Assembly: GCA_030052745.1 (NCBI GenBank)
Contig: JANBVO010000026.1
Coordinates: 418,477 to 482,476 of the forward strand
Source: Pleurostoma richardsiae
Taxonomy: Eukaryota; Ascomycota; Sordariomycetes; Calosphaeriales; Pleurostomataceae
DNA: 64,000 nt
Direction of reading: 5' to 3'
Part shown: one piece after another, positions 1-64,000 of the stretch
Layout of the letters: each line of letters begins with the position of its first letter
How positions within the stretch are numbered: position 1 is the first letter of the stretch
Notes under the pieces: model-generated
Told to the model about the DNA's origin: nothing
Databases searched by the model: none
The model's input: the letters and a program-made list of their open reading frames with translations, nothing else
Translations under genes and position numbers: made by a program

Positions 1-32
1 GCATCTTGAAGATTTCCATTCACTGCCGTAAT

Positions 33-2860
33 CTAATCAAGCCCAATCCACTCCTCTTCCTCCTGATCTTCGAGGATGATATCCTGAACGCCGGCCCCGT
101 CCCCGGACGTAAGAAGCTTGGGCTCCGTATCTTCAACAGATGCCCAAGTTAACGCTTCGTTTGCCTTCTCTTCTTTCTTGCTGCTGGCCTGCCCGAGGAG
201 GTAGTCCACCATGTACACGTTCTCATCCGCCAGGCGGCGGATCTCGTCGCGCATCTTCGTGACCGCCCGCGCCACCACGCGGAGCTCAACATCGACCTTG
301 CCCCTGTTAGAGGTCAGGTACGCGCCGTGCTTATCTAGGAGAGCCTTGATCCACAACAAGCAGAACTCGATGTGGGGCGACTCCTCCGTCTGTGCGGCAA
401 CGAACCGCAGCAGTCTCGGCACAAAGACCGTCGGGAACTCCTCGACCACCAGTGGGATGTCCCTGTGCGGGACGGACTGGAAAACTCTCTTAATCAGACC
501 TGCCTCATTGAGCCGGAAAGCCATGACGAGAGCTTTGAGATGGTCTTTCTCGTTTTGCAGAACCGCTAACGTCGAGGCTGGCGTGATCTCCATGTTCAGG
601 TCGAAGGGATCGAACTGGAGCTGGTTGTCGACACTGTATATCAGCAGTCCCTCCGTGGATGCCGCGCAAAAGGCGGTCCCAGCCGGAGAGAGGGCAACCC
701 CGGTTACCCGCACCTCAGGCATCCTCTTCCGTACAGAGGGGTCGCCGCCACGCTTTGAGCCAGGGAGAGAATTATCCCTCCGATCCTCTAGGTCGGAAGC
801 CTCACCCTGGTCGTCAATTAAGCCTTCTGGTCCAGCTTCTGTGAGAAGCTTGCTGTTCAGGAACTCTTGCGTTCCTGAAAGAGACAGATTCACACTGACG
901 GTGAATTTCTTGAGGAGGACCAACGTCGTCACGGAATACAAGCAGATATACTTGCTGTTACCCGCAGCGAGAAGGCAGGAGCCATCTGTACTGTACCGGA
1001 TGGTTGTGAAAGCCTTTGTGCCAGCAACGTTGGCTGCCGTCCGGCGATCACTGATCTTTCGGCCACCTGATACATCTCGGCGACCATCAACACCGGATAT
1101 CTGCTCAGCATCAGACACGGACCAGAATGTCAGCTGGCCGTCTAGAGTCGAAATCGAAAGCTGTTGGGAATCTGGTCTGAACGCAATATCAAGCACGTCT
1201 GCCTGCAGCTGTAGCGGCTCGCTCGTCTGCGTCCTATCGAAGACGGACCATATCCGGGCCGTCCGATCCCAGCTACCACTGACCAAGAGCCCACCATTTG
1301 GTGCGAATGCCAGAGAGGAGACTGGCCCTTCATGTCCAGCGAGTTGATCAAGTAGCTGGCCGGTCTGCACCGACCAGATGTGGATGTCGAAAGAGTCAAG
1401 CGAACCAGCGGCGACAACCTCTCCGCTCGGATCAACAGCCATGCATGAGAATGAAAGCCGCGTTGGGGCCGTAAATGTCCTGAAATTCCGATACCTTATG
1501 AGGTCCCATGCTCGTATGGACCCATCCAGACTTGACGTGAATAGAACATTGCCCTTCTTCGCAAACTCGCAGGCGGTCACGCCGCTCGTGTGTTCTGTGA
1601 AGGTGACAATGCAGAAACCAGATTCGATATCCCACACCTTGATTTTCCCGTCGTCGGCTGTCGTGATTATACGCTGACCGTCTGGGGAGTAGACCAAGGA
1701 GTTCATCGTGTCGAAATGACCCTGCTGCTTCAATATGTATGACTCGGATTGCCATTCCCAAACAAGCAATTGGCCCAACTTGGATGCACCGAACGCAAGC
1801 CACTCTCCGCTTTTGTTTATGGAGACGAAGTCGATATCGTTCTGTGATATGCTAAGTGTGTGGATCATGCTGAAGTCGGGCATTTCGTGGAGGCAGAATA
1901 CTCCGTTCGAGAAGCCTGCGACCAGCAAATTCGAGTCGGGGTGGAAGGCGGCACATCTTAGACTTGCGTTATTCTGCATATAATAATGCCGATTTACTGT
2001 CCTCCACCGCATGTCAGTGTCCTCGTCCTCATCGGCCATCTCATCGTCCTCCCGAGGTCGCCCGACATATTGCCAATCGAACACGGCACCGTCTTTGCTG
2101 ACAGTGTAGATTGTTTCTTGGTTCTTGGAGAACCAAGCAGCAACAACGCCTTGCCTGTGGCCTGACAAGACTGTTGGTGTGAAGCCTTCTTCAGCGTCCA
2201 AGCTCCATATCCGTGCCGTCATGTCTTTAGAAGCTGTGAGGAAGAACCTGGAGTCGTGGGACCACTCGATACTCCGAACATCATCGAAGTGTTTCGTGTG
2301 CTTGTGAAGGCGAACAAACGGCGCGAATTCGAGCTCGCCTTCTGGGCTCGTATCTGGTGTGGAGGGGACATGCCAGACCTCCAGCTTTCGGCCAAGCCCG
2401 ACGACAAAGTACCGGCCAGACGGGGAGAACGACAGGGCTGTGACCGGAGATCGGAAGGAGAAGTGATATATCGAGATGCGCCGCAGGACGTTCGTCAGAA
2501 TCGCATGGCCATCTTCGTCAATGGAGAGAAGCAGGTTCCCTCGAGGGGTCAGCCCTATCCTTGATATGTTCTTCCGATGCGCGAAGGGGAGCGTATAGGA
2601 CTTGTTGCTGTGGAAAAAAGAATGTTTAGTTTGAAATCCTGCAGGTTTGGTCGCGTAGAGGTTGTACCTACTCTACAAGGTTGAAGACGGTGACCCTGTT
2701 CCCTACCGGGGAGAACAGGTGGGTGCCATCGGGGCTGAACAGAAGATTGCCTTGTGAATAGACAGTTCCAAGAAGATTGGAAAACTGGTTTGAGTTAGAT
2801 CATACTGTAAGAAGGGTCTTGTGACTGCTATGGCAAGCTTACCCTGAAGTCTGTCTTCAT
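33..2860 (-). CDS. PWP2: Pwp2/UTP1, WD40 subunit of the U3 snoRNP (90S pre-ribosome)
   Basis: Periodic tryptophan protein 2 is a tandem WD40-propeller protein of the UTP-B subcomplex of the small-subunit processome and is needed for early 18S rRNA cleavages in the nucleolus. Three exons fit: 2860-2843, 2784-2672 and 2607-33, with donors GTAAGC and GTAGGT and acceptors CAG. They give about 901 residues, close to yeast Pwp2 (923). The start MKTDFRFSNLLGTVY and the second-exon blade are typical of the family. Repeated GH...WD-like blades (for example SGHRQGVVAAWF, IKVWD, GSIRAWDL, SWDRTARIW) run through the first two thirds. The C-terminal third is the helical Utp12-type domain (LLRFVAAQ, CLLWIKALL), followed by an acidic tail. 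It is divergent from the septin gene over a 475-bp shared promoter. Family identity is secure; the exon 1 junction is inferred. Confidence 0.93.
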
Positions 2861-3335
2861 TGTCACCTATCCATCGCCGTTCTGTCAAGGTGTGTCTGTG
2901 TCGACGGTGTGCACTGGGCGCTGTTATCGCAATCACAGCCCTGGCGGGCGGCGTGCAGGAACCTTCAACTTTTTCTGAAAATTTTGGCGGGGTCGGCGAA
3001 AATATACTCCGCTGCTCCGAGGCTTGTCCCAGAGAGGAAAGGCTCGTTTGGCGGTACCTGGCAGGGTCGAACAGCGAAAAGGGGCCTGGGTGGCCCGTGC
3101 TCCTGGAAATTTGACAGGTTGAGAGTGGAAGAGAAGGAAGGGGGCAGGCAGTTCTCCTGAAGCACGAGCTGCTCCTACCCTTTTCAATTGTCAACATCGA
3201 AACGAAATCCTCCTTCAATGCGACAGCCCTTCCCAATTGCCCCAGTCTATTGAGGAGCAACCGTCCGCATCTCCAGCAGCGCCGCTTTTGTCTGCACTTC
3301 ATCTCAATCCTCCAATTCGATCTATACCGCCCATA
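2861..3335. promoter_or_regulatory. Shared promoter region between PWP2 and CDC12
   Basis: This 475-bp stretch lies between two divergent starts and must hold the leaders and promoters of both genes. I see no coding exon. Pyrimidine-rich tracts approach the septin start and short AT-rich patches lie in the middle. I could not assign individual factor sites. Confidence 0.5.
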
Positions 3336-4682
3336 ATGGCTCCTGCCACTGCTGAGAGCGCCTCACCGATTGGCATTGCCAATCTGCCCAACCAGCGACA
3401 CAAGATCGTTGCGAAGCGCGGTGCCGCCTTCACCATCATGGTACATCTTGCCGTTTGCCTCGATACCTCTGGCCATTCCCTGCCATGGCGATGGACATCT
3501 AACGTCTAATCCGTGTTTAGGTTGCTGGCGAGTCGGGCTTGGGCAAGACGACCTTCATCAACACCCTTTTCTCCACTACGATCAAGAACTATGCCGACCA
3601 CAAGCGCCGGCACCAGAAGCAGGTCGACAAGACCGTAGAGATCGAGATTACCAAGGCTGAGCTGGAGGAGAAGTTCTTCAAGGGTGAGCTTCCTGTCACT
3701 ATACGTTCTAGATGCTGTTGCTGACTTGTGGCAGTCCGCCTCACCGTTATCGACACTCCCGGTTTCGGTGACTACGTCAACAACCGCGACTCTTGGATGC
3801 CCATCATCGAGTTCCTGGATGATCAGCATGAGTCCTACATGCTGCAGGAGCAGCAGCCTCGCCGTCAAGACAAGATCGATCTTCGTGTCCACGCCTGCCT
3901 TTACTTCATCCGCCCGACTGGTCACACCCTGAAGCCGCTGGATATTGAGGTCATGAAGCGTTTGTGCTCGAGAGTCAACCTCATTCCCGTTATTGCCAAG
4001 GCCGATACTCTCAGCCCGGCCGACCTTGCCAAGTTCAAGCAGCGTGTATGGCACAAACCATATGGACCCGTGTGACGCGGCAAATAGCTGACTTTTATGC
4101 TAGATCCGAGCTGTTATCGAGGCGCAGAGCATCAAGATCTACCAGCCCCCGATCGAGGAAGATGATGAAGCCGCCGCCCAGCACGCCCGGAGCCTCATGG
4201 CCGCCATGCCCTTCGCGGTTATCGGTTCGGAGAAGGACGTCAAGACCGGAGATGGCCGCATCGTCAAGGGCCGCCAGTACTCCTGGGGTGTTGCCGAGGT
4301 CGAGAATGAGGACCACTGCGACTTCAAGAAGCTGCGATCTATTCTGATCCGTACCCACATGCTCGACCTCATCCACACCACCGAGGAGCTCCACTACGAG
4401 GCGTACCGTGCCCAGCAGATGGAGACCCGCAAGTTCGGCGAGGCCCGCCCGCGGAAGCTGGATAACCCCAAGTTCAAGGAGGAGGAAGAGGCTCTGCGGA
4501 AGCGGTTCACCGAGCAGGTCAAGATCGAGGAACAGCGATTCAGGCAATGGGAGCAGAAGCTCATCGCTGAGCGTGACCGTCTTAACAAGGATCTCGAACA
4601 GACCCACGCCCAGATCAAGCAGTTGGAGACTGAGCTTGAGCAGATGCAGGGAAGCGCAGTCCGCTCTCACGGCCGCCGCTAA
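3336..4682 (+). CDS. CDC12: Septin, Cdc12/AspC type
   Basis: This is a filament-forming septin GTPase that assembles with Cdc3, Cdc10 and Cdc11 orthologues at septa, hyphal tips and branch points. Four exons (3336-3440, 3521-3683, 3735-4045, 4104-4682) give 385 residues. The G1/P-loop GESGLGKT opens exon 2, the G3 motif DTPGFGD opens exon 3, and the G4 motif AKAD (in VIAKADTLSP) follows. The C-terminal 80-100 residues are charged with heptad spacing (EEEEALRKRF, LNKDLEQTHAQIKQLE), the usual septin coiled coil. The short N-terminus ending GIANLPNQRHKIVAKRG matches Cdc12 rather than Cdc3 or Cdc11 as I know those families, so the subgroup is inferred. The start is the first ATG in frame with the conserved N-terminus. 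Nothing appears broken. Confidence 0.95.
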
Positions 4683-5187
4683 AACCTCGACTTCTACCCC
4701 TGAAACACCCGCCACCTATATCATCTCCCCCATCATGAGGATCATGAACACTACCAGGGCAGTCGGATTTATACGGATGTCTAGCGCAATAGCATCTTGA
4801 GGAAGACTTATGGATATACTCGAGAGCTAGCGCTGCGTTTGTCGCTGGCGTGCCTGCTTGCTCAGCATCCGAGAAGGCGTCCGCCTGTTCTCTTTCCCTG
4901 TGGACAGCCAAAAGTATGGATGGAGGAGAAAAAACGAAATCGAACAGGTTGTGCCTGGAAAGGCTAGCTAGTTTCATTGTTTTTGCCCGCACTTTCTTCT
5001 CGCCTTTTCCCCCGTTACCCTAGTTATGATGTAATTCGCCAGCCCCTTTCATGATACCAGATAATGAGAATGGTTGCGTTTCCAGCCGAACGCCAGATGT
5101 TCTTCAGTACAGTGATAAGCGCCGTCTACAAGCGTCTCCTCTATGATGGGTATCTTCCCACCACGCGCAGGTCATCATGTCGTGACT
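4683..5187. other. Convergent intergenic region, CDC12 / kinase
   Basis: About 500 bp between two 3' ends. It should contain both 3' UTRs and polyadenylation sites. It holds no convincing ORF, repeat or RNA gene. Confidence 0.5.
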
Positions 5188-6782
5188 CTACACCGCATCT
5201 ATCGATGCCCGCGTCGTCAGCTGCTCATTCTTGTTTCCCAGCTTCGAGATCTGCAGGAACGCATCCACGCCGTAACCTTCTAAACTGTGCAGCTCCAAAC
5301 TCCCCGCCCAGTACTCGGCGTACACCCGGCTCAGCGGCAGGCCCATGCCCAGGCGCAGATTGGGCGGCCGGCTCGTGAGCGACGAGAGCGAGTTCCCGGA
5401 GGCGCGGCTCCTCCTCGCAGCGGCCCTGGTCACCGGCTCCTCGACGCGCAGCTCCTGCAGCGTCGCCGCCATCTTGGGGACCTGGCCGAGGTTGGCCAGG
5501 ATCCTCTGGCTCTGGGGCCCCTTGCTGAAGGACCACAGGTAGGGGAGGAAGTCGCGGGGCACGCCGCCGCCCTGGTCCGAGACGCGGACGATGACGTGGT
5601 GCTGGGCCTCGCAGATGGTGACCTCGATCGGCGGCGGGGGCCGCGAGGGCTCGTTGCTGCGCTGCTGCTTCTCGATGACGGCCTGCACCGAGTTGCGTAG
5701 CAGCTCGCCGACGATGTACTCCAGGTGGCTGAGGATGTAGGGGAAGTTCGCCTGGAGGTGGCCCTCCAGCTTGATCTCGGGCACCTGGACGTCCTCGCCG
5801 TAGGCGGACCGCGCGAGCGACTGGACGGCCTTGCCGCAGCGGTCGATGACGTCCCGCGCGTAGCACTTGAGGAAGATCTCGCCTATGAACTCGGAGTCAG
5901 AGAGCTTCATGCCGGGCGAGAACCATGGCGCGTGGAAGGTGTCTGTGAGGGCGATGTGCTGCTCCGCGATGACGCGGCGGGATATGCGCTGCAGGTCAGT
6001 TAGCCTCAATGTCCGCGTGCAGGCATATAGCTCTCAGGACTCAGGGGCCTCGAGGCTCACCGATCGCAGGATAGTGTTCATGAACTTGTCTAGGTCCTCC
6101 GCGGGCATGAGGCCGCTGCACTCCAAGACGCCCATGGCAAGCTTGGGAATCACGGACAGGTGCGCCTTGAGCATCTGGTTGATTGTCTGGCAGAAGCGGT
6201 CGTTGTCCTCCAGGTTCTTGACCTCCTTAACCTTCCTGAACGTGTCAAAGGCATTGTAGTATAGATCGTATACTTCGCTGATGTGGGGGTTCGTGACGAC
6301 GACATAGGGGAGCTGCTGTAGGTCCCGGATGCGATGCGCTATTCTACAGGCAAAAGAGATCAGCCCGGCGGTCTCCATAAGACTCTCCCTCAGGGGGCTG
6401 CAGCGTGCTCACCTGGTAGGCAGCTCCGTCCGGACATAGTTGGCCGAGCTGATCAGTCTCGACTCGGTGAGGGACCGGCCGAAGACCATCAGCTGGCGCA
6501 GACTGATGGGCCTGGCCTCCTTGGCAACCCACCTGGACACGACGATTGTTAGCAAGCAAAGGAGACGGAGACATGAAGTGCCTAGTAAGAGCGGCAAAGG
6601 ACGCACTCATCAAGCACGGAGACGGGTCGCCATTTCCCGGCGTGCATGCGCCGTATTTGCTGTCGGCAGCAGCAAGCGGGAGCTGCTTGTCGGAGCTGCC
6701 TGTGCCCTCGTGCCACAACCTCCCGCGCTGCAAGCCTCACCCCAGGGGTCTTCGGGGCGTTCCGCACCGCGAGTGGCAGCAT
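5188..6782 (-). CDS. Mitochondrial PDK/BCKDK-type protein kinase
   Basis: This belongs to the mitochondrial protein-kinase family that phosphorylates the E1-alpha subunit of pyruvate or branched-chain 2-oxoacid dehydrogenase. Its GHKL fold resembles bacterial histidine kinases. Four exons fit: 6782-6607, 6532-6413, 6343-6061 and 5988-5188, about 459 residues. The N-terminus is rich in Arg and Ala with no acidic residues (MLPLAVRNAPKTPGVRL), a likely mitochondrial presequence. The helical N-terminal domain reads SLRQLMVFGRSL ... RIAHRIRDLQQLPYVVV ... ISRRVIAEQH. In the C-terminal ATPase domain I see the N-box (ELLRNSVQAV), the G1 box DQGGGVPRDF, a lid segment, and the G2 box LGMGLPLSR. The terminal DW motif typical of animal PDKs is not evident. 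Pkp1 versus Pkp2, and PDH versus BCKDH as substrate, cannot be settled by eye. The start was chosen as the first ATG preceding the presequence; an in-frame TTG lies farther upstream. Confidence 0.88.
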
Positions 6783-7174
6783 GCTGGCGGCAATTCCATG
6801 CGAAAGTCGAGCTGCAGGAAGATTCCGTCTCCTATACTCTCGCAATGGCGCGGTAGCGGCTGGTTTGTGAAAGGTTGGCGTCTATGATGTGCCGGTTCTT
6901 GGTCATTTTATGTACGGCTTGGATCAACCCACTCTGCCACTCTACTCCATACCGCAAGTCAGGACGGAAGTGGGGTGGTCTGCATCAGAAGCTCGGCTTG
7001 TGATTACCCTAAGGTACCCCAGAGGCCCGGGCCTGCGGGGCGGCTAATGCTCAATTGGGGGATGCGATGAATTTTTGCTTGCTAGTCGAGTCAAGTGCAG
7101 TAATCCGAATATCTCTCATTCTCACAGGCAGGAGGCAGCTTGAGTGAGTGACTCATATTCACAACTTGACCGAC
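6783..7174. promoter_or_regulatory. Shared promoter, kinase / ADE2
   Basis: A 392-bp divergent intergenic region. Its ADE2-proximal end holds a TGACTCA box, listed separately. No coding sequence is seen. Confidence 0.5.
7149..7155 (+). promoter_or_regulatory. TGACTCA box, Gcn4/CPC-1-like site at ADE2
   Basis: A perfect TGACTCA sits 20 bp before the ADE2 start codon. Yeast ADE genes are controlled by Gcn4 and Bas1 through TGACTC sites, and CPC-1 is the filamentous-fungal Gcn4 counterpart. So close to the ATG the site would probably lie within the leader. Function is inferred from sequence and context only. Confidence 0.35.
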
Positions 7175-9178
7175 ATGGCAAAGAAACCGGTTATCGGCCT
7201 TCTAGGCGGCGGGCAGCTGGGGCGCATGCTCCAGGAGCAGGCTGCCCTGCTCGGCATCGAGCTGGTGGTGCTCGACGAAGCCGGCTGCCCGACGCGCCAG
7301 ATCAACCAGAACGACAAGCATGTCACGGGCTCCTTCAAGGACCCGGAGAAAATCCGCGAGCTCGCCAGGAGTTGTGACATCCTCACGGTCGAGATCGAGC
7401 ATGTCAACACCGATGTGCTCGAGGAGATCGCCACCAAGGGTGTTGATGTTGGCGGCCAGCTAAAGAAGGTGCCCGTGCACCCGTCATGGGACACCCTGCG
7501 CCTGATCCAGGACAAGTACCTTCAGAAGGAGCACTTTGGAAGAGCGGGCATTCCTATCGCGCCGCAGATGGCCATCGGCTCTGGAGCGTCTATGCTGGAC
7601 TCTCTGCGGAAAGCCGCTCAGACCTTCGGCTTCCCCTTCATGCTCAAGGCGCGAAAGGGGTCCTACGATGGCCGCGGTAACTTCAAGGTGGACGGTCCAG
7701 GTGACTTTGAGGAGGCCATCACCGCCATGGGGAAGCTCTCTCTTTACGCCGAGAAGTTCCTGCCGTTCAAGCGCGAGCTGGCCGTCATGGTTGTGAGAGC
7801 GGAGGCTGACGACGGCACGCTGAGGGACGTGTATGCTTATCCCGCGGTCGAGACTGTCCACGAAGACAGCATATGCACCAAGGTGTTCTATCCCCCGCGA
7901 CAAGTGCCGGCGGATGTCTGCGAGAAGGCGAGGAAAATGGCCTCCGATGTTATTCGGACGTTGAAGGGTAGAGGAGTGTTTGCTGTGGAGATGTTCCATT
8001 TGGATGGCGGTACGTCCTCTTACAAAGAGACTGCGGTCCAGACGCTTATACTATGGCAGATAAACTGGCGATCAATGAAGTTGCCCCAAGACCGTAAGTA
8101 TCCTCTGGTTTGCTTGTTAATTCTTGTCTTTGGGCTGTCCCAGGAGACACCAGGGGCTGTCTGCCCTCGGGCACAACTTGTTGGTTTGCAGAAACAGCTA
8201 ATTGTATGCTGCAGTCACAATTCCGGCCACTACACCATAGAAGCTATACCGGCTATGTCCCAGTACCGGGCGCAGCTTTACTCCATTCTTGATATCATTC
8301 CCCCTTCTCTCAAGCTGCAGCCTCGGGTCTCTGGCGCCATTATGCTCAATATCCTGGGCGGCGCACAGGAGGATTCGCATGATCCCCTGGTCGATCTGAC
8401 CCATTCGGTCTATGATGACGACATGGACATCTTCCTGCACCTGTACGGCAAAACGTCCAAGCCTGGGCGCAAGATTGGACATATCACCGTCACCTCCTAC
8501 TCGCCCAGCGTAAACCTTGAACAGTTGGCAGCGCCCTTGATCAAGGAGGTTGATAGCATCCGCCAGGGCCGTCTTGATGCTGCTTCGGCGCAGCTGCGCC
8601 CCGTGGAGGCCCCTGCTGCCTCTCAGCCGGCGCCTACCTCCTCGGCGTCTTCCCGTGACGCCAAGAGCCCCTTGGTAGTCGTCACGATGGGCTCCGACTC
8701 GGACCTACCAGTCCTGAAGGGCGCATTTGAGGTCCTGGAGCGCTTCCACGTCCCCTATGACTTCACCATCACCTCTGCCCACCGGACCCCCCACACGATG
8801 AGCGAGCTGGCCAAGTCGGCCGCATCTCGCGGGATCCGCGTACTCATTGCGGCAGCTGGCGGTGCGGCGGCCCTGCCCGGCATGCTTGCCTCCGAGACCA
8901 CCGTGCCGGTCATTGGTGTGCCCGTCAAGGCGACGCACCTTGACGGTCAGGACAGCCTTCTGAGCATCGTGCAGATGCCGCGCGGCTGCCCCGTCGCGAC
9001 AGTTGGTATCAACAACTCTACGAACGCCGGCATGCTCGCTGTACGCATCCTGGGGTCTAGCGATGCGGGATATAGGCAGGCGATGGCGGATTACATGAAA
9101 GCGATGAGTGACGAGGTAGAGGACAAGGCCGCGAGGCTGAAGGAGATCGGGTGGAAGGCGTATATGGAAAAGAAATAA
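7175..9178 (+). CDS. ADE2: Phosphoribosylaminoimidazole carboxylase (PurK-PurE fusion)
   Basis: Ade2 converts aminoimidazole ribotide to its carboxylated form (CAIR) in purine synthesis. The first two thirds are the ATP-grasp PurK part: the nucleotide-proximal motif GLLGGGQLGRML near the start, then FMLKARKGSYDGRGN, then NEVAPRPHNSGHYTIEA. The last ~170 residues are the PurE mutase-like part, beginning VTMGSDSDLPVLKGA and including SAHRTPHTM and AAGGAAALPGM. A linker rich in Ala, Pro and Ser separates them. Exons are 7175-8009, 8060-8093 (only 34 nt, encoding the DKLAINEVAPRP core) and 8215-9178, giving 610 residues (yeast has 571). The two introns (50 and 121 nt) together add a multiple of three with no stop, so a naive reading frame runs straight through and misreads the conserved microexon. 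The ATG at 7175 was preferred to an upstream in-frame GTG. Confidence 0.95.
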   Translation: MAKKPVIGLLGGGQLGRMLQEQAALLGIELVVLDEAGCPTRQINQNDKHVTGSFKDPEKIRELARSCDILTVEIEHVNTDVLEEIATKGVDVGGQLKKVPVHPSWDTLRLIQDKYLQKEHFGRAGIPIAPQMAIGSGASMLDSLRKAAQTFGFPFMLKARKGSYDGRGNFKVDGPGDFEEAITAMGKLSLYAEKFLPFKRELAVMVVRAEADDGTLRDVYAYPAVETVHEDSICTKVFYPPRQVPADVCEKARKMASDVIRTLKGRGVFAVEMFHLDGGTSSYKETAVQTLILWQINWRSMKLPQDRKYPLVCLLILVFGLSQETPGAVCPRAQLVGLQKQLIVCCSHNSGHYTIEAIPAMSQYRAQLYSILDIIPPSLKLQPRVSGAIMLNILGGAQEDSHDPLVDLTHSVYDDDMDIFLHLYGKTSKPGRKIGHITVTSYSPSVNLEQLAAPLIKEVDSIRQGRLDAASAQLRPVEAPAASQPAPTSSASSRDAKSPLVVVTMGSDSDLPVLKGAFEVLERFHVPYDFTITSAHRTPHTMSELAKSAASRGIRVLIAAAGGAAALPGMLASETTVPVIGVPVKATHLDGQDSLLSIVQMPRGCPVATVGINNSTNAGMLAVRILGSSDAGYRQAMADYMKAMSDEVEDKAARLKEIGWKAYMEKK

Positions 9179-9540
9179 GGAAGCGAATGGCAAAATTAGA
9201 TTTAGAGCTGCTGTGTATGGGAGATTACAAGTGCTTAGAGCACCTAGCCCCTATATTCAGACAGCCGTGTGAATGATACCCGAGACCACGAACACACTAT
9301 GCGTGCGTCGCAAGTGTCATTGGATTTTCCTCTTGATTGTTTGCTCCAAGTTTCAGGCTTTTGCTCACATCGACTGCAATCCGCGTGTGTCAAGCCAGGA
9401 GTTGTCTCTCCGTCTCTCTGTGACGCATCCCCGTGTAATACACGGGCTGCCGTCGACGGCTAGAGCTATCTACCTATCTGCTTGCCTTTGCTAACCATAT
9501 CGGTACAGCAAGTCGCCTGACGCCGGGACAGTCGGCAGAT

Positions 9541-9564
9541 CAGCAGCAACAGCAGCAGCAGCAG
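9541..9564 (+). repeat. CAG/CAA triplet microsatellite
   Basis: Eight consecutive triplets read CAG CAG CAA then five CAG. It lies in noncoding sequence, so it is not a polyglutamine tract of any gene I can support. Confidence 0.8.
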
Positions 9565-9858
9565 CATGAGATGGATGCCCAGGTAAAAAGTCAGCACCGC
9601 CCATTCAAGGCGGTAGCGTAGTATGGATCGGACCGACAGGTGACGGAGCAGCCTTTCAAGTTAACATTCTCTCTGCCTTTCTACTGCCTCCGGAAGGACA
9701 CCCTGTTTGTCAGCTCGGTACTTGGACAGCACTTGGTGAGAATAATTCCCCTAGTGCCGTCATATCACATGTAGGGCCCCGGCTAGCGAGGCTCAGAGTA
9801 CTCCGTACTGTAAGGCGCTGCGAAAGAAACAGTACCGTCTCTAATAGGACCATGGTCC

Positions 9859-9888
9859 GTCTGGTTGAGAGAACCAGTTCAACCAGAC
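9859..9888. repeat. Perfect 10-bp inverted repeat with 10-nt loop
   Basis: GTCTGGTTGA at 9859-9868 is exactly complementary in reverse to TCAACCAGAC at 9879-9888. The stem would be stable in RNA or as a DNA hairpin. It lies about 700 bp after ADE2. No protein or RNA gene is attached to it. Confidence 0.7.
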
Positions 9889-10619
9889 TTGCGATCACAT
9901 CTTTACCACTTATATAAGCAGAGTCCGGCCGGTAGGCTGTTATTCTCAGCATCAGGATCGTACAATTTGCGTGCAATAATCAGGCAGGTATATCCATGAT
10001 CTTACCGTACAGTATCTGACTTCACTGCAGTCTGCCGAGCCCGCACCGCGATCTTCAGTGAGGTCAGGTAATCGGAAACGTCATTGGAGGGGTCGGTGAA
10101 AACGACCGAAGAGAAGGTCTTTGTTGGCCGGATATTGTTAGAGAAATACCTGAATATGCGCCCATGCTGTGTGATGACTGAAGAATCTCGATAACGCTCC
10201 GCCCCACACAAGTACGGTGATGACTGTTGCTGCGCCCCCCGTGGGACAGCCATCTCGCCCGCCTCGCGTTGGTGCCGGCTGCCTTCCATCGTCTGGAGCA
10301 ATTCTCTACCTACACTCAAACTGCCTCCGTGCTGTGCTGCCGTCCCCGGAACGTCACCCGCACGCATCTATACTCCAGGGTTGCCTCGTCACTCTCGCCA
10401 GCAACTGCGGCCAGCCTGCCATTCTGCGGCCTCATCGTCACCGGGGTGAATCAGGAAGCAGCGGGCTTGTGCAGTCAACTCCCAGCTGTCGCTGCCGCTT
10501 GCAAATCCTGGTGATTGTTCTTTCCCTCTTCCTTTCACTGTCCGCCACCCTCTCCTCATAAGAAGCGATTCCCCCTGCTGCTCCTGCGCCCGCGCTCTCT
10601 CGCCTTTGCCCAAGCAGCC

Positions 10620-10688
10620 ATGGTGAGTTTGCCCGCGGCTTTCGACCCTCTGCTCGAGCTCGGATTTTCTTCCTCTTCTTTCTCCTGA
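10620..10688 (+). other. Upstream ORF (22 codons) before the deubiquitinase gene
   Basis: An ATG in good context (AGCCATGG) opens a 22-codon frame ending in TGA, 50 bp before the main start at 10739. If it lies in the mature leader it could lower translation of the main frame. The bases after the ATG (GTGAGT) also match a splice donor, so it may instead mark a leader intron. Confidence 0.35.
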
Positions 10689-10738
10689 GCTCCTCTTTTA
10701 CTTCTTCGCGCTTCGACACTGCGACGTCTTGTCCCGCC

Positions 10739-13700
10739 ATGGCGCCCCACGAGGACGACCCGCCAGCAGCTCAGCTAGCTAACCTGACCGTTTCCGATGA
10801 GGCTTTCAATCCCGACATGCACTCGCCCAACGATATGATGATCGATGGCGAGGAGCACATCGTCGAGCCCACCGCCAATGGCGAGGAGCGGGACAACCTC
10901 GCCATCATCAACCCAGATCATCTCGAGACCGAGGCAGAGCACCTGCAGGATCTGCCTGTAGCAACTGACTGTACGTGAATGCCACGACCCCCAACGCGAG
11001 CCCGACGCCGGGCATGGTGGATCACGGCATGCTGACTTGGGGTGCAGTCAATGCTATGAAAGAGATCGTCCTCCCGCCGCTCATCGAGGAGCCGCGCGTC
11101 CTCGAGGACCAAGTAGACACATGGACAGTTGAAGGCTGGACGAATCTCTCTAAGAAAGAACACGGCCCAATATTTGAGGCAGGAGGATATCCTTGGTACG
11201 TCACCTGAGGGCGGTTCGCACCATGGGCTTATCAATGCTGACGGCTCCAACTCTCCAGGCGCATCCTTCTGTTCCCCTACGGTAACAACGTCGACCAGTG
11301 CTCCATCTATCTCGAACATGGCTTCGAGCCAAATGCAATCCCTGAGGACTGGAGCTGCTGTGTTCAGTTCGCTCTGGTATTATGGAACCCCAACGATCCC
11401 ACGATCTACGCCCACCACTCCGCGCACCACCGCTTCACAAAAGATGAGAGCGACTGGGGCTTCACAAGGTTTCTGGAGTTGCGCAAGATGTTCAATGTCC
11501 CCTGGGAGAGCTCTTCGAGACCGCTCGTGGAAAACGACACTGCCAACATCACGGCGTACGTCAGGGTTGTGGAAGATGAGACCGGTGTATTATGGCATAA
11601 CTTCAGCAACTACGACTCCAAGAAGGAGACCGGATACGTCGGCCTTAAGAATCAGGGAGCCACATGCTACCTGAACTCTCTACTGCAGTCTCTTTACTGC
11701 ACAAACGCTTTCCGGAAGGTGAGTCCGGCCTGGGCCGGGGGTGCCGTGATTTCTGCTGCTGACAAGCTCAGGCCATATATGACATTCCCACCGAGCAAGA
11801 CGAGAGCATGAATAACAGTGCATATACCCTGCAAAGGCTATTTTACCAGCTCCAGACCTCAAAGACGGCGGTCAGCACGAACGAACTTACAAAGTCTTTT
11901 GGTTGGGAGACTAGGCATATATTCGAGCAACAGGATGTCCAGGAGCTCTCACGCAAGCTCATGGAGCGCATGGAGGAGAAGATGAAGGGCACGAAATTGG
12001 AAAATGTGCTTCCTCAGATTTTCAGTGGCAAGATCAAGACGTACATCTCTTGCATAAACGTCGACTACGAATCCAGCCGCATCGAGGACTTTTGGGACAT
12101 CCAGCTGAACGTTAGCGGCAACAAGAATCTCCTAGAGAGCTTCCAAGACTATATCCAAGTCGAGAAGATGGAAGGTGAGAACCAGTATTTTGCTGGCGAT
12201 GAGCACAAGCTTCAAGATGCAAACAAGGGAGTCATCTTCATGAGCTTCCCCAATGTCCTGCACCTGCAGCTCAAGCGATTCGAGTACGATATCCAGCGGG
12301 ACACGATGATGAAGATCAACGACCGATACGAGTTTCCCGAGCGTTTTGACGCTGCGCCCTATCTCTCCGAGGACGCCGACCGCTCGGAGCCATGGACCTA
12401 CAAGCTGCACGGCGTGCTCGTACATAGTGGAGATCTTAATGCTGGCCACTACTATGCGTTCCTCAAGCCTGAGAAGGATGGATGGTTCTACAGGTTCGAT
12501 GACGACAAGGTCACCAAGGCCACGATGCGGGAGGTTCTCGAGGAGAACTTCGGCGGCGAATATCACACGCCGACTGGACCTCTCCGTGCTCCTCTGCAGA
12601 AGAAGGCTCCAATCATGAGACCTAACAGCGCGTATATGCTAGTTTATATTCGTGAAACGCGCCTGGACAAGATCCTGCACCCGGTGCTACAAGAGGATAT
12701 ACCGCGACATCTCCGTAAGTCGATTTCGTGCCCACATCTGTGTTGTGCGTATCTAACGTTGCTCCAGAGCTTAGGTTCGAGGAGGAGGAGGCCGCGAGAG
12801 TCGCTAAACGCAAGGAAAGAGAAGAGCAACACCTCTACCTTGGAGTTAAGGTTGTCACGGAGGAGACCTTCCAACATCACGGCGGTACAGACCTCACAGT
12901 CTTTGATGCGAACCCAGCACAGGATCCAGCAGCTCCGCGGTTCTACAAGATCCTCCGCACGACAAGCTTCCAGGATTTGGTCAACCAAGTTGCCGAAGAT
13001 ATAGGTCAAGACCCGAAGCGGGTGCGGCTCTGGATCATGGTGAATCGGCAGAATAAGACGACTCGGCCAGATCAGCCTATCATGGACACGCGGCCAAGCG
13101 TTGAGGAGACGTTCAACCGTGGTGTAGCACACCGGGACAATTCTCTGCGTCTCTGGGCCGAAGTTGCGGAAGAGGTCAACGCCGACGGTGAAGCGGTCTG
13201 GCCCACCTACCAGGGCCAGCAGAACGGCGTGGTCGTCAAGAATGACCTCATACTTCTCTTTTTGAAGTGTTTCGACATTGAGGCGCAGACTCTGCGCGGT
13301 GTGGGCCATGTCTACATTAGCCGAGAGAAGAAGGTCGAAGATCTCGTTCCGTTGATCCTGAACAAGATGGGCTGGGGAGAAAAATTGCCGAGTGACGAGA
13401 AGATCATGTTATGGGAGGAGATTAAGCCCAGCATGATCGAGGGTCTGAAGGCAAAGCAGTCCCTCAAAGGTGCCGAACTTCAGGATGGTGATATTGTATG
13501 CTTCCAACGGACACACGAACGTAAATCGCATGTCCTGGAAAAGCGGCTCGGTCTGGGGGAAAACAAAACACCCGACGAAACGTGCGTACCGTACCAGTCG
13601 CTTGTGTCGGTGAGGCGTACTGACAGCGGTGTGTCTAGGGTCAAGAAGTCAGATGTCTTCGAGGACGCGCGCGAGTACTACGACTTCCTGCTCAACAAGA

Positions 13701-14786
13701 AATCAGTCAAATTCCATGCGCACCCGACGCGATCCGATCCGGCCAAGTACCCTCCTTTCGAGCTCGTCCTGAACTCGCGGATCAGCTACGACCAGTTGGC
13801 GGAGAAGGTTGGAAACGCCATTGATGTAGACCCGACGCATCTGCGTTTCTACACCGTCAATGGGACGACTGGAAACCCCAGGACGCCTGTGAAGCGGGGA
13901 CCAAATCAAACGCTGCACACCATTCTGACACCCAACAATTACGGCCAGCTTAACATGAATCAAAGGACAGACGCGCTGTACTTTGAGGTTCTGGACATGA
14001 GCTTAGCAGAGCTGGACACCAAGAAGAACGTGAAGCTCACATGGCTCAGCGAAGGCATAACGAAAGAAGTATGTTACCTAATGACTTGATTCTTGCCCTG
14101 CAGTGCTGATGCCTCGGCAGGACCACTATGATATACTCGTCAGCAAGAACGGGACGGTTGAAGATCTGATCCAGGCCCTGATCAAGAAAGCTCAGCTCCC
14201 CGACGAGGCCGAGGGCGGTCGTATCCGCGTGTACGAGACCAGCAACCACAAGTTCTTCCGAGAGCTGCCCCGCGAGTATCCGGTGATCAGTATCAACGAC
14301 TACACTAATGTTGTAGCCGAACGAATGGCTGAGGACGAAGTCAATATCGAGGAGAATCAGTTCATCTACGTCTTTCACTTCCAGAACGAGCCGAGCCGTG
14401 TCCATGGCATGCCGTTCAAGTTCCTCCTCAAAGAGGTCGGTAGACGCGAGCCATGCAAATGAAAATAGCACAAGCTGACACAGACACATTAGGGCGAGAA
14501 GTTCGCCGATACCAAGAAGCGGCTTGAGAAGCGCACTGGCTTGAAGGGCAAGAGCTTCGAGAAGATCAAATTTGCGGTCGTACGGCGCGCCTCCTACTCC
14601 AAGCCGGTCTACCTGAGTGATGGTAAGGCAGCCCCAAACCCAGCGCGATCCCGGATATGGCTGACAAGTTCTCAAGACGACATCCTTTGGAACATAGGAT
14701 CTACTGAAGACGACTTCCTCGGTCTTGACCATCCAGACAGGTCGAGGTCCATGCGGAACGGCGCTGGGGACTTGTTCCTTCGTTAG
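10739..14786 (+). CDS. Ubiquitin C-terminal hydrolase, USP7/Ubp15 family
   Basis: This cysteine deubiquitinase removes ubiquitin from proteins; yeast Ubp15 and fission-yeast Ubp21/22 are the nearest known types. Nine exons fit: 10739-10970, 11048-11195, 11259-11718, 11772-12714, 12768-13581, 13639-14068, 14121-14435, 14493-14622 and 14677-14786, about 1193 residues. Domains in order are an acidic N-terminus; a MATH/TRAF-like domain (VEGWTNLSKKEHGPIFEAGG ... YGNNVDQCSIYL); the USP catalytic core with Cys box NQGATCYLNSLLQSLY (Cys near residue 263) and His box GDLNAGHYYAF (His near 506); then the long C-terminal array of ubiquitin-like folds found in USP7. The catalytic residues are present. 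Introns 5 (57 nt) and 8 (54 nt) are multiples of three without stops. The seventh donor is a weak GTCGGT and is the least certain junction. Confidence 0.92.
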
Positions 14787-16404
14787 CTTCAAATGTGTCT
14801 AATCATCCATTCGGCAATGGCGGTCAGAGGCTCTCTGTTCTCGATATACCTCTGTGTTCTAACCTTTCCTATACCGACTTCTTTGGCTTTGGCTGTCAAA
14901 ACGGGCATCCTTCCGGATGAAGGCGGAAAGGCTGCTTTTTATACATACCATACAGAGACGAGGGCGACATTGGGCACAGGAAGGAAATGGTGGGTGGGAT
15001 GGAGAGATGGTTTGTCAGTCAGTGCACCGGGAGGTTGAGAGTTGGCATTACGATAGCGAGGAGCAGGTAGAACTATCAGAAGAAGCATGACAGGCCTTAG
15101 ACAGACATGATATCCGGGGTCCTTCACTATGGTCATCGATATTGTGTCTCAGGTGTGCTTCCACATGCCCGACACTCTCAGTGTGGTGTCCGGTTGAGAC
15201 AAGTTCCAGATAGTCGATGGGTTTTTATTTCTACCTGACAGAGTACTCCTTGAAGCTCCTCGGAGGATGTCGTCAGCGTTATAGACGTCCTCACCCACCA
15301 CGCTTGCCGCAGTCTCCGCAAATCGTATCCTCATCTGTATTCAGGTGGCCGCATGAGCACCTCCAATCGGCTTCATCCAGCAGCGGTGGTCGACCCGGAT
15401 CCCCCACGGCCTGTCGCAGGGTGTTCTCAACGTTGAAATTCCCACTGCGGCTTCGTAGCGCTGCCATGATGTGGTGTCTGCTTGTCTGTTCATGTCATTG
15501 TCGGATTTCAGATATTTTCAGAAGTTTGAAACCTCTTTTTCGAATGAAAACCCCGAGAATATGCAAACGATTCACTTACGTCTTCGAAACTTTAGGCTAA
15601 GCTTTGCACCTTAGCGGGGGTTTTCTGCTGTATGTGTTTAGATTATTCCGTAGTAAGTAGAGATATTGGAGAAGTGAAGTTCAACCATGGATGAAGGAGC
15701 CAAGGGAATGTTGAGCTTTAAATAGCGAGGAGTGGTTGTTGACGCCTTGCGGACCAGAATAACATAGTCCTCGGTTCCTACTTGGGCATCAAGGAACAAT
15801 GTGTGCTTTGATGGGAGTGGTATATCACGGCATCTGTGGTGGCACGGCATAGACCTTCGCCCGTGAACAAGCGCAAGCAAGGTTAATCAGTGCCCAGATA
15901 GAAGTGAGGGCAAATCAGAAGGAAAGCTCCAAACAGAGAGGTTGCAACCCGTGAGTACTCGCTGGCCAATAACTGAAGCATCTGCCGAGTCGTGTGCTCT
16001 CCCAAGTAGCCATGATGATGCTATGGCTTACAGTAACCATTAATCTTCCAACCGTTCAGTGTACGTGGTGTTATCAGTTACCACAGCCTTACCAAACATG
16101 GTTTCTGAAGATATCTATAGGATGCCACACCCACCAACTGCGATCCAGTGTGAGTGCCTGGAGGCTGGAACAGTAGGTAGCGAGCCATGCAAGTGGTGGT
16201 GGCTGTGGGTGGGATGACGGAAATGTCCATTGAGGGAGGGCGGTTGGCGGGCGGTCGGCGGTGGCAGAAATATTTCTCGAGATCCCTTATCGCGTATCGC
16301 TCTCGAACTCTTTCAACGCTTGCGCACCACCTTAATCTCCACGTTAACGTTCCACCTCATCATCTTTCCACCTCCCGTCCTCCTTCCCGCGAACGCTTGC
16401 GACC
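14787..16404. other. Intergenic region, nothing recognisable
   Basis: About 1.6 kb between the deubiquitinase and TIM22. Open frames are under 130 codons, with no recognisable domain and no consistent splice pattern. I see no RNA gene or mobile-element signature. The last ~150 bp are CT-rich and likely the TIM22 leader. Confidence 0.5.
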
Positions 16405-17140
16405 ATGAATTTTCCAGGAGGCGGGCTACCGGGTGGGAATACCCCGATGCCGGGCGGCGTGGACCCAAACGACCCGAACGCCAAGATGGTGAGCCTCTTC
16501 CCTCCGCCGGCGCCGCAAAGGCATTCCGATCCAATCCCGGAGCACGGGAGGAGACACCAGAGGAACTAACGGGCTTGGTACCAGGTGCGGGACATGCAGA
16601 AGTTGATGGAGTCGTGTTTCGCCAAGACGGCCATGTCAGGCGTCGCTGGATTCGGTCTCGGTGGTGTGTTCGGAATGTTCATGGCCTCGGTGAGCCCTCC
16701 TCCGCCCTATCACCCCAGCGACAAACATCGGGACTAACCCCGGGCCCCTTTTCCCAATCCAACAGATGGCCTACGACACGCCTTTCCACACCGCAGCGCC
16801 CGGCACCCCCGGCGCCCCGGCGACCCCGGGCCAGCCGACGCCCATCTCGTCGCTGCCGCTGCGGCAGCAGCTGCGCGTGGGGTTCAAGGACATGGGGGCG
16901 CGGTCGTGGAGCACGGCCAAGAACTTCGGCATGGTGGGTGCGCTGTTCTCGGGGATCGAGTGCGGCATCGAGGGGTTCCGGGCCAAGAACGACATGGGCA
17001 ACGGCGTGGCGGCCGGGTGCGCGACCGGGGCGATACTGGCGAGGGGAGGGGGCCCGCAGGCGGCGGCGCTGGGGTGCGCGGGGTTCGCGGCGTTCAGTGC
17101 GGCTATTGATGCGTGGATGAGGATGCCGAAGGATGAGTAG
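16405..17140 (+). CDS. TIM22: Tim22, mitochondrial inner-membrane translocase subunit
   Basis: Tim22 is the channel of the carrier translocase, which inserts multispanning proteins into the mitochondrial inner membrane. Three exons (16405-16488, 16585-16689, 16766-17140) give 187 residues, normal for the family. After a Gly/Pro/Asn-rich N-terminus comes the Tim17/Tim22/Tim23 domain, starting [25 protein letters not shown] as TM1. Further membrane segments follow around [17 protein letters not shown] and the glycine-rich stretch [14 protein letters not shown]. The spacing of glycines (GxxxG) and the conserved Cys residues suit Tim22. A Pro/Thr/Ala-rich insert lies in the intermembrane-space loop. 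Both introns have GTGAGC donors. Start and stop are unambiguous. Confidence 0.92.
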
Positions 17141-17738
17141 CGGGTTGGTTCCCTTCGTTCTTGGTGTCAGTCAGTGCGAGAGGGTGATGGTCGTCCTCTG
17201 CCGAAGGAGGTGGCGGATGATCCAAGGATCATTGAGATGGCACAGCTGGAGGTATCACCGGCTCTGCCTGGGCTTGCTGGAAACAGGAGGCTCGAAGCTT
17301 GCATTCTCGCCGGCGTTGGTGTCTTGATTGCGGCGTTCCGGATGGCCATGGGACGATAGAATTCGGGGACCCATGGCCGAGCAAAATCTCCACTTGAGCA
17401 TTTTGACAGCTACGGGTGGACCATGGAGAGACCTGTTCTATTAGAAGGACACACACGGTCAACGGATGTGGACGAATACTGTAGCTATAGATCTTTTCTA
17501 TTCGGAGTTGCTAGAAGAGCAGCTTTTTGTACATCAAATCAGTCCAGACATTACTCTAGGTGGCCGCCTGCCCCCGGCTAGTCTATATCGACGAATTCCA
17601 CCCATTCATCAGCAACATAGAAACGCTTCGTGCTCTAGAAGACAAGGCCGTTCTGGGCCTGTAGAGATACAACTCGATACACCCGCCCATCTCTTCGTCA
17701 TTAGATCAGATCTAATCCTTTCTCATCAATAAAGCACC
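17141..17738. other. Convergent intergenic region, TIM22 / GH16
   Basis: About 600 bp between two 3' ends. It holds only short open frames without family resemblance. An AATAAA lies at about 17728 on the + strand, possibly a polyadenylation signal for TIM22 or chance. Confidence 0.4.
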
Positions 17739-19119
17739 CTAAGAACTCTGGTAGATCTTGAAATCGCCGAACTCCCAGTAGGCATTCGTGAACGATGACG
17801 GCTGGTTGGCAACGAGATCCGTGCAGTTGCTGGGGCCTATATCAACATTAGCATGGGGAGCCCGAATCGATTTCCAAGGAGGAAGATGACTCACAGCCCG
17901 ACTCGTCCCACACGGCATTGGTGAGCTGCCCGCACAGGTCGATGTTGACGATGATGCTCTGGTTCTTGAAGTGCGACGACATGTCGCAGCCCGTGTCGGG
18001 GAAGTCCGCGAGGGCGGTGCCCCAGGTGCTGGGGTCGGGGCTGTCGTCCGAGATGTCGTCGGGGATGCTGTCGCGGGCGAACTGCCACACGCGGATGCCC
18101 GCGTCGCGCCACTCGAGGGCCACGACGCCGCCGCCGCCCGAGTTCCACTCCGTGCCGTAGGTCGAGACCGCGCCCTCGACGCCGCACCCGGCGTTGCTGT
18201 TGGTGGTGTTGTGGCAGTCGCCCTGCAGGGACTCGCCCGTCATCTTGCGCTTGTGGCCGCTCATGCTGCAGCCGCCCGTCGTGTGCAGCGTCACCTGGTT
18301 CCCGTCGTCGGCGTAGTTGGTTGCCTCCATGACGTCGATCTCGCCGTTGGTCGGCCAGTTGTCCGGGTCCGACAGCCACAGCGCCGGCCAGGTGCCGCAC
18401 CCGTAGGGCGTGTGCTTGACGTCGAACAGGAACAGCCCGGAGCTGTACTGCGTCTTGGACGTCACCCGCACCGAGAACCGGCCGGTCGACGCGTCCGGCG
18501 TCGAGCTGGGGCCGACGCTCGTGTCGACGCGCAGCAGCGCCGAGCTGGTCGACGTGTACGTCAGGTTCAGGCTCGCGGCCGTCTCCGCGGGGACGTAGTG
18601 CACGAAGCCCTCGGCCGGGTCGTACCCCTCGAAATAGTCGAAGTTGTCGAAGAAGCTGTCGGTCGAGTAGGTCTCTGACAGCGAGTACGTCAGCGCCGAG
18701 TAATTCGGGTAGGCGTTCTTCTTATTTATCGTCACCACCACGGCGGGCACGACCACGCAGATGATGACGATGAGCGCCGCGAGGGCTATCCACACCCGCT
18801 TCCTCCACCCGCGCGGGTCGTACCAGGCCGGCGGCTGGTCCCCGTCGTCGAGCCGGGCCATGTTCGGGTGGGCGGCGGTGACGCGCGGGACGTCGGTGTA
18901 GGCGGGAGGCGGAGACAGACCCCTCGGTGACGGAGAAAATCCCCTGGGAGGCGTGTCGGGGGCGGCGGAGTAGTAGGCGAGGTTTATATCGCCATTCTTG
19001 CTGCGCGCGACGCTGGGGTAACCGCCAGCATCGGCAGCAGCAGGGGGCCAGCCCCCCACCGCGGCGGCCGGCCTGCCGTATCTGCTGCTACCGCCGCCTG
19101 CGGTGGCCTGGAAGCTCAT
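17739..19119 (-). CDS. Type II membrane GH16 glucanase (endo-1,3(4)-beta-glucanase-like)
   Basis: This is a predicted cell-surface glycoside hydrolase of family 16, likely acting on beta-1,3 or mixed-linkage glucan. Two exons (19119-17895, 17836-17739) give 440 residues. The first ~105 residues are a Pro/Gly/Ala-rich cytoplasmic tail. One strongly hydrophobic segment at about 109-131 (WIALAALIVIICVVVPAVVV) is preceded by RGWRKR, so the protein should be a type II anchor with the enzyme outside. The catalytic motif GEIDVMEATN is intact: Glu260 as expected nucleophile, Asp262, and Glu265 as acid/base. Several N-glycosylation sequons follow (NLT, NTT, NQS). The second exon restores the family C-terminus (NAYWEFGDFKIY). 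Substrate cannot be decided from sequence. Confidence 0.88.
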
Positions 19120-20740
19120 GCTACCTTCTTCTTGGCGTGCTTCGCTCGTCCTTGTCGCGATAACAGTCGTCTGCTGTGCCGCATGCAGGCCACTCGGCTA
19201 GAAAACAAGGCAGATATCCGCTAGCGAGGTGCCCTGTGTGCGCTCACAGTCGCATTAACGGCGTAGAGTGAGTCCAATAGCTTCCTTCGCGCACCTATTC
19301 GGCCTTTTCGGCGTGCAAATGGCCTATGTCCGGTTGAATGGTGGCCGATGGGTGAGTTGGCGATGGCATCCGAGAGAAAAGAGCGGCAGAGAGAGCGACA
19401 GCTCCAAAAGGAGGGTATAGAGGTACTTTAAGTCGGCCCTGAAATCATTGGGTCTATCTTACGTACTTCGTACGGCACAGTTCAATAAAACCCAACCCTC
19501 TATTTTCTCATCTCTTCCTGGTGTTCCTGCTCGCCTCCGGGGAAGAGGGTGTGCTAAGCCCTGCCTGTGCTCGTATTCCCCGCCGGCGCGGCAATGGGCT
19601 GCAGTGACGCGTCGTCACCCCACTGGATGATGTCGACAGCAGGAGGAGAGGAAAAGAGGGACGAGGATAAGGGAAAAATGGGGTCGAATAGCAGAGGCAA
19701 GCCGGGAACTGGCACTCCAGACAGGCTAACAGGTCGATCGAAAATGACCGTCCAAGCAGCCCAGAGGGAGGGCTGGGAGGGCCTCCAGGTGCCTGACGCG
19801 GCTCTGCCGTGCTGGTGCGAATGAAGGGCCTGCTAGAGCATGCTAGGCCGCTGTTATCACCTGCAGTTTGGCGGCGCCGTCTCGATACCGATGGCGCTGA
19901 GGTGTGGGAACCCCCACATGCCGCCTTTAGAACAGAGGAGTTGGCTCACTCTCGAGTCAGTCCGGCCTGTGTTAGACTGCTGGACCGCCCTGTAGAGGCC
20001 CTGCGCTTCCGGTCTAGAGCCTGGAGTTGATGCGAGCTCTTGCGTGGCAGTGTCAGGGGTAACGAATCTCGGGCGGACGAATCGGGATGCGCACCCGATT
20101 GTCAGCAGTCTTGGCTGCCACACCCGTTCCCGCGCCGCAGATGGAGGTAATAATGCTCGAGATCCAGCATGTCTGCATGTGTCACCGTAACGAGACATTG
20201 GCCCGTGGCTGGCGGTGCGTCTCTTCGTCTGTTTGAATCGGTTCTATTACAATCTACAGTGATAGGCACGACAACTATCCCTGATGTGCAACCCGGATTC
20301 AAGAACGGGCCGTTTCAGTGCCGGTGATCTGCAAGATGTACTGCACTGTACATAGTACGGATCCGTGGTTTCCGGACCAGTTGCCGGGCGTATTGGAGCA
20401 TGCGTGATGAGATCGTCATCCCGATCCCGCGCAGCCTGCTGATCCTGTTCCAGCTTTCCAAGCTCTCAAAGCACAGTCCCTGCAGAAAGCATGGCAGGAA
20501 TGCCGCGCTCCCCTTCAGCGGCCTCGATAGGAGTCCGCAGACTCCGCAGACTCCGCACTGCTACGGGTGACACGAGCCTTGTTACATAACACGCGGGTTG
20601 ATTGCTGGGCACACACACACTCTCTTTTTAAGCTCTCCCGCCGTTGCGAGGCGCAGAAGCTTGAATTCCAAGACATGCTAATCATATACTCTACAATGGT
20701 GGTCTTGGCCCTCCACAGCACAGCCACCTCCCTAAGGTCT
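19120..20740. other. Intergenic region, GH16 promoter side
   Basis: About 1.6 kb upstream of the GH16 gene and downstream of PRP45. Open frames are short and low-complexity. A 9-bp unit repeated about three times lies at 20532-20557. No gene or RNA is supported. Confidence 0.5.
20532..20557. repeat. 9-bp tandem repeat, about three copies
   Basis: The unit ACTCCGCAG (first copy with G for C) occurs three times head to tail, the last copy incomplete. It is a small noncoding tandem repeat downstream of PRP45 with no assigned role. Confidence 0.6.
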
Positions 20741-22688
20741 CTAATCCTCATCGTCCTCCACTCTCGGGCGCTTGGAATTCCTCCCCTCGTCCTCCTGGAG
20801 GCCGTACGACCTCTTCGTCGAGGACTGCTCCACCTCGGACAGGAACTTGTCCACGTTAAACGGATCCCCGGCCGACTCCTTCTCGAATTGCACCGGCCCC
20901 TCCCGTGCCTCCGCGTCCTCCGTGCCCTTAAACTTGCCCCGCCCGAGCACCTCGCCGAAGCGGCTCGACTTCTGGATCTTCTCCATTTCCTGGTCGCCCG
21001 CCGCCTCGTCGTCGTCGTCCATGGCGGCCCGCGGCCGGTAGATGCTGCTGATGGCGTCCTGGGCCGCAAAGAGCGGCTTGTCGTAAGGGTTGTCCTCGTT
21101 GATGCCCGCATCGAACCCGCTCGTCTGGTTGAAGAGCCGCGAGTCGTACATGCTCTCCTTCGTCTGTGTCGGCTTGGCCAGCCCCAGGGCGATCTTTTCT
21201 GAAATATCTCGGTTCTGCTCCCGCGCCATGACCTGGATCCTCCTCTCTGCACCCATGCGTGATTGCCGCAGTTTCCTCTCCTCTTCCCGCATCTTCTCTT
21301 TGCGGGCCTCCTCTCGCTCACGGATCTCGGAATCCTCGCTGTCGGAGCCCGTCTCAGAGCCGCTGTAACTCCGCGATCGTGATCTCGAGTCACGCGATGC
21401 CCTTCGTCCAGCCCCAGCCCTCTCCTCGCGGGCTTTCTGAGCCAACATTCGTAGCGTTTCTTCCTTCTGGGCTTTCTCCTTCTCCGCTAGTCTCTGCTGC
21501 ATCAGCGCCCTCTGCTTGACTTCCTCGCGTGCATGTCTATCAGCCATGTATAAGGCCTCGGAGAACTGAGCAAATCTATCGGAGATCGTCACATCCTGCA
21601 GACCCCTGCCATCGGCCGCTAGGCGCTTGTCCAAAGGCACAGTGAACCCCTTCGGATTCTTCCAGTTCGAAACAGGTGGGGGGATCTAAAATGGATCAGC
21701 AGCTGCTTTGAGAGCACAGAAGTTCGGGAGTACTCACTCTCCATGCTTCCTGATCCGCGGCGGTTAACTTTCTTGGTGGCGAATCTAGTGTGATCATGGT
21801 TAGTATAATGTTGTCGAATAGTGAAGATGGCACTTACGCATAACAGGTGGTGGAGGGCTCGGTGGGCCTCTTGGAATTCTCTTATGTTTGAACTTGGGCG
21901 GCTCCATAGCTGGACGCGGATAAGTCAGTAAACCGCCCATAAGCAGTCGCGGTAGGGGTAGAGGAGGACGTACGATCCTTCTGGCGCTCTACAATCTTCA
22001 GAATACGGTCCTGCTTGGGCTTGTCGCGCCCTCCTTGCTCAGCCGGGGTATATCGAACGAACGTAGCCTCCTTGCGCTGCGTGCCCGCGATGTTCTTCGG
22101 TTTCTGGGCCGCCACCGCGCCGGAGACAAGGGCGGCGAGGGCGTTTTTCGTCCTCTCTGTCGTCGCAGCCACCTCCTCTTCAGAAGGTCGTTCTAGGTTA
22201 ATCTCGCCCGCATCGGCCCGCTGTCGCAGCGGAATCAGATCGGAGAAGCTCGTGTGGATGATCCGAGACTCGGAATGCCCCTGTCGAGCTATGGCACCGT
22301 AGTTGATGTTGCCCTCGGCATCGACCTGCACCTGGAGCGCTGTGTTGCCGGAGGTAGACTTCTTGCCCATGTCGAGGGGATACTGCGCCACGTGAATCTC
22401 TGGAAAGGCACCTCCATCGCCAAAATCCTCGGGGCCTCGAGGTCGCCATCCTTGTCTCTTCCCGTACGGTGGTATCGAAGATCGCTGCGCGAAGACGAAG
22501 TTAATATGCAAGCTTGCTTCTGTGTATACCGGTGCAGAGCTTCTCACCTTCAAGACAATCTGGGTTTCGTCGAGCTCGCCCCGTCGAACGATTCTTGGAC
22601 CGCGTGTATGTGTCGGTGCCTCTTCATCCTCTCCGGTGTACTTCGGCGCAGGCAAGGACTGCCTCAGAGACTGGGCTATTGAAGCCAT
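20741..22688 (-). CDS. PRP45: Prp45/SKIP, SNW-domain splicing factor
   Basis: This is the SNW/SKIP component of the activated spliceosome, which also acts as a transcription co-regulator. Five exons fit: 22688-22548, 22484-21974, 21909-21838, 21784-21738 and 21685-20741, 571 residues. The start MASIAQSLRQSLPAPKY is followed by the SIPPYG segment (here SSIPPYGKRQGW), a signature of this family. The SNW domain ends with DPMEPPKFKHKRIPRGPPSPPPPV and IPPPVSNWKNPKGFTVPLDKRLA; SNWKN is the motif that names the family. The C-terminal third is highly charged and helical (EEVKQRALMQQRL, REREEARKEKMREEERKLRQ) with an SRDSRSRSRSYS patch. Intron 1 is 63 nt, in frame and stop-free. The protein is complete. 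Confidence 0.94.
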
Positions 22689-23267
22689 AATTGGCGGCCA
22701 GGGTAATAACAGGCGATCTCAAAGCCCAGGAATATGGGAGGAGGTCGGTTTTTGCAGGCAGCTCAACGTCAGTCACGTCGCGAATCGCAGGCAGAGGGTC
22801 AGTCTTGGTTGGTGCTTTTTTCCGTGAGCCACTCTGTTGCCAGTGGGGGAATGAAAGAAGACTAGCGTGCTACTTAATCAGCCACACTTGGATCGACTCC
22901 AGCCACACTCCCCTTCTGTGAATGCAGGGAGGTCATGCAGCTTTCATTCAGTCTCTCCATGTAGCAAATCGCTTGACTTTGTACGCCAGGTATTAATAGC
23001 AGGGGCCTGATTCGAGGAGTGGCCTGCTTCACACGGAGATGCAGTCAAAAATCAGTCTTTGTACAGGGAAATACGTTCCAAGAAGTTGGAAAGAATGATA
23101 TCAGGGAGCTTCAGGACGTGACCATGTCCATGAACCTCATATTATGCACCTGTAGTCAAAACACTACTTCTATGATACATCCAGCAAACTTTCCGCAGTC
23201 CCTGGTATTCGCATACGCCTTGCACAATAGACCGGAATCCCTATATCGTAATGCCGCCATGGCCCTT
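22689..23267. other. Intergenic region, PRP45 promoter side
   Basis: About 580 bp between the p24 gene's 3' end and the PRP45 start, both on the minus strand. One + strand frame of 159 codons overlaps into the p24 gene and looks like its shadow. Nothing else is recognisable. Confidence 0.4.
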
Positions 23268-24040
23268 TCATACATAACCCTTCCGCGCGCCCTGGAAGAA
23301 GAACCTGACAATGAAGACCTGCAGTGCTCCCATGCAGATGATCAGGCCGCTCTGTATCAAGCTGAAGTTGACGATTCTCTTCTCCGTGCTTCGGACAGTG
23401 CTGAAGTTGCGGTTCTCACGTGTCCGGAAGTACTTCTGGTTTCTGGTGATGGTCGACAGCTGGCCCGAGATCTTGAAGACCGATTCCTCCAGGACTGATG
23501 TCTGCTCTGGAGAGCTTCCTTGCTTAGAGGGGAGGTGGACACGCGCTTCGTTCTCGACCTGGTAGCGCGAATCGACGTTAGTAGAGAATAGCAAGGACGA
23601 GAGTTGGAGGTTTGAGGGGAGACAACGAACCGCAATCTCGAAGTCTACAAACTTCTCGGAGTACGTGCTCATCTCATTGTTGAAGCAGAACTTGTATTCG
23701 CCGATCTCGTTGGCCGTGAAGACGAAGTCGCCCTGTCGCTCCTTCTGGCCGTCCATGACGTACTTCCCACCAGGGCCGGTCACCTCGTAGTCGACATCGA
23801 ATGAGCCACCGGATTGAACCTGTATTGTAATAATGTTAGCAAAGTATCTAGAATCGTACGGCACAATTTGAGTTTCTAAAGACGCACAGCAAAGTAGAAG
23901 GCGATCTTCTGCCCCTGGTTCTCCGTGCTCGTGTAGAAGCACGCCTTCTCGTTGGCGGTAAGCTTGTAGGTCAATGCCGTAGCAGAGACCTCCGAAGCCA
24001 GCCAGCCAAGGAGTCCATAGGTCAACAGTGAGAGCTTCAT
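23268..24040 (-). CDS. p24 family (EMP24/GP25L/Erp) cargo receptor
   Basis: p24 proteins cycle between ER and Golgi in COPII and COPI vesicles and select secretory cargo. Three exons (24040-23888, 23819-23631, 23558-23268) give 210 residues. A signal peptide (MKLSLLTYGLLGWLASEVSA) precedes a GOLD domain with a conserved Cys pair (NEKACFY and EYKFCFNNEMS). A coiled-coil stem follows (QLSTITRNQKYFRTRENRN), then one TM segment (IQSGLIICMGALQVFIVRFFF) and a short tail FFQGARKGYV. The tail has aromatic residues but no classical KKXX. I cannot say whether it is the gamma or another subclass. Intron 2 (72 nt) is in frame without a stop, so intron retention would be silent to frame. It is divergent from the PhoD gene over ~500 bp. 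Confidence 0.9.
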
Positions 24041-24535
24041 CGTTGGTTGTGCTGTTGACCGAGTTGGGCTGTAGGGTTGTTTGGCGCGTTGCAGGGCCCC
24101 TTTTCGAACAGCTTGCTCCAAGGAAAGGCGGCTCCACGCTGCTAGTCAATCGCGCCTCGACACGATCACTTTTTGGGCGGAACAACTAACTTCCAGCCCC
24201 GCGACGTGGCGGCCCGTCCGGGGCCACTAGCATCGGTACGTATCTTCACAAGCTTTCAGCCACATGCAAATGATGATATCATTGGCTCAGGCAGATAAGG
24301 TTGGACCGTTGATATCATGAGCTCGAGACGGGCTGCGACACAGGGCAGCAATGCCGGGTATCTGCCATTCCCTAACACTGAATTGCTTCATATACACTCC
24401 CTGCCTCTTTAATTCATGCCATTCGAAACTTCTCTGCTTCAACCATAACTTGAGAGAATCACAACAACTCTTCTTCCCTGATAGGTTCGACCGCATTGAC
24501 CTTTAGCCGCAGGTACGCGGCCTGACGCTGCCGCG
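24041..24535. promoter_or_regulatory. Shared promoter, p24 / PhoD-like gene
   Basis: A 495-bp divergent intergenic region containing the leaders of both genes. No distinctive element was recognised. Confidence 0.4.
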
Positions 24536-26585
24536 ATGGCGATACACCGGACTATCGCGAAGAGTGCATCTTTAAGTGTGCGCGTCTTAACCTACACCTT
24601 TCTACGATGGGTAAGTAGTCATTATACTATTTGGGATCTGCCACCCTCCCGTGCGGTTATGCTAAAATCTGACTGATGTGATAGATCCTGCTTCCTGTAA
24701 GTCACCTTGGTCAGACCGTGCTGACGATCGGCTATTGACCCGCTCCAAGTTCTTCGCACCCGCAGTCTTTACCTCATTTGCAATCTACACAGCTTCTTTC
24801 CTCTACGGCTACTTCACCGAGTCGCGGTACGAAGTCGTCCATGATGAAATAGATCTCGTGGTCACAGACACGACAGTGAAGGATGATACCCCGGATGCCG
24901 CAGCCGACGGGGACGAAGAGGTCGTTGCCGAGGAAGTCGAAGTTCAAGAGACCATAGTCGTCGGAGAGAAGCCTATACGGCCTTGGGAGACCCTGCTGCT
25001 GGGTGTACCGAATCCAAGGAGTCTGCTTTTGTCACTGGCCACCTTCCTCATCAATGCGGCTTGCGTCGGCATGGTTGCCGATCGACTCTACCGAGAGCAC
25101 AGCTACACTGCCGAGGACCTTTCCTTCGTGAGGCTCGGATATGTCTCAGACACTGAAGCCAAGCTGCTCGTCCGAGAGCCCGATCAGTCCAAGATGCCTG
25201 TCACCGTCGAGCTCCATATCAAAGACCCTCAGCCACCCTTCGATAACCCGCTGTGGCAGACGGCTGGTGGCATCAGGTGGACTACAAACGAGACCGATTT
25301 TACCACAGTTCTGTCTGTTCCCCTGAGGCACAACAAACAGCGAACATATGAGTGGAAGAGCTCGAACGGCCATTCCGGCGAGTTTACTTCCCCGCCCAAG
25401 GCCGGGCAGGTGCCGGAGATTCACGATGGACAGTTCACTTTCCTAGCTACCTCCTGCATAGTCAACAGGCTGCCATACAGCCCCTTCGATCATCCGCTAT
25501 CAATTCCGGGCATGAGATACCTTGCGAAAGTTCTCCCGGATCTCGGCGCGCAGTTCATGCTCTTCCTCGGCGACTTTATATATGCTGATGTGCCGCGCTA
25601 CTGGGGCAAAGGCGTCCAGGACTACCGACAGAAGTACCGACAAGTGTATGCATCGCCCGAGTGGACCACTGTTGGCCAGAATCTCAGCTGGATTCATATC
25701 CTGGACGACCATGAAATTGCCAATGACTGGGACTCCAACAAAACCGGCGTCTACAAGGCTGCAGTCGACCCTTGGAAGATCTACCAAGTCGACGCGAATC
25801 CTCCACCGGCGCGCAAAGCTGGAGCTCTGTCTGCGCGTCCCGATGCAACATACTTCCAGTTTTCTCAAGGGCCAGCCAGTTTCTTTCTCCTGGATACTCG
25901 TTCCTACAGGTCCAAGAATGTCCTGCCCTTCAACAGCACTGAGAAGACGATGTTAGGTGCTGAACAACTGGAGGACTTCTTGGACTTTCTGAGGAAACCT
26001 GAGCCCAAAGGGGTTAAGTGGAAGATTGTCGCTTCCTCGGTCCCGTTCACCAAGAACTGGCGCGTCAACACCAAGGACACGTGGGGCGGCTTCCTCGCTG
26101 AGAGGCAAAAGATCCTCGAGGCGATGTGGGACGTCTCTGAGCGTGGCATTGGTGTCATCATTCTCTCCGGAGATAGGCATGAGTTCGCAGCGACGAAGTT
26201 CCCGCCGCCCGCCGACTCACGATGGCCCGAGAGCGCAGCCGTGTATGAGTTCTCTGCCAGCCCGCTCAGTCAGTTCTACGTGCCGATTGGATCATACAAG
26301 CAGACAGATGATGAGGACGTCAAGCTCAAGTATGTACAGATACCAGTCTGCTATACAATAAATGTCGCTAACATATCGACCAGGTACATCAACAAGGGCA
26401 ACTCCAAGTTTGGGGCTGTCACAATTGAGAACCTCGCTGAAGGGGACCAGAGCAGTCTGAAGTACCGCCTGTTCGTCGATGGTGTTGAAACGTGGAACAC
26501 CGTGGTTCTGTCTCCGCCAAAGACGGTTGAGAGCAAGGCGGCGGGAGGCTTGGGAGGGTTCTGGGACCGGCTCACTGGTCGGTAG
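24536..26585 (+). CDS. Membrane-anchored PhoD-like metallophosphatase
   Basis: This is an alkaline phosphatase D (PhoD)-family phosphodiesterase or phosphomonoesterase with N-terminal membrane segments. Exons as read: 24536-24610, a 12-nt exon 24685-24696, 24750-26329 and 26384-26585, 622 residues. Two hydrophobic N-terminal stretches (FFAPAVFTSFAIYTASFLYGYF and RSLLLSLATFLINAACVGMVA) flank an acidic loop. The catalytic region shows the expected metal-ligand motifs: FLATSC, LFLGDFIYAD, ILDDHEIANDWD, and SGDRHEFAA near the C-terminus. It is complete by these marks. Substrate is unknown; related fungal proteins are secretory-pathway or vacuolar phosphatases by inference. The 12-nt exon is supported by phase and conserved borders only; a longer first exon reading through it is the alternative. 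The last intron (54 nt) is stop-free and in frame. Confidence 0.85.
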
Positions 26586-26814
26586 GCGTGCTTTCTCACT
26601 CAGGCAGGGAGATATGACGTACGGCGGCTTAAAGTATCTTGCGTTCACACAATGTTTTAATGCGTTCGGGATTCGGCAAAAGGAAACACGGATATTGTTA
26701 ATCATACGGCGGTTGGAAACCAGGAATTGGATTAGGGAGCAACTGCTCTATTCTTATATGTTCTCGGCGAGCCCTGGAGGATCAATACTTATGTGTCTTT
26801 TCATTCCATGCTGT

Positions 26815-28251
26815 TCAGAGCCCATTCCATCTCCTCTGCCCAGCCACTCCTGGTTCGCTGCCGCGTCTTCTCCCTCGGTCTCTAGCTCTTGCTGCGTAGC
26901 TTCGCAGCGGACTTGCGTTCGCCCGGCGCTGCAGCCTGGGCAGGCTATCGGAGGCTGAAATGTCAGGACTGACGTCAAGAGGTTGAACTCCGTTCTCCGA
27001 TTCAGAAGACGTGCCAGTGCGCCCGGCTCGGTCCGTCGTCAGGCCCTCACCGCGGTCATCCCGTCCGTCGGTCAGCGAGAGGCGGTTCTCTCTGGCGGAG
27101 GAGTTTTCTTTCTCCCCCGCGCTCATCGGCTCCTCGAGAGATCTCATCATGTCCCGGAACATCTCGGTCAAGGCCTCGACTCTGTCACTGTGAAACTGAA
27201 CCCGCCGGCTCCTATGCCGAGGAACATGGGACTCTTTGAAGATCTGTTGGCGGTGATACGGACGGTAAGACCGGCGCGGTCCTCCGTTTGCATAGTCCGG
27301 CCCGAAGACCTCTTCTGGCGTCGGCGTGCTCAAATGGTCGGGCGAGAAGTCCCCCGGATCTTGACTGCTCACATCCTGCCCGGACCAGGCCGCCCACTCC
27401 CCCGGGTCTACAAAGGAGACACGTTTGCCTAATACCGGATGTCCCCACTTGACCGGTTTCCAGATGCCCCCGTCCATGGGCGGAGCGTGGTACTCCAGGT
27501 GCGCGACGTTGCCCCTCAGGTCCTCCCAACGGAGCGTCGGCGGCGGCGGGGAGTACAGGGCGTGCACGACCGGCCAAAGGCACGGCGGGTGTAAGGGCGA
27601 GCCGCAGTAGCGCAGCTCCTGCTCCCCCGCGGGAGGCGCGGTGGGGCCGGGGCCTGCCGGTCGGTGAGGCGGACGGTTGGGTGGTACCCAGTGGCCGCCG
27701 CCGCCGGTGGCGATCTGTTGGGAAGGATAGAGCTGGTAGCGAGAAGGAGGAGCGCGCGGGTCTGGTATCCTGTTTGCGGACTGGTGATCCGCCGCCAGCT
27801 CGCGGGGACTGGGTCGCTGCGGGTGAGCAGGTAGGTGCCGCGAGTCGTCCGGCGGCTTTCGTCCGACATGAAGGCCTGACCCGTTCCCTCCGGGTCCGCC
27901 TCCCCCCCTCAGCCTGCCTCCTTCTTCAGACTCCCCTTCTGCGGGACCTCCGCCTCCGTTTGGGAGCGTCCCGCGGTGCTGGCACCGGCATGGCCCGTGA
28001 CCACCCTCCGGGTCCTGCTGGCCCGTTGGCTCAGGCTTTGTAAAGAAGAGCACAAAGAAGCCCATGACGAAGAGGAAGAGGAAGACGGCGAGGAGGCTGA
28101 CGATAGCGTCGAGCGCGGGAGCGGGGATGGGCTGCCTAAGACCGACCTTGTAGGTCAGGGATATGGCGAGGGACACGACGAGGACGAGGACCAGGGAGAG
28201 GGATACGGTTGTGAAGGTCCAGAAGCGCAGGTCTTTCTTCCACCGGGCCAT
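26815..28251 (-). CDS. Proline-rich protein with two N-terminal TM segments, function unknown
   Basis: A single-exon frame of 478 residues that I do not recognise. The first 75 residues hold two strong hydrophobic segments (FWTFTTVSLSLVLVLVVSLAISL and AIVSLLAVFLFLFVMGFFVLFF) separated by a short polar loop. The rest is hydrophilic, Pro/Gly-rich and probably disordered. A more ordered block in the middle (LRWEDLRGNVAHLEYHAPPMDGGIWKPVKWG...KRVSFVDPGEW) looks conserved in kind: it has many Trp and few low-complexity runs. A charged segment follows (VEALTEMFRDMMRSLEEPMS). An upstream in-frame GTG at 28254 was ignored in favour of ATG. Length, start context and the TM pattern support a real gene. 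No enzyme motif is visible. Confidence 0.6.
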   Translation of the reverse strand: MARWKKDLRFWTFTTVSLSLVLVLVVSLAISLTYKVGLRQPIPAPALDAIVSLLAVFLFLFVMGFFVLFFTKPEPTGQQDPEGGHGPCRCQHRGTLPNGGGGPAEGESEEGGRLRGGGGPGGNGSGLHVGRKPPDDSRHLPAHPQRPSPRELAADHQSANRIPDPRAPPSRYQLYPSQQIATGGGGHWVPPNRPPHRPAGPGPTAPPAGEQELRYCGSPLHPPCLWPVVHALYSPPPPTLRWEDLRGNVAHLEYHAPPMDGGIWKPVKWGHPVLGKRVSFVDPGEWAAWSGQDVSSQDPGDFSPDHLSTPTPEEVFGPDYANGGPRRSYRPYHRQQIFKESHVPRHRSRRVQFHSDRVEALTEMFRDMMRSLEEPMSAGEKENSSARENRLSLTDGRDDRGEGLTTDRAGRTGTSSESENGVQPLDVSPDISASDSLPRLQRRANASPLRSYAARARDRGRRRGSEPGVAGQRRWNGL

Positions 28252-28609
28252 CACAGTGTGTCACGGAGGGTTGTGATGGGGGTGCATGGGCCTTGTTCGT
28301 AGTCCATTGAACGGTTGGATGTTCTTCGGCGGGTGATGATTGTGCAACTATTGCCTGTACTTGGTGCTCTATGTGTTCTATATACGTGATGGCTGCAGCC
28401 TGGGATGACGACTTCCGTGCAGTCGAATATACTAGCTGGACGATCAATGGTCAAGAAGCTGCGAGAGGTCTGTACATGTATCCCATTTCACACTCCTAGC
28501 CCCAGTGTTCGTGCCCGTACGTCTCGGAAGAACAAAACATATTCGAGTTATGGTACAAGGGACGCCCCTGAAAGGCCAGAAAGCTTTGTTCCTCAAAATC
28601 CAAGGAGTA
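28252..28609. other. Short intergenic region
   Basis: About 360 bp upstream of the proline-rich gene and downstream of the Cys-rich surface-protein gene, both minus strand. It presumably holds the promoter of the former. No element was recognised. Confidence 0.4.
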
Positions 28610-29686
28610 CTAAATGCCGTCATAAGGCGCCCATGAGCATGTCTCGGCCGTTCTGTACACGGCAGAGCCGACAACCGATTTCTGCCTCGCAGCCCTCTCG
28701 TTCTGACGAGCCCAGAAGCTGAAAGAAACCGGCGTCGCCGGCAGCTCCACCGGAGAAGCGACTCTGAACGTATGGACGGTTCCAACTTTCGTATCAGAGG
28801 TCACGCGCCAGGGGTACGGCGACTTAGGCGGCGGAGGCGGAGGGTCTCGAGCCGAAGGGAGGATGATCTTATGCTTTGGTTTCCTCAGCAGATGGGTGAG
28901 TCTGCTCCGATTCATCCAAGCGATGACCATCAGTCCGAAGACTGAGAATGCGCCAGCGGCGGCGGATCCAGCAATGATACCCGCAGTATGGGGACTGCCC
29001 GAGGTCGGGGAGGATGAGTTGCTTGCCAACGCGAAGGGATCGCTCGAGGTGACCGTTGTGGTTGTAGGGGATAGGTTAGGGGACTCGCTTACGCGAGAAG
29101 CCGCAACCGTCGACGATGCAGAAGTTATAACAGAAGTTGTACTTGCGGTCTCCACTGTCGTGGAAGGTAGAGCGTCTTGAATTGAAGTCGAAGAGGCAGC
29201 TTCGGCAGAGTCGAGGACACAAGCGGATCCGTTGACGCATTTGTAACCAAACGGACAGCAGGTTGAAGAACCAGACTCGTCCGTGCCGCAGTTCGGCAGA
29301 TCCGTGGTGAGGTTTGTCGTATGTATGGGGCTTTCAGGGGATAAAGTGACGTTCTGAGCCCGGATGTCGCAAATGATGGGTAAGATGTTCTGGCAGTCTC
29401 CGCCTTGGGGGCAGCACAACGCAGTCGTGTTCCCCGCGAGGGCCAGGCAGACCGTGTCTGTCTGGCAGCAGAAGTCGTCGGGGAGCCCCTGACCGCATGG
29501 ACTGAAGTTAGATGAGGGGCATGTCGATACGCTCTGTCTCCGGTGCGGGAATCCGTCTGCTTGAGGTGGTGAGATGCGCAGTGAGACCGGATTCAACGTC
29601 GCTGAGACTGGCACGTCTAAGCTGTAGATAACACGAACAACAAAACAGAAGCAAATTGATACTGGAACACATTTGGGAGGGAGCAT
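28610..29686 (-). CDS. Cys-rich single-pass surface protein (WSC/Mid2-like architecture)
   Basis: A predicted type I plasma-membrane or cell-wall-associated protein of about 358 residues. From the ATG at 29686, an N-terminal hydrophobic stretch (CVPVSICFCFVVRVIYSL) may be the signal peptide. A cysteine-rich ectodomain follows (CGQGLPDDFCCQTDTVCLAL ... CCPQGGDC ... STCCPFGYKC). Next is a Ser/Thr-rich stalk of about 80 residues, one TM segment (GIIAGSAAAGAFSVFGLMVIAW) with a basic stop-transfer (MNRSR), and a cytosolic tail with a polyproline run (DPPPPPPKSPYP). The layout resembles fungal wall-stress sensors, but I see no proper WSC domain. The start is uncertain: the frame extends 38 codons upstream without an ATG, so a 5' exon may be missing. 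Confidence 0.65.
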   Translation of the reverse strand: MLPPKCVPVSICFCFVVRVIYSLDVPVSATLNPVSLRISPPQADGFPHRRQSVSTCPSSNFSPCGQGLPDDFCCQTDTVCLALAGNTTALCCPQGGDCQNILPIICDIRAQNVTLSPESPIHTTNLTTDLPNCGTDESGSSTCCPFGYKCVNGSACVLDSAEAASSTSIQDALPSTTVETASTTSVITSASSTVAASRVSESPNLSPTTTTVTSSDPFALASNSSSPTSGSPHTAGIIAGSAAAGAFSVFGLMVIAWMNRSRLTHLLRKPKHKIILPSARDPPPPPPKSPYPWRVTSDTKVGTVHTFRVASPVELPATPVSFSFWARQNERAARQKSVVGSAVYRTAETCSWAPYDGI

Positions 29687-30910
29687 TGGTGACTGAGGTA
29701 CATGGATACATGGACCGAGCCGACTGATTACATGCTGCGGATATAACAAGAGGGAAAGCAGACAACACACATGAGAAGGAATAAGAGCAGAGAAACTCAC
29801 GTACTACATAGATCTCTTATATCACAGTGCAACTTCCCCTAAGGGGTAATAACAGACCGCATCTCAGTGAGAGATGCGGCGGACACTATGCGGCCATCGA
29901 CCTGACGATACTATCGTCTGGTGGCGCCCTGAAAAAACGGTCGCTTTCTAAGGAGCGGACGTCGCAGAGAGCAGCTCCAGGTCGCCGCGAAGACGGCCTA
30001 TGCCGAGGGAGCTAAGGAGGCCGAGCAATAGCCAGTGCGCTGGAGCCGCCGATCCAAGTTCCCGGGACCGTTGCTACAGGTTCCGTTGCTGTTGGTTCCG
30101 CCGAAACAAACAAGAAGGGGTTGAAGGCATGCAGGAGGCGGCGGCAGCATGGGCGCCTGTTCCATCGCGGGCGTCTATTTTTAGGATGTCATTTGCCCGA
30201 CACATGTCCACAGCACAGTTGGTAATGAAGATGGATGGCATTATGTGTCTGCCCAACTTGAGGCAGCTGAAAGTCCAGGTCTATTTTCCCAGGAGGTTCT
30301 TCAGACGCTGGTGTTGAAACAAACAGGCAAAGTCCCGTGAGCAAACGCCAGAGGTTGATGACATTTCATGTTGAGTTAAGGCTATGTAGATATAAAATAA
30401 CATAATCCAAGGTCTACTTGTATGTTTTTAATAACTAGAGTAACAGAATAAGAAAAACTACTTACCTGAAAGATGTTGCTGCTTGACAGCGTGTGATGTG
30501 ATACAGCCGGGCAGTGGTGTAATACACGTACTATGCAGAGTACACGGGGAGGTAGAGGGACGCCGGTACGTTCGGAGTCGAGGTGACGGAGTGAGCCCCG
30601 AACCACCCCGCAAAAAGGGGCCCAGTAGAGCTCTGCAGTGGACCCGTTTGCGCGTGCGAGCCTGGCGCAGCCGAGAGCTTCCAGGGCTTGCCCCGCAGAC
30701 TCCCCATTCCTCGGTCCATTGCCGAGTTGGTGATGGTGGCATGATCCCAATCGCAAGAGCACAAGACGCAGCAGCTGATGTAGCTACAGCTTACCTGCCA
30801 GCATATAAAATCACCTGCACATCCTCTCAGTCGCTGGTCCCGTGCCTCCTCTGTCTCTACCGAACAATTGAACGTCTATCATCTACCTACCGAAGAGTTA
30901 CGCCCAGATA
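29687..30910. other. Divergent intergenic region with an AT-rich patch
   Basis: About 1.2 kb between the Cys-rich surface protein and the dioxygenase gene. The stretch around 30370-30470 is clearly more AT-rich than its neighbours. Short minus-strand frames at 30382-30762 have no family resemblance. A combined acceptor/donor-like string near 30470 (minus strand) is not supported by any coding partner. Confidence 0.4.
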
Positions 30911-32798
30911 ATGGCAACTCGAGCACTGTGCATGCGCGGCGTAACGGTGGGAGCTGCTGCAGCTATCCGGTAAGTCCGCCAAGAATGATTGCCAGCAAGC
31001 ATTATCGGTATTGCAACCCGGGCACGTCACTGACCGGCTTCCAGGCCATCCATACTGGGGTTGTCCAGTCTGCTGCACCGCCCGCTGTTCAATGCCGTGA
31101 GGAGGTTCGCGAGCGCGCCGTCAGGGCCAACGGGTGGGCAAGCCACCATCATCAAAGGGGGACTGCAGATTGTCCCTGAGGGAGTATGGGGAGTGAAGCG
31201 CTATAACCTGTAAGATGCTAATCCAAAGACACGCTCAGACTTCATGTGTCAGCTCCCAATGGCTGACCAGGGTCGCATAACAGACCGAGTATATGGCTCC
31301 GGTAAGTTCGGGTAGCACGTAAGAAGACATCCTCAAATCCAACCCATACTGACCTGCCTCAGGGACAATTGCCGGTGCGCAAAATGCGTCAATCAAGATA
31401 CTCTGCAGAGGAACTTTGACACCTTCAAGGTGCGTGAGACACCGTCTTGATCATATACGCTCTTCCTCTTCAAGGGCGGACATTGACAGCAGACTAGATC
31501 CCATCCACTATTGAGCCCTTGAAAGCAGAACCGGACGACAGTGGCGTCAAGGTCACCTGTAGGTGCAAGTGCTCCCTTTCTATCGTCCTCACCTTCTCAC
31601 CATGTCTTTCTTAGGGTCTGATGACAACCACGAAAGCCACTACCCCTGGCAATTCATTGCGCAGTACCTCCAGCATGATGCGCGAAAGCCTGAGGCAGTC
31701 AAGTATGTTACCTCGAATCTGCGTCGCATAGATTATGCTCACATTGTACAGCTTGAAGTATTGGGGCGCCGATATCAAGGAGAGCCCACCAAGTGTGAGC
31801 TACGAGGAGGTCATTAAGGAGGATAGCGAAGAGGGCGTCGCCAAGTTGACCTCATTGATCGTCAGTCGGCCCTAACTCTTCAGCGTCTTCTCGACACTCT
31901 GACTTACCCACTTCACAGAGAGAATACGGCTTCGCCTTCGTAGACGGGACGCCCTTCGAGGACCCCCAGGACACCAAGCGGCTCCTGGAGCGCATCGCCT
32001 TCATCCGCGAGACGCACTACGGCGGCTTCTACGACTTCACGCCGGGCCTCGCCATGGCCGACACGGCGTACACCAACATCGCGCTGCCGGCGCACACCGA
32101 CACGACCTACTTCACCGACCCGGCGGGCCTGCAGGCCTTCCACCTGCTGTCGCACTCCGAGGCGTCGGGCGGCGAGTCGCTGCTGGTGGACGGGTTCCGC
32201 GCCGCGCAGGTGCTGTACGAGGAGGACCGGCGCGCCTACGAGGCGCTCCACGCGGTGCGGCTGCCGTGGCACGCCAGCGGCAACCCGGGCATCACCATCG
32301 CGCCGGACAGGCGGTACCCGGTGCTGGAGGTGGAGGGCGGCGTGGGCGCGGAGTCGCACGCGCTGCACCGGGTGAGGTGGAACAACGACGACAGGGGCGT
32401 GGTGCCGTTCGAGGGCGTCCCGCCCGAGAAGTGGTATGACGCGGCGAGAAAGTGGGATGAGATCATCAAGAGGAAGGAGAGCGAGTACTGGGTCCAGCTG
32501 ACTCCCGGGAGGGTGCTGAGTGAGTTGCCTGAACTCCTGGTCCTTCGATGACAGAGACTAATCGTGTCGGCAGTCTTTGATAACTGGAGGGTCCTGCATG
32601 GCCGCAGCGCGTTTGAGGGTGTGAGGAGGATCTGCGGAGGTTATAGTGAGTACCGCTGCCTGTGCAACTCGTTGCTGCCGATGTCATTGCATGCCGTGTC
32701 GCTGACAGTGTCCTCTAGTCAACCGGGACGACTTCATATCGCGCTGGAGGAACACCAACTTCCCCCGGGAGGAGGTATTGGATCAAGTAATAGGTTGA
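30911..32798 (+). CDS. Trimethyllysine dioxygenase (carnitine biosynthesis)
   Basis: This 2-oxoglutarate/Fe(II) dioxygenase of the TauD/gamma-butyrobetaine hydroxylase fold makes 3-hydroxy-trimethyllysine, the first step of carnitine synthesis. Ten exons fit: 30911-30969, 31045-31209, 31284-31301 (18 nt), 31363-31429, 31498-31558, 31615-31702, 31752-31860, 31919-32519, 32574-32645 and 32719-32798, 439 residues. The N-terminus is Ala/Arg-rich (MATRALCMRGVTVGAAAAIR), a likely mitochondrial signal. The family's N-terminal zinc-binding block WLRDNCRCAKCVNQDT spans exons 3 and 4. The catalytic part shows REYGFAFVDGTP, the Fe ligands in LPAHTDTTYF (HxD), and the distal His in NWRVLHGRSAFEG. All key residues are present. 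The very small third exon, ending within the WLR codons, is needed to complete that motif. Confidence 0.9.
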
Positions 32799-33746
32799 GC
32801 ACGGCTGAGCGACACTGGGAGGAAACTGGACATCTAACGAGTTGTTGTATCATACCTTTTCCGCGTAGTTGCGTCTCAGCCCACAGTGTAGATGTATGGT
32901 TGCAAACAGGCAGGATAGTCCTCTGCAATACTAGGAATGGTTTCACCGCATCTTGAACGCCTCCCGCAGCGGCTGTCGACCTCTCATGAGGGCAAACGCG
33001 CCTATCTCGTATTCACGGGCTATTCTTCGGAGCGACAAGTCGCGCATGGGTCCCCCAAACCACCTTAGAGTATAGGCGATCCTCTCGAGAGACGCTTCCC
33101 GGCTCAGCTTATCCCACCGGCCTCCGAACCAAAACGGCCGAGGTGGACCTCTCCGTGGTGAGAACAGCGAAAGATTCACCGTCCCAAGGGTCTCCATGCA
33201 CCGCTAATCTACGTGAGCTTACCTAAGTAGGAATCTCCGCTTCGTCCCCGTGGGCAGCCGTCTCCATATTCGCTCGCCTCCAACCAGCCAGCTGCTGAGC
33301 TTGCGGCCCAACGTGGAGTTCTGACTCCTTGGCCCGCCCGCTCTCCAATGCGGGAAAAAAAAGAGACGGCGACTGCGCGTCGCGTGGACCGGTGCCGCAC
33401 TTTCTGCAAAACATGCGCTCCACTCGCATGTCATCATCGCACAGCAAAGTGGGATATGGAGCCTCCGAAGCGTGAAAGAGCATTGGCCCGCCGGGGTGGC
33501 AGGGGAGGGAGCCCGCAGGAGATGCCTCTGCCATGGTAGGGAGTATAAAAGGGACGGCGTGGTCCCTGAATGATGAACCCTGCTTGCTGGATGATCACTC
33601 TGGCATACTCCATCTCGGCTCTCCCTCACCTTTCCGTTAATTCCCCTCGTCCAATATCTCATAGATAAGCTCCCGCTGCAAGATCTGAAGCCGAGTGGCA
33701 CCGTTACCTCTCTTTGTTCCCCGGTCTGTCTTCTACAGTGGAAAAG
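32799..33746. other. Intergenic region with TATA box for the SDR gene
   Basis: About 950 bp. It contains a TATAAAA at 33544-33550 and a CT-rich leader before the SDR start. An 84-codon minus-strand frame (32943-33197) has no recognisable features and was not accepted. Confidence 0.45.
33544..33550 (+). promoter_or_regulatory. TATA box of the first SDR gene
   Basis: TATAAAA followed by GGGACGG lies about 200 bp before the SDR start codon, a reasonable distance given the CT-rich leader after it. Assignment is by consensus and position only. Confidence 0.4.
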
Positions 33747-34760
33747 ATGCAGGACGGCAAGTTCCCGCACCACGCGACGGAGGCTCCCGTCGCGGACCGC
33801 GTCCTGCCCCTCTTCTCGCTCAAGGGCAGGACGGCGATCGTGACTGGAGCCGGCGCCGGGATCGGCCTCGGGATTGCCCAGGCCCTCGCTGAGGCCGGCG
33901 CGAACGTCGCGATCTGGTACAACAGCAACAAGAGCGCCCTCGACAAGGCCGCTGAGATTGAGAAGACATACGGCGTCAAGTGTACGTACAGAAGTGCTAG
34001 CGGTCATCATTGTTGAATTCAACTTCACCTACGTGCCTAGTACTAAGTGGAGTCTCATCTACCTAGGCAAGGCTTACCAGGTCAACGTGACGTCCCTTGA
34101 GGCCGTCCAAGAGGCCGTGGACGCCATAGTCAAGGAGTTCAACGGCCGCCTCGACGTCTTCGTCGCCAACTCCGGGGTGGCCTGGGAGCAGGGCCCCTTC
34201 CTGGACGGCGGGATTGACCACTACCGCAAGGTCATGTCGACGAACGTCGACGGCAGCTTCTGGTGCGCGCGGGCGGCGGGCATGCACTTCCGGCGGCAGA
34301 AGCAGGAGGGCACCACGGTCACGGGCGAGAAGCTGGAGGGGTACACGCAGGGAAGCTTCATCGCGACGGCGAGCATGAGCGGGCACATTGTCAACATCCC
34401 GCAGATGCAGGCGGCGTATAACGCTTCCAAGGCGGCGGTCATCCACATGTGTAAGTCGGGACGGCGGCACGTATCTGTCTCCATCACCCGTCGCAAACTG
34501 ACTCCCGTGTAGGTAGGTCCTTCGCCGTGGAGTGGGTCGGCTTCGCGCGGGCCAACTCCGTGTCGCCGGGGTACATCAAGACGGAGATCGCCAACTTCAT
34601 CGCGCCGGACACTCGGACGGTCTGGAAGGACAAGACGCCCATGGGCCGCGAGGGTGAGGTGTCAGAGCTGAAGGGCGCGTACCTGTATCTCGCGTCTGAC
34701 GCAGCGTCGTACACGACTGGAGCCGACATCACCGTCGACGGAGGCTACTGCGCGCCATGA
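33747..34760 (+). CDS. Short-chain dehydrogenase/reductase (sorbose/xylulose-reductase-like)
   Basis: A classical SDR of 288 residues. Three exons (33747-33981, 34067-34450, 34513-34760). The Rossmann start [16 protein letters not shown] gives the TGxxxGxG cofactor motif, and FVANSGVAW stands for the NAG motif. The active site is Ser in [10 protein letters not shown] and Tyr/Lys in AAYNASKAA. The C-terminus ends in the usual [19 protein letters not shown]. The overall pattern (N-terminal extension, [17 protein letters not shown]-type segment [10 protein letters not shown]) resembles NADP-dependent sorbose, L-xylulose or mannitol reductases of fungi. Substrate is inference. Confidence 0.88.
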
Positions 34761-35647
34761 TCGCAAGCACGGAGCTGCCGGGACTGCGAGAGAGATGCCC
34801 GATAAATCGAGATGGGGTCCGTCACTTTATCATACAGTCGAACATTGAGCTCCTGTGGAGAGCGGGATGCAGAGAAAGAGGAGGTGGAAGCTGACGCTGA
34901 GGAGGAGGCATGAAGAGGCCAATGGAGGCCATCGGCTCATTTTGAGTAGACAGATAGAGCGGGTTTGACCGGCAGTGTCACGCGCCACGGCGGCCGCCTC
35001 AACAGACAGACAGATGGATAGACAACAGAAAGCCCTGGGGCCAGATGGAAATACCCAGCTGTACGGGAGCGTGTGCCTTGGTTGGTGGAGGTGTATCGTA
35101 CCTGTGAATGAGTGATTGAAGAAAGAAAAGGAGGCGGTTCGTGAAACAGAACGACTTGAGAATCTGCAATGGCGCTCAGCTGGTCCGCTCCCCGCCCGTG
35201 AAAGCTGCAACGCCCGGGTTAGCCGTTGACTCTGCCTGCGTCACTGCGGAGTCGAAGGAGAAGTCCTGCCCTATCTGATGAGAGAGTTGAGGTGGAGGGT
35301 GGCTGTTATTCGGCTACTTGCCCTGAACCCCTTTCTTAGCTGGCCCCTGCACCCCACTAATGGTCAGCTCCCTCCCGTCTCATTCGAAAATTCGCCTCCG
35401 GAGTGCCCAACGCTCTCCTTCTTCAGCCCTGCCTTAACCTTACCTTACCTTGCCTTATATTCCCCGACCGACCACTCGTCCTCCCAAAGCCTCGCCTGCC
35501 ACCGCCATCTGCGACCTCATCTTGCTCTCATTCTGTGTATTGTTTCCCCGAGAGAAAGGCACTGAACGCGACCAACAAGCGCTAGACCTATCGACTGACC
35601 CGCTGCCCGCTGCTCTCTCGCCTCTCTGCGACCCCTCGCCGCCCGCC
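34761..35647. promoter_or_regulatory. Calcineurin promoter and leader region
   Basis: About 890 bp between the SDR stop and the calcineurin start. The last 250 bp are strongly pyrimidine-rich with repeated CTTACCTTACCTTGCCTTA-type runs, typical of a long fungal leader. A 95-codon frame (35278-35565) could be an uORF if transcription starts early. No other element was recognised. Confidence 0.4.
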
Positions 35648-37718
35648 ATGGACACCGACGGTGCTGGCGCGCCAATGTCGCAGGACCTGCGCACCATGCA
35701 GGTCGACAATGCCATCCGCGCGATACAGGAGAAGAGGCCGCTGCCAGAGATTGATTTCAGCATCCACACCATGGAGGACGGCACCCAAGTGAACACCAAC
35801 GAGCGAGTCTGCAAAGGTACCTGCCTGCCTACCACCAGCCCTTCGACTATTCTGTCTTGCCTGCCTCCTCCGTCACCACCCCCGCTTGCCTTGTTTCTTT
35901 TGCCCCCCATCCTCCCCTCATGCGCTTGACGCCACACGGGAGAGCACGCGACTAACGTTGTGGCCTCGGCATCATAGATGTACAAGCCCCTGCTATGTTC
36001 ACACCTACCGACGAGCAATTCTTTGACGACGACACGCACACCAAGCCCAACATCACTTTCCTCAAGTCCCACTTCTACCGCGAAGGTCGATTGACCGAGG
36101 AGCAAGCCCTATGGATCATCAGGAAAGGTTCCGAGCTCCTGCGGGCCGAGCCGAACCTCTTGGAGATGGATGCGCCCATCACCGTTTGCGGCGACGTGCA
36201 CGGCCAGTACTATGATCTGATGAAGCTGTTCGAGGTTGGCGGCGACCCGGCCGAGACGAGGTACCTCTTCCTCGGAGACTACGTCGACCGGGGCTACTTC
36301 AGCATCGAGTGCGTCCTCTACCTGTGGGCGCTGAAGATCCACTATCCTAAGACGCTGTGGCTGCTGCGAGGAAACCATGAGTGCCGCCATTTGACCGACT
36401 ACTTCACCTTCAAGCTCGAGTGCAAGCACAAGTATTCGGAGGCCATATACGAGGCTTGCATGGAGTCCTTCTGCTGCCTGCCCCTCGCTGCTGTCATGAA
36501 CAAGCAGTTCCTGTGCATCCACGGTGGCCTGAGCCCCGAGTTACACACGCTAGATGACCTCAGAAATGTGAGTGCGCTCCTTTGCTTTGCCTGTCTCAAC
36601 TCTGTTGGGACGACCTCACCTGTGATGTCATGGCGAGCCATCTACTGACCGGCTGTACCCAGATTGACCGCTTCCGGGAGCCTCCGACGCAGGGCCTCAT
36701 GTGCGATATTCTCTGGGCCGACCCGCTCGAAGACTTCGGCCAGGAGAAGTCGAACGACTACTTCCTTCACAACCATGTCAGAGGCTGCTCGTATTTCTTC
36801 TCGTACCCCGCCGCCTGCGCTTTCCTCGAGAAGAACAACCTCCTCTCTATTATCCGAGCGCACGAGGCCCAGGATGCCGGCTATCGCATGTACCGCAAGA
36901 CGAGGACGACTGGATTCCCCAGCGTCATGACCATCTTCTCCGCCCCGAACTACCTAGATGTGTACAACAACAAGGCCGCGGTTCTCAAGTATGAGAACAA
37001 CGTCATGAACATTCGGCAGTTCAACTGCACTCCCCACCCCTACTGGCTACCTAACTTCATGGATGTCTTCACCTGGTCCCTCCCCTTCGTTGGCGAAAAG
37101 ATCACCGACATGCTGATCGCTATCCTGAGCACCTGCTCGGAGGATGAGCTTCGTGAGGATTCGTCCGCCACGTCACCGGGCCCGTCCTCTCCTCCCATCA
37201 CGTCTGCTGGTGCCGGCGGGATCAACGACCCGGAGTCGATTGAGTACAAGCGGCGGGCGATCAAGAACAAGATCCTGGCCATCGGGCGCCTGTCCCGGGT
37301 GTTCCAGGTCCTGCGCGAGGAGTCGGAGAAGGTTACGGAACTCAAGACTGTCTCGGGTGGGCGCTTGCCCGCCGGTACGCTTATGCTGGGTGCCGAGGGC
37401 ATCAAGAATGCTATCAGCAGCTTCGAAGACGCGCGGAAGGTTGATCTGCAGAATGAACGGCTGCCGCCGAGTCACGAGGAAGTCATGCGGCAGAACGACG
37501 AGGAGCTTAAGGCGGCCCTCGAGAGAGCGGCGAGGGAGGCGGAGAACGACAAGAAGCTGCAGACCTTGTCGAGAAGGCTGAGCACGTAAGTCATGGCCTG
37601 CGAGTTGTTGATATTTGGCATCTTTTGCGTTCTTGCAGCCCCTTGGAACTTGAGGCGAGTTGGCATTTCCTGAGACGCAAGCTGACCATCGCACGCATAT
37701 AGCGATCGGAAGCGATGA
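35648..37718 (+). CDS. cna-1: Calcineurin A, catalytic subunit (PP2B)
   Basis: Calcium/calmodulin-dependent Ser/Thr phosphatase, central to stress, ion homeostasis and hyphal growth. Exons 35648-35816, 35978-36567, 36663-37585 and a final 16-nt exon 37703-37718 give 565 residues (the Neurospora protein is about this size). PPP-family signatures are intact: GDVHGQ, GDYVDRG, RGNHE, the HGG motif ([10 protein letters not shown]) and SAPNYLD. The C-terminal region has the calcineurin-B-binding helix, the calmodulin-binding segment ([25 protein letters not shown]) and the autoinhibitory segment ([18 protein letters not shown]). The last exon changes an immediate TAA after RRLST into DRKR and stop; it is supported by a GTAAGT donor, a GCTGAC branch site and a TATAG acceptor. 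Retention of this intron would only shorten the C-terminus by four residues. Confidence 0.96.
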
Positions 37719-38145
37719 TAGAGTCATGACTGTATTGTAGCTCACTACGGTTATGATATATACGAGGACGACAGAAATAGATCAGCCGGATGGGCTTTTT
37801 ATGACGAACGACGGATAACAGGAAACTCCCCATGGAGCGTGAGCGATGGGGTGTGGGCGTCGGCTCTTGGAACATCCCGCTGGCGATGATGGTGTGCCTT
37901 ACGATATCTTACGGCTTTTACTCCTCCCCTCCTCTGTGGTGTGGTTGTTTACTGGGTGAGGGATCGGCGTCCTTGAACGTCCTCTTGGAACACGCTAGGC
38001 ATTAATACAAACTGTCCTTCAATGTCAAGCAGGCGTTTCCCTATTATTTGCGTCGATTATCCTGACTATCCGTACCTATGTGATATCTCGAATCGCAAGC
38101 TAACAAACACTATACCAGCTCCCCTCGGTACTTCCCCATGAACGC
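37719..38145. other. Convergent intergenic region
   Basis: About 430 bp between calcineurin and the cysteine-cassette gene, both ending here. It holds two 3' UTRs and no recognised element. Confidence 0.4.
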
Positions 38146-41100
38146 TTACTGCTGCATTTGGGTTTGAGGCGGGTACCAAGACTGATGCTGTCCCTGCTGC
38201 TGCGCCTGAGGCGGCTGCTGGCTATAATCAAACTGCCCAGAAGGGTAACCATAGCTGCCTCCAGAAGGATAGAACGGCTGCCCCGGCTGCCCCGGCTGCG
38301 GCTGCGGTTGCTGCGCGGCACCCGCCCCGGGGACCTGCTGGCCATAGCCGTACGCATACCCCTGGCCCTGCTGCGCGTTCTGCGCGCCGTAGACCGGGCT
38401 GCCGCCCCCGGGCGCCCCCGGAGGAGGCGGGCTGTGGCCGACCTGTGGGTACGCCGCCCCGGTCGGCGGCGAGTTGTGCGTGCTCAGCTCGCTCGCGCCG
38501 CCGTTGTGGCTCGAGAGGAGCGACCCGCCCGTCGTCTGCGACGCGACCGCCGCCGCGGACGGCGCGAAGCCGCTGCTCCCGGAGCCGTGCGCGGGGTACG
38601 GCTGCTGCTGCGGAAGCTGCGCCATGGCCGGCTGCGGCTGCGGTTGCGGCCCTCCCTGGGACGGGCCCCCAGGCCCTCCTTGTTGCTGCTGCGTCTGCGC
38701 GCCGGAGTCCTGCTCCTTGTTTTTCCTGCTCCGCCGCCAGGCCAGGAAGCTCAGCAGGCCGAGCGCGATGGCCGCGACGGGCACGCCGACGCCGATGCCG
38801 GCCTTGGCGCCCACGGATAGCCCGCCGCCCGAGTCCGGGGCGACCGCGTACGGCACGGCCCACACGACGTTGATGATGGCGGAGGTGGGCTGCCCCGTGT
38901 CCGAGGGCTGCCCGGCCAGGCCGGCGGTCAGGGTCGGCGGCGGGGCGTAGTTGGACAGGGAGCTGAAGCAGGGGGTCGCGCCGCCGAGGGCGGCGCCGTA
39001 GGGCTGGTAGTTGCTGCCGGAGACTGGTCAGTGCTGTAGCTCGGAGGGCGCGGAGGAGAATGAAGAAGAAGAGGAACGGGGAGAGAGGGGAGGGGGGGAG
39101 GGGAGACTCACCTGGGGCAGCAGCTCCCGGAGATGGTGTAGTAGTCGGCCGGACAAGCGTTGAGCGCCTGCTGCGCGCTGTCGAGGGCGGATGGGTACGC
39201 CATGGCGGAGTTGCCGCTCTGGGAGGACGTGCTGGTCACCACTGTCGTCGTCCCCCCCGCGGTGACGGTAATGGTCGTCGTCACCGGGAGGGCGACCGTC
39301 CAGGGGCAGCACTCGGGGCGGTCGGACACGCAGCCGACGAAGGGGGCGTAGAACACGGTGCTGCCCGCGTCGATGAGGGTGAACTCGGTCGTGGTGCAGT
39401 CGCTGGCGAGGATGTTGCCGCTCCCGCTGTAGGCTGGGGTGTTGACCAGGCTGGGCTGCGTGACGGGGCCGGTGGGGGTGACTATCACCACGGTACTGGA
39501 TAGGGGTTAGAGGGCTCACAGGTGGGTTATCATCGGGTTCGGCTTACGTTAAGACGAGAGTGAGGGAGGTAAAGGAGACGGAGGAGCTGGAATTCTCTTG
39601 GTTAGACCTGCAAACAATGATGATGAAGAGATGGAGCTTACGACGAGGAGAGACTCCTTGAAGACTCCGTGGAGATCGGTTCGGTGACTGATGGGTTGGG
39701 ATTACCGCCAGTCGCGCGAGCAGTTCGGCTAGATGTCGTCAGTTCTTCGGTCGATGTGGTTGTTGGTGTCCTCGACGTGGTCGTTGGTGTTGATATCCTC
39801 GTGGTCGACCTTGTCTGGCTGGATGCATAGCACTTGCTGGCACTGCATATCAAGCCAGCATCGCAGTATCCGCCTTAATATCCCTCGTGTTAGCAACTGA
39901 ATTTAGGATCCTTATGTGTTGTTGCTACGTCGCTCACCATCTGCGCAACAGACCGAGCCGGTCGGCATGCAGCCTTCTTCGCAAGGCGTCCACCCAGAAT
40001 CGCAACACGGAGTCGTGCCTGTCAAGCACCTAGAGGATATCGGTTGGCATGTTCCTGCCCCATGGCTCAATGACGGCTGGGTATTTAGCACTTACTTCCC
40101 GTTGCAACACGTTTCGCCGCTGTCACAGTAGCCAGCCCCTGGGCATGTCAGAATAAGTCGACGACACTATAACGAGTGGTGTACGTGCCTCCGTCGCAGC
40201 AGACTGAGCCGGACGGCATGCATCCATCGCCGCATGCGGTTTGACCCGATGCACAGCACGTAGCTCCTGTCACGATACACCTACAAGAAGGTAAGCCTAC
40301 CGTCGCCCGACGAGTATCGCACAAAGGGAGAACTTACTTGCCGTCGCAGCAGTCGTAGCCGACGTCACAATAGTCGCCTGAAGGCAGCTCGTCAGTACAC
40401 ATTTGATGCAGAAGAGACATCAGAGCGAGGAATGTACCTGCCCCTGTGCCGCAGCATGTAGCACCACTAGGCATACACCATCTATCGAGAAGGGTCAGCT
40501 CACGACATGGAGTGATACCTGGTCTCATGGCGTACTGACCCAGTGTCACAACATTCGTTTCCTTCGTCGCAGTAGCCCCCTAAGATCACGGTCAGTACAG
40601 CCCAGATGCCCGTATTCCGTGATCTCACCATCGGCACAACAATCCGTTCCTGTGGGTATGCATTTATCATAACACGCTTCGTTCCCCGTGTCGCAACACG
40701 GATAGTCTGAACTTATACACCTTCACCACACCTCCCGTTAGTCTTTTGCCGCCTTACTTCAGGTTGCCTCATGGGGTCCTTCGCTCACCTGTTTGTGAAT
40801 TGGTCGTTGTTACAGCATGTGCTGTTGCTGAAGCAGTAAGAAAGACCTGGAGCGTTCAGCGCATGATATCCGGAAGAGGCCAAGTATACTCACCGCAGCA
40901 TATGCCGTCCGCAGGCATGCATCTTGGAGAGGCACTGTTAGGGATTCTATGTTCGCAGCAGCCCTAGATGGGAAGCTTACCCAGAATTACAACACGCCTC
41001 ATCCGGGTCACAATATCCACCTTCAAAGGTTGTTTTAGTATTTCTTTAGCCAAAATACTGATTCAACGCAGCTGGACTCACTATTCGAGGCACAACAGTG

Positions 41101-41547
41101 CGCATCAGACGGCATGCAGCCGCCATGGCAGGCAACCTCACCGACATCGCAGCTCTGGCGGGTCTGCAGCGAGAGCTCAACCCTGCCACAGACATTCGAG
41201 ACCCAGAGGTGGGCGGCCTGGAAGTCGAGCGGCGGACATGACTGCCCGATGCACTGCTCGAAAGCGTTGAAGCTCGAGTTGAGCGGCGAGCAGAAGCAGC
41301 TCGCGTCTGCCGTGCCACATGTTATGTCTGCACAAGAGACCTAGTCTCGGGATAAGACAAGCTGTATAAGCAAGGGGAATAGGGGGAAGCACTTACTCCA
41401 CACTCAGGCTATGGATGAGTAAAAGACCTGTCAGCTGTTTGAATCTCTGCTGATGGGATGTCAAGCTAGACCTACGAGGAGAGTTGCCGAGATACTGGGC
41501 AGCAGGCTAGCCCACAAGAGTATCAACTGGAAGGCGAGTTTTGCCAT
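38146..41547 (-). CDS. 17-exon cysteine-cassette membrane protein
   Basis: A predicted type I surface protein of about 818 residues, not a family I can name. Exons, all phase-consistent: 41547-41476, 41408-41397, 41340-41082, 41020-40981, 40922-40894, 40846-40789, 40720-40629, 40579-40540, 40481-40438, 40377-40338, 40280-40189, 40138-40096, 40029-39938, 39873-39642, 39607-39548, 39495-39112, 39013-38146. A signal peptide (MAKLAFQLILLWASLLPSISA) leads to a CFEM-reminiscent domain (CGTADASCFCSPL ... FEQCIGQSCPP). About ten short cassettes follow, alternating GYCDxGxxCC and CMPxGxxCC. Then come a Ser/Thr stalk, a second Cys domain (VGCVSDRPECCPW ... CPADYYTISGSCC), a TM segment near residues 601-622 (IGVGVPVAAIALGLLSFLAW) and a Gln/Pro/Gly-rich tail. 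Cassette exons of 40-43 nt alternate with 29-92-nt exons. One intron (40188-40139) must use GC-AG. Wall or metal/haem binding is only a guess. Confidence 0.72.
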
Positions 41548-42424
41548 AGCGAAGAGGCTCAAGAGCACACGACGAGTGGCTTGCAGTTACTAGCAAGTTC
41601 GCCAGTAACCTTCTTGAGACCATTGCAAGCAGACGACAGGATGGGAATGCCGCCAGACCAATATATGGGCTCCGCAATCCGCCTCGTCGGCCGGCCGGCG
41701 GTGCAGAGCCTCGTCCCCCCAGCGTGCGACCAAGCCATCCTTGCCCGAGAGGTGAATGATCTGCTGGCAAAGTATCATGAGGCTTGCAGTAGTATTACGA
41801 GCCCGCAGGACCGTTGAGACCGCCATTGGAGCAGGTCATACTTAAACTCTTGGCACAAAGACGGGAACGATCTTATTCGAAGACTGAGAGGAGTTGTTGA
41901 GTTCAAAGACTAGGATACGGGCTGGGTGGTAGGGAAGCTGAACTGGGGCTGAACCTCTCTACCCCTGCCACGGTTCGTGTGTGTGAACTCCGAGGCACTC
42001 GTCCGTTGCCGAATGTTAAGACAATACGGTGCCCTAATCGTTTACACGACGACAGAAGTAGGTGATAACGCCAGTACCGGAATAACAGGTGGAGAAACGG
42101 CCAACTATAACTCGGGTTGGGCAGACATCGCGGTCACCAATAACTTGCAGGCCTTACTGCAGGTCAATGATCCTGCGTGGACGCCAAACCAATAGCGCTG
42201 TAAGACGGTCTGGCTTTCCTCCGCCTCGATCAGCTATTCCGCAGAAAATGAGCCCAGGCTTCTGCGCCACGAGAAAAGCAGCAGGAAGGCTCGCGTGCCT
42301 GACTGCTGATTGTGCGGTTCACGCGCTGTTTCCCGAGCCTTACGAGGTCTTCAGAGCCATTCACAAAAGTTTACATGCAGAGTGTAACCCGTGGCAACAT
42401 CTCTTGTGACTACGTATCTGCCAG
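41548..42424. other. Region without a supported gene, upstream of a transcription-factor relic
   Basis: About 880 bp. Its first part is the promoter of the minus-strand cassette gene. The rest holds several short + strand frames (41581-41817, 41977-42195, 42089-42409) that do not join into a recognisable domain. It may include decayed upstream exons of the transcription-factor-like remnant that follows. Confidence 0.35.
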
Positions 42425-42877
42425 GTACCACATGGAGGGCTTGCGTCGGATTGTCGACCTACGAGGGGGTCTTGACATCTTCAGAAGCAACGACAAGCTT
42501 ATGGTCGAGATAATACGGTACGTCCCCGCGTCTAGCTGTTGCTGGCCCTCCTGTGTGGGCACCACCGACGCTAATCAAGGTACAGGTGCGATATTGGCAT
42601 GATTTTGCACACAGAACAAGAAGCGTTCTCCCATGACCCTCTATACCCAGGACCGCCTCCAACCTCGTGCCGAGACCAGCTGCTGTCACTCCTACCAGCT
42701 AATTGCACGGCTTCCAACGGTCGATCCGAAGCAGAAACATTGCTGAATGACATCGACGAAAAGCTAGTGGAAGCATGGGCCACTATGAAACTCTTCATCA
42801 AGTCCGTCAACTTCGCCACGAGGACCAAACGCAGATTACCCAAGGCCGTTCTGGTGGATCCCATCTCAACGGTGTGA
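42425..42877 (+). pseudogene. Fragment of a fungal-specific transcription-factor-domain gene
   Basis: Two joined exon-like blocks (42425-42517 and 42586-42877) read YHMEGLRRIVDLRGGLDIFRSN...VEIIR then CDIGMILHTEQEAF ... KLFIKSVNFATRTKRRLPKAVLVDP and stop. This is the middle of the fungal transcription-factor domain that normally accompanies an N-terminal Zn2Cys6 cluster. The intron has a good GTACGT donor and a TACAG acceptor, and the 5' block begins at a plausible CCAG acceptor. Upstream I find no zinc cluster, no convincing start and no earlier domain helices, and the C-terminal third is missing after the TGA. I read it as a truncated relic. A short expressed gene lacking the DNA-binding part is the alternative. 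Confidence 0.45.
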
Positions 42878-42966
42878 ATAGGGCAGGATCGCCATCGAGT
42901 GATGTACTCAGTCAGGGTCAACGGGCCTGAACTTCATGTTGGGCACGAAGAGAAAATTGAAGGCAG

Positions 42967-43897
42967 TCAGTCTCGAACGAAGGCCCACACATATTCTGCA
43001 TACCGCTTCAGCTCTGCAATGCTGAATTCGAAATCCTCTTCATGTCCACGCGGAGGTCGGCCGAAAAGGAGCTCGAAGGACAGTACTAATGCATCGCTAA
43101 TGACATTGTACGATGGCGGATTGGTGGTGGCATCCCGAGTGATTACAATCTCTTGCTGTAATCGAGGCCGAAGTACAGCAGCGTGTGGCGTCGTAGTGGC
43201 TCCTGATCGAGGGTTTGGTGACCTTTCTTCCCATCTCTCCAAGATGATCTCGTGACGGATATGATCGAACTTCGCAAGAAGAACAATCTTGACTTCATGA
43301 TTCGACGCAGCAAACCACCACTCCATGTCCTGGTGTAAAGCATTTAGAGATTCGGAATCTCCAGCTTCAATCACAAGAGTTGGCCAGCCATTGATGGTAG
43401 CACGCTCTGGGTTCGGCCCGCCAACAGAGTCACCTTCGCCACCATCACCTCTAGGATGGTTTTGTGCTCGAAATGTGGCAGAGCCCATCATGATCCAACT
43501 ATGCTCCAGTCCCATTCGAACAAGCTTGTGATCGTATGTTCGGTTGAGCTGGATATGGAGTTCCTCGTGCAACTTAGTAGGAATGGTGACAACAAGAATG
43601 TGTGCATCTGCATGATAACGGCGGAAGCGAAATGCGCGGCGCTCTCGCTCTCTCTCCAGCTCGATTCGAGCGAAATCGTCAGAGGAAACGTCTATACAAG
43701 TTAGAGACAATATTGAGAGTCTGAGGCCAAGGGTGCATACCCGTAACGATGACAAAGTCTCCAGATATATGATCGATCGCCTGGAAGAGCTGAGTAGGGT
43801 CCGTAAACCTGATGGTTGGGGCCCCGTCGCCATGTGATGCTAGTACCAGTCCTCGCGAAGTAGAGGTACGTAGGGCGTCTGATACTTGTGCTGCCAT
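42967..43897 (-). CDS. Orphan fungal protein, possible PD-(D/E)XK nuclease-like fold
   Basis: Two exons (43897-43741, 43691-42967) give 293 residues. I do not know an assigned function. The middle shows a pattern I associate with a lineage-expanded fungal family with a restriction-endonuclease-like core: GLEHSWIMMGSATFR (acidic/aromatic segment), then WPTLVIEAGDSESL (ExG/S after a hydrophobic strand), then DMEWWFAASNHEVKIVLLAKFD (a second strand with K). The usual catalytic D-E-K set is not cleanly visible, so an inactive copy is possible. The N-terminus (DPTQLFQAIDHIS...DFVIV) and C-terminus are predicted soluble. It sits beside a transcription-factor relic in the least conserved part of the window. 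The nuclease idea is inference. Confidence 0.55.
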
Positions 43898-44224
43898 GAT
43901 GTGAGGTTCGCGATGGAAAAGAAAGTAGTGAGATGGAGGGAAACTTTGACTTGGAGTCAATCCTTAAATTATTGGTGATGAAGCAATTAGTTGTCACGTG
44001 ATCGGTGAGGAGTGCAGAGGTGAAGTTTACCATGGATGCGTCCCAGTATGGGGAAGGCACCGAGTGTCGATAGGACGAGGCTACCGGTATGTCCTAACCT
44101 TAAAACTAGTCTGGTGAATTCGGCCAAGAGGTTCTGCAAGGCGGCGTGTCTCTGCGGTTCTGTGGATTGGTGTTCCGAGGACGTCCATCCAGTGCTCAAG
44201 CTCGACCTTTTTCAACTGACGGCT
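43898..44224. other. Short intergenic region
   Basis: About 330 bp between PAC3 and the orphan gene, both minus strand. A + strand 108-codon frame starting at 44036 mostly overlaps PAC3 and looks like its shadow. Nothing else is seen. Confidence 0.4.
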
Positions 44225-44726
44225 TTAGATGACCTTCAGGAGCAGTTCCAAGACATCGAAGAATGCTTCTCTCGCGGTGTCGAGCTTCTGAATACCCAGA
44301 CCAAGAACGAGGGTCCGCCTGTCGTCAGGATCCCGCCGAGACAGATGAGTAGCTATCTGTGAGGCATAGAGGTGGCCGAGCGTCTCCCTGTCCTCGCTGC
44401 CACCTCCGAGAAGAGTCGTCGGAGTCAAGTGCAGAGACGGAAGGGTGCCGAGACTGGAGCTTGGGAGAGCCATGTCCACCAGCGCAGGGGAGGGAGCCGA
44501 CAGAGGCACCTGGACCTGCAAGGAAGGTTTAGTTCCTCGGGTTCTTGATATTGAAATAATATATTATGCTCACCCATTGTGAAAGTCGCCCGTCTTGTGA
44601 GACAGTGATGAGGATCTTGTCTGAGAAGTTCATGCATGAGACTTCGGTTGGCAGTCCGTTCACGGCCCCGGTTGCTTCTCTTGAGGGAGCCGGGTAAGGC
44701 TCCTCTCTTACCCCCAGTGCTTCCAT
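44225..44726 (-). CDS. PAC3: Proteasome assembly chaperone 3 (Pac3/Poc3)
   Basis: Pac3 pairs with Pac4 (Poc3/Poc4 in yeast) to guide alpha-ring assembly of the 20S proteasome. Two exons (44726-44574, 44515-44225) give 147 residues, usual for this small family. Recognisable parts are TEVSCMNFSDKILITVSQDGRLSQWVQVPL, the central strands, a serine-rich loop with SLHLTPTTLLGG, and the C-terminal helix HLYASQIATHL ... DPDDRRTLVLGLGIQKL. The donor GTGAGC follows SQW, and the acceptor TTGCAG restores the strand VQVPLSAPSPALVDMALP. The gene is complete, and divergent from the DEAH helicase gene over 374 bp. Confidence 0.82.
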
Positions 44727-45100
44727 TATTAACTCAAAAGTATCCAGCAGAGATACAAGAGGCGGGAATCAGTCGTCGTGACACTTAAATGGTTCTGGCT
44801 GGATGGTGATAGTCAAGACATACGGAGTAGGTAGGTAGGAAGGTACATAGAAGAAAGACTGGAGTGCTGATGGCACGCTAAGACTCGGGCTTATCGTTTA
44901 TCTTAGCGCCTCGAAGGCGTTGTTCAACGCTAAAATGCGGGGCTCCTGAGACCCTGGCGGTCCGTCTTGCGCTAAAAATTCTCTGGACAAAATTCTGCCA
45001 GGCGGTCAAAAAGTTGCAGAATGAAGGCCGTGGGCTTCAAGGAACTCACTGCGTTATCCATTCGTCGAATTTTGACCGCTATGATAGACTGAGTGCCAAA
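44727..45100. promoter_or_regulatory. Shared promoter, PAC3 / DHR1
   Basis: A 374-bp divergent region. It includes TACGGAGTA immediately followed by a TAGG-type short repeat around 44820-44840, a motif that recurs in other intergenic regions of the window. Role unknown. Confidence 0.4.
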
Positions 45101-48100
45101 ATGCCGAAGTTTGTCCCCAGGCAGCGGAAGCACAAGGTGCTCGCTCGTGAAAAGGACCGCCAAAATGGTACTCACGAGCCAGCACAGGACGACTCAAACG
45201 TTCAGGAGATCCTCCCCAGCCATGTGAAGGAGAAGGAGCAGAGGAAGGCCCAACTCAGGGAGGAACTCAAGAGCCAGGGTGTCAAAGTCAGCAGCAAAAA
45301 GGCTAAGCGGCTTGATAAATATATCGAGAACAAACTGAAGAAGGATGAGAACCGAGAACTCCTGGCCAAGTTGGCGGAAAAGAAGATCGACACCAGCTTG
45401 TTCAGAAGTAGCAGCTCCCTAGGTCAGGGCAGGCAGACGAAGAGACAAGAATTTGGTCAAGCTCTGAAGGAGAAGAGGGCAGGGCTTGCTATCGATGGGA
45501 ACGACCAGCTGCTTCTGGAGGAACGAGCAGTCCGATCAGATGAGGTGTCCTCAGATTCTGAAGACGACAGTGGCCGACCACCCGCAGCTGCACCAGCGAT
45601 AACCAGCAGATCAGATGCTGTTGTGGACGTGGTACACTCAGCTACGAAACCGAAGGATCAACCTCAAGTTTCGACTCAGGTCGGGTCCGGATTGAAGCGG
45701 CCCCTAGAAGTTGACGACAGCGGCCGACCTGTCATCCAGAAGAGGCAAAAAAGAGGTGGAGTGGCATCTAAATTCTCTGTCTTGAATCCACAGAGAGTAG
45801 AATCCGAGTCTGAAGACTGGAGCGGGTTCAGCTCAGACGAAGGGTCTCAGAACAGCGAGGCCATTCCTTCCGGCGATGTGGCGGAGGAATCCGAGGAAGA
45901 GCCATCGGAGGAAGAGGGCTCTACGGACGATTCTGTTGGGGAAGATAGCGAGGAAGAGGAGTCTGAGGAAGAAGGTGGCTCGGAGGACGAACAGGAGAAG
46001 AGGAAAGAGAGATCTTCCGCTTTCAAGGCATGGGCTCATCAACAGCGGAACGAGGCTTTGGGATATAATCCTGCTGATGCTAGCTCGCAACTGCTCGAAA
46101 TCCCGCGTCCAGCGAACTTCACTCCCCGGCCTGTCGAGGAGGAACCCCTACCGTTCGAGCTACAGACAACAACAAACACGAGCAGGAAAGTGTACAGCGT
46201 CTCCGTCACTCGGCCAGCAGAGATCCAGGAGGCTCGGCTAAAACTGCCGGTTGTGGCCGAGGAGCACAGAATCATGGAAGCCATCCACAACTACAACATC
46301 GTTGTCATCTGTGGTGCCACCGGTTCTGGAAAGACGACGCAGATTCCGCAGTTTCTTTACGAAGCGGGCTATGGGTCTGCCGACGGCCCAACTCCTGGAA
46401 TGATCGGCATCACGCAGCCACGAAGAGTTGCTGCAGTCAGCATGTCGAAGCGTGTTGGGCAGGAACTTGGCGACCACTCTGACGTTGTGGCCTACCAAAT
46501 CCGGTTCGAAGGCACAGTTGATCCTAAGACCGCTGTGAAATTCATGACGGATGGTGTGCTTCTACGAGAAGTGGCTCAGGATATCACCCTCAAAAAGTAC
46601 TCGGCTATCGTGGTCGATGAAGCTCACGAGCGGAGTGTCAATACCGACATTCTTGTCGGCATGCTCAGCAGGGTTGTGAAGCTGAGGGCTGAGCTCGCTG
46701 AAGAGGATCCCACAGTGAAGCCACTCAAGCTCGTTATAATGTCTGCAACCTTGAGGATAGAGGATCTCACACAGAACCCTAACCTGTTCGCAACGCCGCC
46801 TCCAGTCTTAGAGGTTGAAGGGCGGCAGTATCCAGTAACTGTTCACTTTGCGCGGCGGACCCATCATGACTACGTCGAGGAAGCGTTCAAAAAGATCAGC
46901 CGAGGACACAAGAAGCTGCCCCCTGGAGGCATGCTGGTCTTCCTCACAGGCCAGAACGAGATTACGCAGCTCAGCAAACGGCTGAAAACGGCCTTTACAG
47001 GCCTGAGCACAGCCAGCGGACCCAAGGTCCAAATTTCTGCCAAAGATGCACCGATCGAAGCGGAAGACGTGGACTTCGGCGACATTGACGACAGAGGCAT
47101 CCAGGACTTTGACGAAGATCCTGTTTCAGACGAGGAAAATGAAGACGATGCAGCTGAGTTTGATATACCAGAGGAAGAGCCGGGTACGGGCCCATTACGC
47201 ATGCATATATTACCTCTGTACTCCCTATTACCTACCAAAGAGCAACTCCGGGTTTTCGACCCGCTGCCCGATGGGTCACGCCTTGTTATCTTAGCCACGA
47301 ACGTGGCAGAGACTAGTCTTACCATACCAGGCATTCGCTATGTCATCGACTGTGGCAGGTCGAAAGAGCGGCGATACGATCGGGTTAGTGGTGTGCAGAG
47401 CTTTGAGGTTGGCTGGATCAGCAAAGCTAGCGCGAACCAGAGAGCCGGTCGTGCAGGCCGTACAGGTCCCGGCCACTGCTACAGACTGTACTCTTCGGCA
47501 GTCTATGAGAGAGACTTGCCCGAATTTGGTGACCCTGAGCTGCTCAGGATGCCCATCGAAGGTGTTGTCCTGCAGCTCAAAGCGATGAACCTTCAGCACG
47601 TGGTCAACTTCCCTTTTCCAACGCCGCCAGAGCGGCACAGCCTGATACAGGCGGAGAAACTGCTCGGGTATCTGTCTGCAATATCAGATAGCGGCCAAGT
47701 CACGCAGGTTGGGTCTACCATGTCCATATTCCCCCTGTCTCCCCGATTTGCGAGGATCATATTAGTCGGACACCTCCACGACTGTCTCCCGTACACTATT
47801 GCTCTGGTGGCGGGTCTGTCAGCGGCGGAGGTGTTCATCCCTGAGAACCAGGCGATACCCGCATTGGCAGCCAAGGACGATGAGGAGATTAGGACGCACG
47901 AAGACGTCGCTGCGGAGGATCGTCAAGCAAAGATTAGGCGGGCCTACAATGCCGTCCAGAAGAACTTCTGCTTCCTGGACGACAAGTCGGACGCTATCAA
48001 GCTGCTGCAGGTCGTCGGCGAGTTTGCTCACGAGCCTACTGAGGAGTGGTGCGAGAGCCATTTCGTGAGATTTAAGGTGCTCAAGGAGATCCAGCAGCTG

Positions 48101-48742
48101 CGGCGTCAGATCGTGGACCTCCTGCGGACCAACATCCCCTCTTTTGCCAGCCTCGCCTTCCAGGACAAACTTGACCCTCCGTCGCCCAAGCAAGTAGCGG
48201 CACTCAAGCAGATGGTCGCGGCCGGCTTCATCGACCACGTGGCGATCCGGGCAGACAAGACGCCCACGCCCCCCGAGCAGGTCCGGAAGCCGCGCCGCGC
48301 CATCGACGTCCCGTACATCCCGCTCATGCCGCTCGAGGCAGGCAAGTCTGCGGACCCGGCCGACAAGGTGGTGTACATCCACCCGTCGTCGCCGATGGCG
48401 CACCTCAGCACTTCGGAGTGCCCGGACTACATCGTCTACTCGTACCTGCAGAGGGGCCAGGCTTCGGGCGCCGAAGGCGAGAAGAAGGGGAAGACACGCA
48501 TGCACTCGCTGACTGACATCACGGGCGGGCAGCTGGCAGCGCTGGCGAAGGGGACACCGCTCATTACCTACGGCAAGCCTATCAAGGAGGTTAAGGGCTC
48601 GGAGACGGAGCAAGGGCGCGTCAGGGAGGTCTGGGTAGTGCCGTACTTGAGGGCTGAGGGCGTGGGCGGCATGGGCTGGCCGCTGCCTGCTAGGAAGGTC
48701 AAGCAGAGGAAGGTACCTGGGAAGGGATGGGTTGTGGAGTAG
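45101..48742 (+). CDS. ECM16: DEAH-box RNA helicase Dhr1/Ecm16
   Basis: A nucleolar DEAH helicase that releases U3 snoRNA from the pre-18S rRNA in the 90S pre-ribosome. A single exon encodes 1213 residues (the yeast protein is 1267). An N-terminal basic and coiled part (KAQLREELKSQGVKVSSKKAKRLDKYIENKLKKDE) and a long Asp/Glu/Ser run are typical. The helicase core follows: Walker A CGATGSGKTTQIPQF near residue 403, TQPRRVAAVSMSKRV, DEAH in VVDEAHERSVNTD near 505, SAT in VIMSATLR near 546, then TNVAETSLTIPGIRYVID and QRAGRAGRTGPGHCYRLY near 780. An acidic insertion (EDVDFGDID...DEENEDDAAEFD) sits between the RecA domains, as in other Dhr1 proteins. HA2 and OB-fold domains follow. The first ATG after an in-frame upstream stretch was chosen because MPKFVPRQRKHKVL is the conserved start. 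Confidence 0.95.
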   Translation: MPKFVPRQRKHKVLAREKDRQNGTHEPAQDDSNVQEILPSHVKEKEQRKAQLREELKSQGVKVSSKKAKRLDKYIENKLKKDENRELLAKLAEKKIDTSLFRSSSSLGQGRQTKRQEFGQALKEKRAGLAIDGNDQLLLEERAVRSDEVSSDSEDDSGRPPAAAPAITSRSDAVVDVVHSATKPKDQPQVSTQVGSGLKRPLEVDDSGRPVIQKRQKRGGVASKFSVLNPQRVESESEDWSGFSSDEGSQNSEAIPSGDVAEESEEEPSEEEGSTDDSVGEDSEEEESEEEGGSEDEQEKRKERSSAFKAWAHQQRNEALGYNPADASSQLLEIPRPANFTPRPVEEEPLPFELQTTTNTSRKVYSVSVTRPAEIQEARLKLPVVAEEHRIMEAIHNYNIVVICGATGSGKTTQIPQFLYEAGYGSADGPTPGMIGITQPRRVAAVSMSKRVGQELGDHSDVVAYQIRFEGTVDPKTAVKFMTDGVLLREVAQDITLKKYSAIVVDEAHERSVNTDILVGMLSRVVKLRAELAEEDPTVKPLKLVIMSATLRIEDLTQNPNLFATPPPVLEVEGRQYPVTVHFARRTHHDYVEEAFKKISRGHKKLPPGGMLVFLTGQNEITQLSKRLKTAFTGLSTASGPKVQISAKDAPIEAEDVDFGDIDDRGIQDFDEDPVSDEENEDDAAEFDIPEEEPGTGPLRMHILPLYSLLPTKEQLRVFDPLPDGSRLVILATNVAETSLTIPGIRYVIDCGRSKERRYDRVSGVQSFEVGWISKASANQRAGRAGRTGPGHCYRLYSSAVYERDLPEFGDPELLRMPIEGVVLQLKAMNLQHVVNFPFPTPPERHSLIQAEKLLGYLSAISDSGQVTQVGSTMSIFPLSPRFARIILVGHLHDCLPYTIALVAGLSAAEVFIPENQAIPALAAKDDEEIRTHEDVAAEDRQAKIRRAYNAVQKNFCFLDDKSDAIKLLQVVGEFAHEPTEEWCESHFVRFKVLKEIQQLRRQIVDLLRTNIPSFASLAFQDKLDPPSPKQVAALKQMVAAGFIDHVAIRADKTPTPPEQVRKPRRAIDVPYIPLMPLEAGKSADPADKVVYIHPSSPMAHLSTSECPDYIVYSYLQRGQASGAEGEKKGKTRMHSLTDITGGQLAALAKGTPLITYGKPIKEVKGSETEQGRVREVWVVPYLRAEGVGGMGWPLPARKVKQRKVPGKGWVVE

Positions 48743-49230
48743 AAGGCGGAATAGAACTCGTCTAGAGAGATTCAGGGATAAATGTGCTACTCGATGGCAC
48801 ATACTCGTGTCTATTCCTTGCATTCCTTGTGGCCGTGATGATCTCGTGACTCCGTCTGCTTTCTGTTGGATAGCCGGTAGATGTACTGATCTGGTTTGTC
48901 AATGAGTCCTGGCTTTTCTTTGAAGCCCGAACCCTGCCTAGCATTGGAGAGGTCACTTTCAAATCATGAAATCCATCATGTGCCAGCTCTCGACGAGTAT
49001 CATGAACTCCAGCTGTACCGAGGTGGAGCTGCCGCGGAAGGGTCGTCGGGAGCTAAGGGTGGTTGACAGCTGCACTGCCGAGCCGCTCCCTGAATAACAT
49101 GACCTCATCCACCCGCTCGATGTAAAACGGCAGTTTCCCCGACTGAAAGACCTACACTGCACACCTGAATTTACCCTACTTTAAGTGATTTGTACTGTGA
49201 AAGCTCTCAAAACTCTTAAATAAAACGACC
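48743..49230. other. Intergenic region, DHR1 to second SDR
   Basis: About 490 bp in tandem orientation, containing the DHR1 3' UTR and the SDR promoter. No element was recognised. Confidence 0.4.
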
Positions 49231-50440
49231 ATGACTCTGTTTCCCGGTGTCGCCTTAGTAACTGGTGCATCGTCCGGTAAGTTTCCTGTCTAACACCGTC
49301 TAAGCCCGCCCGCCGGCCGCTCCCAATACCGGGCCGAGCTTCGTCTCCATGAGATACTCATCACAACCAATACATAGGTATCGGCCGCCAGATCGCCGTC
49401 TCCTTTGCCAAGGAGGGCTGCCCCAAAATCGCCCTCCTAGATCGGAATGAGGAGGGCTTGTCGGAGACGGAGAGGCGATGTAAGCAGCAGGACGCCAGTG
49501 TAAGCACGTTCGTCATCCCGTTTGACGTTCGCGACGAGAAGAGCGTCTCGGGAGCCATAAACAGCATTGTCGAGAAATGGGGCCGTATTGATTTTGCTGT
49601 CAATTGCGCAGGTACATCTTTATTTTGGTGACAGGCTGTACTGATCTACAGCCCGGTAGGGCTGGGCCAGAGTTCATAACTGAGAATCCACCCAATACAG
49701 GAATCATGGGCCCCATGGCCCCATCCCATGAGCTGTCGCCAGAGGACTTCGACATGGTCACAAGCATCAACTACCGCGGCTACTGGCTCTCCGCTCGGGC
49801 GGAGATCACCCGCATCTTGAAGCAAGAGCCCCTACCCACTCATGACGGGAGACCTGGGAATAGGGGCTCGATCGTCAACGTCGGGAGCAATCTGTCTCTT
49901 GTCTCCAGGGAAAACTACCGTATGTAAAATACAAGCCGATGAGATCGGCAGAGTCCCTCTAACTCTCGTACAGCTGCGTATTGCGCATCCAAGGCGGCGA
50001 TCCTCAGCCTGACGAGGAGCGACGCCATTGACGTAAGTGTCGAGCTTTGCTGTCTTCAGCTCCCAAGTTCAAAGTCAGAGTCTGACAGCCTGGATCTCAT
50101 AGTATGCAAAGCATAACATCAGAATCAACTGCGTCTGCCCCGGGCTGATCGAGTGAGTCTCTCACTGTCTGCCACTGGGGCTATAGCTCTAACTATCAAC
50201 TCTACAGGACGCCCATGACAGCAGAGGTCCCAAAGGACGACAAGCACGTACTGATGGCGCCGATGAAGAGAATGGGAACTCCGCAGGAGGTTGCAGATGC
50301 AGTGCTGTTCCTGTGCAGCTCGAAAGCCACATTCTGCCAAGGCGCAGCATTGGTGAGGACTGACACTCAACCGCCCCATTGCATGAGAAGAGGGCTAACC
50401 GATGACACAGTCGGTTGATGGAGGCTATGTTATCAACTAA
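49231..50440 (+). CDS. Short-chain dehydrogenase/reductase, seven exons
   Basis: A classical SDR of 260 residues. Exons: 49231-49276, 49378-49611, 49701-49919, 49974-50032, 50103-50152, 50208-50352 and 50411-50440, each junction keeping phase. The Rossmann motif is split by the first intron (VALVTGASSG / IGRQIAVSF). DVRDEKSV and VNCAG/I follow, the catalytic Ser lies in NVGSNLSLVS, and Tyr/Lys in AYCASKAA. The C-terminus reads INCVCPGLIETPMT ... GTPQEVADAVLFLCSS ... LSVDGGYVIN. The acidic residue after the second strand (LLDRNEEGL) suggests NAD preference. The substrate is unknown; this subgroup includes secondary-metabolism and glucose-dehydrogenase-like enzymes. Many short introns contrast with the intronless neighbour upstream. 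Confidence 0.88.
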
Positions 50441-50629
50441 GCTGGCAGCTCCTCAAATTGTATAATGTGAAAGATATCCTGTCGTTTGAATGTCATGCCG
50501 TTCTCGAGGACTCCGTGTATTTGCTACATAAGAGCGCTATAATATACAATAAAAGGGTATCATACCGGCTGCTTCCCCAACGCCTCAAAAATGCTTCTCA
50601 GGTAAATCTCTTCCAACCTCCTTCGTGCC

Positions 50630-51618
50630 TTATGACGGCGTGGTCGTGCCTTTACTCTTTCTCCTCTTCGGCTTAGCTGGCAAGCCCGCCTTTGTCGGGG
50701 TCTTGTCTGTCTTGCCGTCCTTCGCCAGTGGGTTCTCTGTAGCTTTGGTATTCAATGCCGGTAGTAGCGCTCCCGCTTGCCCTGCTTGGGGAACCGCAAG
50801 CCTGTCCTTTCGACCAGTCGAAGCAAAATGAAACTCGCCAGGCTTGCCCGTAATGGGATTCTCGTCCATATAATCCCCGCCATACTTGAGGTGGATAGCG
50901 AACGATTCCTCCGCAAGACGCGAGTCGGGCGCTGCCCTGCCGCTCTTCTGGACCGCGGGTTTCCCGACACTCTCGGGTATTGGGGTGGCTGCCCTGGACT
51001 CGATCGCGTTGGTACGAGGCGCCGCAGGGGTTTGGTAGACGTGGCCTCTTGCTGGCGTCCACTTTTGGATGCTACTTGCAGAGTCGAAGAGCTTACCAAT
51101 GGACAGCGAAATGGTCGCCTAGACACACCTTGTCAGTTACTCATTCGACAGAATCCTCCTAAATCACAAGTTCGAAGGTCGCTCACTATTCTCGAGCTCA
51201 TGATATCGCCGAATGTGGGCGCCATGTACACGTTCTCCCCCACGACGAAGTAAGTCGCGTGCACCGTGATGTCGTCCTCCTCGCCGGCCTGCCTCTTCTT
51301 GCGCGTCTGCTTCCTGATGACCCACACGCCCGTGCCCATGCCCGGCCCCGTCTCCGCGGGCTCCTGGGCGACGAGGAACTCGAGGCCGGACATGCTCTTG
51401 AGGCGGGCCTCGAAGGCTTCGCGCGTGCTGATGACGGGCCGCATGTTGACGTTGTAGAGGGCCTGGTTCATGAGCACAGCGTTGTTGGAGGTGCGGTCGA
51501 AGAAGGGCGACTCGGCGAAGTAGAAGAGGATCGAGTTGGAGTGCAGCCCGTTCTCCATCACGAACTGGGGGTGCCGCCACTGGATCTCGTCCAGCGGGGG
51601 GTCGTTCTTGGACGCCAT
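50630..51618 (-). CDS. MED6: Mediator subunit Med6
   Basis: Med6 is a head-module subunit of Mediator, contacting RNA polymerase II. Two exons (51618-51187, 51118-50630) give 306 residues. The N-terminal Med6 domain is clear: DEIQWRHPQFVMENGLHSNSILFYFAESPFFD, then NQALYNVNMRPVISTREAFEARLKSMSGLEFLV. The strand AEPAETGPG...GVWVIRKQ and the segment ITVHATYFVVGENVYMAPTFGDIMSSR complete it. Exon 2 continues ATISLSIGKLFDSASSIQKWTPARGHVY. It then becomes Ala/Pro/Lys-rich and likely disordered, ending in a basic KPKRRKSKG tail. A GGTAAGC string inside exon 2 resembles a donor, but reading through it keeps the family sequence. It is divergent from the MMTAG2-like gene over 432 bp. Confidence 0.93.
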
Positions 51619-52050
51619 CGTCTCGTGGATCGACTGGAAACGGAGCTGCAGAATGGAGACGCGCCTGTGTCAATATAGTAATCTATAGCTTACAGAGGCT
51701 CTTCTTAGACTGGAATTGGTGACTCGAAGCGCCAATTGAGAAGACCTGGCAAGCGGAAGCTATGCTGTTCGGGCTATGGTAACTACCAGGTAAGTCTACC
51801 GCGGAGCTCCAGCTGAAGCTTGGTGGGGCTACCAGATGTGCTCTCTTATCGATAAGGACAGTCACGTGGGCACCCAGAGGATTTCCCATGTCATTGGATA
51901 GCTGGCGCTGAAGGCATGTCTGACCAACTCTCCCTCCTTCATCTTTGCCCAAACATAAGACTGGTACCCAATCCGTCGCCCAACTTCAGTAGCCGACTCA
52001 CTATCCTCGAAACTCATTCCATTCGACATCCTCAAACTGCGAGATAAACG
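51619..52050. promoter_or_regulatory. Shared promoter, MED6 / MMTAG2-like gene
   Basis: A 432-bp divergent region between two general gene-expression genes. No individual element was recognised. Confidence 0.4.
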
Positions 52051-52854
52051 ATGGATCTGCTCTCGACAGTCCGCAAATCGGGCTCGAGGGGCGGCGTCAA
52101 CTTCAGCTGGGACGAGGTTGCTACATCCGCCCACCGCGAGAACTACCTGGGCCACAGCCTCAAGGCTCCCGTCGGCCGATGGCAGAGCGGGCGCGATCTG
52201 ACCTGGTACGCCAAGGCGGACTCGTCATCGACGGCGAACGAGGGCGAGACAGACGAGGAGCGGAAGGCCAGGGAGCGGCGCGAGGAGATCCGGCGAGTCA
52301 AGGAGGCGGAAGAAGACGCTATGGCCCGCGCTCTGGGCCTTCCGCCTCCACAGCGTGACGCGAGCGGGGCCAATGCAGTTGAGGTTTCGGGGTCGAGGGT
52401 CCCTGAAACGCTGGAGCTTGGCGGCTTGCAGACAGGTGCTCCTAAGAAGGATGAGAGGGAGCCGTCTCGACATCACCGGCGGAGACGCGATGAGGAGGAT
52501 GGGGATGAGAGACGGAGGGACCGACGAGACCGCGAGCGCAGCCGAGAGCGACACCACCGGCGAAGACATCGCAGCAGAAGCGGGAGCCGGGACAGAAGAC
52601 GAGAGCGATCACGAGAGAGGAGGGAGGATGTAGATGCAGTCCCGTCCCGACACCGCGCTGAGGGAAGGAGACACAGGAGTCGAAGTCGGGACCGGGATCG
52701 GGACCGGGAAGGAGACCGTCGGGAGAGGAGAGACCGCAGCCGGCCCCGCAGCCCCGACCGGCCGGAGCGCAGGAGACGGAGCAGGACTCCGGACAGATAC
52801 CGGCGTCGGTCGGCGGAGAGATGGCGGGGCTCAAGCCCGGGATCTCGCCGGTGA
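52051..52854 (+). CDS. MMTAG2-like RS-rich nuclear protein
   Basis: A single-exon protein of 267 residues. The N-terminal ~60 residues form the conserved block of the multiple-myeloma-tumour-associated protein 2 family: MDLLSTVRKSGSRGGVNFSW, then VATSAHRENYLGHSLKAPVGRWQSGRDLTWYAK. A charged helix follows (EERKARERREEIRRVKEAEEDAMARALGLPP). The last ~130 residues are an Arg/Ser/Asp/Glu-repeat tail (RDRERSRERHHRRRHRSRSGSRDRR and similar), typical of splicing-associated nuclear proteins. The molecular role of the family is poorly known; an RNA-processing link is inferred from the tail. Start and stop are unambiguous. Confidence 0.88.
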   Translation: MDLLSTVRKSGSRGGVNFSWDEVATSAHRENYLGHSLKAPVGRWQSGRDLTWYAKADSSSTANEGETDEERKARERREEIRRVKEAEEDAMARALGLPPPQRDASGANAVEVSGSRVPETLELGGLQTGAPKKDEREPSRHHRRRRDEEDGDERRRDRRDRERSRERHHRRRHRSRSGSRDRRRERSRERREDVDAVPSRHRAEGRRHRSRSRDRDRDREGDRRERRDRSRPRSPDRPERRRRSRTPDRYRRRSAERWRGSSPGSRR

Positions 52855-53791
52855 AGGAGTAAAAGTGGCGGAGGGAAACCGATCTAAAAGTTTGCAGATG
52901 TACCGGGTTGCCATATGCAGGCAACCCCTTGACATATCGTCTCTTCTCGGGTTATGACGAGGGAACACCCCGTTGGAGGTCTTCGGAGCTACTGAGCTCG
53001 AATATGGGGCTTCTCAACGTACGTCCTCGAGCATGGGTCGTGCATTTCTACGGTAGTGCTGATGGAGAATGGCCAGAATACCAGTATAGCCTAGGTAGTC
53101 ACGCATTATCTTCAGTTCTAAGGCCTCCTGATGCAGAGGGCCTGGTGTGCCCTACCTGCTGTGCCCTGTGATAGTGTCGCGATACATTGCTAAGCTGCCA
53201 GGTACGCAGGCTTATGCACATCCAGCGGGGTGGCGGTGGCGGCGCGGAGTTAGCGTGTTTAATCCGTTAAGTACTTTAGTCCGTAAGGCTGCTAGCACTG
53301 TCGCCCCACTGAGCCCCAGCTGAGCTTATCTGGCCGGCAGGCAAACATCCAGGAGCCGCTGAAACGCACTCCCGTCAACGCAAGACAACGGGAGCCTCCG
53401 CGAGCTTCCTTGACTGCGGCAACTCCCATGATGACTCGATTAGATGTGATGCTGCCTTTGTAGTTTCTTGTTGGTTCTTTGAGGAGGAGTTTGAGCTCTT
53501 TTGTCTCTGCTTTTCTTTGCTGTTCCGACTCCTTCCCTGCTTCGCCCTTGGTCGTCTGCCTGCCGCCGTCGTCGTCATCGGGTCGCGAATAAAGCTCGGC
53601 CGCCCTCCGGTTTCGCCTCGCATAAAACCCGACATTCATAAACTCTCAAACTACTTAAAGGCATTAGACTTTCTATACTCCGCACCTCGCACGAAGACAC
53701 CTTGCCCTCCATCCATCTGTGAACCCGAGACAGCGCGATTCCCGCTTCGCAACCCGAACATCGAGAAGGTCTGAAGACTGGGGACACCAGA
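52855..53791. other. Intergenic region, no gene seen
   Basis: About 940 bp holding the 3' UTR of the MMTAG2-like gene and the CT-rich leader of the large ATPase-fold gene. Short frames in it have no recognisable features. No RNA gene or repeat was found. Confidence 0.45.
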
Positions 53792-56700
53792 ATGGATTAC
53801 TCCAAATTGCGGGCTGCCGCGCTGCGAGATGGAGAAGACGAGGAGGCGGTCACTGTTGATACCCGGGCCCTAATAGACAAGGTTCTTGCCAGGTACTCCG
53901 GCGAGTGGACGACGCTCCGAGAGCTCATCCAGAACGCTGCCGACGCCCAGGCAACCACCGTCTCTATCAAGTGGGAAACGAACCCTTCAACATCAGTGCC
54001 ACTGCCCTCTGGCACGACAAGCCGATCTGAGCTCTTGAAGCACGTCATATCCCACCACACACTGCGCCGACTCCTGGTGCAGAACAATGGCCAACCATTT
54101 ACGAAGACGGACTGGGGTAGACTCAAGAGGATCGCGGAGGGCAACCCTGACGAGACCAAGATTGGCGCTTTCGGTGTTGGGTTCTACAGCGTGTTTGCTG
54201 ACTGCGAAGAGCCATTCGTCAGCTCGGGCAACGAGGCTATGGCGTTCTACTGGAAGGGTAATGCTCTTTTCACAAGGAAGCTCCAACTGCCAGAGGGCCA
54301 AGGAAGTTCAGATACGACCTTTGTCCTAGACTACAGGAACAACACCACACCCTTGCCTAACTTGCTCTCAATAGGCCAGTTCCTTGCGACGAGCCTGACC
54401 TTCGTGGCCCTGCAGAACATCGAATTCTGGATCGATGACTGGAAGATTCTGTCTCTGCAGAAGAAGTCCTCGCCCAGTGTAGAGGTTCCTATATCACGAG
54501 ACATCGAGACGAGGACGAAAGAGGGTCTCATGAAACTGGCCGCTGTTGAAAGGACAAGTTTTCAGATAGACGCTTCCGTCATGAGTGCTCTTGGTTGGAA
54601 ACCCCAGGCCGCAGCCTCAGTTGCCAAGGCCAGTGAGAACTATGGCTCATCAGATATTCCGTCCTTGAGGAACTTCTTCTCGCGACTCACATCCAACTCT
54701 TCACAAGCAAACATGCGGGGCAAGGCTGCCAGGGAGGAGAAGGCAACTCAAGATGCCATCGCGGAGGATATCACTGCCGTGTCCACATCAAGTATCTTCC
54801 TTCGGGTCATGTCCGGCTCCATTCGGACAGACATATCGGCTTCCTTTGCGGCAGAATTAGAACGAGCTACCAAGAAGCCCCCTCCCAAGGTCACCAAACT
54901 ATCCATCCTGACTTCATCGTACGATGAAACGCTTGCATCTGAGAGCTCTACCACCTCGGGCCCAGCTGCAAAGGCGGCTGATGTGTTCGCATCTGTCCTA
55001 CCGAGCAAGAAGCCAGGTGGCAGGATATTCATCGGTTTCCCGACTACGCAGACGACGGGAGGCGGCATGCATATCTCGGCGCCATCGGTCATTCCAACTG
55101 TGGAACGCGAGGCGATTGACCTCAACGCGAGATGGGTTCGGACGTGGAACATTGAGATGCTCAGGATAGCAGGAATCATGACGAATCTCGGCCTTACGAA
55201 TGAGATGTCTGACTTGCAAATGAAGCTTCGGAGGACTGCGGATGCCCGCGGGCCGGGCTCGAAAATCTCTGACGCAGACGTGGCCAAGTTCATCCCTGAA
55301 GCATTGCATATCCTCAAAACGTACACGTTCGGGGATTCTACCCCAAGTGCACAAGTTGCTCAGATCATCGAAGAGGCATTCTGGACAGCCCTCAAGAAGC
55401 CGGTCGTTTCAGTATACTCGAGTAGAGGCGTGCTGCCCACGACCAAGGTCCGCGTAGGATCTGAGGAAATGAACAAGTTTGTCGATGGTATCCCTATTAT
55501 CCTTCCGGAAATGAAGGAGCAGCCATTCATCGGAAAGTTAACCGACTTTGGTCTCGTCCAGCGCATCACGTTTGACGATGTTCGCCAAGAGCTCGAGGCG
55601 AAGGCGTTGAACAGAGACCAGCTCATCCACTTCATCAGCTGGGCGGGCAAGAACGCAGCGAACGGTGATCTCGACCCGGCCGGTAGGGCTGGCCTTCTCG
55701 GGGTCGCCGTAGCCACGGTTAGCGAAAGCGGAGGAGACTCTGGCGATATCATCGCCCTTGGATCCATCACGAACTACCTGAGCACAAACAAGATCCCTGC
55801 CAACCTGCCTATACCACCCACCACGGTACCATTCGCTTATACAAGAGAAACTCCTCTCGCGCATCTCCAAGCGTTGGGATGGGAGCCTCTAGAGATAGTA
55901 CCGTGGTTGAGGTACCTTATCGAAGCGGCGCCGAGACTGAATGAGGAGCAGAACCTGACAAAGTCACCGGCTTTCGCTGCGCAAGTCCTCATAGTCTTGT
56001 CCAAGAATTGGGATAACATGAGCCAAAGCTCCAAGGCTTCCGTGGTGGCGGCTCTGAAGAATGTGACGGTCATACCTACAAAAATGGGCATGAGAAAGCC
56101 GGCAGAATCGTTCTTCCCTTCAGTTAAGCTCTTCGATGACCTGCCTACCGTGCAGAAGAATTGCAGCAGTGTTAAGGAGAAGTTCCTCTCGGCTTTGGGC
56201 GTTCGAAAAACAGTCGATTTGGAGACCATTTTCACGCGCCTGTTGAACCCTTCGCCCGAATCTGGCGAGACTACGCAAAAGAAATGGAGCCATGTCGAAC
56301 TGATCAAGTACCTCGCCTCAGTGAAAAACGATATCCCGGCTGACGACATGAAGAAACTTCGCGAGTCTCAGATCTGCCCAGTAGAAGCTGGACCGCCGGG
56401 CATGGAATCCACAAAAGGTTCGACTAAGCTCTACAAAGTATCAGAGCTCTTCTCGCCGAATGATGCACTCCGGGCCCTCGGTCTCCCTATGCTTCAGTGG
56501 CCTGGGCCTCCGGGCAGCTTCCGATCAACCAGCGCCGAGGGCAGGTTTCTCACGACGTTGGGACTGCGGTCGTTCCCGACCGTCCCGGAATTGGTGGACA
56601 TGATGTCCTCGACAGATCCTTCCTTGAGAGACAAGGCACGGATGTATTTCATCGCCAACCATCATCTCAACGGCTATATATCGTTCAATATGGCGGGCAC

Positions 56701-59232
56701 AAACAAGCCAATATTGCCACTGGAGGGAAACGAGAAACAGCTTGTACCTCCGTCTGCGTGTTATACTAACGAGGCCGCTGCCGTGCTTGGATTCAACATC
56801 CTGAAGAAGGACTTGCACCAACACGCGAACAAGTTCGGCGTGGCTAGAGACCCTCCCATCCTAGAGTGCGTCAATAGGCTAATTGCCCGGCCGCCACGGG
56901 ATCGGCAGATGGCCATGACCCTCTTCGAATACTTCACTACCCGCTTGGGTGACATTGGAGAGAGCAGTTTGTCCAAGCTGAGAGACGCGCCTATTGTTCC
57001 TTTTGAACGGAAGGGCCGAGATAGTGGGGATAGAAAGGATGGCAGTGGTCTCACCCTTATCCGGCCTCGGAACTGTTATCTCGGGTCGTCATCGACGTAC
57101 GGCGACATCTTCGACTTTGTCGACTTTGGACCAAATGCGAACGCCTTCCTGTTCAAATGCGGCGCGAAGAGCGAGCCCACGAAGCTGGAAATCGCACGTT
57201 TTGCGTGTGGCGAACCTGCGCGTCTGTTAACTATTCTTCAGAGCTCCGAGAAGTACTTGAACCTTCTCAGGTCTCTTGCAGAAGACCTCCCTACTCTCAA
57301 GAAGGATAGGGACCTCTACAGGCAAATGAAGACCCAGAACTGGCTGATGGCATCGAGAGAGATCTCTTCATCTAAGAGTAAAGGATCCGACTACGATGAC
57401 GACGAGACGCCAATCAAGCAATACCAGCTTGCCGCCCCAAACAAGATAGTGATTCTGGATGACTATATCAGCTTCCGGTTATTCAAGGAATCTTTGATCT
57501 GTGCTCCTGAAGAAGATGTCCTGGAGAACTTCTACTTGGCCCTCGGATCGCAGACTCTCGGGAGCCTTGTTCAAGAGGACCTGCGGATAGGACCGCATAG
57601 CGAGAAGCAGGACGGCGCAGTCTGGCTCAGAAAACACGTGCTGGAGAGATCAAAGATCTTTCTGTATGAATATGCCAGGTATAAGCAAGATGCTATCAAG
57701 CATGATGCTCGGTGGCTGGAGAAGAACTTAACCGTTGAGGTTGTGAGGTCCGTTGCACTTCGCCGTACGCTGCGTGGCCATTCTCAGTCCCACACGGAGA
57801 AGAGGTCTGCTGCCAGTGCCAAGACTGCGGCAGGCTGGGTGCTGTACGTGGCCGCTGAACAGGGTCGCCCGGACATGTACCAAGTCGGCCAAGCAGTCTG
57901 CCAGCTTCTGCTCACAAGACCTAGCCAGCAAGCTTACCTCTTCTTCGAGCCCTTCTTGAAGCTCGATCTGCTAGACCTGCGGGCTCGCGGGTACAATGTG
58001 GACAGAATTCTTCGCGCGAAGGCGGCCGAGGCTCGCGTCGCCGAGGAAGAGAGGCGCAAAGCTCTTGAAGAGGAGCAGAAGCGGATCAGAGAGACAGAGC
58101 AAGAGTGGACGAGACAGCATAAAGCTGCCGAAGCCGCCAGACAGACTACGAGGACTCCTGAGCCTGCCATGCCTGGTGCGTTTGGCGCTGACTCTCCTGA
58201 GGATGACCACGCTATCGTAAATCGTGCTCCCTCAGTATCCAGAGGACCAAAGGGCATATTTTCAAATCTTTCGCGGCGATTTGGATTCGAGAGGGACGAT
58301 GAATCGCAGCAACACCTTGAAAATTTCCTCCCAGAGCCAGAGACAAAACCTCTTCCGCCGAAAGTAACTGGGACAGACGGGAAACCCAAGGGCAAGGATG
58401 ACGGCAGGGTAACCTCTCCCGCCGTGATCCAGCAGAACCTGCTAAACGCCATCAAGTCGACGCGGGCCCACGACTCATCGCACCTGTTCTCTCCGCCCAG
58501 GGCTGAAGAGGTCAAGGAGCAGGCGTCATACTGCGACAGCAAGCCGGCGCACAACATCAACTTCGCCGCAGAGGCCCCCAACGGCATGCGCGTCTTCGTC
58601 GCCAAGGATCTCTCGGTGGACCCGGCGACCTTCCTCTCCTCCAACACCGGGCCCATCGGCGCGTTCGAGAGCCTCCTGCGCGAGGTGGGCGGCGTGTACG
58701 GCCTCTCGCCGGCGTCGCTGCACATCTTCTACGACGAGCAGGGCGGCACCATCGCCTTCAACAACGGCGGGAGCATCTTCTGCAACCTCCGCTTCTTCAT
58801 CCAGCTGCACGCCGGCCGGGTGGGCGGCGGCGGCGAGGCCAAGGCGGAGGCGGCGGTGTGGTGGTGGGTGGTCGTCGCGCACGAGCTGGCGCACAACCTG
58901 GTCTCGCAGCACAACTCGGATCACAGTTATTACACGTAAGCTGCCCCTTTCTCCTCGTTTTCTACTTCCCCGTCATCCTCTTGCACTCTTCTTTGCTGTA
59001 AGCCATAATGCTGACATGCGTGGGGCGCAGCGAATCGTTCATCCAGCAGTACTTCCCCAAGATGATGGCCCGGTCGATGGCCTGGGTGCGGGGTGCAGCC
59101 ACAAGCAGCGGCGGCAGCTCGAGCGATGTGCCGGTGAGCCACCAGCGCCAGGGGAGCTCGGGGTCTCAGCGGCCTCTGCCTCCGCCGCCGCCGTATCGGC
59201 AGACTGACAGGCCCGGCAGCCTGTTAGACTAG
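53792..59232 (+). CDS. Giant HSP90-type ATPase-fold protein (sacsin-like N-terminus) with C-terminal HExxH motif
   Basis: Two exons (53792-58935, 59031-59232) encode 1781 residues. The N-terminus has a GHKL ATPase fold like sacsin and HSP90: the N-box LRELIQNAADAQATTVSI near residue 43 and the glycine motif IGAFGVGFYSVFADCEEPFV near 128. The long middle is a fungal-conserved region that I know only as a domain of unknown function. From about 1400 there is a Glu/Arg/Ala helix (EARVAEEERRKALEEEQKRIRETE) and then a low-complexity stretch. Near the C-terminus is a compact conserved block (NFAAEAPNGMRVFVAKDLSVDPATF ... GGTIAFNNGGSIFCNLRFF), then VVAHELAHNLVSQHNSDHS at 1694-1712, a zincin-like HExxH. 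The last exon ends in a Pro-rich tail. A chaperone or nucleic-acid role is possible; protease activity is inference from the motif. Confidence 0.85.
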
Positions 59233-60921
59233 ACGGGGGAAACTCGGGAGTTCCTGTTTAGTTGCTTAGAGAGTGCCGAGAGGTCATTGAGGCTGTACAC
59301 TCATAGACGGGGAAAGATTTAAACATGGCTTTGTGGAGCGAGCACAGGGTGTGGATGGTCTGTTGCATAGCATGTTGCGTTGATTTGGTCTTTAGGAAGC
59401 TCTAGACCAGCATGGGACCTGCCTGTATAGAGTACTGTATCAACAAAACACCAAATCTTAACTCTTTGGGGTCTTCTCCGCATTGTGTCTCTTCTCCACC
59501 CTCTCGGATCCTTTCACCAGTTATCCACATAACTGCTACGGTAGGTACCTAGGTAAGGGATGTATCAACGCCGAGATATTTCCTCCGTGATGAGGGCCAA
59601 GCCTGCGTGGTTTCTTGTCGTTGTTAGCCACCGCCGCGAAGGAAGTGGTTCCCTCAGAGAAGAATTGGGTGTAAGACGGTCTCTGTGTTAGTTTTGTTCC
59701 GGTCGGATGACCCTTTTCTGGGGTAGATACGGGCTTCGGTGTCTGCTTCATGATTACACGTCGTCCTGAGAATGCCGGTCCTGCCGGGACGAAGCTGGAG
59801 GTTTACGCGAGTCGTTTCCTAAGAGGATGGAATCAAAAAAGGGGGGTGTGGTAAGCCTTGATAGGACTGGGAGATGAGGATGGACGAAGACGTTCACAAT
59901 GCATGCCAAGCATGTCCAACGATGCTCTCCACTCGATACTCTCAATACGCTCTATACTATACCTGTACTGCACTGTACTGTACTGAGTAGTTTCCTCCGC
60001 ACGTTGAAGGCTCGGGGTATCACACAAGTTTTCCTCTTTCGGAAAGTTGGTCCTTGCTCCCGACCCTCTCACATCGATCATATCCCTGTTACCCCGCGTG
60101 AGACGCGACGAGATGGATGGCATGCCAAGATCTCCTTCTTCCACCCCAACCCAACCAAAACATGCCCGCGGTACGGAGGTACTTCTGACAGCATCGTATT
60201 CATTGATCCATCGATCTTATCCGGCTCCTTGTGCCTCCAGTGTGGTCAATGATCCGCTCGAGAGCGACTGATGCACTGGTATTTGCTCCGGTGTGGCTTC
60301 CGCGGCCTTGGGGTTGGCCAACACGGTCGCTGCGCCGCTTGGGGGCCGCATTCTCGGCCGGCAGGTGTACTGTTGTGAGGGAGGCATCCCGCACCCTGGG
60401 CGGATGCCTCCGTGTCTCTGTGCCAGTCAGGATCACAGGAGATGATATCTTGCGGCCGATGGTGAAGACCTCAGAGTATGTTGGCTAGGCATGCTATCAC
60501 GCACAAGGCATGGCCGGGAAATCTCAAGCGGTTAACTCCACTGCCTGAAGTCAGGTTCATTATAACGACAGTATGCCCTCTTCTTGTGGATACGGCTTGA
60601 GTCACGCAGGCCATGGAGATGCGTCGAAGTCGGCGCAGGTGGCTCGTCTATGAGCCTCCCATAGCAGTGATCTCCACCGGCCGGGGCAGAATGCAGTCGG
60701 AAAGTCGACTGCTCAGGGCATATCCAGCGTCTGTACCGCGGCGATTATGGCTACCTCCCGCTCCTGAGCTCGTGTATAAAGGGGCCATCAGGATGATGTC
60801 TATCATGGATGCCTGCGATGTCCTATAGCTCCAACGGGAAGAACCTACCTATTGTCTAGCATTCACGATATCACATCTTGTAAGGATACCGTCTCGTTAC
60901 CTCCGGGGACAACAAGGGACC
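59233..60921. other. Intergenic region with TATA box for the methyltransferase
   Basis: About 1.7 kb. No coding sequence is supported. It contains TAGGTACCTAGGT-type and GTACTG repeats (about 59543 and 59960), and a TATAAAG at 60775-60781. A tRNA-like stretch near 60510 was considered and rejected. Confidence 0.45.
60775..60781 (+). promoter_or_regulatory. TATA box of the methyltransferase gene
   Basis: TATAAAG lies 141 bp before the methyltransferase start codon, within the normal range for fungal TATA promoters. Assignment is by consensus and position only. Confidence 0.4.
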
Positions 60922-61701
60922 ATGGCTCAGAACATATACGACACCCCAGACTTCTTCGCCGCCTACAGCAAGTACCCGCGGGCGGTCGACGGTCTCTCCG
61001 GCGCATCGGAGTGGCCACGGCTCAAGATCATGCTGCCCGCCAGCCTGCAGTCGAGGCGCGTGCTCGACCTGGGCTGCGGAGATGGGTGGTTCTGCCGCTG
61101 GGCACGCGGGCAAGGCGCCGCCGAGGTGCACGGGCTCGACGTCTCGCAGAACATGCTGGAGCGAGCTGCGAGACTGACCGGAGACGACGGAACAGCTCCC
61201 ATCAGCTTCGCGAGGGTCGACCTCGAAGCGGTCCGGTTACCCGCCGAGGCGTACGACCTGGTCTTCAGCGGCCTGGCGCTGCACTACGTCGAGGGGCTGG
61301 AGGAGCTGCTGCGGCAAGTCCAGATGAGTCTCGTGCCGGGAGGACGGTTCGTCTTCTCCGTCGAGCACCCCGTGTTCACGGCACCGCTGAGGCCCGGCTT
61401 CATTGACGCTGTTGGTGTCCGCGGGGAGGAGGACGGCGACAGGAAACAGTGGCCGCTGGACAGCTACTTCAGCCAGGGCGGGAGGGAAGTGAGCTGGCTG
61501 GTCGACGGCGTGCGGAAGCAGCACAGGACAATGGGGGCGTATATTGAGGCGCTGCTACGCAGCGGGTTTGAGCTCGAGGCGCTGGATGAGTGGGGGAGGA
61601 CGGAGGAAACGGGCAGGATGCACCCCGACTGGCCGAACGAGGGCGTGTGTCCGCGGTTCCTGCTGGTCGGGGCGCGGAAGCGGGAGTCAAGGGGGCTGTG
61701 A
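60922..61701 (+). CDS. Class I SAM-dependent methyltransferase
   Basis: An intronless 259-residue methyltransferase of the small-molecule type (Methyltransf_11-like). Motif I is VLDLGCGDGWFCRWA, motif II the acidic end of strand 2 in VHGLDVSQNMLERA, and motif III ARVDLEAVRL; motif IV is YDLVFSGLALHYVEGLEELL, and the post-motif VPGGRFVFSVEHPVF follows. The rest is a substrate-binding C-terminal part (PLDSYFSQGGREVSWLVDGV...HRTMGAYIEALLRSGFELEALDEWG). The plan and the motif wording resemble bacterial UbiE/COQ5-type and other small-molecule enzymes. Lack of introns and GC-rich codons stand out from most neighbours, so acquisition from bacteria is possible but not shown. Substrate unknown. Confidence 0.88.
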   Translation: MAQNIYDTPDFFAAYSKYPRAVDGLSGASEWPRLKIMLPASLQSRRVLDLGCGDGWFCRWARGQGAAEVHGLDVSQNMLERAARLTGDDGTAPISFARVDLEAVRLPAEAYDLVFSGLALHYVEGLEELLRQVQMSLVPGGRFVFSVEHPVFTAPLRPGFIDAVGVRGEEDGDRKQWPLDSYFSQGGREVSWLVDGVRKQHRTMGAYIEALLRSGFELEALDEWGRTEETGRMHPDWPNEGVCPRFLLVGARKRESRGL

Positions 61702-63444
61702 GGTGCCTGGTGCTGCCCTCTACTCTGCTCTCTTTCCCCCTCTCTCTGTCGGTCTCTCTCTCCTCTTCGGTCTTTCACTGTATACATCGTAGCAGCATAG
61801 CAGATTAGATCGTTCGGTGTTAATGGAGTTTATTAATCGGCGATTCACAATGCCATCCGAATCTCAGGGCCTCCGGTTTGGGTTAACAGTCCGATGCCCG
61901 CGCTGGGCTCCACGCAGGAGCCCGTATGACCAGCTGTCCGGACGCTCTTCTCCCCTCTCCTCTGCTGGTTTTGACGCAAAGAGGGCTGTTCGCTCGTCAG
62001 ATCTGCCGCAGCTCCCGCGCGGTCATCCCTCCAAGAGCTACCCCACACTCGTCCAAACTGTCCGTAGACGCCGAGCGACCCCCGAGAAACACCCGCCGCG
62101 ACCACCAACAAGGTATCAAACGCATGCGCCAAGGGGGGGAATGGATGGATGGATCAACGAACGCCCCGTAGCGCCGATGCCACACGTGCGGCTCGAAGAG
62201 GTCCCTGGCCAAGATGCCGGACAACTCTACTGTAGTACTGCGTACTGTGTAGAGCTGCAGGCAGACCGGCCGTCCCAGCGCGGCCTGGCATTGGCCGAGT
62301 AGTCTTTCCCAAGACGTGCCGTGCTGCACGCTCGGCGGAACTGCTAGGCCGTTTGTAGCATCTTGCCCCTTTCGTCGCGTGTGTGTCTGTCCGTCTGCCT
62401 TTGAAGATGAGGGGCTCTTTTTGCGGGGTTGGAAGTGAAGCAGCCATCTCTGGGACTTTCTGGGAGGGCTCGTCAGCGTGCCCAGATGAGGTGAGAGCCA
62501 ACGGGAGGGCGCCGTCCTGCGTCGTACAGCGTCTCTCTCTCGGCTGAAGAGCCATGGATCGAATCCCATCCTCGTCGAGCTGCTTGCTGCTGCCCCTGCT
62601 CTTGCTCCCCCCCCCTTTCCGCTGCTCTTCTCCGCTTCCACTTAACAAACCCGCCTCTTCCCTGGATCCTTTGGTCCTGAAGGACCCTTCTGCCGTGCCA
62701 TGCCATCAGATACTACTCCTACTCCGCAGGGCCTGGGCGTCCAATGTCCGAAGCAGCCATACACGGTGGTTCGGGAGCGGACGAGTGACCCCCTCCCCGC
62801 ACGGCGCAATGACAGATCTGCAGCCCTCGCTTGACTAGCAGGTGTGTGAGAGCAATTGGCTAAAGTTCGGGCGCCGTTTTGTCTCGTCGCCCTTAGCTCT
62901 GAGGCCCGTCGATGGGCGGGACAAAGATGATGCCCCGTGATGCTCGTAGAGAGGAGGGGGGGCCATCTTGGTGTAGGTCTGCTCTGGTCGATGGAGCATA
63001 AATATCTCCGAGCTCCTTCATTCCCAACGACTCCCACCCTGCTCGTGCGCGTCATTCTCCGGTCCCCCCCAAATCGTCCCATCTTCTCTGTGCTCTTCGT
63101 CAGCATCCCAAGTTTCCTCCGAGACCCCTACATACTCTGCGTTGTAGCTCTGGCGGTGCCCGTTCACGCCCGTTCTATACCCAGCCTTTTACCCACTTCT
63201 GGCCGCCGCTGAAGCTCCGGCCGTTCCCTGACGTCTTTGATACCCTTAATCATCGACAGGCGCAACATAAACCCTATCTGCCGGCCTACCCTTACGAGTC
63301 GTACGTTTCCCGCGCGTATAAGACCGTTGGAGCTCCCCTCCAGCTCGCCAAGCTTCTGTCCCGCTGATCGACAACCAGCTCCCCCCCCTACTCCTCTCTC
63401 TCTCAGCCTTTTACAGCTCGGATATTTCTCTTGAATAAGCCAAA
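61702..63444. other. Intergenic region, FDH promoter
   Basis: About 1.74 kb. Frames such as 61817-62302 are unremarkable. It has a GGAT repeat (about 62141-62155), several C- or G-rich homopolymers and a TATAAG at 63317, about 130 bp before the formate dehydrogenase start. The last 300 bp are pyrimidine-rich leader. Confidence 0.45.
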
Positions 63445-63744
63445 ATGGTATTATTACTCTCGTCTACTGCTCGTTCCGCAGCCCGCACCCTCCGCCCTGC
63501 CACACTGCGCAGCACCCGGGCCCTCTCTACCACTTCCACCCATGCCTCCTCCCCCTCCTCCACCTCCGCCTTGAGGGCAGCCGCCTCCGCGTCGTCGCGG
63601 CTGGCGGGCGGGCTGCCCACGTCCCCCATGCTGCGGTCGAACCTGGGCCTGGGCCCGAGCACCACCATTCGGACGCTGACTGGGAAACGCGAAAAGGTCA
63701 AGGTCCTACTTGTTCTCTACGACGGCGGCCACCATGCCGAGGAG
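63445..63744 (+). CDS. Formate dehydrogenase (NAD), first exon, cut by window edge
   Basis: The visible exon encodes 100 residues and ends at GAG/GTGAGT. The last part, EKVKVLLVLYDGGHHAEE, is the start of the NAD-dependent formate dehydrogenase fold, whose cytosolic fungal forms begin with this strand. Here about 80 Ser/Thr/Ala/Arg-rich residues with no acidic residues until the end (MVLLLSSTARSAARTLRPATLRSTRALSTTS) precede it, a clear mitochondrial targeting signal. The enzyme oxidises formate to CO2. The rest of the gene lies beyond position 64000; the stretch 63745-64000 looks like intron. Because the usual internal Met before VKVL is absent (Lys-Val-Lys-Val), a cytosolic form from the next ATG is unlikely. 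Confidence 0.8.
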
Positions 63745-64000
63745 GTGAGTCTATCAACATTCCTTGTCTATCATCTTTCCCCTTCTCGTCACTAGAGGAA
63801 GAAGAAGAAATGGCGCCAAAGAGGTGGTGAGCTGGGAAAGCTGTCTGAGCTGTGGTGGAGCTGCAGTGTGCGCGCCGTGAAGAATTGCGGGGTAAAACCC
63901 GCCGAAAAGGCTGCTGCTGCAGGGAAAATGCAAATTCCCGTCCTTATCCATGACGGCAATTGCTTCGCCAAGCAGATACGCTAAAGGGGAGAAGGGGGGG
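63745..64000 (+). other. Probable intron 1 of formate dehydrogenase, running off the window
   Basis: It follows a GTGAGT donor and contains no block resembling the next conserved FDH segment. If it is intron, its length exceeds 250 nt, long for this genome. An alternative is an unrecognised exon with sequencing loss at the edge. Confidence 0.4.

Follow-up and report, generated by a model that had tools for sequence, protein, structure and literature searches.

A cysteine-rich array of small exons in a gene for a CFEM surface protein appears, on the evidence of its sequence alone, to be real and old, and to have grown by exon pairs. The gene occupies positions 41547-38146 on the minus strand of the 64,000-nucleotide stretch of Pleurostoma richardsiae DNA that was analysed (hereafter the window). 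We consider it probable that this is one fungal gene encoding a single-pass (type-I) plasma-membrane or cell-wall protein, that its array stems from the old duplication of a pair of unlike exons (types A and B), and that the phase pattern of these exons is a fossil of array growth rather than a splicing mechanism operating today. In animals, tandem exon duplication is known to have given rise to modular extracellular proteins, and the array offers a concrete case whose age is measurable in related species, in a CFEM protein of unusual build. Word searches of the open-access literature, with partial coverage, returned no such gene, be it a fungal case of exon duplication or a CFEM protein with cysteine repeats.

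Three-frame reading together with splice-site placement yielded 17 exons that join into a single stop-free frame of 811 codons. The encoded protein of 811 residues comprises, in order, a signal peptide, a CFEM domain, the cysteine array, a Ser/Thr stalk, a second cysteine-rich ectodomain, a transmembrane (TM) segment and a Q/G/P-rich tail. The 17 exons, exon lengths, phases and motif types given in an initial annotation of this DNA were reproduced, and its description of a modular single-pass surface protein is supported by the spliced frame and the domain order; its tally of the small exons gave correct lengths and omitted the 58-nt exon 6. We infer the splicing of the 17-exon model from the sequence. 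The introns measure 47-98 nt, and the genome that was searched (39.4 Mb in 136 contigs) is one with short introns and with CFEM genes. The donor is GT in 15 of the 16 introns, the sole exception being the GC donor (GCACGT) of intron 11, on which the 92-nt length of exon 11 depends. A CTNAY branch-like site is present in 13 introns and absent from the other three. In a scoring of candidate introns in the region by a simple splice matrix for fungi, 15 of the 16 lay above the 95th percentile of 966 candidates, a set that includes these 16, and the one below it was again the GC intron 11.

Splice parsers that were blind to the repeats recovered part of this model. Three settings returned 7, 7 and 4 of the 17 exons exactly, and a second run with six settings returned 8, 9, 7, 6, 5 and 4; all six settings of the second run merged exons 8-10 into one open exon of 242 nt, and the 12-nt micro-exon was recovered in seven of the nine settings. 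That two simple parsers lost part of the array suggests that a conserved domain can be spread over ten exons of 29-92 nt and that gene finders may overlook it. Exon 9 ends in a weak donor (GTACAT), and the intron that follows it (intron 9, 40378-40437, minus strand) is 60 nt long and stop-free in frame. If retained, intron 9 would add 20 residues with no frameshift, which on the present sequence would be the cheapest in-frame variant visible.

The head of the protein is encoded by the first three exons (all exon coordinates refer to the minus strand). Exon 1 (41476..41547, 72 nt) encodes the signal peptide MAKLAFQLILLWASLLPSISATLL, exon 2 (41397..41408) is the 12-nt micro-exon and contributes PECG, with the PxC that opens the CFEM domain, and exon 3 (41082..41340, 259 nt) holds the remainder of the domain and a first, unsplit half-cassette, SCDVGEVACHGGCMPSDAHCC. 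The first 91 residues match the Pfam CFEM profile (PF05730) with 26.0 bits against a cut-off of 22, over profile positions 4-65 of 66. A Pfam scan of the whole 811-residue protein did not list CFEM up to an E value of 10, and the domain appeared when the first 91 residues were scanned alone. Membership in the CFEM family is independent of the micro-exon, because the score still passes the cut-off without it (23.6 bits) and with exon 3 alone (22.5 bits). Among the features taken to define the family, the eight cysteines fall at residues 27, 31, 36, 43, 45, 58, 63 and 79, and inspection by eye found the PECG start and a GTADASC motif that places an Asp three residues before Cys4. A specific Asp has a heme role in CFEM according to the accessible text of one report (PMC13030711). 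A PDB sequence search returned no CFEM chain, its two matches (best E 0.099) being taken as chance. For the helical-basket fold of CFEM domains, AlphaFold2 run on exon 3 alone as a single sequence produced a model too poor to use (pLDDT 38.5).

In the genome, a phase-0 intron immediately follows PxC[AG] at 9 of the 17 other CFEM places (L042, L045-L048, L050 and L052-L054), just where the micro-exon ends; by the same test the intron is absent from the remaining eight. The protein thus resembles known CFEM proteins (PTH11-type receptors, GPI-anchored heme carriers of the Rbt5/Pga7 type and secreted CFEM effectors) in its eight-cysteine domain above the Pfam cut-off, in the Asp before Cys4 and in an intron position shared with about half of the other CFEM places in the genome. 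It differs from other CFEM proteins in having four residues only between Cys2 and Cys3 and in the cassette array that follows. It also has one TM segment, unlike GPI-anchored CFEM proteins or the PTH11-type receptors, for which the available text of PMC1088943 gives seven; hydropathy windows revealed no set of seven TM segments after the CFEM domain.

Beyond the head, exons 4-13 measure 40, 29, 58, 92, 40, 44, 40, 92, 43 and 92 nt in order, and their phases alternate without exception between 1 to 2 (type A) and 2 to 1 (type B). Each type A exon encodes one CC motif, GYCD..CC or a variant: exon 4 (40981..41020, 40 nt, GYCDPDEACCNSG), the divergent exon 6 (40789..40846, 58 nt, SYCFSNSTCC, SYCFSNSTCCNNDQFTNR), exon 8 (40540..40579, 40 nt, GYCDEGNECCDTG), exon 10 (40338..40377, 40 nt, DYCDVGYDCCDGK) and exon 12 (40096..40138, 43 nt, AGYCDSGETCCNGK). 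A last type A motif, GYCDAGLICSASKC, lies in exon 14 (39642..39873, 232 nt) together with the Ser/Thr-rich stalk. The full type B exons, each of 92 nt, are exon 7 (40629..40720), exon 11 (40189..40280, with the GC donor) and exon 13 (39938..40029), and they encode two CC motifs, C..TG..CC..G...C..G and then CMP.G..CC..G. The short type B exons, exon 5 (40894..40922, 29 nt, CMPADGICCG) and exon 9 (40438..40481, 44 nt, WCMPSGATCCGTGAG), carry the second of these motifs only. The complete form GYCDxGxxCC, which had been described for each of the exons of 40 and 43 nt, is found in exons 8 and 12 only, and exons 4, 6, 10 and 14 have variants of it.

The array region contains 50 cysteines in 231 residues at regular spacing. 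A full unit is 44-45 residues long with 10 cysteines, spaced 6,0,6,3,6,0,5-6,5,0,3-4. The A+B unit is short, covering 174-267 bp of DNA between type A exon starts, and may thereby evade repeat-induced point mutation. A DNA pattern of the YCDxGxxCC type with up to two mismatches matched six times in the window, five of them in the gene, against 0.20 expected, and one of the CMPxGxxCC type matched seven times, six in the gene, against 0.34 expected, both patterns having been derived from the same exons in which they were counted. Because the phases strictly alternate, every one of the nine sums of adjacent exons is a multiple of three, no single exon among the ten has a length divisible by three, and the frame survives only the removal of adjacent exon pairs. 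As regards the frame, the proposal in the initial annotation that cassettes can be added, lost or skipped without a shift holds for adjacent pairs and not for single exons.

The stalk ends in exon 15 (39548..39586, 39 nt), which encodes the hydrophobic stretch SFTSLTLVLT. The second cysteine-rich ectodomain occupies exon 16 (39112..39495, 384 nt) and ends in exon 17 (38146..39013, 868 nt), which also encodes the TM segment, a basic WRRSRKNK, the Q/G/P-rich tail and the stop codon. Hydropathy windows of 19 residues exceed 1.6 only where they start at residues 4-6 (the signal peptide in exon 1), 382-385 (a Thr-rich part) and 588-598, and the best window for the TM segment starts at residue 596. 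As a Pfam family the second ectodomain was tried and dropped, all matches being below cut-off (the best, to a CC domain, had 15.8 bits against 20.6).

GC at third codon positions (GC3) is 0.57 over exons 4-13 and rises to 0.94 in exon 16 and 0.88 in exon 17. Such a rise may point to two separate genes or to an ancient fusion, and a CFEM-cassette gene fused long ago with a membrane-protein gene would fit it. The alternative, that a secreted CFEM-cassette protein ends near 39640-39546 and adjoins a separate gene for a membrane protein encoded by exons 16-17, seems unlikely to us. It would account for the step in GC3 that separates exons 4-14 from exons 16-17 and for the in-frame stops that stand directly inside introns 14 and 15, and three weak paralogues of the second half elsewhere in the genome (L017, L019 and L021; E 5.6e-4, 0.006 and 0.012) show no cassette in their listed open reading frames. 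However, the introns that connect the two halves, 14 and 15, score among the highest (13.08 and 12.98, against a 99th percentile of 11.72), and upstream of exon 16 three-frame reading by eye revealed no in-frame ATG that would start a signal peptide.

As to how the array came about, tandem exon duplication, as had been suggested, is upheld, since the copies resemble one another in protein sequence and have their introns at the same positions and in the same phases. Shared residues exceeded the mean of a random-mutation null in all 13 exon comparisons. The comparisons among the 92-nt exons were the clearest, with the null reaching the observed value in 1, 0 and 1 of 2000 simulations, and the weakest was exon 10 against exon 14, where it did so in 70 of 2000. 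In DNA, identity is 42-67% among type A exons and 60-70% among the three 92-nt exons; type A exons 4, 8, 10 and 12 and the 92-nt exons show this likeness clearly, and it is weak for the short type B exons and for exon 6 (z 0.4-2.3 against the other type A exons). Differences between copies at codon positions 1, 2 and 3 numbered 76, 71 and 148 in 223 aligned codon pairs, a count that leaves out exons 3, 5, 6 and 9 and whose 13 exon comparisons are not independent. This excess at third positions resembles the pattern of coding sequence.

The duplications appear to be of considerable age. Codons for shared residues were identical in 47 of 113 cases, with 51.9 expected if synonymous sites were saturated, so that synonymous sites between the copies look saturated. 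Introns in corresponding places resemble one another no more than introns in different places do, the mean z being 0.61 and 0.51 within position classes and 0.51 between them. Because synonymous sites look saturated and the introns are unrelated, the duplications would be old, and the third-position excess, the saturation and the unrelated introns together point to an old tandem duplication of a two-exon unit that has been kept by selection at the protein level. The comparison of synonymous sites and introns gave no sign of recent array growth. Growth by duplication, as first suggested, thus stands, with the amendments that the unit is the exon pair and that the growth is old; because it is old, there is no evidence for cassette gain or loss now.

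The most parsimonious reading would be that an A+B exon pair was duplicated in tandem together with its introns, with a smaller change inside the type B exons giving the short and full forms. The pair may have been multiplied by unequal crossing-over, and the intron positions would then have been inherited along with it. Symmetric (class 1-1) extracellular modules of animals have spread through exon duplication. The array is like them in its phase-matched boundaries and in being disulfide-rich and, by prediction, extracellular; it differs in that the symmetric unit consists of two exons, neither of which is symmetric alone, and in its introns of 47-98 nt.

An alternative origin is a tandem repeat that at first had no introns, each copy being interrupted afterwards at the same points, whether through introner-like elements or through recurrent insertion into a preferred site. 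The lack of similarity among the introns of the copies is what independent insertions would give, but loss of that similarity is expected anyway, because the synonymous sites are saturated too. The eleven introns concerned (introns 3-13) hold two fixed phases and near-fixed positions, which argues against later insertion. Moreover, introns 6 and 12, the two of the eleven array introns that were searched against the gene's own genome, have no second genomic copy there, and introner elements are disfavoured for these two on that account. We regard later insertion as quite unlikely, and duplication of exon pairs with their introns as the better account of the phases.

Another possibility is that the array is a splicing device, with skipping of exon pairs producing receptor isoforms that differ in the number of cysteine blocks. 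The sums of all nine adjacent pairs in exons 4-13 would permit this, and a splice variant of rat progranulin consistent with exon removal is reported in the available part of PMC1310530. However, duplication alone yields the same phase complementarity, none of the ten exons can be skipped alone in frame, and 15 of the 16 introns have well-scoring splice sites. Exon skipping is also rare in fungi, as far as the accessible text of two studies goes: one speaks of "comparatively low ES levels" (PMC6142364), and the other finds, in Fusarium graminearum, intron retention in 211 genes and exon skipping in 4 (PMC3577648). Since two exons would have to go together, and since fungi seldom skip exons in these sources, the suggestion of isoforms by exon skipping is not sustained, and a splicing device strikes us as very improbable. 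The phase pattern is more readily viewed as a fossil of the growth of the array.

The nearest parallel that we found in print, at the level of the gene, would be progranulin. In the available text of PMC4527844, the granulin module has 12 cysteines and lies on two non-identical exons, module number differs among taxa, tandem module duplication recurs, and the authors did not detect granulin genes in fungi; granulin exon boundaries are of phase 0 in the text available for PMC1310530. The array is like the progranulin gene (GRN) of animals and the granulin genes of slime moulds in devoting two unlike exons to each cysteine module. It is unlike granulin, with its 12 cysteines and phase 0, in having 10 cysteines per full unit and phases 1 and 2, and in its setting, with a CFEM head on one side and a TM anchor on the other. 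We give little credence to the broader proposal that the cassette is a new fungal disulfide module, on two unlike exons per copy, that has converged on the gene logic of progranulin and in which the reach of a CFEM surface receptor is adjusted by coordinated exon-pair removal or by in-frame retention of intron 9. That the protein is a distant fungal relative of granulin, as its two unlike exons per cysteine-rich module (the granulin arrangement in the available text of PMC4527844) and its repeated CC pairs might hint, is extremely unlikely, given that it has no match to Pfam Granulin (PF00396) up to E 10 (HMMER filters discard most weak matches) and none to a PDB granulin, that a 12-cysteine granulin pattern with four CC pairs in fixed spacing is absent from it, and that the phase-0 boundaries (PMC1310530) and the failure to detect granulin genes in fungi (PMC4527844), as given in the text available, both count against kinship. 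Rusticalin repeats were also considered as relatives and dropped, their spacing being different in the text available for PMC6339383 and PMC7379824.

Relatives of the cassette were sought in several collections. It had no match in Pfam or NCBIfam and no significant match in the PDB, and none was found among bacterial and archaeal genomes or viral contigs, neither of these two collections being built of fungi; families described solely in fungal databases would escape the collections searched. The view that the protein belongs to no named family therefore holds for the cassette, which matches no family searched, and not for the head, which passes the Pfam CFEM cut-off. The PDB matches to the cassette were taken as chance: 27 were listed in one search (best E 0.066, mostly gp120) and one in another (E 0.63).

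The organism's own genome yielded no second cassette gene, at the sensitivity used, in a protein search and in pattern scans. Since these genome searches work on one exon at a time and score no more than the top candidates, they could overlook remote relatives in short exons. Besides the gene itself, the protein search with the cassette matched one other place, on C24, which on reading contains no cassette. With one mismatch allowed, the pattern scans returned 15 and 45 places, where a reversed control pattern gave 8 and 24; all 10 places outside the gene from the first scan (including L028, L033 and L036) and 24 of the 39 from the second were read, and none has repeated cassettes. A search of the genome with the protein of the CFEM domain and first cassette gave one weak lead (E 0.023), on C49. 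This is an isolated fragment, RQNCDGNFHCPGGCIPS, followed by a stop (G000:C49:1379236-1379349; L088, L089:4240-4344), in an AT-richer stretch with a GC content of 0.43, and it resembles the half-cassette of exon 3. It is possible that the fragment is a decayed copy, or the resemblance may be due to chance.

What might such a protein do at the cell surface? Standing between the CFEM head and a mucin-like stalk, the disulfide stack would most likely be a spacer or a binding surface. One possibility is that the array forms a stiff, disulfide-pinned spacer or a ligand-binding stack that keeps the CFEM head off the membrane. From the architecture we infer a role in adhesion or in surface sensing, whether of heme or iron or of contact with the wall.

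Two neighbours of the gene may be mentioned. About 10 kb away, at window positions 28610-29800 on the minus strand, is a long single open reading frame for a cysteine-rich, Ser/Thr-stalked product with one hydrophobic segment and the motifs CCPQGGDC and CCPFGYKC. On the plus strand, positions 36582-37589 encode what we take, from a motif, to be the C-terminal part of a calcineurin catalytic subunit. This apparent calcineurin gene is convergent with the CFEM-cassette gene and ends about 550 bp from its stop codon.
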